A DNA stretch of 38,285 nt from Clostridiaceae bacterium. GTDB taxonomy: Bacteria > Bacillota > Clostridia > Acetivibrionales > DTU013. The notes below the pieces were generated by a model that saw nothing but the letters and a program-made list of their open reading frames with translations, was not told where the DNA came from and searched no databases. The stretch lies in assembly GCA_012519745.1 (NCBI GenBank), contig JAAYPO010000043.1, positions 1-38,285 on the forward strand. The letters are read 5' to 3'. This document shows positions 1 through 38,285 of this stretch, in pieces. Within the stretch, counting starts at the first letter, position 1. Each line of letters begins with the position of its first letter. The position numbers and the translations under genes were made by a program.

Positions 1-94
1 AGTGCAAAGAGTGCACTGTGCGAGTATGCACTAAGTGCGGTCCATATTCGTGCTGTTGATGACTTCCTCAAAGAGTGCAAGGTGTGCACTGTGC
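1..94. repeat. Pair of 21-bp direct repeats downstream of murC
   Basis: Positions 1-21 and 74-94 match at 19 of 21 bases; both read AGTGCAA, then (A/G)G(A/T)G, then TGCACTGTGC. A GTGCAC palindrome lies inside each copy, so each could form a short hairpin. The copies lie beyond the 3' end of the minus-strand murC gene, and the left one touches the window edge, so more copies may lie outside. No T-tract is visible, so I do not call a terminator. Confidence 0.6.
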
Positions 95-129
95 AAATCA
101 GAATTAAGTACGGCGCATGCCAGGCCGAT

Positions 130-1536
130 TTAACTGACAGCCAGCTTTTTTCTTGCCTCCAGGAACATTTCACCGACCTTGTATATGTCTCCTGCGCCCA
201 TGGTTATTATTATGTCTCCAGGTTGGGCGTTCTTATCAAGATACTCCACTATGTTGCTGAAATCCTTTATATACATTACAGTTTTCCCGGCCCGGGTGAT
301 CCTGTCTGCAAGCATAGAGGAATTTACCTCTCCGTTGTCAGCTTCACGGGCGGCATATATATCCGTAAGTATTAAAATATCGGCTTTGTCAAAGGATGTA
401 GTGAAATCGTTCATCAGGCTTTTGGTCCTGGAATAGGTATGGGGCTGGAACACGCACCAGATTCGGTTATGGCCAAAATTTCCTGCAGCCCTTAGGGTTG
501 CTGCGATCTCAGAAGGATGGTGCGCATAATCATCGATGACAGTGATTCCCTCACTGATCCCCTTTATTTCAAACCTCCTGCAGGTCCCGACAAATTTCTG
601 CAGAGCTCTGGCCGCAGCCGCCGGACTGCATCCCATAAAGCTGCATGCAGCAATCGCCGCAAGAGAATTGCTCACATTGTGCATGCCGGGGACCTTCAGC
701 CTGACCTCTATGACCGGTTCACCGTGAAAGAGCAGTGTGTATGAAGCGTTGCCCGATTCATCGAAGGAGATGTCCCTTGCGCCCCAGGTGCACTTTTCGC
801 TTTTAAGACCATAGGTCACCTTGGCACAGGGTATTCCGCTGATGATATCCATTGCATTTATGTCATCAGCATTGGCGACAATACCGCCGTCCTCCGGAAC
901 AAGAGCAGCGAATCTGCCAAATGTATCCCTGACATCGTCAATATCTCTGAAATAATCGGCATGGTCGAATTCAATGTTCAATATGACTTCGAGCTTCGGA
1001 TGGAATTTGAGAAAGCTCCCGGCATACTCGCAGGCTTCAGCGATAAAGAAATCGCTTTTGCCTATCCTGGTAGTACCTCCTATGGCAGCGAGCTCACCGC
1101 CGATATGGATCGTAGGGTCGAGACCTTCTTCGAGCATTATCATCGATATCATGGAGGTTGTGGTAGTCTTGCCATGAGTACCGGATACGGCAATGCTCCG
1201 GGGATATTTTTTCATTATCTCGCCAAGGAGGGTCGCACGGTCTATACATGGGATACCGGCTCTAACGGCAGCAGTGAGCTCCGGATTGTCAGCCTTCACC
1301 GCTGCTGTGTACACCAGCAGATCCGCTCCCATAACATTTTCCGCATGATGTCCTATGGTTGTTTTTATGCCCATTCTGTCCAGCTTCTGTATAATGGATG
1401 ACTGCTTCATATCAGAACCGGTCACTATGTATCCGAGATCGGCAAGTATTTCGGCCAGCCCGCTCATGCTTATGCCGCCGATACCGGTGAGATGCACCCT
1501 TTTTATATCTTTAGAACTTAAAAGTCCGTCAGTCAT
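130..1536 (-). CDS. murC: UDP-N-acetylmuramate--L-alanine ligase MurC
   Basis: MurC adds L-alanine to UDP-MurNAc with ATP, the first peptide step of cytoplasmic peptidoglycan precursor synthesis. The 468-residue product has full family length. It shows the N-terminal nucleotide-sugar loop GIGGISMSG (about 18-26), the ATP loop GTHGKTTT (about 119-126), an EACEY segment, the Mur-ligase signature DDYAHHPSEI and FQPHTYSRT. The chosen start is ATG at 1536, behind AAGGAGT at 1554-1548. A TTG directly upstream (1539) has slightly better spacing and would add one residue. It is the only protein gene here on the minus strand and is divergent from purR. Identification is secure; only the start codon is uncertain. 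Confidence 0.97.
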   Translation of the reverse strand: MTDGLLSSKDIKRVHLTGIGGISMSGLAEILADLGYIVTGSDMKQSSIIQKLDRMGIKTTIGHHAENVMGADLLVYTAAVKADNPELTAAVRAGIPCIDRATLLGEIMKKYPRSIAVSGTHGKTTTTSMISMIMLEEGLDPTIHIGGELAAIGGTTRIGKSDFFIAEACEYAGSFLKFHPKLEVILNIEFDHADYFRDIDDVRDTFGRFAALVPEDGGIVANADDINAMDIISGIPCAKVTYGLKSEKCTWGARDISFDESGNASYTLLFHGEPVIEVRLKVPGMHNVSNSLAAIAACSFMGCSPAAAARALQKFVGTCRRFEIKGISEGITVIDDYAHHPSEIAATLRAAGNFGHNRIWCVFQPHTYSRTKSLMNDFTTSFDKADILILTDIYAAREADNGEVNSSMLADRITRAGKTVMYIKDFSNIVEYLDKNAQPGDIIITMGAGDIYKVGEMFLEARKKLAVS

Positions 1537-1780
1537 CAAAATTTAACACTCCTTGACCATTTAATGATATATAAATAATACAATAATTATTCGTAAAAGT
1601 AAAACAGGACAGCATATAGCATAAGCTTTGACAATTATTAAATATAATATGCCGTCAAGTGTGATTTTGAGATAGTGCAATTGTTTGTACAGCTCAAATT
1701 TTCCGGCCGGATCTATGGGACTGACAGTGCACCCGGCGCCGACCTGTAAGTGTTTATCCGATGGATGCTCCCCAAGGCAT

Positions 1781-1824
1781 ATTTCCGAACGTTAATTAAA
1801 TATATTGTTAAATCGTTCGGATTA
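1781..1824. promoter_or_regulatory. Paired PurBox (PurR operator) upstream of purR
   Basis: Two inverted copies of the PurBox core are seen: CCGAAC at 1785-1790 inside ATTTCCGAACGTT, and GTTCGG at 1815-1820 inside ATCGTTCGGATTA. With 13-bp boxes the spacer is about 18 bp, close to the 16-17 bp known for Bacillus PurR sites. The second box lies between the proposed -35 and -10 of purR, so binding should block its transcription. Autoregulation is inferred from this position. Confidence 0.75.
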
Positions 1825-1833
1825 TTATATTAT
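1805..1833 (+). promoter_or_regulatory. Vegetative promoter of purR
   Basis: TTGTTA (1805-1810), a 17-bp spacer and TATTAT (1828-1833) form a sigma-A-like promoter. Transcription would begin near 1840, leaving a short leader with GAGGTGAG at 1853-1860 before the ATG at 1865. A TTGACA at 1835-1840 has no suitable -10 box before the gene and was not chosen. Confidence 0.55.
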
Positions 1834-1864
1834 ATTGACATAAATGTTCACTGAGGTGAGTAAT

Positions 1865-2677
1865 ATGGAAAAACTGCAAAGAAATGAAAGAGTGTCTGTG
1901 CTGCAGAGAATACTGAGCGAATCTCCCGGAAAGGTGTTCAACCTCGGCTACTTCTCTCAACTGCTGGGCTGTGCTAAGTCCTCGGTGAGTGAGGACATAG
2001 ATATTATCAGGGGTTCTCTTGAAAAAGCCGGGGCCGGAATAATCGAAACGATCCCCGGTGCATCAGGAGGTGTGCGGTATATACCCATGCTCGGACCGGA
2101 AGCCACTGCTGAACTTGCCAAAAGCCTCAGTGCAGAGCTCTCCAGAAGGGAAAGGATATTGCCCGGCGGGTACCTTTATATGCTGGATATCATATATGAT
2201 CCGGTCATTGTCTCGGAAATAGCGAAGTTCTTTACCGGAGCATTCCATGACAAGGGTATAGATTATGTCATCACAGTTGAAACAAAAGGCATACCGCTGG
2301 CATTTATGACTGCCAGATACCTGAACAAGCCGCTTGTGATCGTGCGCCACTATAACGAAGCCACAGACGGTGCATCGGTGAACATAAATTATGTCTCAGG
2401 GTCATCTAAAAAAATTCAGACGATGGTGCTTTCAATGAGGTCACTGAAACACCAATCACGTCTTCTTTTTGTCGACGACTTCATGAAGGGTGGCGGGACC
2501 GCCAGAGGCATACTTGATCTTGCCAGGGAATTTGAGTGTGAGGTGGCCGGCAATGCCGTACTTGTACAAACGGAGGAGCCGCGGAAAAAGCTTGTCAATG
2601 ACTGCTTCTCTCTGCTGACACTCCACGGGGTCGACGAATCATCGGGCATGACAGTTATCAGTCCAAACAGGAAATAG
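1865..2677 (+). CDS. purR: Purine operon repressor PurR
   Basis: PurR is the Gram-positive purine repressor. It binds PurBox DNA and senses PRPP through a phosphoribosyltransferase-like domain that no longer needs catalysis. The 270-residue product starts MEKLQRNERV. An N-terminal winged helix (about 1-75) is followed by a PRT-fold domain with the PRPP-binding loop LLFVDDFMKGGGTA near residue 205. ATG 1865 is chosen over the in-frame ATG 1844 because GAGGTGAG sits just before it and because the predicted transcript starts near 1840. Paired PurBoxes upstream suggest autoregulation. The gene heads a PRPP/nucleotide neighbourhood that includes prs downstream and hpt farther away. Confidence 0.95.
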   Translation: MEKLQRNERVSVLQRILSESPGKVFNLGYFSQLLGCAKSSVSEDIDIIRGSLEKAGAGIIETIPGASGGVRYIPMLGPEATAELAKSLSAELSRRERILPGGYLYMLDIIYDPVIVSEIAKFFTGAFHDKGIDYVITVETKGIPLAFMTARYLNKPLVIVRHYNEATDGASVNINYVSGSSKKIQTMVLSMRSLKHQSRLLFVDDFMKGGGTARGILDLAREFECEVAGNAVLVQTEEPRKKLVNDCFSLLTLHGVDESSGMTVISPNRK

Positions 2678-2788
2678 TTTGATATACATCAAGGTAGTTA
2701 ATGACAGGTCAAATGTCAGTAGTTTGAGCCTTTAAAAGATAAATTTTCCATAAAATCGGAACGTTGTAACAAAAAAGCTAAATAAATA

Positions 2789-2817
2789 GAAGGAATATGT
2801 TAATTTATATAGAATAT
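2789..2817 (+). promoter_or_regulatory. SigH-type promoter of spoVG
   Basis: GAAGGAATA (2789-2797) matches the SigH -35 consensus RNAGGAWWW. ATAGAATAT (2809-2817) matches the -10 consensus RNNGAATWW, with an 11-bp spacer. Bacillus spoVG is a classical SigH target, so this is the expected control. Confidence 0.75.
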
Positions 2818-2855
2818 ATAAAGTACACAATTTATTCAGAAAGGTGGTAGCAGGA

Positions 2856-3122
2856 ATGGAAATCACAGATGTCCGCATCAGAAAAATCGATGTTGAGGGC
2901 AAAATGAAAGCAGTAGTTTCAGTGACCTTTGACAATGAATTTGTCGTACATGATATCAAGGTCATTGAAAGCCAGAGCGGACTGTTCATAGCGATGCCCA
3001 GCAGAAAGACCCCAGACGGGGAATTCAAGGATATCGCACACCCGATCAATGCTGTCACACGAGATAAAATTCAGAAAGCTATACTTGACAAATATGTATC
3101 GACAACAACATCTGAAGAATAA
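2856..3122 (+). CDS. spoVG: Septation/RNA-binding regulator SpoVG
   Basis: SpoVG is a small conserved nucleic-acid-binding regulator that affects asymmetric septation, virulence traits and gene expression in Firmicutes. The 88-residue product begins [11 protein letters not shown] and has the family core of beta strands and a C-terminal helix, with conserved segments [18 protein letters not shown] and [16 protein letters not shown] 2856 follows AAGGTGGT at 2841-2848; an in-frame GTG at 2844 overlaps that ribosome-binding site and is unlikely. A SigH-type promoter lies 40-65 bases upstream and a strong terminator follows, so it is probably a single-gene transcript made in the transition to stationary phase. 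Confidence 0.96.
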
Positions 3123-3128
3123 ATCTTT

Positions 3129-3168
3129 AAAGGCACTTTTAGCAGAAGTGTCTTTTTATTTTTTTTTC
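3129..3168 (+). terminator. Intrinsic terminator after spoVG
   Basis: AAAGGCACTT (3129-3138) pairs with AAGTGTCTTT (3146-3155) around a 7-nt loop, with one G-T pair. A long T-rich run to 3167 follows. Confidence 0.88.
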
Positions 3169-3201
3169 GAAAAATCACTTTTGGAACAGGCGTTTATAAA
3201 G

Positions 3202-3230
3202 TTGAAATAAATCGTAAAACATGTGATAAT
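3202..3230 (+). promoter_or_regulatory. Promoter of the glmU-prs-pth-mfd operon
   Basis: TTGAAA (3202-3207), a 17-bp spacer and GATAAT (3225-3230) with an extended TG at 3222-3223 form a good sigma-A promoter. No terminator is visible between the four following genes. Confidence 0.65.
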
Positions 3231-3260
3231 ATATGCGAAACTCGAAAGGAATCGCATGAA

Positions 3261-4007
3261 ATGATAAATGTAACTGCTCTTATCCTTGCTGCCGGCGAGG
3301 GCAAGAGGATGAAATCGGACAAGGCAAAGGTACTGCATCAGGTATGCGGCAAAGCGATGATCGAATGGGTATATGAAGCGGCACGCAATGCCGGTATCGG
3401 GAGATGTGTAGCTGTAGTAGGTCATAAGGCTGAGCAGGTAATGGAGTACATGGGTGACAAGGTCGAATATGTACTGCAGCAGCAGCGTCTGGGAACAGGC
3501 CATGCTGTCATGCAGGCACGCTCATATATGGACAAAGCCGGATATATCCTCATATTATATGGTGATGCTCCACTGATTTCCACAAAGACTATCAAAGAAT
3601 CTATAAACTACCTTACATGTGAAAGACTGCATGCCGTGGTTATTTCTGCCGATGTTGATGATCCGGCGGGATACGGCCGCATAGTAAGGGACAGCAGCGG
3701 CGGGTTCAAGAAGATCGTTGAACATCGTGATGCCGATGAGACTGAAAGAGCTATCAGGGAAATAAATTCAGGCATGTATATCTTCTCGTCGGCCGAACTG
3801 GCAGAGGCTCTTGATTTACTGAGGAGCGACAATGACCAGGGTGAGTATTACCTGACCGATACTTTGGAAATAATGCTTTCAAAAGGGTACAGGATCGGCA
3901 TATTCAAGACAGGAGACAGTGACGAGGTGCTTGGAGCCAATGATCAGGCACAGCTGGAGCAGATAGCAGCGATCCTCGAAAGAAGGATGGACTCCCTGGA
4001 TGCATGA
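3261..4007 (+). CDS. glmU: GlmU-type UDP-GlcNAc pyrophosphorylase, single domain
   Basis: The 248-residue protein matches the N-terminal uridylyltransferase half of GlmU, which joins UTP and GlcNAc-1-phosphate to give UDP-GlcNAc. Visible motifs are LAAGEGKRM (9-17), the catalytic-lysine segment with K23 in KVLH, QQRLGTGHAV, YGDAPLI and EINSGMYIF. The protein ends in the linker helix LGANDQAQLEQIAAILE. The left-handed beta-helix acetyltransferase half of normal GlmU (about 450 residues) is absent. The 58 bases after the stop show no remnant, so this looks like a genuine single-domain protein and not a frameshift. It is first in an operon with prs. Acetylation of GlcN-1-P would need another enzyme. 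An AAAGGA site precedes the ATG. Confidence 0.9.
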   Translation: MINVTALILAAGEGKRMKSDKAKVLHQVCGKAMIEWVYEAARNAGIGRCVAVVGHKAEQVMEYMGDKVEYVLQQQRLGTGHAVMQARSYMDKAGYILILYGDAPLISTKTIKESINYLTCERLHAVVISADVDDPAGYGRIVRDSSGGFKKIVEHRDADETERAIREINSGMYIFSSAELAEALDLLRSDNDQGEYYLTDTLEIMLSKGYRIGIFKTGDSDEVLGANDQAQLEQIAAILERRMDSLDA

Positions 4008-4065
4008 ATTAACGGCAATAAATAATTAATATATTGAACATCATAATAATCAAAGGAGCATTGAT

Positions 4066-5028
4066 ATGAATCTGCATGGCAAGGACATAAAGATTTTTTC
4101 CGGTAATTCCAACAGGAAGCTTGCCGAAGAGATCGCGGAAAAGATCGGCCTGCCCCTTGGCACGGCCACTGTTGGGAAGTTCAGTGACGGCGAATCTGCT
4201 ATAAATATCGGAGAGGTCGTCAGAGGATCCGATGTTTTTGTGATCCAGTCAACATGCACACCTGTAAATGATAACCTGATAGAATTATTAATAATGATAG
4301 ATGCTCTAAAAAGAGCTTCTGCGGGCAGAATAACTGCTGTCATGCCCTATTTCGGGTACGCTCGTCAGGACAGGAAGGCCAAGGCAAGAGACCCGATCTC
4401 TGCAAAGCTCGTAGCCAACCTGATAACCACCGCAGGAGCGGACCGGGTACTGACCATGGATCTGCATACTCCCCAGCTCCAGGGCTTTTTCGACATACCG
4501 GTGGACCATCTGCTGGGCGTGCCGGTCATGGCCGGGTATTTCCAGGAGAAATTCTGTGATGCCAGTGATGTGGTTGCCGTATCCCCTGATGTCGGAAGCG
4601 TTACACGCACAAGAAAATTTGCCGAATGGCTGGATATACCCATCGCCATAATCGATAAAAGAAGGCCGAAGGCAAATGTGAGTGAGATAATGAATGTCGT
4701 CGGTGATGTCAGAGACAGAAGAGTCGTCCTGATCGATGATCTTATCGATACGGCAGGGACCGTAGTAAACGGGGCCAATGCGTTGATGGAAATGGGTGCA
4801 AAGGAAGTATACGCCTGCTGTACACATGGCGTGCTCTCAGGTCCGGCCTGTGCAAGGATCGAGGAATCCTGCATCACCGAGCTTGTCACTCTCAACACCA
4901 TACCTCTGCCTGAGGGGAAACCCACAAGAAAGATAACATCTCTTTCTATTGCGGCTATTTTTGCCGAGGCTATCGAAAGAATATATGGGGATATTTCCAT
5001 CAGTTCGATTTTCACGCAGAAGGAATGA
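4066..5028 (+). CDS. prs: Ribose-phosphate pyrophosphokinase (PRPP synthetase)
   Basis: Prs makes PRPP from ribose-5-phosphate and ATP, feeding purine, pyrimidine, histidine and tryptophan synthesis. The 320-residue product is full length for class I enzymes. It shows the N-terminal [16 protein letters not shown] segment, the ATP-contact region [28 protein letters not shown] and the PRPP loop [13 protein letters not shown] near residue 220. AAAGGAG at 4051-4057 precedes the ATG. It follows glmU by 58 bp, the common Firmicute pairing, and pth follows within 20 bp. PurR upstream senses its product. Confidence 0.97.
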
Positions 5029-5047
5029 TCGGTCCGGGGGTGCTGTA

Positions 5048-5629
5048 TTGGAAAAGTTGACTGTTATTGCCGGGCTGGGCAATCCGGGAAGAAAGCATGA
5101 GAACACCAGGCATAATGCAGGTTTTTTGGCTGTTGACCTGCTTTCGGGAAAATATGGCATCAGGGTCGACCGTTTGAAGCATAGGGCATTGACCGGCGAC
5201 GGAACGATCAACGGAAAACGAGTGCTGCTTGTCAAGCCGCAAACCTTTATGAACCTCAGCGGAGAGAGCATTCGTGACATAGTGCAGTGGTACAAGGTGC
5301 CCACGGAAAATCTGATCGTGATCTATGATGATGTTGACCTGCCGGCCGGAACGCTGAGAGTACGGGCCAAAGGAAGCTCAGGGACCCATAACGGCATGAA
5401 ATCGGTCATATACCAGCTTCAGTCCGATGACTTCCCCAGGATCAGGATCGGCATCGGCAAAGCTCCCGAAGGCTGGGAGCTCGCTGATTACGTTCTTGGA
5501 AGGTTCGGCTCTGACGAAGCCGCAGCAGCAGCCAAATGCATAGAAAGGGCAGCCGAAGCAGCCGCGTTTATGGTTAGCGAAGGTGTGGAGGCAGCAATGA
5601 ACAGATTCAACGGAGATCAAAAGGATTAA
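5048..5629 (+). CDS. pth: Peptidyl-tRNA hydrolase
   Basis: Pth cleaves peptidyl-tRNAs released by stalled ribosomes, recycling tRNA. The product is 193 residues with the family signature. N12 sits in GLGNPG, H22 (the catalytic base) in NTRHNAGF, N69 in FMNLSGES, D94 in YDDVDLPAG and N115 in GTHNGMKS, so all expected active-site residues are present. No ATG exists near the start of homology. TTG 5048, preceded by GGGGGTG at 5036-5042, gives the natural N-terminus MEKLTVIAGLGNPG. Reading upstream in frame would overlap prs with no matching residues. It lies between prs and mfd, the common Firmicute order. Confidence 0.95.
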   Translation: MEKLTVIAGLGNPGRKHENTRHNAGFLAVDLLSGKYGIRVDRLKHRALTGDGTINGKRVLLVKPQTFMNLSGESIRDIVQWYKVPTENLIVIYDDVDLPAGTLRVRAKGSSGTHNGMKSVIYQLQSDDFPRIRIGIGKAPEGWELADYVLGRFGSDEAAAAAKCIERAAEAAAFMVSEGVEAAMNRFNGDQKD

Positions 5630-5651
5630 GTAATCAGGCTTGGAAGGTTTT

Positions 5652-8600
5652 ATGATAAATTTTGCAGCCCCGTTATTGGAACTGGAAGAGTACCGGGAAA
5701 TACTGGCATCTATCCGGAGCTATACAAGACCCGTCAGCATCACAGGGCCCTCTGAATCACAGAAGGGCCACATTTCATATGCCCTTTGCAGTCATTGCGG
5801 CTGTAAGGGTATTTTTGTTGCATTCAATGAAATGCATGCCAGAAGGCTTTATGAGGACCTGACTTTTTTTATAGGTGAGGACGTTGTTTTCTTCCCGGCA
5901 AAGGAAATAATGCTGTACGATGTGGAGGCAAAAAGCTACGACACAGTATACCAGAGGCTGGCTGCCATTGACAGGATCAACAGGGGGGAATACAGCTTCG
6001 TCGTAACATCGGTGGAAGCACTTTCCCACAAGATGATAAGGCCGGAGATATTTGAGCAGTATGTGACTGAAATCGATCAAGACACAAGGATGGAAATGGA
6101 GGAGCTGATCCGCAGGCTGGTGGTTTCAGCCTATGAAAGAGTGGAGTCAGTAGAGAAAAAGGGCCAGTTTGCAGTCAGGGGCGGGATCGTCGACATATTT
6201 CCGGTGGATAAAGAGAATGCGGTCAGACTGGAATTTTTCGGGGATGAGATCGATTCCATCAGATGGTTCGATACGAACACCCAGCGTTCAACAGGCCGGG
6301 TGGATATGGTCAGGATCCTTCCTGCCCGTGAAATGATATTCGATCATGAAAAAAAGAAAAGAATCCTCAGGTCAGTAAAGAATGACCTTTCTGCCCCAGG
6401 GAAGAAAAATCACAGCTTGTCGCTGAAGATAGAAGCAGATATGGAACACTTGAAGGAATCATGGTACTTCCCCGGCATAGACAGATATATTTCGTATATA
6501 GCTGATGAACCTGCCCTTCTGACAGACTATGTCAAAGAAGATGTGATCTTATTCATGGATGAGCCGGCCAGACAACAGCAGCGTCTTGAAAACCTGCTCC
6601 TGGAGCATGAGGAGATATGTAAGGCACTGATGGGCAAGGGAATGCTGCTGCCCCAGGGTTTGGAGATGTTCTTTGACTATACTGCCGTGTTCGCAAGCAT
6701 CACAAAGAAAAAGACAGTCTATCTCAATACGGTCAACCCTGACAGCATCGCCGCCAGGGATTCAAGGACATACGGCATACCCTGCAGGATAATCGGGTCC
6801 TTCCAGGGCAGCATGGAAATGCTGGCAGAAAGCTTGAGCGCATGGAAGCAGAACAGATGCAGGATACTGTTGCTCTCCGGTACAAAAGGGCGCGGGGAAA
6901 GGCTCAGAGAATCGCTTTCAGAAAAAGGACTGGAAGCAGTTTATATGGATCAGATACAGCAGGCCGTGCAGCCGGGACAGATAATAATAACCCGCGGCAG
7001 CCTCAACAAGGGATTTGAGTATCCGTCGGCGGGCTTTATAGTGATCAGTGATAAAGAGGTGTTCGGGCAGGACAGGAAGAAGCCGGCAAAGAGCCATGGA
7101 AAGCATAAAGGCCGCCCAATAAGCTTCTTTACCGAACTGGACATAGGTGATTATGTTGTCCATCAGTCCCATGGAATCGGCCAATATATCGGAATGGAAA
7201 AGCTTGCGGTGGAGGGCGTGAAAAAGGATTACCTGAAGATACGCTATCAGGAAGGCGCATTCCTGTATATCCCGACCAATCAGATGGATCTGATACAAAA
7301 GTACATAGGCTCCGAAGGGAAGGCGCCAAAGGTCAGCAAGCTGGGAGGCACTGACTGGATCAAGACAAAGAACAGAGTCAGGGAATCTCTGAAGCAGCTG
7401 GCAGCGGAGCTGATAAGGCTTTATGCACAAAGGGCGGCCGTAAAGGGATACAAGTATTCGCAGGATACAGTTTGGCAAAAGCAGTTTGAAGAGCAGTTTC
7501 CCTATGAGGAGACGGAAGACCAGCTAAAATGCATCGAAGAGATAAAGGAGGATATGGAATCCGAGAAGGTAATGGATAGGCTCCTTTGCGGAGATGTGGG
7601 CTATGGCAAGACCGAGGTAGCTATCCGGGCGATATTCAAGGCGGCAATGGACGGCAGACAGGTAGCATATCTGGTGCCGACTACAGTGCTGGCACAGCAG
7701 CAGTACAGCAGCTTCATCGAGCGGCTGAAGGATTTTCCCGTTACTGTTGAGATGGTCAGCCGCTTCAGGACACAATCGGAGCAGAAAAAGATATTAAAGG
7801 AAGTCAGGGCCGGGAATATCGATGTACTTGTGGGTACACACCGGCTGCTCCAGAAGGACATACATTTCAAAAACCTGGGCCTGCTTGTCATCGATGAAGA
7901 ACAGCGCTTCGGCGTGCAGCACAAGGAGCGGCTTAAAAACATGGCGCCGGGAGTAGATGTACTCACCCTTACTGCAACGCCTATACCAAGGACACTTCAT
8001 ATGTCGCTGACGGGGATCAGGGATATAAGTGTTATTGAGGATCCTCCCGAGGAAAGGTATCCTGTGCAGACCTATGTCATGGAATACAACAGGGACGTTA
8101 TCAAGGATGCGATAATAAGGGAGTTGGGCCGGCAGGGACAGGTATTTTACCTTTATAACCGCGTAAGGACCATCGACATGAGAGCGGCTGAGATCCAGGA
8201 AATGGTCCCGGAAGCAAGGGTAGCAGTGGCACATGGGCAGATGGACGAAAGGCAGCTGGAGGATATAATGTTCAGCTTCATAAAGGGAGAGTACGACGTA
8301 TTGGTCTGCACCACGATCATAGAATCAGGGCTTGATATGCCCAATGTCAATACAATTATCGTTGAGGATGCAGACAGGATGGGCCTGGCACAGCTTTACC
8401 AGCTGAGAGGAAGAGTGGGCCGCTCTAACAGGCTGGCTTATGCATACATTACCTATAAAAAGGACAAAATCGTATCCGAGGCAGCTGAGAAAAGGCTCCA
8501 GGCAATCAAGGAATTCACGGAGCTGGGATCGGGCTTCAAGATAGCAATGCGCGATATGGAGATACGCGGTGCCGGAAACCTGCTGGGACCCGAACAGCAT

Positions 8601-9149
8601 GGACATATGGAGTCTGTCGGCTACGATATGTACTGCAGACTTCTTGATGAAGCCGTTAGGGAGCTCAAAGGCGAGCCGCTGCGCCGTGAGGAGGCTGAGA
8701 CCGCAATAGACATAAATGTAGATGCATACATAGACGATTCCTATATCGGGGTCGAAAGTAAAAAAATCGAAATGTACAAGAAAATCGCCGCAATCAACAA
8801 TGAGAATGATGTCATTGATATAGAGGATGAGTTGACAGACAGGTATGGGGATCCGCCCAGACCGGTCAGAAATTTGATAAAGATAGCAATGATCAAGGCA
8901 CTGGCCCGTTCATTGGGATTTTCGTCGGTAACGGAAAAGAATGATACGATCATATTCAGCATGTCTGATGCTAAAAAAATTAATTTCCAGGCAATAGCAA
9001 GAGCCGCGGATAAATACAAAAGACAGCTGCTGTTCAATGCAGGTGCTTCGCCGTATCTGGTATTCAGGATCGCGTCAGGCCGGGATGACAGCAGACTGGA
9101 CAATATTAAGATTTTATTACAGGATTTAAAATGCTTTGAAGTGGGCTGA
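5652..9149 (+). CDS. mfd: Transcription-repair coupling factor Mfd
   Basis: Mfd is an ATP-driven translocase that removes RNA polymerase stalled at DNA lesions and recruits UvrA. The 1165-residue product is full length. In order it shows a UvrB-like N-terminal region, the RNA-polymerase-interacting domain beginning near LDIGDYVVHQSHGIGQY, the RecG-like helicase core with Walker A GDVGYGKTE (about 646) and Walker B DEEQRFGV (about 747), the motif VI segment QLRGRVGRSNR, and the C-terminal UvrA-binding TRCF domain. ATG 5652 behind GGAAGG is preferred to the in-frame TTG at 5640, which overlaps that site. It ends the glmU operon, and a promoter for the next gene is embedded in its last codons. 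Confidence 0.97.
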   Translation: MINFAAPLLELEEYREILASIRSYTRPVSITGPSESQKGHISYALCSHCGCKGIFVAFNEMHARRLYEDLTFFIGEDVVFFPAKEIMLYDVEAKSYDTVYQRLAAIDRINRGEYSFVVTSVEALSHKMIRPEIFEQYVTEIDQDTRMEMEELIRRLVVSAYERVESVEKKGQFAVRGGIVDIFPVDKENAVRLEFFGDEIDSIRWFDTNTQRSTGRVDMVRILPAREMIFDHEKKKRILRSVKNDLSAPGKKNHSLSLKIEADMEHLKESWYFPGIDRYISYIADEPALLTDYVKEDVILFMDEPARQQQRLENLLLEHEEICKALMGKGMLLPQGLEMFFDYTAVFASITKKKTVYLNTVNPDSIAARDSRTYGIPCRIIGSFQGSMEMLAESLSAWKQNRCRILLLSGTKGRGERLRESLSEKGLEAVYMDQIQQAVQPGQIIITRGSLNKGFEYPSAGFIVISDKEVFGQDRKKPAKSHGKHKGRPISFFTELDIGDYVVHQSHGIGQYIGMEKLAVEGVKKDYLKIRYQEGAFLYIPTNQMDLIQKYIGSEGKAPKVSKLGGTDWIKTKNRVRESLKQLAAELIRLYAQRAAVKGYKYSQDTVWQKQFEEQFPYEETEDQLKCIEEIKEDMESEKVMDRLLCGDVGYGKTEVAIRAIFKAAMDGRQVAYLVPTTVLAQQQYSSFIERLKDFPVTVEMVSRFRTQSEQKKILKEVRAGNIDVLVGTHRLLQKDIHFKNLGLLVIDEEQRFGVQHKERLKNMAPGVDVLTLTATPIPRTLHMSLTGIRDISVIEDPPEERYPVQTYVMEYNRDVIKDAIIRELGRQGQVFYLYNRVRTIDMRAAEIQEMVPEARVAVAHGQMDERQLEDIMFSFIKGEYDVLVCTTIIESGLDMPNVNTIIVEDADRMGLAQLYQLRGRVGRSNRLAYAYITYKKDKIVSEAAEKRLQAIKEFTELGSGFKIAMRDMEIRGAGNLLGPEQHGHMESVGYDMYCRLLDEAVRELKGEPLRREEAETAIDINVDAYIDDSYIGVESKKIEMYKKIAAINNENDVIDIEDELTDRYGDPPRPVRNLIKIAMIKALARSLGFSSVTEKNDTIIFSMSDAKKINFQAIARAADKYKRQLLFNAGASPYLVFRIASGRDDSRLDNIKILLQDLKCFEVG

Positions 9150-9185
9150 TAATCTATTATAATGTATTATGTATCGTTAAACGAT
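9136..9185 (+). promoter_or_regulatory. Promoter and palindrome ahead of the parvulin gene
   Basis: TTGAAG (9136-9141), a 16-bp spacer and TATAAT (9158-9163) form a sigma-A-like promoter overlapping the end of mfd. Just past the -10 box lies the palindrome ATCGTTAAACGAT (9173-9185), spanning or just after the expected start point. It could be an operator or a 5' hairpin. Confidence 0.5.
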
Positions 9186-9284
9186 CTTTTGTTAATGTTT
9201 CCCGCTGTGAGAGCGCTCGGGTGACAGTATACCGATGTGTTGTGGCGGTATTTGTTCTTTATTTTTTTATGAGGAGAGATAGCT

Positions 9285-10427
9285 TTGGATGATAACAAGT
9301 CGAGAAAGAAAAATGGCGACAGACTGTCAGACGATGATAGAATCAGGCTGCCGCTGTTTGTGAAGTATGGTCTGATAGCTCTTGCAGTTATAGCTGCTAT
9401 TGCCATCGGTCTGATAGTGTGGTTCAATGCGGCCGGAAGCACAGTTGCGACCATTGACGGGGAGAGGATATCCGTCGGTGAATTCAAGTACTATGTTGAA
9501 GCACAGAAACAGATGATGTACTATTACGCTTCCATGGAAGACCCCAATATCTCGGAGGAAACCTTCTGGGCAACGAAAATCGGCGGTGAGGATGCGGTAG
9601 AGGTTGCAAAGAAGAAAGCTATCGACGAACTCAAGTATACAAAGGTACAGTACAAGAAAGCCAAGGAAGCAAAGGTCACTTTGACCGACGAAGAGAAGAG
9701 TGCAATCGAAAGGCCAATCAAGACGAGCATAATCGACACCATGGGTGAGGGCAACGAAATAAAGGCAAACAAGGCATTCCAGCAGGAGTATGGATTCTCG
9801 ATAGATGACCTGAGAAATGCGCAGACTCAGATATTCATCGTTCAGAAGTATCAAATGGACGAGATAAACAAGATATCCGATACCGAAGCGGATATCAAAG
9901 CCAGCTATGAGAGAAACCCGGATTTCTTTAAGGCTGATACCCAGTACAGGCGTGGCGCCGGTGAAGCAGTTTGGGCAAGGCATATACTGCTGATGGTTCC
10001 GGAGGATGCGTCGGAGCAGGAGGATGAAGATATCAGGGAGAAAGCAGAAGAGCTTATAGCCAGACTGCAGGCGGGCGAAGACTTTGCCGGGCTGGCAAAG
10101 GAGTACTCAGAGGACGGTTCCAGTCAATGGGGCGGGGACTATCTTTTTGGCAGAGGAGCCATGGTTGGCGAATTTGAAGAAGCAGCATTTTCACTGGAAC
10201 CCGGACAGATCACAAAGGTTCCTGTCAGGACTATCTTTGGCTACCACATAATAAAGCTGGAGGAAAAGTATAGAGAGGGAGAGCCTGTCAGCCTGAAATG
10301 TGCACTGGAGTATAATGAATTCGATGCGACTTATGTAAAAATGCAGATATATGAGCAGAGAGTCAAAGATATGGTGGATAATGCAAAATTCGAGCTAAAT
10401 ACTGATAATTATAATACGATCAGATAA
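9285..10427 (+). CDS. Membrane-anchored parvulin-type peptidyl-prolyl isomerase (PrsA/SurA-like)
   Basis: This is an extracytoplasmic foldase that helps secreted proteins fold. The 380-residue product has a charged cytoplasmic N-tail (1-25), one hydrophobic segment (about 27-50, LIALAVIAAIAIGLIVWF), a SurA_N-like chaperone region with a YYVEAQK helix, and a rotamase/parvulin domain. That domain shows ARHILLMV, GGDYLFGRGAMVGEFEEAAF and FGYHIIKLEE. No lipobox cysteine follows the hydrophobic segment, so it should be a signal-anchored protein and not a lipoprotein like Bacillus PrsA. The start is TTG 9285 behind GAGGAGA. The nearby ATG at 9289 is out of frame. A terminator follows, so it is probably monocistronic. 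Confidence 0.9.
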   Translation: MDDNKSRKKNGDRLSDDDRIRLPLFVKYGLIALAVIAAIAIGLIVWFNAAGSTVATIDGERISVGEFKYYVEAQKQMMYYYASMEDPNISEETFWATKIGGEDAVEVAKKKAIDELKYTKVQYKKAKEAKVTLTDEEKSAIERPIKTSIIDTMGEGNEIKANKAFQQEYGFSIDDLRNAQTQIFIVQKYQMDEINKISDTEADIKASYERNPDFFKADTQYRRGAGEAVWARHILLMVPEDASEQEDEDIREKAEELIARLQAGEDFAGLAKEYSEDGSSQWGGDYLFGRGAMVGEFEEAAFSLEPGQITKVPVRTIFGYHIIKLEEKYREGEPVSLKCALEYNEFDATYVKMQIYEQRVKDMVDNAKFELNTDNYNTIR

Positions 10428-10458
10428 AAAATATTTGTAAAAGATTGATCTTGCTGCT

Positions 10459-10490
10459 GAGGGCTGCCTTTACTGGCGGCTCTTTTATTT
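10459..10490 (+). terminator. Intrinsic terminator after the parvulin gene
   Basis: GAG plus CTGCC pairs with GGCGG plus CTC, giving an 8-bp stem with a 2-nt bulge and one G-U pair. TTTTATTT follows. Confidence 0.7.
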
Positions 10491-10593
10491 TGTGCTTAAG
10501 TTTTTCACAAATAGCCTCATATGTATAAAACCCCAATAAACAATCAATAATAAAAAGGCAATATGAAACAATTCAGTTAAGGAGGTAACGGCA

Positions 10594-11148
10594 TTGAAGG
10601 CAACCGGTATTGTGCGGAGAATAGATGATCTTGGCAGAGTAGTCATTCCCAAGGAGATCCGTAGGACATTGCGGATCAGGGAAGGAGATCCTCTGGAAAT
10701 ATTCACCGATAAAGAAGGTGAAGTGATACTTAAGAAATATTCTCCTATAGGTGAGTTGGGTGATTTTGCGACACAATATGCTGAGTCCATCCATAAAACC
10801 AGCGGACACATAACCTGTATAGCAGACCGTGATACGATCATCGCAGTGTCAGGTGCGTCCAAGAAGGAGTTTCTGGAAAAATCTCTTAGCCCCGAGGTCG
10901 AAAGGGTCATCGAAGAGAAAACGACTCTCGTGGTAAAATCATCAGAGGACAAAAGTATATCCATATTGGCTGATGAAGGTTCTGAAAGGAAATATGCTGC
11001 GCAGGTGGTGTCTCCTATCATTTCGGAGGGTGACCCCATAGGCGCTGTAATGCTTTTATCCACAGATCCCGGCAGCAAAATGGGAGAGGTCGAAGCGAAG
11101 CTGGCCCAGTCAGCGGCAGGATTTCTTGGGAAACAGATGGAGCAGTAA
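10594..11148 (+). CDS. spoVT: Stage V sporulation transcriptional regulator SpoVT
   Basis: SpoVT is an AbrB-superfamily regulator of forespore genes under SigG in Bacillus. The 184-residue product is close to family length. It has the swapped-hairpin DNA-binding domain at 1-50 (MKATGIVRRIDDLGRVVIPK, then LRIREGDPLEIF) and a C-terminal GAF-like sensor domain containing IAVSGASKKEFL and PIGAVMLLS. The start is TTG 10594 behind the strong site AAGGAGGTAA. Terminators flank it on both sides, so it is transcribed alone. I could not find a convincing SigG promoter upstream. Confidence 0.96.
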   Translation: MKATGIVRRIDDLGRVVIPKEIRRTLRIREGDPLEIFTDKEGEVILKKYSPIGELGDFATQYAESIHKTSGHITCIADRDTIIAVSGASKKEFLEKSLSPEVERVIEEKTTLVVKSSEDKSISILADEGSERKYAAQVVSPIISEGDPIGAVMLLSTDPGSKMGEVEAKLAQSAAGFLGKQMEQ

Positions 11149-11176
11149 TCGGAAATGACAAATGAATATCTGGATG

Positions 11177-11209
11177 AAAACAGCAGAAGGGAAGTGTCTG
11201 CTGTTTTTA
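11177..11209 (+). terminator. Intrinsic terminator after spoVT
   Basis: CAGCAGA (11181-11187) pairs perfectly with TCTGCTG (11197-11203) and is extended by flanking A-T pairs. A T-run follows. Confidence 0.88.
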
Positions 11210-11290
11210 TGTATCTGAGTTACTTTTTTTTCTGAATTATTACAGCAAAATTACTATACCATGTCATACGCACTTGGCGGCGGACATTTA

Positions 11291-11299
11291 TGCTATAAT
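11291..11299 (+). promoter_or_regulatory. Extended -10 promoter of sigI-rsgI
   Basis: TGCTATAAT is a perfect extended -10 element. No good -35 lies at the usual distance. Transcription would start near 11306, which excludes the upstream in-frame starts of sigI and favours the ATG at 11364. A SigI-type promoter was not recognised. Confidence 0.55.
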
Positions 11300-11363
11300 C
11301 GTTTCGTACCGCGCAGCGCATATCCATATGTTGCGCAATATAAGCCAGGGAATTGTGGTGACC

Positions 11364-12062
11364 ATGCAGTTTGATGCAATAAATGCCCGACTGGAGGACA
11401 TTCGACACAATAAGGAGGATATCGGAAGGTTTGTAGAGGAGTACAAGCCTTTTATTGCATCCTGCGCCGGAAAGGCGGCAGGAAGGTTCATGAGCTACGG
11501 CACAGATGATGAGCTCAGCATTGCCATGATCGCATTCGTTGAAGCAATCAATTCATTTGACAGTAAAAAGGGAAACTTCTTTACCTTTTCACGCAATGTA
11601 ATAAAAAGAAGGATCATTGACTATTACAGAAGTGAAAAACGCCACAGCAATGTTGTTTCACTGAATCTGTATATGGAGGAAAAGGACGACGAATATGACC
11701 TGAGCAGCGGCGAGGCTGTGCAGCGTCACGCTGATCAGAGGCTTGCGGAGCTAAGGAGGCTTGAGCTTCAGGAGCTTGGCAGGGAGCTGGAGCAATGGAA
11801 AATTACATACCGGGACCTGGCAAGGGTCTCCCCAAAGCACAAGAAAACAAGACTGCAATGTGCAGAGCTGGCGGGCATCATCCTATCAAGACCCGAAATA
11901 CTCCAGCCGATAATGATAAAGAAGTATTTGCCCGTTGCAGAACTGGAAAGAGTATCAGGATTACCCCGGAAATTCATCGAGCGTTTTCGAAAATATGTAA
12001 TAGCAGTAGTTGTGATAGCAATAGGGGACTATGAATACATAAAGGATTACATAAAATTGTAG
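11364..12062 (+). CDS. sigI: RNA polymerase sigma factor SigI
   Basis: SigI is a sigma-70 family factor for heat or cell-envelope/polysaccharide stress, held inactive at the membrane by RsgI. The 232-residue product has a sigma region 2 near residues 50-110 (SYGTDDELSIAMIAFVEAI, then FTFSRNVIKRRIIDYYR) and the SigI-specific C-terminal helical domain ending VSGLPRKFIERFRKYVIAVV. ATG 11364 follows GTGGTGA. GTG 11355 or 11358 are alternatives, and longer in-frame starts precede the predicted transcription start. The gap to rsgI is only 11 bp, so the sigma and anti-sigma genes are co-transcribed. Confidence 0.93.
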   Translation: MQFDAINARLEDIRHNKEDIGRFVEEYKPFIASCAGKAAGRFMSYGTDDELSIAMIAFVEAINSFDSKKGNFFTFSRNVIKRRIIDYYRSEKRHSNVVSLNLYMEEKDDEYDLSSGEAVQRHADQRLAELRRLELQELGRELEQWKITYRDLARVSPKHKKTRLQCAELAGIILSRPEILQPIMIKKYLPVAELERVSGLPRKFIERFRKYVIAVVVIAIGDYEYIKDYIKL

Positions 12063-12073
12063 GAAGGGAGGGC

Positions 12074-13687
12074 TTGAAGGTGAAAGGAATAGTTGCAGAG
12101 ATAAAGGGTAAATATGCAGTGATACTTACACAGGATGGTCTGTTTAAAAAGGTCAGAGCCCTTCCCGGAATGACGGTGGGTATGGAGACGGAGCTTGAGC
12201 GGTTGTCGGGAGATACCGGCAACAGACGGTTTGCCGCCAGAGTCGTATCGATGGCAGCAGCCGGCCTGCTTGTCCTTGGAGTTGGATTTGGGGCATACAG
12301 CTATACCATACCGTACAGTTATGTAGATATCGATATTAATCCAAGTATTGAGCTCGCTGTAAATATATATGACAGGATAATCGATACGAAGGCTTTGAAT
12401 GAGGATGGAGAAAAGCTCCTTATGAACAAGGACCTGCGGCATAAAAGCCTTGACAATGGAGTCAGGGATCTTCTGAACAGGGCTGTTGAGCAGGGCTATC
12501 TCACAACAGAGAATGAAATCATAGATGACACCGGGGCTCAAGATGGGTATGACCAGCCTGCAGAAAACAGCGGTCAGGTCTCCGGAGACGGCAGCCAGAC
12601 TTCGGACAGTGGTGTCCATGAGGCCGGAAACGATCATCTGCTGCCCGGCTGGGAAAAGGGTACGGCAGAGCAGATGGCTGGGCACACCGATGCAGCCGGA
12701 ATACCGAAGGATACAGCAGGAGCCGGAAAAGAGCCTGCCATCAAAAATGCGGTAATGGTTACCGTGTCAAGCAATAATTCAAAGAAATCCGGTGAATTGA
12801 AGAAAAAAATCGCAAGCACTGCATCAAAGGAGCTGGGCAAAGAGAAGGTCAGCTCTGAGATATTGGTCGGTGAGACCAGCAATGAGCAAAGGGAAGCTGC
12901 AAGGGAGCTGGGGGTCACACCCGGAAAACTGTCGCTGATAGAGGATGTTTTAAAGCATCTTCCCGAAAAAGAGCTTGATGATGTTAAGAACACTGCCGTT
13001 AAAGATCTACTTGAGATAGTCAGGATCAATTCAAAGGACGTTAAGCCGGGTAAAGGAGCCCCGGGCAAGAAAGACGACGGCATTGAAACAGGCAGTAAGG
13101 CCAATGACAGCAGCAAGATAAATAACGGCGGTAAAGGAAGCAAGAGCAGCGAGAGCAGCAACAAAATCGAAAGCAAAAACGACAACAGCAAGGGCAATAA
13201 CAAGGGTAACAGCAGTAATAGCAAGAAGGAGTATCCGGAGAACAGCCGTAATAATGCCGGCAAAAATGAAAAAACCGCACCGGGAGTGAAATCCGGTAGG
13301 GATGACAGCGGCGGCAACGGGGAGATCAAATCGCAGAAGGGCAAAACAGAGAGCAGCAGAGACAAAAATGATGCCGGCAATAAGGACAGCAGTAAGGACA
13401 ATAAAAAGAACAGCGGCAATGACCGGAAGGACAACCATAATGATAAAAAGAATGAAATCAACGTAAGGGAAGTGCCCAAAAAGTCCGCCGAGGAACTGAG
13501 GAAAGAACGTGAAAGTCTCAAGGATGAGCTTCTCAGACAAATAGGCAACAGCCGGGAGCAAAGCGGCAAGGACCGCCCGGGACAGGATGCAGGCAAGGAT
13601 AAGAAAGAGGATAAAGGCGGCACAAATAGAAAGGATGACGATAAAAAGAATCAGAACAGCGGTAAAAAGGCCGGTCCACATAAATAG
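12074..13687 (+). CDS. rsgI: Anti-sigma-I factor RsgI with a disordered extracellular tail
   Basis: RsgI binds SigI through its cytoplasmic N-terminal domain and releases it on an external cue. The 537-residue product has the RsgI N-domain (about 1-50, GIVAEIKGKYAVILTQDG), one membrane segment (about 54-76) and the conserved juxtamembrane domain PYSYVDIDINPSIEL. N89-P90 there matches the Asn-Pro site reported for RsgI autoproteolysis. From about residue 325 to the end the sequence is extremely rich in K, S, N, D and G with no recognisable fold. The carbohydrate-binding modules or hydrolases found on cellulolytic RsgI paralogues are absent. The start may be TTG 12074 or GTG 12080; GGGAGGG at 12066-12072 fits GTG better. 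A terminator follows. Confidence 0.9.
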   Translation: MKVKGIVAEIKGKYAVILTQDGLFKKVRALPGMTVGMETELERLSGDTGNRRFAARVVSMAAAGLLVLGVGFGAYSYTIPYSYVDIDINPSIELAVNIYDRIIDTKALNEDGEKLLMNKDLRHKSLDNGVRDLLNRAVEQGYLTTENEIIDDTGAQDGYDQPAENSGQVSGDGSQTSDSGVHEAGNDHLLPGWEKGTAEQMAGHTDAAGIPKDTAGAGKEPAIKNAVMVTVSSNNSKKSGELKKKIASTASKELGKEKVSSEILVGETSNEQREAARELGVTPGKLSLIEDVLKHLPEKELDDVKNTAVKDLLEIVRINSKDVKPGKGAPGKKDDGIETGSKANDSSKINNGGKGSKSSESSNKIESKNDNSKGNNKGNSSNSKKEYPENSRNNAGKNEKTAPGVKSGRDDSGGNGEIKSQKGKTESSRDKNDAGNKDSSKDNKKNSGNDRKDNHNDKKNEINVREVPKKSAEELRKERESLKDELLRQIGNSREQSGKDRPGQDAGKDKKEDKGGTNRKDDDKKNQNSGKKAGPHK

Positions 13688-13776
13688 AGGCGCTGATGGG
13701 GAGTGAAGACAAGTAATATTTTTTCGACTTGATACAACAAATGAGATAGTAATTCTGCCTAGCTTATACTTTTATT

Positions 13777-13824
13777 AAAACAGCTTGTTCTTTTATCAAA
13801 GATAAGGAATAAGCTGTTTTTATT
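13777..13824 (+). terminator. Long intrinsic terminator after rsgI
   Basis: AAAACAGCTT (13777-13786) pairs with AAGCTGTTTT (13811-13820). The inner arms GTTCTTTTATC and GATAAGGAAT extend the stem to nearly 20 bp. A T-rich tail follows. Confidence 0.85.
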
Positions 13825-13872
13825 GCATTTTGTTGGCCGGTGTCATAAATTTTTATTGATATGACTTTCAAA

Positions 13873-13906
13873 ACTGACAAAATACACCGGACGCCCCGGT
13901 TATAAT
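13873..13906 (+). promoter_or_regulatory. Spo0A-type promoter of spoIIE
   Basis: CTGACA (13874-13879) and a perfect TATAAT (13901-13906) are 21 bp apart. Overlapping the -35, TGACAAA (13875-13881) is the reverse of TTTGTCA, matching 7 of 9 bases of the 0A box. The Bacillus spoIIE and spoIIG promoters have the same unusual long spacer and need Spo0A~P. Function here is inferred from that resemblance. Confidence 0.6.
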
Positions 13907-13928
13907 CGATGTTATCGGGGGTGTACGA

Positions 13929-16313
13929 ATGATGAAAACTGTTAGTTTGCAAATGGACAAGACCGGTCACTTTATTAAGCTTATCACTAGGTTTTTACTT
14001 CAACAGAACAATTTCCTGATCCTGATTTCGGCGTTCCTGCTGGGAAAAAGCAATATAGCAGGTATGCTTTCATTGGGGGGCGCATTTTTTGCCGCGTCAT
14101 ACGCAGGTCCGGGGATGAGGCTGGTGACAGCGGCGGCGGTACTGTTGGGAGCTGTCTTTCAAGGCTCCCTGGAAGCTGTCTATATCAATGCGGCATGTAT
14201 GCTTTTGTTCTGTGTTTTATCGATCCCGATGAAACGGTCCAATGAAAGAATGAACATAAGGGCAGCCGCGATACTCTTTGTCTCCATGCTGCTGCCCCAG
14301 CTGATGTTGGCCGGACTTAGAGGTTTTTTGCTGTACGATGTGCTGGTGTCATTTTTCAGTTCCTTTTTAAGCTTTGCTCTTTATTTTATATACAGGATCT
14401 CTATCCCTATCATGTCCGGAAGTCTGAAAAAGGCGCTGTACGGCAATGAAGAAGCTATCAGTGCGGGCCTTACGGCAGCACTGATCCTTTCGGGTATCGG
14501 GCCCTTCCAGATCATTGGATTTTCATTGAGGAACGTATTGTGTGTACTGCTCCTGCTTCTTCTGAGCTACAAATGCGGGGCGGGAGCCGGTGCCTCGGCC
14601 GGTGCGGTGATCGGACTCATTATCAGTATATCCTCTGAGTTTTCTCCCTCCATTGCCGGCACTTATGCCCTGTGCGGCATGCTGGCCGGGATCCTGGGCA
14701 ATCTGGGCAGGGTCGGTGCGGCGCTGGGGTTCATTCTTGGAAACATGGTACTTGCCGTCTACTTCAACGGGGCTTCGGAGACGCTGCTATACCTCAGAGA
14801 GATCCTGGCTGCATCGGTGATGTTTTTCAGCCTGCCGAAAAAGCTTTTGGAACGCCTGACTGATCCTTTTGCCCGGGGACAGGCCCTTGAGGACAGGAAG
14901 GGGTATTCCCGAAGGATAAGGGATATTACTGCAGAGAGGCTTGGAAAGTTTTCCCGGGCATTTTTGGAATTGTCGAAAACCTTTGGAGAAATTGCACAAA
15001 CAGCGGTCCCATCCGAAAGGCAGGATATAAATGTACTATTTGACAGGGTAGCGGATAGGATATGCAGCGACTGCAGTCTTTGTATGCATTGCTGGGAACG
15101 AAGCTTCTATGATACATATCAGGTTATGTTCCAGGTCGTTGAAAAGCTTGAGACTAAGGGGAGGGTCGAGGAAAGCGACATACCCCGGTATTTTATTGAC
15201 AAATGTCCAAGGATAAATGATTTTGTCAATGCGGTAAATAATATGTATGAATTATTCAGGGTCGGAGTTGTGTGGAAGAGCAAGATAGGAGAGAGCAGGG
15301 CAGTCATAAGCAGGCAGTTTGAAGGTATGGCACGGGTAATCGACAGCCTTGCGGAAGAGATCGATACAGAAGTGGATTTCTTAAGTCCACTGGAGGATGC
15401 AATTGCTGCAGGGTTAAGGAGTGAAGGGATAAAGGCCAGGGATGTCATCGCCTATAGAGGGCTGTGGGGCAAATATGAAGTGAGTGTTCTGCATGGGGGG
15501 TGCGGAGGAGGCAGAAAATGCGCCGCTGTCATCGACAGGATAGTCTCGGATGCTGTCGGCAGAAAGATGGCACGGACGGAAGAGGGCTGTGTAAAGGGCG
15601 CGGATGGAAGCTGCTGCCTCAAATATATGGAGGCTGAGAACCTGAAGCTGACGACGGGCATAGCAAGGATACCAAAGTATGGCAGCAAGGTGTCGGGGGA
15701 CAGCTTTACATTCCTGGAAAGCGGCAATGGGAAATACACATTGGCGCTGAGTGACGGAATGGGCTCAGGATACGGGGCTTCAGCCCAGAGCAAGGCTACG
15801 GTGGGCATGCTGGAGAACTTCCTCGAGTCAGGCTTTGACAAGGAAATGGCTGTCAGCCTGATCAATTCGGTGCTTGTTCTCAGGTCGGATGAGGACAATA
15901 CTTGTACTATAGATATATCCATGGTGGACCTTTTCAGCGGAGAGGTAGAGTTTATTAAGATAGGAGCGGCGCCTACATATATCAAAAGAAGCTCAAGAGT
16001 GGAAACAGTCAGAGCTGCGACACTGCCGGCCGGTATACTTCCCGGGCTGGATGCGGAGCTGGCCAGGAAGGATGTGGACAGCGGAGATATGATCATAATG
16101 GTGACAGATGGGGTCGTAGACAGCATGACAGGCGATGAGCCGGGAGAAAAGGCACTGATGAAATATATCCAGCAGCTGGATAGTCTGAATCCGCAGCAGG
16201 TGGCCGCTTCGATCCTGGATGAGGCCGTCAGGCGCTGCGACGGCAAGCCCTTTGATGATCTGACTGTAATGGCGGCAAAGGTCTGGAAAAGGCCTCAGCA
16301 ATCAAGCGGCTAG
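13929..16313 (+). CDS. spoIIE: Stage II sporulation protein E (membrane PP2C phosphatase)
   Basis: SpoIIE sits at the asymmetric septum and dephosphorylates SpoIIAA to activate SigF in the forespore. The 794-residue product has about ten hydrophobic segments in residues 25-330, a central regulatory/FtsZ-interaction region (about 330-585) with cysteines CSDCSLCMHC, and a C-terminal PP2C-type phosphatase domain (about 588-790). Metal-binding aspartates are seen in ALSDGMGSG and MVTDGVVDS. GGGGGTG precedes the ATG; the next codon is also ATG. It is transcribed from its own Spo0A-like promoter. In many Firmicutes spoIIE directly precedes tilS-hpt-ftsH; here about 8 kb of other genes separate them. 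Confidence 0.96.
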   Translation: MMKTVSLQMDKTGHFIKLITRFLLQQNNFLILISAFLLGKSNIAGMLSLGGAFFAASYAGPGMRLVTAAAVLLGAVFQGSLEAVYINAACMLLFCVLSIPMKRSNERMNIRAAAILFVSMLLPQLMLAGLRGFLLYDVLVSFFSSFLSFALYFIYRISIPIMSGSLKKALYGNEEAISAGLTAALILSGIGPFQIIGFSLRNVLCVLLLLLLSYKCGAGAGASAGAVIGLIISISSEFSPSIAGTYALCGMLAGILGNLGRVGAALGFILGNMVLAVYFNGASETLLYLREILAASVMFFSLPKKLLERLTDPFARGQALEDRKGYSRRIRDITAERLGKFSRAFLELSKTFGEIAQTAVPSERQDINVLFDRVADRICSDCSLCMHCWERSFYDTYQVMFQVVEKLETKGRVEESDIPRYFIDKCPRINDFVNAVNNMYELFRVGVVWKSKIGESRAVISRQFEGMARVIDSLAEEIDTEVDFLSPLEDAIAAGLRSEGIKARDVIAYRGLWGKYEVSVLHGGCGGGRKCAAVIDRIVSDAVGRKMARTEEGCVKGADGSCCLKYMEAENLKLTTGIARIPKYGSKVSGDSFTFLESGNGKYTLALSDGMGSGYGASAQSKATVGMLENFLESGFDKEMAVSLINSVLVLRSDEDNTCTIDISMVDLFSGEVEFIKIGAAPTYIKRSSRVETVRAATLPAGILPGLDAELARKDVDSGDMIIMVTDGVVDSMTGDEPGEKALMKYIQQLDSLNPQQVAASILDEAVRRCDGKPFDDLTVMAAKVWKRPQQSSG

Positions 16314-16482
16314 AATATTATTGCTGTAGCAGGAAATTAATTGAATAAAACCATAAAATTTTCACAAACTATATTCAGACCATGGGTACCGGTGTCCTGC
16401 CGAAATGCGCAGAGGTTAATAAGAAGGAGATAGTGCAGGATTTGTGTACGGCGATGATATATTATGGTTTGTGGAGGATAAT

Positions 16483-16830
16483 ATGGTGGATGGTGATTCA
16501 AAAAGAATTGTTATTATAAAAAATATTTCCTCAAATCTGATTGAAGAGGCGATACTCATACTCAAGCCCGGTCAGGACGCGCCGTCAGCGGCCGGAAGCG
16601 GCAAACCGGCACAGAACAGAACGATCAAAAAAAATGACCTGATCCTGAAGGAGGCCGAATTTATTATTGATCAGTACATAAAGGAGCACGGCCTTTTAAA
16701 AAGCAAGAATAAGCATCTTCCGCCAAAAAAATACTTACACCTGAATTTATCCGTCAATTCTGTGATAAATATTTTTTTAGTCGCTGCCATCATGTTTCTG
16801 CTGTTCGTTATTGGGAAATACATATTGTGA
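16483..16830 (+). CDS. Unrecognised small protein with a C-terminal membrane anchor
   Basis: I do not recognise this family. The 115-residue product starts MVDGDSKRIVIIKNISSNLI. A short beta-rich N-terminal part is followed by a polar linker, a helix (LILKEAEFIIDQYIKEHGLL), a basic stretch (KSKNKHLPPKKYLH) and one hydrophobic segment at the very C-terminus (about 93-113). This is the layout of a tail-anchored cytoplasmic protein. ATG 16483 follows GTGGAGGAT with good spacing. An in-frame GTG at 16444 would add 13 residues but is 14 bases from its nearest AAGGAG. It lies after spoIIE and before rpsF, so a role in sporulation is possible but only a guess from position. Confidence 0.7.
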   Translation: MVDGDSKRIVIIKNISSNLIEEAILILKPGQDAPSAAGSGKPAQNRTIKKNDLILKEAEFIIDQYIKEHGLLKSKNKHLPPKKYLHLNLSVNSVINIFLVAAIMFLLFVIGKYIL

Positions 16831-16922
16831 TTTTCCACTACATCATAACCTGCGTAAATGCTGATAATTAGCTGAACAACCATCCTGCATGACGAATTTG
16901 GCCGTACATTTTTCATAATAAC

Positions 16923-16951
16923 TTGCACATGCTAAAGTATTGTGATAGAAT
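16923..16951 (+). promoter_or_regulatory. Promoter of rpsF-ssb-rpsR
   Basis: TTGCAC (16923-16928), a 17-bp spacer and TAGAAT (16946-16951) with an extended TG at 16943-16944. Transcription would start near 16958. Confidence 0.55.
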
Positions 16952-16956
16952 TTTAT

Positions 16957-17000
16957 CTCAGAATCCTTGCTCTGCACATTTTAAGCAGGGCCGTTCAGTC
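16957..17000 (+). promoter_or_regulatory. Candidate S6:S18 autoregulatory mRNA leader
   Basis: In the rpsF leader, CCTTGCT (16965-16971) pairs with AGCAGGG (16984-16990). The bases CCG (16991-16993) follow on the 3' side, and GAA (16961-16963) can pair with TTC (16994-16996). A CCG bulge between two helices is the known S6:S18 binding motif in rpsF leaders. The outer helix is short, so this is a structural match by eye. Confidence 0.5.
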
Positions 17001-17020
17001 CAGAAGGAGGTGAAAGTCAA

Positions 17021-17308
17021 ATGATGAACAAGTATGAATCCATATTTATCATCGATCCCGACGTTGGTGAGGAAAACACACAGGCTCTTGTTGAAAAGTT
17101 CAAGAACCTGCTTGAGACCTCTGCACAATTGGAAAGCATCGATGAGTGGGGAAAAAGGAAGCTTGCTTATGAAATCGCCGACAAGACCGAAGGTTATTAC
17201 GTTCTTGCCAATTTCAGCGCAGAGTCCGAATTTCCGCGTGAGCTTGAGAGGATATACAAGATCACAGACGGGATACTCAAGTATATGATTATTAGAAAAG
17301 AAAAATAG
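17021..17308 (+). CDS. rpsF: 30S ribosomal protein S6
   Basis: S6 binds with S18 to the platform of the small ribosomal subunit. The 95-residue product is typical in size and starts MMNKYESIFIIDPDVGEE. It has the conserved EWGKRKLAYEIADKTEGYYVL segment region and a C-terminal strand ending YMIIRKEK. AAGGAGGTGA sits 8 bases before ATG 17021; the next codon, also ATG, is an alternative start. It is first in the classical rpsF-ssb-rpsR operon, 9 bp ahead of ssb. A possible feedback leader lies upstream. Confidence 0.97.
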   Translation: MMNKYESIFIIDPDVGEENTQALVEKFKNLLETSAQLESIDEWGKRKLAYEIADKTEGYYVLANFSAESEFPRELERIYKITDGILKYMIIRKEK

Positions 17309-17317
17309 GGTGATAGT

Positions 17318-17758
17318 ATGAATAAGGTCATTTTAATGGGCAGACTCACAAAGGATCCTGAATTGAGGTATACCACCACGAACAATATTGCCAGATGTAC
17401 GTTCACTCTGGCTGTGGACCGTAGGTTCACAAAGCCCGGCGAAGAGAAGCAGGCTGATTTCATAAACATAGTTGCGTGGAGAAATCAGGCGGAATTCTGC
17501 AGCAAGTACTTTACCAAGGGGCTGAAGGTCGTAGTGGTTGGAAGCCTTCAGAACAGGACATGGGATGACAATGAAGGCAAGAGACACTATATCAGTGAAG
17601 TCGTAGCTGACGAGGTCCATTTTGCAGAAAGCAAAAGGAACGAGGGCGGAGCCCCGTACAGACCGGCGGCGCCTGCGGAGTATGCACCTGCTGCTCCGGC
17701 AGCGCAGGGAGATCCCGGCTTCTTCCAGACTGATGATGACGATGATCTGCCATTTTAA
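17318..17758 (+). CDS. ssb: Single-stranded DNA-binding protein
   Basis: SSB coats single-stranded DNA in replication, repair and recombination and recruits partners through its acidic tip. The 146-residue product has a complete OB fold (about 1-105), with MNKVILMGRLTKDPELRYT at the start and VVVVGSLQNRTWDD in the core. A short proline/alanine-rich linker and the acidic tail ending DDDDDLPF follow; this tip is the known interaction motif. AGGGTGAT precedes the ATG. It lies between rpsF and rpsR, the usual Firmicute arrangement. Confidence 0.97.
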   Translation: MNKVILMGRLTKDPELRYTTTNNIARCTFTLAVDRRFTKPGEEKQADFINIVAWRNQAEFCSKYFTKGLKVVVVGSLQNRTWDDNEGKRHYISEVVADEVHFAESKRNEGGAPYRPAAPAEYAPAAPAAQGDPGFFQTDDDDDLPF

Positions 17759-17844
17759 CGATCCGGATCGACCTTATTGCTTGCAGAAAACTGCATATGC
17801 CTGCAAGGAGCGTGTATATGCGTTATGAAAGGAGGCGTGTTTGA

Positions 17845-18135
17845 ATGCCAGGAGGAAAAAGGGACAACAGAGGCGGTAGAGATTCATACGACAGGGGCGA
17901 AGGAAAAGGCGGCATGAGGATGAGAAGAGCCAGAAAAAAGGTTTGCTCTTTCTGTGTGGACAAGGTAACCGATATAGATTATAAGGAAGTTGCAAAGCTG
18001 AGGAAGTTCATATCTGAAAGAGGAAAGATACTTCCCAGAAGGATCTCCGGTAACTGTGCAAAGCATCAGCGCCAGCTGACCGTAGCCATCAAGAGGGCCA
18101 GGACCGTAGCATTGCTGCCGTTCACAGCCGAATAG
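17845..18135 (+). CDS. rpsR: 30S ribosomal protein S18, zinc-binding type
   Basis: S18 pairs with S6 on the small-subunit platform. The 96-residue product carries a glycine- and arginine-rich N-terminal extension of about 25 residues before the conserved core, longer than the usual 75-80 residue S18. C34 and C37 (CSFC) with C71 and H74 ([10 protein letters not shown]) form the CxxC...CxxH set of the zinc-containing S18 form. AAAGGAGG at 17827-17834 precedes the ATG. It closes the operon and is followed by a strong terminator. Confidence 0.97.
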
Positions 18136-18152
18136 GAAGATAATGAAAAAAC

Positions 18153-18193
18153 CCCTCGGGACATGCAACAGATCCCGAGGGATTTTATTTTTA
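18153..18193 (+). terminator. Intrinsic terminator after rpsR
   Basis: CCCTCGGGA (18153-18161) pairs perfectly with TCCCGAGGG (18173-18181), followed by ATTTTATTTTTATT. Confidence 0.92.
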
Positions 18194-18242
18194 TTATGTA
18201 TCAGGAATGACTTGACTGCCGTTTATCGCTGAAGAAATGCGG

Positions 18243-18427
18243 GCAGTAAAACGGCCGGATTTATACAACTTAGTGATCCGGCCGTTACCCTGCTCCCTCG
18301 GAGCAGATTTGGAGGTTGGGATTACTCAACTGCATTCCCTCGTGCTTTCCTTACGGAGGTTACTGGTCCTACGTTAAATCTCCCTTTGGACTCATTCCCT
18401 TCCTGGTAATTATTTTAACAACCATCT
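18243..18427 (-). ncRNA. Candidate structured non-coding RNA, about 185 nt
   Basis: No credible protein is encoded here. On the minus strand a TATAAT at 18439-18434 is followed by a run of paired elements. TTACC (18409-18405) can pair with GGTAA (18289-18285). GTCC (18391-18388) can pair with GGAC (18369-18366). AGATTT (18381-18376) can pair with AAATCT (18310-18305). CTGCTCC and GGAGCAG (18306-18300 and 18296-18290) form a perfect 7-bp hairpin. It ends in an 11-bp perfect stem, 18286-18276 with 18260-18250, then TTTT. The size and layout fit a 6S-like RNA or a raiA-motif-like RNA, but I cannot assign the class. The -35 is weak. Confidence 0.5.
18245..18286 (-). terminator. Minus-strand terminator of the candidate ncRNA
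   Basis: The 11-bp perfect inverted repeat ATCCGGCCGTT (18276-18286) and AACGGCCGGAT (18250-18260) has a 15-nt loop. TTTTA follows on the minus strand only; the plus-strand side continues ACCCTGC, so termination should act on minus-strand transcripts. Confidence 0.65.
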
Positions 18428-18578
18428 GGTTGTATTATATATTTACCCCGTAATTTCTAATATAAACACATGATAGATAACTTTTTTTCTCCATTATTCC
18501 GCAAGCATCATCTGACATGGTTTTTCAGATACAGATAGGAAATATCCTCCTCGCGATAGGGCAGCAGTACGGAGAGGC

Positions 18579-18607
18579 TTGGATAGGGACTGCCCTGTTG
18601 GTATAAT
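18579..18607 (+). promoter_or_regulatory. Orphan vegetative promoter with no gene behind it
   Basis: TTGGAT (18579-18584), a 17-bp spacer and TATAAT (18602-18607) with an extended TG at 18599-18600. The predicted transcript starts near 18614 and runs through two repeat copies. A weak hairpin AACTC/GAGTT with TTTT at about 18705-18722 could end it. No credible reading frame follows. Confidence 0.5.
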
Positions 18608-18639
18608 GTACTGATCGATGTGCCGAGAGCTTCCGCATC

Positions 18640-18668
18640 GTGGATGAATTTGCAAGTAAGGGTAGCTC
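18640..18668 (+). repeat. Repeat family copy A
   Basis: This copy shares GTGGATGA, a TTTGCA core and TAAGGGTA with copy B. Its first 23 bases are identical to the reverse complement of copy C. If translated, it would read VDEFASKG. Confidence 0.75.
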
Positions 18669-18673
18669 CAAGT

Positions 18674-18709
18674 AATCCTAGTGGATGATTTTGCAGCTAA
18701 GGGTAACTC
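18674..18709 (+). repeat. Repeat family copy B (left inverted end)
   Basis: It starts AATCCTAGTGGATGA and continues to TAAGGGTAACTC. Over 30 bases it matches the reverse complement of copy C at 27 positions, so B and C could be the terminal inverted repeats of a 168-bp element (18674-18841). No flanking target duplication is obvious. Confidence 0.75.
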
Positions 18710-18807
18710 GACGAAGAGTTTTAGAGCATTATTATTGCATATAGTCCATAAATAGAATACATAAATCAGGATATAGAACATTATGTCACCGTAGAATATA
18801 AAGACAC

Positions 18808-18841
18808 ATGCCCTTACTTGCAAATTCATCCACTAGGATTT
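18808..18841 (-). repeat. Repeat family copy C (right inverted end)
   Basis: The plus strand reads CCCTTACTTGCAAATTCATC then CACTAGGATT, the inverse of copies A and B. The A/T-rich stretch between B and C (18710-18807) encodes nothing recognisable. It could be a miniature inverted-repeat element or a relic of an insertion sequence. Confidence 0.75.
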
Positions 18842-18923
18842 TTCGATGCTGCCTTTGCTGAATCTGGGACTGTAAATACGGTCGTGGCATCATCTGTATC
18901 ATGAGGTATCATGTGTTTGGTTC

Positions 18924-19130
18924 AATGGGGCCAGAATTCACGGGGACTTCATGGGGGTTTATGGGAATAGGCTAAATGGGGCAGAATTCACGGGGACTTC
19001 ATGGGGTTTTATGGGGATAGGCTAAATGGGGCCAGAATTCACGGGGACTTCATGGGGGTTTATGGGAATAGGCTAAATGGGGCAGAATTCACGGTGATTT
19101 CATGGGGTTTCACGAAGTCATGGTTTATGG
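18924..19130 (+). repeat. G-rich ~50-bp tandem repeat (minisatellite)
   Basis: Units begin AATGGGG at 18924, 18975, 19025 and 19076, with periods of 51, 50 and 51 bp; the fourth unit decays after about 30 bases. Each unit carries GGGG, ACGGGGAC, ATGGGG(G), ATGGGA and ATAGGC. Units 1 and 3 share small variants absent from unit 2, so a 101-bp dimer has duplicated. Neither 50 nor 101 is a multiple of three, so coding selection is unlikely. Four G-runs per unit could allow G-quadruplex formation. Confidence 0.9.
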
Positions 19131-19181
19131 GGTTTCAAATGAGGGTTCATAGGATCGCATCGCCCTTTTCACCAAATACTG

Positions 19182-19216
19182 TTGGAAAATTGACAATTTT
19201 GGTGTATTATTATAAC
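19182..19216 (+). promoter_or_regulatory. Promoter region of pheA with a 15-bp palindrome
   Basis: TTGGAA (19182-19187) with 17 bp to TATTAT (19205-19210) is one reading; TTGACA (19190-19195) with 15 bp to TATAAC (19211-19216) is another. The perfect palindrome AAAATTGACAATTTT (19186-19200) overlaps both -35 choices and could be an operator. The leader then holds the hairpin CATCGG/CCGATG near 19273-19292. Confidence 0.5.
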
Positions 19217-19324
19217 GCATCGTTGAAAGGAAAATCGTTATCCCACATCTGCATAGGCAGAGGATATCTATTGCATCGGTATATACGCCGATGAGGTAAC
19301 AGGTTTGGAAAGACAAGGGAGAGT

Positions 19325-20164
19325 ATGAAGAGAGTTGGTTATCTGGGCCCGAAAGGGACGTTTTCACATGAGGCGCTGAAAAAATATATCGGGAGCAAAA
19401 AGTGTGTTTCAGTAGACTTTGCATCGATTCCTGAGATATTCATGGCATTTGCGCAGAATATGCTGGATGAAGCAGTTGTTCCTTTGGAAAACTCTATCGA
19501 AGGAGCTGTCAATGCCACGATGGATATGATATCACAGGACACAGGGCTCATGATAAAGGCTGAGATCATCATTCCGGTGAGGGCATGCCTTCTGGCAAAA
19601 AAGGGTACGGATATCGCCGATATCAGATTTGTGCTTTCGCACCCTCAGCCTCTGGGTCAATGCAGAAGGTTCCTTTGCTCAAGCATGTCCCATGCGCAAA
19701 CAAAGGCTGTATCAAGTACAGCTGCAGCAGCAGAGGAGGCTGCGGCAGGCAGCGGTGATATTGCCGCCATTGCTTCCAGAACAGCGGCAGAGGTTTATGG
19801 ACTGGATATATTAAAGGAAGATATACAGGATCAGGACAATAATTTTACAAGGTTTATTATCATCGCCAAGGATGATGCCGCCAGGACCGGAAACGATAAA
19901 ACCTCCATTGTGTTTTCCACCGAGGATGCACCGGGAAGCCTTTACAGGGTCCTTGGCATCTTTAGTCTCTGGGATATCAATATGACAAGGATCGAATCAA
20001 GACCTGCAAAGAACAAGCTGGGCAGGTATATTTTCTTTGTAGATATTGAAGGCCACAGAGAGGATGAGGATCTGAGGGATGCGTTGACTATGGTGAAGAA
20101 AAAAACATCTTTTTTACGGATATTGGGCTCCTACCCGGTTTCATCGGCAACTGAAAATACCTGA
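19325..20164 (+). CDS. pheA: Prephenate dehydratase
   Basis: PheA converts prephenate to phenylpyruvate in phenylalanine synthesis and is usually inhibited by phenylalanine. The 279-residue product is monofunctional, with no chorismate mutase domain. The catalytic domain (about 1-180) starts VGYLGPKGTFSHEA, has VVPLENSIEGAVN and ends with the conserved NFTRF (catalytic threonine 175). An ACT regulatory domain (about 193-275) carries the ESRP motif at 224-227 that contacts phenylalanine. GGGAGAG precedes the ATG. It stands alone between the repeat island and the gdpP operon, without other aromatic amino-acid genes. Confidence 0.96.
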   Translation: MKRVGYLGPKGTFSHEALKKYIGSKKCVSVDFASIPEIFMAFAQNMLDEAVVPLENSIEGAVNATMDMISQDTGLMIKAEIIIPVRACLLAKKGTDIADIRFVLSHPQPLGQCRRFLCSSMSHAQTKAVSSTAAAAEEAAAGSGDIAAIASRTAAEVYGLDILKEDIQDQDNNFTRFIIIAKDDAARTGNDKTSIVFSTEDAPGSLYRVLGIFSLWDINMTRIESRPAKNKLGRYIFFVDIEGHREDEDLRDALTMVKKKTSFLRILGSYPVSSATENT

Positions 20165-20181
20165 TGGGAAATGGGAATATA

Positions 20182-20190
20182 TGGTATAAT
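20182..20190 (+). promoter_or_regulatory. Extended -10 promoter of the mazG-like-gdpP operon
   Basis: TGGTATAAT is a perfect extended -10 box; the -35 is poor. Transcription would start near 20197. No terminator is visible from here to hpt, so six genes may share this promoter. Confidence 0.55.
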
Positions 20191-20276
20191 GGTACAGGGA
20201 CGCTCATGTGCAGGAAGAAAGGCTTCGTGAGTCGGGCAATGTCCCTGTGAAGTTAGTCTGGCGGGGAGTGGAGCGT

Positions 20277-20615
20277 ATGGCAGTACCGGAAAAAGAGATC
20301 GATATAACCAGGAACATTAAGCTGATAGAGTGGTTGAAAAGCGAGCTGCTGACAGATCTGGCAGATCTGTTCAAGGTATTGGCCAGGGGAGCCAGGGAAG
20401 AGATGTATGAGGCAGTAGGAGAAATACTTTCGAATATAGTCCTCATCAGCTATCTTCTGGGCAAGCGTCTGGGCATCAGCTATAACGCCATCGAGATGAA
20501 GATACATAACAAGGTCAAGCTGGGGCTTGTGGAAAACCACGATGTGGAGAAGTATTATGGTGATCTGTCCGAGCTTTCAAAGCATCTGGGCAGCAACAGA
20601 AGAAAGGAGAAATGA
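20277..20615 (+). CDS. MazG-like family protein
   Basis: The 112-residue product resembles the small clostridial MazG-like family. MazG proteins hydrolyse nucleoside triphosphates, but the activity of this short form is unknown to me. It is almost wholly helical, with KLIEWLKSELLTDLADLFKV and EMYEAVGEILSNIVLISYLL as likely bundle helices. EIxxNIxLI-type acidic positions could bind metal, but a full MazG ExxE...ExxD set is not clear. ATG 20277 follows GGGGAGTGGAG; an in-frame GTG at 20208 lies only about 11 bases after the predicted transcript start. The stop overlaps the gdpP start (ATGA), so the two are translationally coupled. Confidence 0.75.
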   Translation: MAVPEKEIDITRNIKLIEWLKSELLTDLADLFKVLARGAREEMYEAVGEILSNIVLISYLLGKRLGISYNAIEMKIHNKVKLGLVENHDVEKYYGDLSELSKHLGSNRRKEK

Positions 20616-22666
20616 AAGGGGAGGATCCTTTCAGACATATGGATAGCAAAAAGATCCTTGGCCTGCTGACTCCGCGGGCAAGTGTGCACATCTGGATAAT
20701 ACTGCTTTTGACCATTGTCATTGCAGTACTGGACTGGCGGGTCGCCATACCCTGCTTTGTTTTGTTTGCCTTCCTTACATATTACGATATAAGGGCAAGC
20801 TATAAAAGGAAAGCAGAGATTTCAAGCTTTATCGAGAATCTGAACTTCAACATCGACACAGCGACAAGGGATACTCTGATGAATTTTCCCATGCCGCTGG
20901 TCATAACTGAGCTGGACGGCTCTATCATATGGTATAATTCTACCTTCGAGGATATTTCTGGTCAGGGGGCTGTATTCGAGGAAACAGTCAAATCTATCGT
21001 GAAGGATCTGAAAAACAATGAGCTGCTGCCTGAAAATCTGAAAAAAAACCATACGGGGATATCAAAGCAAATCGATATGAACGGGCGTCACTACAATGTG
21101 CTGTGCAGCATCGCCAGACGCGACCCGTCCCAAAAGCAAACCGCGGATTACATGCTGATACTCTATTTCCTTGATATGACGGAGCTTATCGATCTAAGAA
21201 GGACATACTCCGATGAGAGGACTATAGCAGCTATATTTGTCATAGACAATTATGACGACCTGATGCAGAGCATGGACGATCCTGTTAAACCCCAGGTACT
21301 GGCAGAGATAGATAAAAGGATGGTGCAGTGGGTATCATTTGCAAACGGTATTATAAAGAAATTCGAGAGAGACAAGTACCTTTTTATCTTTGAACAGAGA
21401 TATATGAAGGAATTGGAGGATAAAAAGTTTGAAATACTTGATACGATAAAAGAGATAAGTATGGGCAACAAGCTGCCGGTGACGCTGAGTCTGGGGTTTG
21501 GCCTGGGGGGGAAGACCCTGTCGGAAAACCTTCGGTTCGCAGCCGCTTCCATCGACCTTGCGCTGGGCAGGGGCGGAGACCAGGTGGTGCTGAAAAACGG
21601 AGAAAGCTTCAGCTTTTTCGGAGGCAGGACCAGGGAACTGGAGAAGAGGACGAAGGTCAAAGCGAGGGTAATAGCGTATGCATTGCGCGAGCTTATTGAC
21701 CAGGCGGACAAGGTATTCATCATGGGCCATGAAAATTCGGATATAGACTCGATGGGTGCTTCGCTGGGGCTTTACAGAGTAGTCAGGAGCAGGGACAGGG
21801 ATGCATATATCGTGCTGAACAGATTCAACCCCACCATCGAAAGCTTGATTTCCAGGATACAGGAAAGCGATGAGTACGACTCTTTGTTTATTAACAAGAG
21901 TGAGGCGTTGGAGCTTGCAGACAATAAAACGCTGATCATTGTAGTAGATACTCACAGAAAGAGCTTCACGGAAGTGCCGGAGCTGATCGGAAACGGCAGG
22001 CAGGTAGTCATTATAGATCACCACAGACGAGGCGCCGACTATATCCAGGACACAGCTCTCACCTATCAGGAGACCTATGCTTCCTCTACATGTGAGCTTG
22101 TTACAGAAGTGATCCAATACATAGATGACAAGCTGAAGCTGACTCAACTGGAGGCTGAGGCCCTCTATGCGGGGATAGTGGTCGATACCAAGAGCTTTAC
22201 CTTCAAGACAGGCGTCAGGACATTTGAAGCAGCGTCTTACCTGAGACGTCAGGGTGTAGATACGGTGGCTGTGAAGCAGCTGTTCCAAAATGATATACAG
22301 ACATATATCAATATCTCCTCTGTGGTAAGGGATGCAGAGCTGCTGGATAATGAGATCGCGATATCCGTATGTGCACCACCCGTTAATAATCCACAGCTCA
22401 TTGCAGCAAAGGCAGCCGATGAACTGCTCAACCTTTCTGGCATAAAGGCAGCCTTCGTTTTGTGTGACGTAGGGGACGAAATATGGATCAGCGGCAGATC
22501 CCTGGGGGATATCAATGTGCAGATGATACTTGAAAAGCTGGGGGGAGGCGGGCATCTTTCCGTCGCAGGAGCACAGCTCGAGGGTATGGACATAAATGAT
22601 GCAAAAGAAAAATTAAAATATGCTATAATGGAATATGCGAAGGAAATTGCCAAACCGAATACATGA
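20612..22666 (+). CDS. gdpP: Cyclic-di-AMP phosphodiesterase GdpP
   Basis: GdpP hydrolyses c-di-AMP to pApA, affecting potassium balance, cell-wall stress and beta-lactam tolerance. The 684-residue product has two membrane segments near residues 25-60, a PAS-like domain (about 75-185; haem-binding in homologues), a degenerate GGDEF domain (about 190-335), and the DHH/DHHA1 phosphodiesterase. The catalytic part shows MGHENSDIDSMGAS, VVDTH, IIDHHRRG and the C-terminal GGGGHLSVAGAQL. All metal-ligand motifs are present, so it should be active. AGAAAGGAG precedes the ATG. The order gdpP-rplI-dnaB is conserved in Firmicutes. Confidence 0.96.
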   Translation: MKGEDPFRHMDSKKILGLLTPRASVHIWIILLLTIVIAVLDWRVAIPCFVLFAFLTYYDIRASYKRKAEISSFIENLNFNIDTATRDTLMNFPMPLVITELDGSIIWYNSTFEDISGQGAVFEETVKSIVKDLKNNELLPENLKKNHTGISKQIDMNGRHYNVLCSIARRDPSQKQTADYMLILYFLDMTELIDLRRTYSDERTIAAIFVIDNYDDLMQSMDDPVKPQVLAEIDKRMVQWVSFANGIIKKFERDKYLFIFEQRYMKELEDKKFEILDTIKEISMGNKLPVTLSLGFGLGGKTLSENLRFAAASIDLALGRGGDQVVLKNGESFSFFGGRTRELEKRTKVKARVIAYALRELIDQADKVFIMGHENSDIDSMGASLGLYRVVRSRDRDAYIVLNRFNPTIESLISRIQESDEYDSLFINKSEALELADNKTLIIVVDTHRKSFTEVPELIGNGRQVVIIDHHRRGADYIQDTALTYQETYASSTCELVTEVIQYIDDKLKLTQLEAEALYAGIVVDTKSFTFKTGVRTFEAASYLRRQGVDTVAVKQLFQNDIQTYINISSVVRDAELLDNEIAISVCAPPVNNPQLIAAKAADELLNLSGIKAAFVLCDVGDEIWISGRSLGDINVQMILEKLGGGGHLSVAGAQLEGMDINDAKEKLKYAIMEYAKEIAKPNT

Positions 22667-22681
22667 TAATCGGAGGTAAAT

Positions 22682-23128
22682 ATGAAAGTAATATTAAAAC
22701 AGGATGTCAAGGGCCTTGGGAAGAAAGAAGACCTGGTGAACGTAAGCGACGGTTATGCCAGAAACTACTTGTTCCCAAGGGGACTGGCCGCCGAAGCTAA
22801 TGCTGCAAATATCAATATAATGAACACCCGCAAAGAAGCGGAGAAGACCAAGAAGAACCGCGAACTGGCTCATGCAAGGGAACTTGCTCAAAAGCTGAAG
22901 GATATAGAGGTTGTCATAAAGACCAAGTCAGGTGAAAATGGGAAGCTTTTTGGATCGATAACGAGCAAGGACATTTCGGACAAGCTTAAGAAGGACTTCA
23001 AGCTGGATATCGACAAGAAAAAAATAGTACTACCGGAGCCAATAAAATCCACAGGCAGCGTAGAATTGGATGTCAAGCTTTATCCGGAGGTCGCAGGGAA
23101 GCTGAAGGTCAGGGTAGAAAACGAATAG
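22682..23128 (+). CDS. rplI: 50S ribosomal protein L9
   Basis: L9 binds 23S rRNA near the L1 stalk and helps keep the reading frame. The 148-residue product has the usual two-domain dumbbell. The N-terminal domain (about 1-50, MKVILKQDVKGLGKKEDLVN and YARNYLFPRGLA) joins through a long charged helix (about 50-75) to the C-terminal domain. CGGAGGT precedes the ATG. It lies 15 bp after gdpP and 18 bp before dnaB, so co-transcription is likely. Confidence 0.97.
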   Translation: MKVILKQDVKGLGKKEDLVNVSDGYARNYLFPRGLAAEANAANINIMNTRKEAEKTKKNRELAHARELAQKLKDIEVVIKTKSGENGKLFGSITSKDISDKLKKDFKLDIDKKKIVLPEPIKSTGSVELDVKLYPEVAGKLKVRVENE

Positions 23129-23146
23129 CGCGGAGGAATCTGGATA

Positions 23147-24484
23147 GTGGATATAGATGCCATAGGGAGGATACCTCCTCACAACTTAGAAGCCGAGCAG
23201 GCAGTACTGGGATGTATGCTGCTTGATTCGGATGTCATACCGACCGTTACCGAACTGATCAGAAGTACTGATTTTTACAGGGATGACCATCGGGAAATAT
23301 GTGAAGCGATAATAGACATTACTGAAAAAGCCGGTCCGGTAGATATCATCACCGTGTCCGAGCAGCTGCAGTCCAGGGGCACTCTGGATGCAGTCGGAGG
23401 GCTTGATTATCTTGCCGCTATTACCAGCGCTGTCCCTACTACGGCAAATGCCCGGCATTATGCCAAGATCGTAGAAGAAAAATCACTGCTCAGAAAACTG
23501 ATAAAGGCAGCATCTGAGATCAGTGCCGCCGGCTATGAAGCCTCCGAGGAGGCCGCTTTCGTGCTGGACAAGGCGGAGAAGAGCATTTTTGATATACTTC
23601 AGAAGAGAAGCACCCAGGGCTTTACTCATATAAAGGATGTACTCCTCGATACATTTATCCGACTGGAGGAGCTTTACAACAGCAAGGGCTTTGTCACCGG
23701 TATACCGACCGGTTTCACCGACCTTGATTACAAGACTTCCGGACTGCAGAATTCTGATCTGATACTGATCGCGGCAAGGCCCGGTATGGGGAAGACTGCC
23801 ATGGCACTCAATATAGCTCAGTATGCGGCTGTTCAGAAGCATGTACCGGTGGCACTGTTCAACCTTGAAATGTCCAAGGACCAGCTGGTAAACAGGATGC
23901 TTTGCAGTGAAGTGATGGTGGACAGCCATAAGATGAGGACCGGAAAGCTGGAGGATGAGGACTGGAACAAGATAGCCCGGGCGCTGGCTCCTTTGTCAGA
24001 GGCCCCTGTATATATTGACGATACACCGGGCATATCTGTTATGGATATAAGGGCAAAATGCAGAAGGCTGAAGCTTGAAAAAAACCTCGGCCTGGTTGTG
24101 ATCGATTATCTGCAGCTGATGCAGGGAAGGGGAAGGACTGAGAGCAGGCAGCAGGAGGTCGCAGAGATCTCAAGGTCGCTGAAAATACTGGCGAAAGAGT
24201 TGAATGTTCCTGTTATTACAATGTCCCAGCTCAGCAGGGGCCCTGAGTCAAGGAACGACCACAGACCGATGCTGAGTGATCTGAGAGAATCAGGCGCCAT
24301 CGAACAGGATGCCGATATAGTAATGTTCCTTTACAGGGATGATTACTACAATCCGGATACCGAGAAGAAGAACATAGCGGAAGTCATCATAGCCAAACAC
24401 AGGAATGGTTCCACAGGCACTGTCGAGCTCAGGTGGTTCGGTGAATACACTAAATTTGCCAATTTGAAGAAGGATGAATACTAG
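23147..24484 (+). CDS. dnaB: Replicative DNA helicase DnaB/DnaC
   Basis: This is the hexameric 5'-3' helicase at the replication fork (called DnaC in Bacillus). The 445-residue product has the N-terminal helical domain (about 1-105, PPHNLEAEQAVLGCML), a linker helix and the RecA-like ATPase. ATPase motifs are Walker A AARPGMGKTAMALNIA, Walker B VIDYLQLMQG, SQLSRGPESR and SDLRESGAIEQDADIV. There is no intein. The start is GTG 23147 behind CGGAGG. The last 11 bases overlap tilS. Confidence 0.97.
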   Translation: MDIDAIGRIPPHNLEAEQAVLGCMLLDSDVIPTVTELIRSTDFYRDDHREICEAIIDITEKAGPVDIITVSEQLQSRGTLDAVGGLDYLAAITSAVPTTANARHYAKIVEEKSLLRKLIKAASEISAAGYEASEEAAFVLDKAEKSIFDILQKRSTQGFTHIKDVLLDTFIRLEELYNSKGFVTGIPTGFTDLDYKTSGLQNSDLILIAARPGMGKTAMALNIAQYAAVQKHVPVALFNLEMSKDQLVNRMLCSEVMVDSHKMRTGKLEDEDWNKIARALAPLSEAPVYIDDTPGISVMDIRAKCRRLKLEKNLGLVVIDYLQLMQGRGRTESRQQEVAEISRSLKILAKELNVPVITMSQLSRGPESRNDHRPMLSDLRESGAIEQDADIVMFLYRDDYYNPDTEKKNIAEVIIAKHRNGSTGTVELRWFGEYTKFANLKKDEY

Positions 24485-25931
24485 CAGTTTTGTTTTCAAA
24501 TTCACAGAAAAAATGCTGGCCGCCGTGCAGGAAAACCGTCTTGTTGAGCCCGGAGACGGTGTGGTAGTGGGCGTGTCAGGCGGGCCTGATTCTGTGTGTC
24601 TGCTCCATGTACTGCATTCTCTGCAGGAAATCCTCAAAATCAGGCTTTATGCCGTCCACATAAACCATATGCTTCGGGGCGGGGAAGCTGATGCTGATGA
24701 AGAGTATACAGTTTCTTTGTGCAGCAGGCTGGATATCCCCCTGGTAACGGTCCGCAAAGACATAGCTGCCATGGCAGCGAGTACCGGCCTATCACTTGAG
24801 GAGGCGGGCCGGGATGTCCGGTACAGTGAATTCAGGAAACACGCCTCTGCAGTCGGAGCTGTTAAAATCGCAGTTGCCCACAACAGGAACGATCAGGCTG
24901 AAACGGTCATGATGAATATCATAAGAGGGACCGGTACAGCCGGGCTTTCAGGTATGGAATACAAGAGAGATGATGTTATCAGGCCGCTGCTGGATGTGGA
25001 CAGAGATGAAATCGAGCGCTACTGTAATGAGGCCGGATTGTCTCCGAGGACCGACAGCTCCAACCTGGAGCAGGATTTTACCAGGAACAGAGTGCGTCTG
25101 GGACTGTTCCCGTATATCAATGAAAAATTCGGAGCAAGTATTGTCGACAGCCTGTGCCGTTTGTCCCAAAACGCATCCATGGATGAACGATTCATTGACA
25201 AATGTGCTTCCGAAGGCTTTGAGAAAGCGGTGGTTGAAAGGAAGGTCCACCTTGTATCCTTTGATATCGGACAGTTGAGGGACCTTGATCCCGCTGTCAG
25301 AATACGTGTACTGAGGATCGGCATTACACACGTATCAGGCAGTACAAAGGGTATTGGCAATGTGCATTACAAAGCATTGCTGGAGCTGGTCGACAAAGGG
25401 ACCACCGGATCGGCAGCAGAGCTGCCGGGAGGTATCCGTGCCGTTGTCTCCTATGATGTGATCAGGATTTTTTCAGTGAAAGCCGCAAATACCGGAAATA
25501 GCAGTGATGAGGAATACTCTGTGCAGCTGATCATACCTGGAGTTACTTTTGTACCTGCTTTAGGATCGGAAATGACAGCTTCCGTCATCATACCTGAAAA
25601 TATTGATAAAAATAATATGGTAGGATATAATCCTAACGTGCAATATTTTGATTATGATAAAGTCAAACAGGGAATAAATATTAGAAATCGAAGGAATGGG
25701 GATATTTTCAAGCCTTTGCGCTCAAACGGCACAAAAAAGCTGAAGGAATTTTTTATCGATGCCAAGATCCCCAGGGAGGATCGGAGCAAGATACCGATGT
25801 TGGCCATAGGTAATGAGATCATCTGGATCATAGGATATAAAATAAGTGATAAATTTAAAGTAACTGAAAATACTAGAAGTGTGCTTAAAATAGAATACAA
25901 TCGGAGGGGTCACAATGACAGCAGATATTGA
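24474..25931 (+). CDS. tilS: tRNA(Ile)-lysidine synthetase TilS
   Basis: TilS converts C34 of the CAU-anticodon isoleucine tRNA to lysidine using ATP and lysine, so that it reads AUA. The 485-residue product has the PP-loop SGGPDS at 35-40, HINHMLRG, the AHNRNDQAETVMMNIIRGTG segment and the central and C-terminal tRNA-binding domains (C-terminus from about 385). The ATG overlaps dnaB by 11 bases and has AGAAGG directly against it, so translational coupling is likely. The final 17 bases overlap hpt. The tilS-hpt-ftsH order is classical for Firmicutes. Confidence 0.95.
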   Translation: MNTSSFVFKFTEKMLAAVQENRLVEPGDGVVVGVSGGPDSVCLLHVLHSLQEILKIRLYAVHINHMLRGGEADADEEYTVSLCSRLDIPLVTVRKDIAAMAASTGLSLEEAGRDVRYSEFRKHASAVGAVKIAVAHNRNDQAETVMMNIIRGTGTAGLSGMEYKRDDVIRPLLDVDRDEIERYCNEAGLSPRTDSSNLEQDFTRNRVRLGLFPYINEKFGASIVDSLCRLSQNASMDERFIDKCASEGFEKAVVERKVHLVSFDIGQLRDLDPAVRIRVLRIGITHVSGSTKGIGNVHYKALLELVDKGTTGSAAELPGGIRAVVSYDVIRIFSVKAANTGNSSDEEYSVQLIIPGVTFVPALGSEMTASVIIPENIDKNNMVGYNPNVQYFDYDKVKQGINIRNRRNGDIFKPLRSNGTKKLKEFFIDAKIPREDRSKIPMLAIGNEIIWIIGYKISDKFKVTENTRSVLKIEYNRRGHNDSRY

Positions 25932-26460
25932 AGAAATACTGGTATCGCGAGATGAGATCAGAGAGATGGTAAGGCAGATGGGCAGGCGCATTTCACAGGA
26001 CTACCAAGGAGAGGAGCTGGTCCTTGTGGGCGTTCTGAAGGGAGGCTTCGTTTTTCTGGCAGATCTGATGAGGGAGATAACCATACCTGTAGATATGGAT
26101 CTGATAGCGGTATCCAGCTATGGAGCATCCACGAGATCCTCCGGTGTTGTCAGGATCATCAAGGACATGGATCTGAATGTGGCGGGCAAGCATGTGCTCA
26201 TTGTTGAAGATCTTGTAGATACAGGCCTGACGCTGAAGCATCTGAAGGAGCTTTTCAATACCAGAGGTCCAAAGAGTGTCAGAATATGTACTGCCTTTGA
26301 CAAGCCGTCCAGAAGGAAGGTAGATATAGAGGTGGAATACAAGGGCATTGAAGTGCCGGACAAATTCATAGTGGGATATGGGCTGGATTACGCTGGAAAA
26401 TACCGCAATCTGCCTGATGTCTGCACGCTAAAAAAAGAAATTTATACAAATCAGCAGTAA
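25915..26460 (+). CDS. hpt: Hypoxanthine phosphoribosyltransferase
   Basis: Hpt salvages hypoxanthine and guanine by joining them to PRPP. The 181-residue product shows the flexible-loop SSYGASTRSSG, the PRPP-binding motif VLIVEDLVDTGLTL (about 98-111) and the base-binding region PDKFIVGYGLDYAGKYRNLP. CGGAGGGG precedes the ATG within the end of tilS. It is known in Bacillus to cooperate with TilS and FtsH expression; here it ends the gdpP-to-hpt gene series. No terminator is visible after it. Confidence 0.96.
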   Translation: MTADIEEILVSRDEIREMVRQMGRRISQDYQGEELVLVGVLKGGFVFLADLMREITIPVDMDLIAVSSYGASTRSSGVVRIIKDMDLNVAGKHVLIVEDLVDTGLTLKHLKELFNTRGPKSVRICTAFDKPSRRKVDIEVEYKGIEVPDKFIVGYGLDYAGKYRNLPDVCTLKKEIYTNQQ

Positions 26461-26536
26461 GGGCAGACAAAATCCGAATCATGAGGGTATATTGGTTGAT
26501 ATTGCGTTTATTGTGTTTTAAAAAGGTTTATGTTAA

Positions 26537-26569
26537 TATAATATAACGAAGTGGAAGCATCTGCCACTT
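26537..26569 (+). promoter_or_regulatory. Probable ftsH promoter and 5' hairpin
   Basis: TATAAT lies at 26537-26542 without a good -35. The expected transcript start is followed at once by AAGTGG/CCACTT (26549-26554 with 26564-26569), a hairpin that may protect the 5' end. Confidence 0.4.
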
Positions 26570-26642
26570 ATTTGGACCGAAAGCGATATAATCTGGAAGG
26601 CCCAGGCAAATCTAACTTATAGAGATTCCGGGAGGGAGATAT

Positions 26643-28457
26643 TTGAAAAACTTTAAAAGTCTTAGCTTTTATATAATAATTTTTGTGTTGCTGCTATTTA
26701 TTGTGATGGTTTATACAAGCACCGGAAAACCGCCGGAGCTCAGCTATTCACAGCTTTTGTCACAAATACAGAACAGCAATGTACAGAGCATCGCTCTCAA
26801 AGCTGACGAAGCCACGATCGAGCTGATAAACCCCAATAAGGGAGCAAAGACGAAAATATACGTTACCTATATATCATCTGTAGATTCCTTTACCGAGATG
26901 GTCACTGATGCATACAACAACGGCCAGGTCAAGGACTTTAGAGTAGAGAGGCCGATGTCGGCTCCATGGTGGCTGCAGATCCTCCCGACTATCGGGTTGA
27001 TAGTGGTGTTCGTGATATTTTGGGTCTTTTTTCTCCAGCAGTCACAGGGGGGCGGAGGCAACAGGGTCATGTCCTTTGGAAAGAGCCGTGCCAGGATCAG
27101 TACTGATGATAAGCGCAAGGTGACCTTCGAGGATGTTGCCGGAGCAGATGAGGAAAAGGAAGAACTTAAGGAGATAGTTGATTTTCTCAAGTCTCCCAAG
27201 AAATTCATAGAGCTTGGCGCCAGGATACCCAAGGGCGTGCTGCTTGTCGGACCTCCCGGTACCGGTAAGACGCTGCTGGCAAGAGCTGTATCAGGAGAGG
27301 CCGGTGTGCCGTTCTTCACCATCAGCGGCTCCGATTTCGTTGAAATGTTTGTCGGCGTTGGAGCCTCCAGGGTAAGGGATCTCTTTGAGCAGGCGAAAAA
27401 GAGCGCGCCGTGTATAGTATTCATAGATGAGATAGATGCCGTCGGCCGCCATAGAGGAGCAGGTCTGGGCGGAGGGCATGATGAACGTGAGCAGACGCTG
27501 AACCAGCTGCTTGTGGAAATGGACGGTTTTGGTGTAAACGAAGGCGTAATCATATTGGCGGCTACCAATAGGCCGGACATACTGGACCCTGCACTGCTGA
27601 GACCAGGTCGTTTCGACAGGAGGGTATTCGTAGGGCTGCCTGACATAAAAGGCCGCGAAGAGATACTGAAGGTCCATGCAAAGGGCAAGCCCCTCGGCTC
27701 GGATGTCAAGCTCGATGAGCTGGCTAAAAGCACTCCCGGCTTTACCGGAGCGGATCTGGAAAACCTGCTCAATGAGGCTGCACTTTTTGCAGCAAGGAAG
27801 AACAAAAAGCGTGTAGAGATGGAAGAGATAAAGGAAGCAACATTTAAGGTAGTAGTGGGACCTGAGAAGAAGAGCAAGGTCATGAGTGAGAAGGAGAAGA
27901 AGCTCACTGCATACCATGAGGCAGGTCATGCCATAGCTGTAAAGGTGGCATCAACTACAGACAAGGTGGATCGGGTTTCCATCATCCCGTCGGGAAGAGC
28001 AGGCGGTTATACAGCACACAAGCCGGATGAGGATAAATCATATCATACCAAGTCACAGCTGATGGAGCAAATCATTATCGCTATGGGCGGAAGAGCGGCA
28101 GAGGATATCGTACTCGGAGAGATAAGCACCGGAGCTTCCAGTGACCTCAAGCATGCCAACAGCGTGGCAAGGAGTATGATAGTCAAGTTTGGTATGAGCG
28201 ACAATCTGAGCAACATGGTCTTCGACGAGAATGATGAAGTGTTTATCGGACGTGATTTCGGGCACACCAGAAGCTACAGCGAGGAAGTGGCCGCTATTAT
28301 CGACAAAGAAGTGAAGCAGCTCATCGACTCAGCTTATGAGAAGACTATAGCGATACTGAAGGAGCACATCAATGCACTTCACAGACTGGCAGAAGCTCTG
28401 CTGGAGAAGGAGAAGCTGGAAGGGCATGAGTTTGAGGAGATATTCGCCGGAGCTTGA
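26643..28457 (+). CDS. ftsH: ATP-dependent zinc metalloprotease FtsH
   Basis: FtsH is the membrane AAA+ protease that degrades misfolded membrane proteins and selected regulators. The 604-residue product has a first membrane segment at about 8-25, a small extracytoplasmic domain, a second segment at about 108-130, and the AAA+ module. Walker A is [10 protein letters not shown] (about 202), Walker B IVFIDEID, and the second region of homology includes [20 protein letters not shown]. The zinc protease motif HEAGH is near residue 424. The start is TTG 26643 behind GGGAGGGAG; no better ATG exists upstream. It has its own likely promoter and precedes metK. Confidence 0.97.
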
Positions 28458-28530
28458 GCCGCACTATGATCGAGTATGCTGAAGCGGACGGGATATTGAC
28501 AATAGATGATGAAAAAGAAAACAGAATATG

Positions 28531-28635
28531 CCTTATCAAGAGTGGTGGAGGGACAAGGCCCGATGAAACCCCGGCAACCGGCCGAACAGGCAGCGGTGCC
28601 AATTCCTGCAGGATTAGATCCTGAAAGATGAGGGA
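28531..28635 (+). promoter_or_regulatory. SAM-I (S-box) riboswitch
   Basis: The S-box core is complete. CCTTATC (28532 onward) pairs with GATGAGG near 28628-28634 as P1. Between them are GGTGGAGGGA, the GATGAAACC segment, CGGCAACC and GGTGCCAATTCC. High S-adenosylmethionine should favour the following terminator and lower metK expression. Confidence 0.95.
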
Positions 28636-28647
28636 CATGGTCGATCG

Positions 28648-28679
28648 AACCTCTTCATATTTCAGGAAGAGGTTTTTTA
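28648..28679 (+). terminator. Riboswitch-controlled terminator
   Basis: AACCTCTTC (28648-28656) pairs perfectly with GAAGAGGTT (28666-28674), followed by a T-run. It sits between the S-box and metK as the expression platform. Confidence 0.92.
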
Positions 28680-28707
28680 TATTTTATGATTCGAAAGGAG
28701 AAAAACG

Positions 28708-29901
28708 ATGGCAAGAAGATTATTTACTTCAGAGTCTGTAACGGAGGGGCATCCCGATAAAATTTGTGACCAGATATCGGATGCAGTACTCGATGCGATC
28801 TATGCCCAGGATCCCAATGCGAGAGTCGCATGTGAAACAGCTGTTACCACCGGTATGGTTCTTGTTATGGGAGAGATATCGACAGAGTGCTATGTCGATA
28901 TACCGAAGGTTGTAAGAAATACGATACTTGAGATCGGATATGACAGAGCAAAATATGGATTTGACGGTGAGACCTGTGCTGTACTGACGTCGATAGATGA
29001 GCAGTCAGGGGATATCGCAATGGGGGTGGACAAGGCACTTGAAGCCAAGACAGGAGAGATGGACGATTCACAGATAGAGGCCATAGGCGCCGGTGATCAG
29101 GGAATGATGTTTGGGTATGCCTGCGATGAGACACCTGAGCTGATGCCGATGCCGATCTCTCTGGCCCACAAGCTTACAAAAAGACTGTCTGATGTTCGTA
29201 AGCAGGGTATACTGGATTATCTGAGACCTGACGGAAAGTCACAGGTTACGGTGGAATACGATGGAGACAAGCCTGTCAGGGTCGACACTGTTGTCATATC
29301 GACACAGCATGGAGATGAGGTGTCACATGATACCATCGAACGCGATATCATCGAATTGGTGATCAAGAAAGTTATACCCCCGGAGCTGCTTGACAGCAAG
29401 ACAAGATTTTTGGTAAATCCGACAGGCAGGTTTGTTGTAGGGGGTCCCCAGGGTGATTCCGGACTGACCGGCAGAAAAATCATAGTCGATACCTATGGAG
29501 GATTCGCAAGACATGGAGGCGGCGCATTCTCCGGCAAGGATCCGACAAAGGTAGACCGTTCTGCTGCCTATGCAGCCCGATATGCAGCAAAAAACATTGT
29601 TGCTGCGGGATTGACATCGAGGGTCGAGGTACAGCTGGCATATGCCATCGGAGTTGCCAAACCGGTGTCCGTCCTTATAGATACCTTTGGAACAGGCAAG
29701 CTCCCGGAGGATAAGCTGTCACAGCTGGTACAGAAATATTTCGACCTCAGGCCTGCCGCTATAATCAAGGCACTTGATCTAAGAAGGCCTATATACAAGC
29801 AGACAGCGGCATATGGACATTTTGGACGCACAGATATAGATCTGCCATGGGAGAAAACTGATAAAGCAGAGCTTTTAAAGGATGCCGCGGGCAGCATCTG
29901 A
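28708..29901 (+). CDS. metK: S-adenosylmethionine synthetase
   Basis: MetK forms SAM from methionine and ATP. The 397-residue product is full length. It has [20 protein letters not shown] (ATP/metal site) at the N-terminus, [12 protein letters not shown] (methionine loop region), [12 protein letters not shown] and [27 protein letters not shown] precedes the ATG. An S-box riboswitch with its terminator lies directly upstream and a strong terminator downstream, so it is an isolated, product-regulated gene. Confidence 0.98.
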
Positions 29902-29922
29902 TAATGATGGAGCATGATGTAT

Positions 29923-29955
29923 AAAGGGGGGACAGTGGCCTGTCCCCCCTTTTTA
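29923..29955 (+). terminator. Intrinsic terminator after metK
   Basis: AAAGGGGGGACAG (29923-29935) pairs perfectly with CTGTCCCCCCTTT (29940-29952) around a 4-nt loop, followed by more T. Confidence 0.95.
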
Positions 29956-30072
29956 TAATGAAAAAATCTCTATGATTCCGATCGAACTATAGACATGCAT
30001 ATATAAAACATGAGTAACATCTGCCGGGAGATATGAATATATATGAATAAATGAATCTTAAGAGGCAGCAGC

Positions 30073-30420
30073 ATGCTTATTGATATTATTCGATGCATTA
30101 TATGCATACTGGCAGTGTATGGGCTTCTTGGCCTGATACTTGGAATATCGGAAATGATACGCTGCAGGATGACCGGACCGCGTCCCAAAGTCAGGGTGGT
30201 CCTGTTGGTGAAGGATGCGGAAGAACAGATCGAATACATTGTCAGATATGCAATAAGAAAGGAATATGCGGCCAAGGTGCTGTCAGACAAGAAACTGGTC
30301 ATTGTGGACATGGACTCCGCTGATAATACATATGTGTTGTTACAAAAGCTGCAAAAAAATTTCCCATGCATCGAGGTGCTTAAAATAAGCGACTCTGAGA
30401 GCATCTTTAGTGATTTTTAA
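30073..30420 (+). CDS. Small membrane-anchored protein resembling the start of a GT2 glycosyltransferase fold
   Basis: I do not recognise a named family. The 115-residue product has one hydrophobic N-terminal segment (about 5-27), a short basic linker and an alpha/beta part. VRVVLLVKDAEEQIEYIV and LVIVDMDSADNTYVLLQKL resemble the first strand-helix and the 'DDGSTDNT' region of GT-A family 2 glycosyltransferases. The fold would stop after about 60 residues, before the DxD metal site and catalytic half, so it is unlikely to be an active transferase. Reading past the stop shows nothing more. The ATG has only a weak ribosome-binding site (AGAGGCAG). It lies between metK and recD2. Confidence 0.65.
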   Translation: MLIDIIRCIICILAVYGLLGLILGISEMIRCRMTGPRPKVRVVLLVKDAEEQIEYIVRYAIRKEYAAKVLSDKKLVIVDMDSADNTYVLLQKLQKNFPCIEVLKISDSESIFSDF

Positions 30421-30524
30421 AGCCGTGATTCTGGCTTTTCACTCTGGTAAAAGTAATATATACTATATAGTGTAACTAATAACATATGGAAACCGATACC
30501 CATTGCGGTATTGGATGGGTAGTC

Positions 30525-32753
30525 ATGAATCTGACAGTTATTGAAGGCGTTATTGAAGACATTATATATAAAAATGATGCAAATGGTTATACTGTCTGTG
30601 AGGTATTTGCAAAAAGCAAGATAATCACAGCTGTTGGCTACATGCCATTTTTAAATGAGGGCGAAACGATCAAGGCAAACGGTAAGTGGGTCAGGCATCC
30701 GGACTATGGAGACCAGTTCAAGGTCGAGCTTTATGAAAAGATACTGCCCCAGACGGCAGACGGGATAGAGAAGTATCTGGCATCAGGGATAGTGAAGGGA
30801 GTAGGGCCTGCCACGGCAGCAAAAATAGTTCAGCGCTTTGGCTCTGAAACACTCGACATCGCAAGCCGGGAGCCCCAGCGTCTATCTGAAATAAAAGGCA
30901 TAAGCCTGGAAAAGGCTCTAAATATAGGACAAGCTCTCAATGAACAAAAAGGACTGCGGGATGTGGTCATGTTCTTGCAGGAGTATGGTATCAATCCGTC
31001 AGTTTGCATAAAGATCCACAAGGCATATGCCGACATGGCAGTTTCCAGGATAAAGGAGAACCCTTACAGGCTGTGCGAGGAAGTATTCGGTATAGGGTTC
31101 AAAACAGCTGACAGGATTGCTATGAAGCTTGGCGTGGATCCGGTATCCCGTTTCAGGATAAGAAGCGGGATAAAGTACACTTTGAGTCATGCCGCCTCCA
31201 ATGGACATACATATCTTCCCGAAACCATGCTCAGGGAGTATTCGGCCCAATTGCTCGGCCTGGCCGACGTTGACATAGAGGATGCTCTGATTTCTCTGGT
31301 TTTTGATAAAGCGGTCCAGATCGAGAAAGCCGCCAACACCAGCAATGTTTACCTTTCATCATTTTACAATGCTGAACAGTGGGTGGGCAAAAGGCTGCTG
31401 AGTCTGGCAGCGACGCACTTTGATAAAGGCCTGGAGGACCTGGATGAAAGGATAGCAGGATTTGAGGAGGAAGAGGGACTCAGGCTCGATCCGCTGCAGA
31501 GGGAAGCTGTCAGGCAGGCTGTTGTCAACGGATTGCTTGTTATCACCGGCGGCCCCGGGACAGGCAAGACAACGATCATTAAGTGCATCATACGTTTGCT
31601 GATGGAGGACGGCCACAATATAGCTCTGGCGGCGCCGACAGGGAGAGCTGCAAAAAGGATGTCGGAAGCTACGGGCTTTGAGGCGAAGACGATACACAGG
31701 CTGCTTGAAATCGGTTATACAGGGGATGAAAGCGAGCTGATATTTCAAAGGAACGAGGAGAATCATATTGAAGCTGACGTGATAATCATTGACGAAATGT
31801 CCATGGTCGACATATTGATCATGAACCACCTGCTCAAGGCGATACCGGCAGGGGCCAGGGTCATACTGGTGGGAGATGCGGATCAGCTGCCGTCGGTGGG
31901 AGCGGGCAGTGTGCTGCTGGATATAATAAGCTGCTGCAGCATAAAAACTGTGAAGCTTACTGAAATATTCAGGCAGGCCGGAGAAAGCATGATAATTGTC
32001 AATGCGCATAGGATAAATAGGGGAGAGGCGCCCATACTGAATGCAAGGGACAAGGATTTCTTCTTTTTGCAAAGAAATGTGCAGGAGCATATCGTACGCA
32101 CCATCATCGACCTCTGCTCAAGGAGACTTCCGGACACATACAGCCTCGACCCGCTGAAGGACATACAGGTACTGACCCCTACAAAGAAGGGTCCGGCAGG
32201 AGTGATAAACCTGAATATGGAATTGCAGAAGGTTTTGAATCCCCCCGGCACCGGGAAGGCTGAGAAGGCATCAAGAGCCTATGTTTTCAGAGAAGGCGAC
32301 AGGGTGATGCAGATAAGGAACAATTATTCACTCAGATGGGAACGAGCCGATGATCCAAGGGTGGAAGGGACCGGTGTATTTAACGGCGATATGGGGACCA
32401 TCGAAAAAATTGATGAAGAAGCAATGAAAATAGAAGTCTTGTTTGACGATGACAGGCTTGCGGTGTATGACTTTAATATTATTGATGAAATCGAACCGTC
32501 ATTTGCTGTCACAATACATAAAAGTCAGGGTTCTGAGTTCCCCGTAGTGGTTATCCCGGTATTTCCGGGGCCCCAGGTGCTGATGACCAGAAACCTTTTA
32601 TATACTGCTGTGACCAGGGCAAGGGAAATGGTCGTGCTGGTGGGGTTCGAGGAGTGTCTTTGCGAAATGGTCGGGAACAAACGTGAAACGCTGCGGTTTT
32701 CAGGACTGTCTGATAAGCTTAAAGCATTTGCCGAATATGCCGATATATCATAA
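30525..32753 (+). CDS. recD2: RecD2-type ATP-dependent DNA helicase
   Basis: RecD2 is a RecBC-independent 5'-3' superfamily 1 helicase linked to DNA repair and replication-fork stability. The 742-residue product has an N-terminal OB-like domain (about 1-85, IEGVIEDIIYKNDANGYTV), helix-hairpin-helix repeats (about 90-190), and the helicase core. Walker A is GGPGTGKTT (about 342), Walker B IIDEMSMVD, then DADQLPSVG, with C-terminal motifs TIHKSQGSEFPVVV and LLYTAVTRARE. ATG 30525 matches the family N-terminus. An upstream in-frame ATG at 30486 would add 13 residues with no ribosome-binding site. comFC follows 20 bp later. Confidence 0.93.
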   Translation: MNLTVIEGVIEDIIYKNDANGYTVCEVFAKSKIITAVGYMPFLNEGETIKANGKWVRHPDYGDQFKVELYEKILPQTADGIEKYLASGIVKGVGPATAAKIVQRFGSETLDIASREPQRLSEIKGISLEKALNIGQALNEQKGLRDVVMFLQEYGINPSVCIKIHKAYADMAVSRIKENPYRLCEEVFGIGFKTADRIAMKLGVDPVSRFRIRSGIKYTLSHAASNGHTYLPETMLREYSAQLLGLADVDIEDALISLVFDKAVQIEKAANTSNVYLSSFYNAEQWVGKRLLSLAATHFDKGLEDLDERIAGFEEEEGLRLDPLQREAVRQAVVNGLLVITGGPGTGKTTIIKCIIRLLMEDGHNIALAAPTGRAAKRMSEATGFEAKTIHRLLEIGYTGDESELIFQRNEENHIEADVIIIDEMSMVDILIMNHLLKAIPAGARVILVGDADQLPSVGAGSVLLDIISCCSIKTVKLTEIFRQAGESMIIVNAHRINRGEAPILNARDKDFFFLQRNVQEHIVRTIIDLCSRRLPDTYSLDPLKDIQVLTPTKKGPAGVINLNMELQKVLNPPGTGKAEKASRAYVFREGDRVMQIRNNYSLRWERADDPRVEGTGVFNGDMGTIEKIDEEAMKIEVLFDDDRLAVYDFNIIDEIEPSFAVTIHKSQGSEFPVVVIPVFPGPQVLMTRNLLYTAVTRAREMVVLVGFEECLCEMVGNKRETLRFSGLSDKLKAFAEYADIS

Positions 32754-32773
32754 TGAAAGTAGGCTGAAGGTCA

Positions 32774-33448
32774 GTGAACTTTATTGAACGATTAGTAAAT
32801 ATTGTTTATCCGCCAAAGTGCATTTTTTGCCAGAAGCTATTGGATCACGATGCAGCTCTTCACATATGCAGTGCCTGCTATTTAAAGCTTCCGCTTGTAG
32901 AGAACAGGATCCTTAAGACTTCTCTGGATGAGGAAGAGAATTATTGCGACGGTGTTGTGAGCGTATTCGAATATACAGGCATGGTGAAGGAATCGCTGAT
33001 AAGGTTCAAGTTTTACAACAAGCCCTCTTATTACAGGACCTATGCCAGGCTTTTGGCTGACAAGATCGGTAAGGTCACCGATGTGAAAAACTATCAGATG
33101 GTGTTGAGTGTGCCTCTGCATAAACACAAGGAGTTTTCAAGAGGTTACAATCAAGCCCGCCTGATATCAAAAGCCCTCAGCAGGCTGCTGAAAAAGCGCG
33201 AATGCTCGTATTTACTCAAAAGGGAAAGGTATACCGAAGCTCAGAGTCTGATGGATAAACAAAAGAGGAACCAGAATGTAAAGGGCGCATTTGCCGTTGT
33301 TTCTCCAAATAAGGTAAAGGGCAAGGCCATCCTTTTGGTCGATGATATACTGACAACGGGTTCAACCCTGGAGGAATGCGGCAGAGTGCTCAAGCAGGCA
33401 GGAGCTGAAAAGGTCTTTGCCGTGGTTGTTGCTACCGGAAGAAAATGA
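32774..33448 (+). CDS. comFC: ComF family protein (phosphoribosyltransferase fold)
   Basis: ComFC is a late-competence protein needed for DNA uptake in Bacillus and is also widespread in non-competent species. The 224-residue product has an N-terminal zinc ribbon with C16, C19, C32 and C35, and a PRT-fold domain. That domain contains VPLHKHKEFSRGYNQA and the PRPP-type loop AILLVDDILTTGSTLEECG. The start is GTG 32774 behind TGAAGGT. It precedes yvyF and flgM, the same order as the Bacillus comF-flagellar region; comFA is absent here and recD2 takes its place. Confidence 0.93.
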   Translation: MNFIERLVNIVYPPKCIFCQKLLDHDAALHICSACYLKLPLVENRILKTSLDEEENYCDGVVSVFEYTGMVKESLIRFKFYNKPSYYRTYARLLADKIGKVTDVKNYQMVLSVPLHKHKEFSRGYNQARLISKALSRLLKKRECSYLLKRERYTEAQSLMDKQKRNQNVKGAFAVVSPNKVKGKAILLVDDILTTGSTLEECGRVLKQAGAEKVFAVVVATGRK

Positions 33449-33474
33449 TGCATTAAGTTTTGGGAGGTATTACT

Positions 33475-33915
33475 ATGCCAGATGTGAGAAACTGCAGAAA
33501 ATGCGGCAAAATTTACAACTATATCGGCGGGGCGCCGCTTTGTCCATCATGCAAAGAACTGGATGAGGCAGATTTCAAGAGAATAAAGGAATATTTGTAT
33601 GACAACCCCAAGGCCAGTGTGACACAGGTGTCTGTCGATCTTGATGTCAGTGTGGAAAAAATAAAGCGATTCCTGAAGGAAGGAAGGCTTGAGATCGCCG
33701 GTGATGACGGGAATCTGATACTGGAGTGCGAAAACTGCGGCAGATCCATCAAAACAGGACGGTACTGTGTTGAATGCGAAAGATCGCTGACATCGTCTCT
33801 CAGAAGCGCCGCCAGCCAGTTCAAGAGCGAACTCGAGAGCCAGAGCCAGAACACCGGGAGATCAAATGCATTCGGCATGAGGTATCTGAATAAAAGTTAT
33901 GAGAAAAAAGATTAA
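33475..33915 (+). CDS. yvyF: YvyF-type flagellar operon protein
   Basis: This small conserved protein lies at the head of late flagellar operons; its exact function is not settled. The 146-residue product has an N-terminal zinc ribbon (C7, C10, C23, C26; NCRKCGK and CPSCKE), a helix-turn-helix-like middle (ASVTQVSVDLDVSVEKIKRF) and a second CxxC...CxxC set (ECENCGRS and YCVECER). The C-terminal tail is polar. ATG 33475 follows GGGAGGTA; the in-frame TTG at 33460 overlaps that region and is unlikely. The zinc ribbons and HTH suggest nucleic-acid contact, but that is inference. Confidence 0.9.
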   Translation: MPDVRNCRKCGKIYNYIGGAPLCPSCKELDEADFKRIKEYLYDNPKASVTQVSVDLDVSVEKIKRFLKEGRLEIAGDDGNLILECENCGRSIKTGRYCVECERSLTSSLRSAASQFKSELESQSQNTGRSNAFGMRYLNKSYEKKD

Positions 33916-33922
33916 TTGCAGT

Positions 33923-33949
33923 TAATTCAGTATATGGTTTAGCCGATAT
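33923..33949 (+). promoter_or_regulatory. SigD (sigma-28) promoter of flgM
   Basis: TAAT (33923-33926; consensus TAAA), a 15-bp spacer and GCCGATAT (33942-33949; consensus GCCGATAW) match the flagellar SigD promoter. Transcription should start near 33957, within the yvyF-flgM gap. Confidence 0.8.
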
Positions 33950-33997
33950 ACTATACAGGAATGAAAATGATGAAGTAAATAAAGGTGAGTGGTCGTT

Positions 33998-34285
33998 ATG
34001 AGAATACCGGGCGATATTTCAAAGATAACCGGCGTATACGGTTCACAGAAGAATATAGGAAGGGTGGGGAGGACAGGAGCAGTTGCTTCGAAGAAGGACG
34101 TCCTTTCCATATCCAGCGAAGCAAAAGACTTTCAGACAGTTTACAGAGCACTGAAAGAAGTGCCGGATATACGTGCCGACAAGGTCAGAAGTCTTGAGAC
34201 CAGCATCGGGAGCGGAACGTACAGTGTTAAAGGACGCGATGTGGCCGACAAGGTCATAAAGGGCGGGTTTGATATCAAGGGATGA
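33998..34285 (+). CDS. flgM: Anti-sigma-28 factor FlgM
   Basis: FlgM holds SigD inactive until the hook is complete and FlgM is exported. The 95-residue product starts MRIPGDISKITGVYG. It has the polar, probably disordered N-terminal half of the family and the C-terminal sigma-binding helices (about 50-90, VRSLETSIGSGTYSVKGRDV). ATG 33998 follows AAAGGTGAG. It is transcribed from a SigD promoter, giving the expected feedback loop, and a terminator follows only 9 bases after the stop. Confidence 0.93.
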   Translation: MRIPGDISKITGVYGSQKNIGRVGRTGAVASKKDVLSISSEAKDFQTVYRALKEVPDIRADKVRSLETSIGSGTYSVKGRDVADKVIKGGFDIKG

Positions 34286-34293
34286 TGCCATTT

Positions 34294-34319
34294 GGGGAGT
34301 TGATAAACTCTCCTTTTTT
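34294..34319 (+). terminator. Terminator between flgM and flgN
   Basis: GGGGAGTT (34294-34301) pairs with AACTCTCC (34306-34313), with one G-U pair and a GATA loop. Six T follow. It could be a partial terminator that makes flgM mRNA more abundant than flgN-flgK mRNA. Confidence 0.85.
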
Positions 34320-34349
34320 CCCCAGGCCGATATGACAGGTGGTGGAGCT

Positions 34350-34850
34350 TTGGATACCGTATCAATCAAAAAACTAATAGATATACTGAACAAGGAATCG
34401 ACAATATATGAAGGCATCCTGAAGCTGTCCAAAGAGAAGACCGATGTGATAGTCAAGGGCAAGGTAACTGAGCTCGAGGGCATTACAAGAGCTGAACAGA
34501 CAATGATACTTCAGCTGGGGAAGCTGGAGGAGGAGCGGGAAGCACTTGTGGGTCAGTTAGCCGGACAGTTGGGTGTAAAACCGGAAGACATAACGGTTTC
34601 TGAGCTTGAGAAAATCCTTCCGAAGGAACAGTCGAAGGAATTGAACGATTGCAGTAAAAAAATGACGGGATTGATCAATGGTTTGCGCGATACGAATGGA
34701 ATGAATGCCAAGCTGATAAAGAATTCATTGGATTATATCGATTTTTCGGTCAATATCCTTTCAAATGCCGGATCATCAGGAGATATATACGGAAAATCCG
34801 GACAGTCAAATGATGCCAAGAAGCGCAACTTTTTCGATATGAAATTATAG
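34350..34850 (+). CDS. flgN: FlgN-family flagellar export chaperone
   Basis: FlgN binds and delivers FlgK and FlgL to the flagellar export gate. The 166-residue product starts MDTVSIKKLIDILNKESTIY and is almost all helical, with heptad-like helices (ILKLSKEKTDVIVKGKVTEL and LGKLEEEREALVGQLAGQLG) and a polar, probably flexible C-terminus. No ATG gives a good start. TTG 34350 behind AGGTGGTGGAG (34337-34347) gives the typical N-terminus; ATG 34332 is an alternative. A longer in-frame start inside flgM would have to read through the terminator hairpin. It ends 8 bp before flgK. Confidence 0.85.
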   Translation: MDTVSIKKLIDILNKESTIYEGILKLSKEKTDVIVKGKVTELEGITRAEQTMILQLGKLEEEREALVGQLAGQLGVKPEDITVSELEKILPKEQSKELNDCSKKMTGLINGLRDTNGMNAKLIKNSLDYIDFSVNILSNAGSSGDIYGKSGQSNDAKKRNFFDMKL

Positions 34851-34858
34851 GAGGCAAT

Positions 34859-36796
34859 ATGAGTGTCAGTTTTGCCAGTTACGAAATTGCGCGGTCAGGA
34901 CTTATGGTCAATGAACGCGGACTTTATGTTACCGGCCATAACATTTCAAATGTGAATACTCCAGGCTATGTCAGGCAGCAGGCCATGATCAAAAACGGTC
35001 CTGTGGAGACGGTCCTGACACGGGCAGGTCTTGTGCAGCTTGGGCTTGGAGCTGATATACAGGAGATCAGGCAGATCAGGCACACCTTCCTCGACAATAT
35101 CTACAGACAGGAGAACACTACTCTTGGCTATTGGGAGGCCCGCCAGAAAACCTATATCGACTTGCAGGCAATAATGGCCGAGCCAATGGAATCCGGACTG
35201 CAGAATGTTTTGAACCAGTTCTGGGATTCATGGCAGGAGCTTTCCAAGGAGCCTGACAGCCTGACTGTCCGGGCTTTGGTCAGACAGCGAAGCGAAGCGC
35301 TGATACAGCAGATAAACCATATGGGTTCACAGCTTGACAGGCTCCAGAATGACCTGAATACTGAGATCATAGTCAGGGTGGATGAGGTAAATGAGATCAC
35401 CAGAGAAATTGCCAAGCTCAATGTTGCTATCCTGAAGTCCGAGGTGTCCGGTGATACGGCAAGCGACTACAGGGATCAGCGCAATACGCTTATTGACAGG
35501 CTCACAAAGCTGATCAAGGTGGACGTAAATGAAATGCAGGACGGCCAGATAGATATAACACTTGGCGGATACTTTATTGTCCAGAAGGGTGTCAGTACAG
35601 ACCTTTATACAGCGGAACGAAAGTCCGGGGATAACTTCATTGTGGTCAAGCTCGGCGGGACAAACATAGAGGTCCCGATAAAAAGCGGTATAATCAAAGG
35701 CCTCATGGAATCCAGAGGTGAGGTTTCCGGTGCAATTGGCAGCCATGAGAATGGAACACCGAACACCAGGGCCGATGTGGTGTTTTATGCGGATACAAGT
35801 ACAATGAGCCATGACGATGTAGTCGATAGGGCAAACGCATACAGGGCGGAGCTTGAAAGAAGAGGGCTGGATTGTACCGTAACGGTTATCGATGCAGCGT
35901 CGGCAGAGGACTTTGCCTCGGTTGTCGGTACAGCGACACTGCGCAGTAATGCAAACAAGTATGCCTTTTTTGTTACGAATGATTCACTGACGGCAGCGCA
36001 GTTGAATGACCTGCAGACTGAACTGACCGGTATGGGCATGGATGCATCGGTGATAACCGATACTCCTTCAGACTGGTCGGCCTTGACCGACGCACTGGAC
36101 GGAGCGGTGTACGATATTGATGATTTTTCGCTGGACCTTGCCGATGATTCCTTTGCTTCATTGATAAGTGGTATGTCATCAGACACGAACATGGATGTCT
36201 CAACGAACTTTTCACTGGTGGGAGATTCGCTGAATATAGTTTCGGAAATGAAGAAGCGGCTCAATGCGCTTGTCAATGTGATGTTAAGGGAAATAAACTA
36301 CATACACAGCAGCGGTATGAATATGAAGGATCCGCCGGAGGCCGGAGAAGAGCTCTTTGTGACGATAAATCCCGGCAGGCTGCTGGAGATGGGAAATATC
36401 CGTCTGAATCCGAACCTTGCAGACCTGTCAAACATTGCGGCTTCAAGGACCGGAGCAGCCGGAGACAACACCATCGCCCTTGAGATCGCAAACCTGAGGA
36501 ACAAGGATCTGATCGTGGACAGCACCGGTATAGTCAGTCTGGACGATTATTATCAGGATATCATACTGCATATGGGAAACAATGGGTCAGACGCCGCGAG
36601 GATCGCAGAAAGCCAGAGCAAGCTGGTGGAGTCGGCTGATGCGCAGCGGACCGCCGTAACGGGTGTTTCAATGGATGAGGAAATGACAAATATGATGAAG
36701 TACAAATTTGCATATGACGCAGCATCCAGAGTGCTGAATATAATAGATACAATGATGGAGACGATAGTAAACAGACTTGGTACGGTAGGCAGGTGA
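34859..36796 (+). CDS. flgK: Flagellar hook-associated protein 1 FlgK, with inserted domain
   Basis: FlgK is the first hook-filament junction protein. The 645-residue product is longer than the usual 450-560. The conserved N-terminal D0/D1 region (SFASYEIARSGLMVNERGLY, NISNVNTPGYVRQQ) and C-terminal D0/D1 helices (VSMDEEMTNMMKYKFAYDAA, RVLNIIDTMMETI) are intact. Between about residues 298 and 460 lies an insertion with alternating strands and helices (DVVFYADTS, TVTVIDAAS, KYAFFVTND, ASVITDTPS) that has no counterpart in the second FlgK downstream. GGAGGC precedes the ATG. It is exported, presumably with FlgN as chaperone. Confidence 0.92.
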   Translation: MSVSFASYEIARSGLMVNERGLYVTGHNISNVNTPGYVRQQAMIKNGPVETVLTRAGLVQLGLGADIQEIRQIRHTFLDNIYRQENTTLGYWEARQKTYIDLQAIMAEPMESGLQNVLNQFWDSWQELSKEPDSLTVRALVRQRSEALIQQINHMGSQLDRLQNDLNTEIIVRVDEVNEITREIAKLNVAILKSEVSGDTASDYRDQRNTLIDRLTKLIKVDVNEMQDGQIDITLGGYFIVQKGVSTDLYTAERKSGDNFIVVKLGGTNIEVPIKSGIIKGLMESRGEVSGAIGSHENGTPNTRADVVFYADTSTMSHDDVVDRANAYRAELERRGLDCTVTVIDAASAEDFASVVGTATLRSNANKYAFFVTNDSLTAAQLNDLQTELTGMGMDASVITDTPSDWSALTDALDGAVYDIDDFSLDLADDSFASLISGMSSDTNMDVSTNFSLVGDSLNIVSEMKKRLNALVNVMLREINYIHSSGMNMKDPPEAGEELFVTINPGRLLEMGNIRLNPNLADLSNIAASRTGAAGDNTIALEIANLRNKDLIVDSTGIVSLDDYYQDIILHMGNNGSDAARIAESQSKLVESADAQRTAVTGVSMDEEMTNMMKYKFAYDAASRVLNIIDTMMETIVNRLGTVGR

Positions 36797-36802
36797 TAAT
36801 GT

Positions 36803-38285
36803 ATGGCTGAATCATTTTTTGGTTTGAATGTTGCGGTCCGCGGTCTTTTCTCCGCTCAGCGGAGCCTGGATATCGTAAACCACAACCTGAACAATATCAA
36901 TACGCCGGGCTATTCCAGACAGCAGGCTGTGCAGGTGGCTTCGAGGCCCATGGCGCTTGCCGACGGTACCGGCATGATGGGGACAGGCTCGGATGTCACC
37001 GGAGTAAGAAGGATCCGGGATGAGTATCTTGACTTCAAATACTGGAGTGAGAACCTGTCTTATGGTGAATGGAGTGCAAAAAAAGAAGTCCTCTCCGATT
37101 TGGAGGTCACGTTCAATGAGCCCTCCAACAGCGGATTTACAACGATAATGAGCGATTTTTTTGATTCGATGCAGGAGCTGGCAAAGGATCCAAGCAGCGG
37201 CGCTGTCAGATCACTGGTAAAACAGCGCGGCGTGACACTGACGAAGTATTTCAACAGCCTGGCTACACATCTTGAGGAAATGCAAAAGGATGTAAACTAC
37301 AGGATACAGACGAAGGTGGAGGAGGTCAATTCACTGGCTGTCCAGATACAGCAGCTCAATAGACAGATATATATAACCGAGCTCGACGGCAATACAGCAA
37401 ATGACATGAGGGATCAGAGAACAGTATTGGTGGACAGGCTGTCAAAGCTGATAAACATCGAAGCTAACGAAGTAGTGGCGGGATATACGCCGGATGGCAG
37501 GGAAGACAGGCATTTTGTCGTTACCATCAGCGGCAAGGCGCTGGTAGATCATTTTTCCATCAGCAAGCTGGCACTGGAGCAAAGGCCGTCGGATCAGAAG
37601 GTCAACAGGGAGGACATAGGCAACCTTTATGAAATAAGGTGGGCTGACGGAAACAAGCTAAACATAAAGAGCGGAGAGCTAAAGGGATATCTGGATGTCC
37701 GCGATGGCAACGAAGGTATCGTTAACCCCGATAATGGCAGGGTTTCACCGAACTACAAGGGAATCCCCTACTATCAGAAGAAGCTGAATGAATTTGTGCG
37801 AATATTCGCACGGGCATTTAATGAAGGATATATAGATTCAAACGGCGACAAGGGATTTGATCCGGATGAGTTCGGTACCGGACATGCAGCAGGATACGGG
37901 TATAATTCGACTGATAACGGGATACGATTCTTTACGATGACGGGAGATGGAAGACTGCCGCTTTCGAGTTCGGATTTCCTTGGCGGAGCTACTGATCCCG
38001 CCGATATATATGATATATATGAAAATATTACTGCGAAGAATTTTACTGTTGCTTCCGATATACTCGATGACTACAACCTGATAGCTGCATCGGATGCGTC
38101 TGGGCAAGCGGGCAACATAGAAGTGCTCAACAAGCTGCTTAGCCTCAGGAGAGATACTGATATGTTTTCGGAGGGAGCGCCGGAGGACTTTATGAAGTCC
38201 CTTGTGGCCACATTGGGTATAGATGCACAGCAGGCCGGTAATTACAAGGACAATCAGCAGATCGTCGTGAACCAGATCATAAACA
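36803..38285 (+). CDS. flgK: Second FlgK-type hook-associated protein, cut by the window end
   Basis: This open frame runs off the window with 494 codons visible. It starts MAESFFGLNVAVRGLFSAQR and shares FlgK features: HNLNNINTPGYSRQQ, MRDQRTVLVDRLSKLINIEA and the helical D1 segments. It is clearly FlgK-like and not FlgL-like, because the long N-terminal D1 and KYFNSLATHLEEMQK region align with FlgK. The ATG lies 6 bases after the first flgK stop, behind AGGTGAT. It lacks the alpha/beta insertion of the first copy but has an acidic, glycine-rich middle (SNGDKGFDPDEFGTG). The C-terminal D0/D1 helices lie beyond the window. Confidence 0.9.
   Translation, partial: MAESFFGLNVAVRGLFSAQRSLDIVNHNLNNINTPGYSRQQAVQVASRPMALADGTGMMGTGSDVTGVRRIRDEYLDFKYWSENLSYGEWSAKKEVLSDLEVTFNEPSNSGFTTIMSDFFDSMQELAKDPSSGAVRSLVKQRGVTLTKYFNSLATHLEEMQKDVNYRIQTKVEEVNSLAVQIQQLNRQIYITELDGNTANDMRDQRTVLVDRLSKLINIEANEVVAGYTPDGREDRHFVVTISGKALVDHFSISKLALEQRPSDQKVNREDIGNLYEIRWADGNKLNIKSGELKGYLDVRDGNEGIVNPDNGRVSPNYKGIPYYQKKLNEFVRIFARAFNEGYIDSNGDKGFDPDEFGTGHAAGYGYNSTDNGIRFFTMTGDGRLPLSSSDFLGGATDPADIYDIYENITAKNFTVASDILDDYNLIAASDASGQAGNIEVLNKLLSLRRDTDMFSEGAPEDFMKSLVATLGIDAQQAGNYKDNQQIVVNQIIN

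Follow-up and report, generated by a model that had tools for sequence, protein, structure and literature searches.

A conserved RNA gene with a putative SigB-type promoter in cellulose-degrading anaerobes and their relatives

SigB-dependent, trans-acting small RNAs are known from Firmicutes, for example RsaA and SbrA of Staphylococcus aureus and Rli47 of Listeria monocytogenes, and base-pairing is the commonest mode of action of trans-acting regulatory RNAs. The RNA gene described here lies in a window of 38,285 nucleotides (the whole stretch of DNA analysed) from a Clostridiaceae bacterium. It resembles these RNAs in being a free-standing gene with a putative SigB-type promoter, a predicted terminator of its own and unpaired conserved stretches that may pair with mRNA. 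It differs in that it has no Rfam match and in that its motifs are purine-rich (GAARGGRMUGA and GGAAAGCAAGAGGA), unlike the C-rich UCCC motifs carried by the Rsa RNAs. We hypothesize that it is probably a SigB-controlled, trans-acting regulatory RNA which pairs with mRNAs via purine-rich single-stranded motifs.

The RNA gene and its distribution

The RNA is located in the gap 18136-18470, between rpsR (17845-18135, plus strand) and pheA (19325, plus strand), with no same-strand gene after it. The open reading frame (ORF) listing for the gap contains no frame of at least 80 amino acids spanning the RNA interval and no minus-strand frame of at least 28 amino acids. An unannotated, structured and noncoding minus-strand RNA convergent with rpsR had been proposed in the initial annotation, and homologues, covariation and the lack of long ORFs in the gap bear this out. 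The features of the locus are as follows.

18244-18438, minus strand: conserved noncoding RNA gene of about 190 nt; 168 bits to covariance model R1, DNA homologues in related genomes, Rfam negative
18440-18467, minus strand: putative SigB-type promoter, GTTTAT-N13-GGGTAAATA (-35 and -10), an exact pattern match just outside the interval initially annotated
18419-18432, minus strand: P1, 5' hairpin CAACC-AGAU-GGUUG, 5-6 bp, covarying, pairing probability 0.98
18405-18409, minus strand: P2, 5' side UUACC, partner GUAA at 18351-18354, 4 of 5 pairs in the window copy
18388-18402, minus strand: motif 1, GAAGGGAAUGAGUCC, which shows the highest conservation; 17 of 22 loci have it
18366-18391, minus strand: P3, GUCC/GGAC hairpin within P2; a complementary 4-mer follows downstream in 11 of 17 loci, against an expectation of 2.9
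18336-18350, minus strand: motif 2, GGAAAGCACGAGGGA, from the alignment (family consensus given above)
18290-18306, minus strand: P5, perfect 6-bp hairpin CUGCUC-CGAGG-GAGCAG, both-side changes at 6 of 6 pairs
18250-18286, minus strand: P6, 11-bp terminator stem AACGGCCGGAU...AUCCGGCCGUU, then UUAC, covarying, 91% of cells paired

A DNA search returned homologues in 13 of 100 relatives, a few being short matches due to chance, and seven of the DNA-search homologues were used to build covariance model R1. Among 58 genomes of the order of Pseudobacteroides cellulosolvens, the model identified 21 loci of the RNA, spread over 17 genomes from six families; four genomes carry it twice, and the source genome has a single copy. 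P. cellulosolvens itself is a carrier (contig NZ_LGTC01000001.1). A more sensitive second search of the remaining genomes of the order added no convincing carrier, and neither did a pattern scan of 84,980 species together with a class-wide search for carriers in other orders. Apart from hits within the order, these scans gave terminator-only or coding look-alikes (L077 and L079), one match (L078 in genome G010) has only the 3' half in common with the RNA, and the one match in a viral collection is coding-like and not the RNA. Flanking genes vary among families, while the order rpsR-RNA-pheA is retained in most members of the source organism's own family. Because the loci lie in unrelated neighbourhoods, the RNA is a free-standing gene and not the leader of a neighbour, and its presence in 17 of 58 genomes, several of them with two copies, indicates that it acts as its own unit. 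The existence of a conserved RNA gene is well supported.

Other elements were observed in the window. Between the RNA and pheA, a unit of 50-51 bp is repeated in tandem at 18924-19110 (3.6 copies with 93% matches; a 101-bp double unit can be read as well). A perfect 23-nt inverted repeat (18640-18662/18811-18833) overlaps a 49-nt inverted repeat (78%), and the region 18640-18859, which separates the RNA promoter from pheA, thus resembles a small MITE. A SAM-I riboswitch is found at 28530-28634 (90.9 bits), and neighboring ORFs at 11274-13687 resemble, as judged by eye, a SigI-type sigma factor and an RsgI-type anti-sigma partner.

Secondary structure and conserved motifs

The minus strand folds at -60 kcal/mol compared with -48.9 +/- 4.0 kcal/mol for shuffled sequences (z -2.8, better than 200 of 200 shuffles), which by itself is modest evidence for a structured RNA because the terminator stem supplies much of the folding energy. 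In a 20-member alignment that had been fitted to the model's own structure, 90.4% of cells are paired versus 23-48% with partners slid, and double-change cells number 42 versus 12.5 +/- 3.7 in shuffles. With this alignment as input, RNAalifold predicts both the 5' hairpin and the terminator, again with double changes. The 5' hairpin (P1), the hairpin before the 3' end (P5) and the terminator (P6) covary clearly among homologues, and most of their pairs in the window copy have pairing probabilities near 1. P1 has the family form CAAYC/GRUUG, with U-A, C-G and U-G variants and both sides changed at one pair in 7 of 20 sequences. P5 is replaced in the Pseudobacteroides copies. P2 (family form UUACC/GGUAA) is paired in 93% of cells with both-side changes at 4 of 5 pairs; in the window copy it is weak (pairing probability only about 0.1), as is P3 (0.42). 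A further helix, P4 (GAGG...GUUGA/UCAAC...CCUC), looks good in the source genome (G000) and in G006 but does not extend to the family as a whole; its pairing probability in the window copy is about 0. The 11-bp terminator stem initially annotated stands, and the hairpin preceding it is indeed perfect, with 6 bp instead of the 7 bp first counted. As a terminator, P6 is backed by conservation of its stem in homologues, but its T-run is short (UUUUAC) and a terminator scan did not call it on the minus strand.

Motifs 1 (family consensus GAARGGRMUGAGUCC) and 2 are located in the purine-rich middle of the RNA, between the 5' hairpin and the 3' hairpins. G006 and the four nearest relatives within the genus (G001-G004) have lost motif 1, which points either to rapid turnover of targets or to a core of the RNA that lies outside this motif. 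Orthologues in same-genus relatives (L054, L055, L056 and L008) retain the promoter and the 3' half, whereas their original 5' half has disappeared along with motif 1. At the second locus of P. cellulosolvens (L015/L022) the copy ends after motif 1 and comprises only the promoter and 5' part; it looks like a remnant.

The promoter and the SigB system of the source genome

The SigB consensus has been reported as WGWTT-N13-17-(G/T)GGTAWA for Clostridioides difficile (PMC7482061) and as GTTTAA-N15(+/-2)-GGGTAT for Bacillus subtilis (PMC9847131). A relaxed search form of TGTTT-N14/15-GGTAWA, which was derived from the same 22 RNA loci, is found upstream in 21 of them (0.1 expected), and the published C. 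difficile consensus, which is independent of these loci, fits 10 of the 22 (0.03 expected). The TATAAT initially read as the -10 box occurs in only 8 of the 22 homologous loci, with the SigB-type element just upstream in 21, and a sigma-70 scan found no minus-strand sigma-70 promoter at the RNA. Assignment of the promoter to the SigB type is well supported by these pattern matches. Its spacing would place the transcription start a few bases before P1, from which we infer that P1 forms the 5' end of the RNA.

Sigma factors of the SigBFG family score above the curated cut-off in nearly every genome of the order. The source genome encodes clear SigG and SigF proteins (L073 and L074) and a third family member (L072; 244.8 bits, cut-off 234.35), preceded by genes for an anti-sigma antagonist and an RsbW-like kinase (best matches: RsbW and the anti-sigma-antagonist family). 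For this third sigma factor the SigB equivalog score is slightly higher than that for SigF and well above that for SigG, all below the equivalog cut-offs, and its RsbW-like neighbor likewise does not reach the RsbW equivalog cut-off. Judged by these family matches, the source genome encodes RsbV, RsbW and a SigB-like factor. A second gene for an RsbW-like histidine-kinase-type ATPase directly follows the SigB-like gene (L072, 600-1037, minus strand). With regard to SigB autoregulation, a convincing matching promoter is absent at the rsbV-sigB cluster itself.

The exact motif GTTTA-N12-15-GGGTAWA has 8 sites in the source genome versus 2 for a reversed control. Besides the RNA, six sites lie close upstream of ORFs and a seventh lies inside an open frame. 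Five of the ORFs following the motif encode a flavodiiron protein, an HMA-domain metal-binding protein, a ManC-like transferase, a NusG_II protein and a DUF155 protein, and the sixth is a small ORF that precedes a POR-family oxidoreductase. In C. difficile, the flavodiiron genes fdpA and fdpF are SigB-dependent (PMC7482061). In a review, the function of SigB is given as 'not reported' for both C. thermocellum and C. cellulolyticum (PMC7522486), and the literature searched contained no SigB-dependent RNA of this order. The RNA is present in under a third of the genomes of the order and SigB-family factors in nearly all, so that it does not belong to the core of the SigB response.

Mode of action and relation to known RNA classes

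A trans-acting regulatory RNA is suggested by the combination of a stress promoter, folded ends, an unpaired middle, a terminator, dispersed loci and an occasional second copy. Under stress, probably oxygen exposure, RsbW would release the SigB-like factor, and the free-standing gene would then be transcribed from its own SigB-type promoter into an RNA of about 190 nt ending at its own hairpin terminator. The folded 5' and 3' ends would shield a largely unpaired purine-rich middle with its two conserved motifs. Base-pairing in trans with pyrimidine-rich mRNA stretches is their most likely action, and it would alter translation or stability of the target mRNAs.

Motif 1 also resembles an extended Shine-Dalgarno sequence, and the RNA could be directed at the ribosome, pairing with the 3' tail of 16S rRNA (GGAUCACCUCCUUUCU) and thus holding the 30S subunit under stress. 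Motif 1 is the strongest predicted 16S-tail pairing site in all 17 loci that contain it (-14 to -19 kcal/mol), but most loci are only 1 to 2 standard deviations better than composition-matched shuffled RNA, and the 16S tail was picked as a target after motif 1 had been seen. Further, P3 also accounts for the GUCC of motif 1, and relatives that retain the RNA have lost the motif. We therefore regard a ribosome-directed function as unlikely. A more specific version, in which pairing of motif 1 extends past the anti-Shine-Dalgarno core to the entire 16S 3' tail and the SigB-controlled RNA thereby restrains translation initiation under stress, appears very unlikely; to our knowledge, there is no example of an RNA acting in this way.

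Sequestration of a protein was also considered. CsrB/RsmY-type RNAs titrate the translational regulator CsrA through repeated GGA motifs, and the RNA resembles them in carrying several GGA motifs as well as hairpins and a terminator stem. Each copy contains 1-7 GGA and several ANGGA sites, the latter totalling 42 versus 26.7 +/- 4.9 expected. However, the count of GGA itself, 85, hardly exceeds the expected 70 +/- 7.6 and shows no clear enrichment, and GGA falls mostly within the two conserved motifs and not in the repeated hairpin loops in which CsrB-like sponges display it, making a sponge for CsrA quite unlikely.

Alternatively, the RNA might be a short mRNA in which motif 1 supplies the ribosome site and the initiation codon for a very small peptide (M-S-P-...). 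Most loci do contain AAGGG(A)AUG followed by a frame of 5-14 codons beginning M-[SGT]-P, but the spacing from Shine-Dalgarno to start is 0-2 nt and the first codon is CUG in three loci, both of which speak against a micro-ORF beginning at motif 1. Frame length is also variable, the frame is absent in the same-genus relatives and, as stated above, the gap has no minus-strand ORF of at least 28 amino acids. A coding function is highly improbable.

A covariance-model search against Rfam 15 gave no 6S, raiA or other Rfam match. Nothing in the gap reached gathering level, no credible match was present in this region of the window at E up to 10, and at E up to 1 the 14 homologous loci searched yielded only microRNA-model matches far below cut-offs, attributable to chance. 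Sub-threshold His, Leu and L10 leader models fall on the rpsR terminator hairpin and are read as chance, as is a RAGATH-9 match of 14.6 of the 75.2 bits required. 6S RNA (RF00013) is similar in length; its model has no match at the RNA, the 6S gene of the source genome maps to a different contig (G000:C91:42333-42542, 62 bits), and 6S sits at a different locus from the RNA in 8 of 9 genomes examined, the source genome included. The raiA motif RNA (ModT, RF03072) is, like the RNA, a structured, intergenic and free-standing RNA of about 200 nt from Clostridia; its model fails to match the RNA, a covariance-model search shows raiA to be absent from the source genome, and genome G051 carries both as separate genes. 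In C. difficile, raiA is expressed from a SigA promoter (PMC11706538). That the RNA is a divergent 6S or raiA escaping the Rfam models, as its size and multi-helix layout might suggest, is thus the least probable of the explanations and can be set aside. The initial annotation had weighed an abundant housekeeping RNA of the 6S or raiA kind against a new class; the former is unlikely given the restriction to 17 of 58 genomes and the stress-sigma type of the promoter, and the latter is supported.

The RNA represents a new family, missing from Rfam 15, of a known kind. It comes from cellulose-degrading anaerobes and their relatives, and its promoter would put an RNA inside the clostridial SigB stress response. 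The promoter motif further provides a testable draft of the SigB regulon in the source genome, one that may include oxygen defence.
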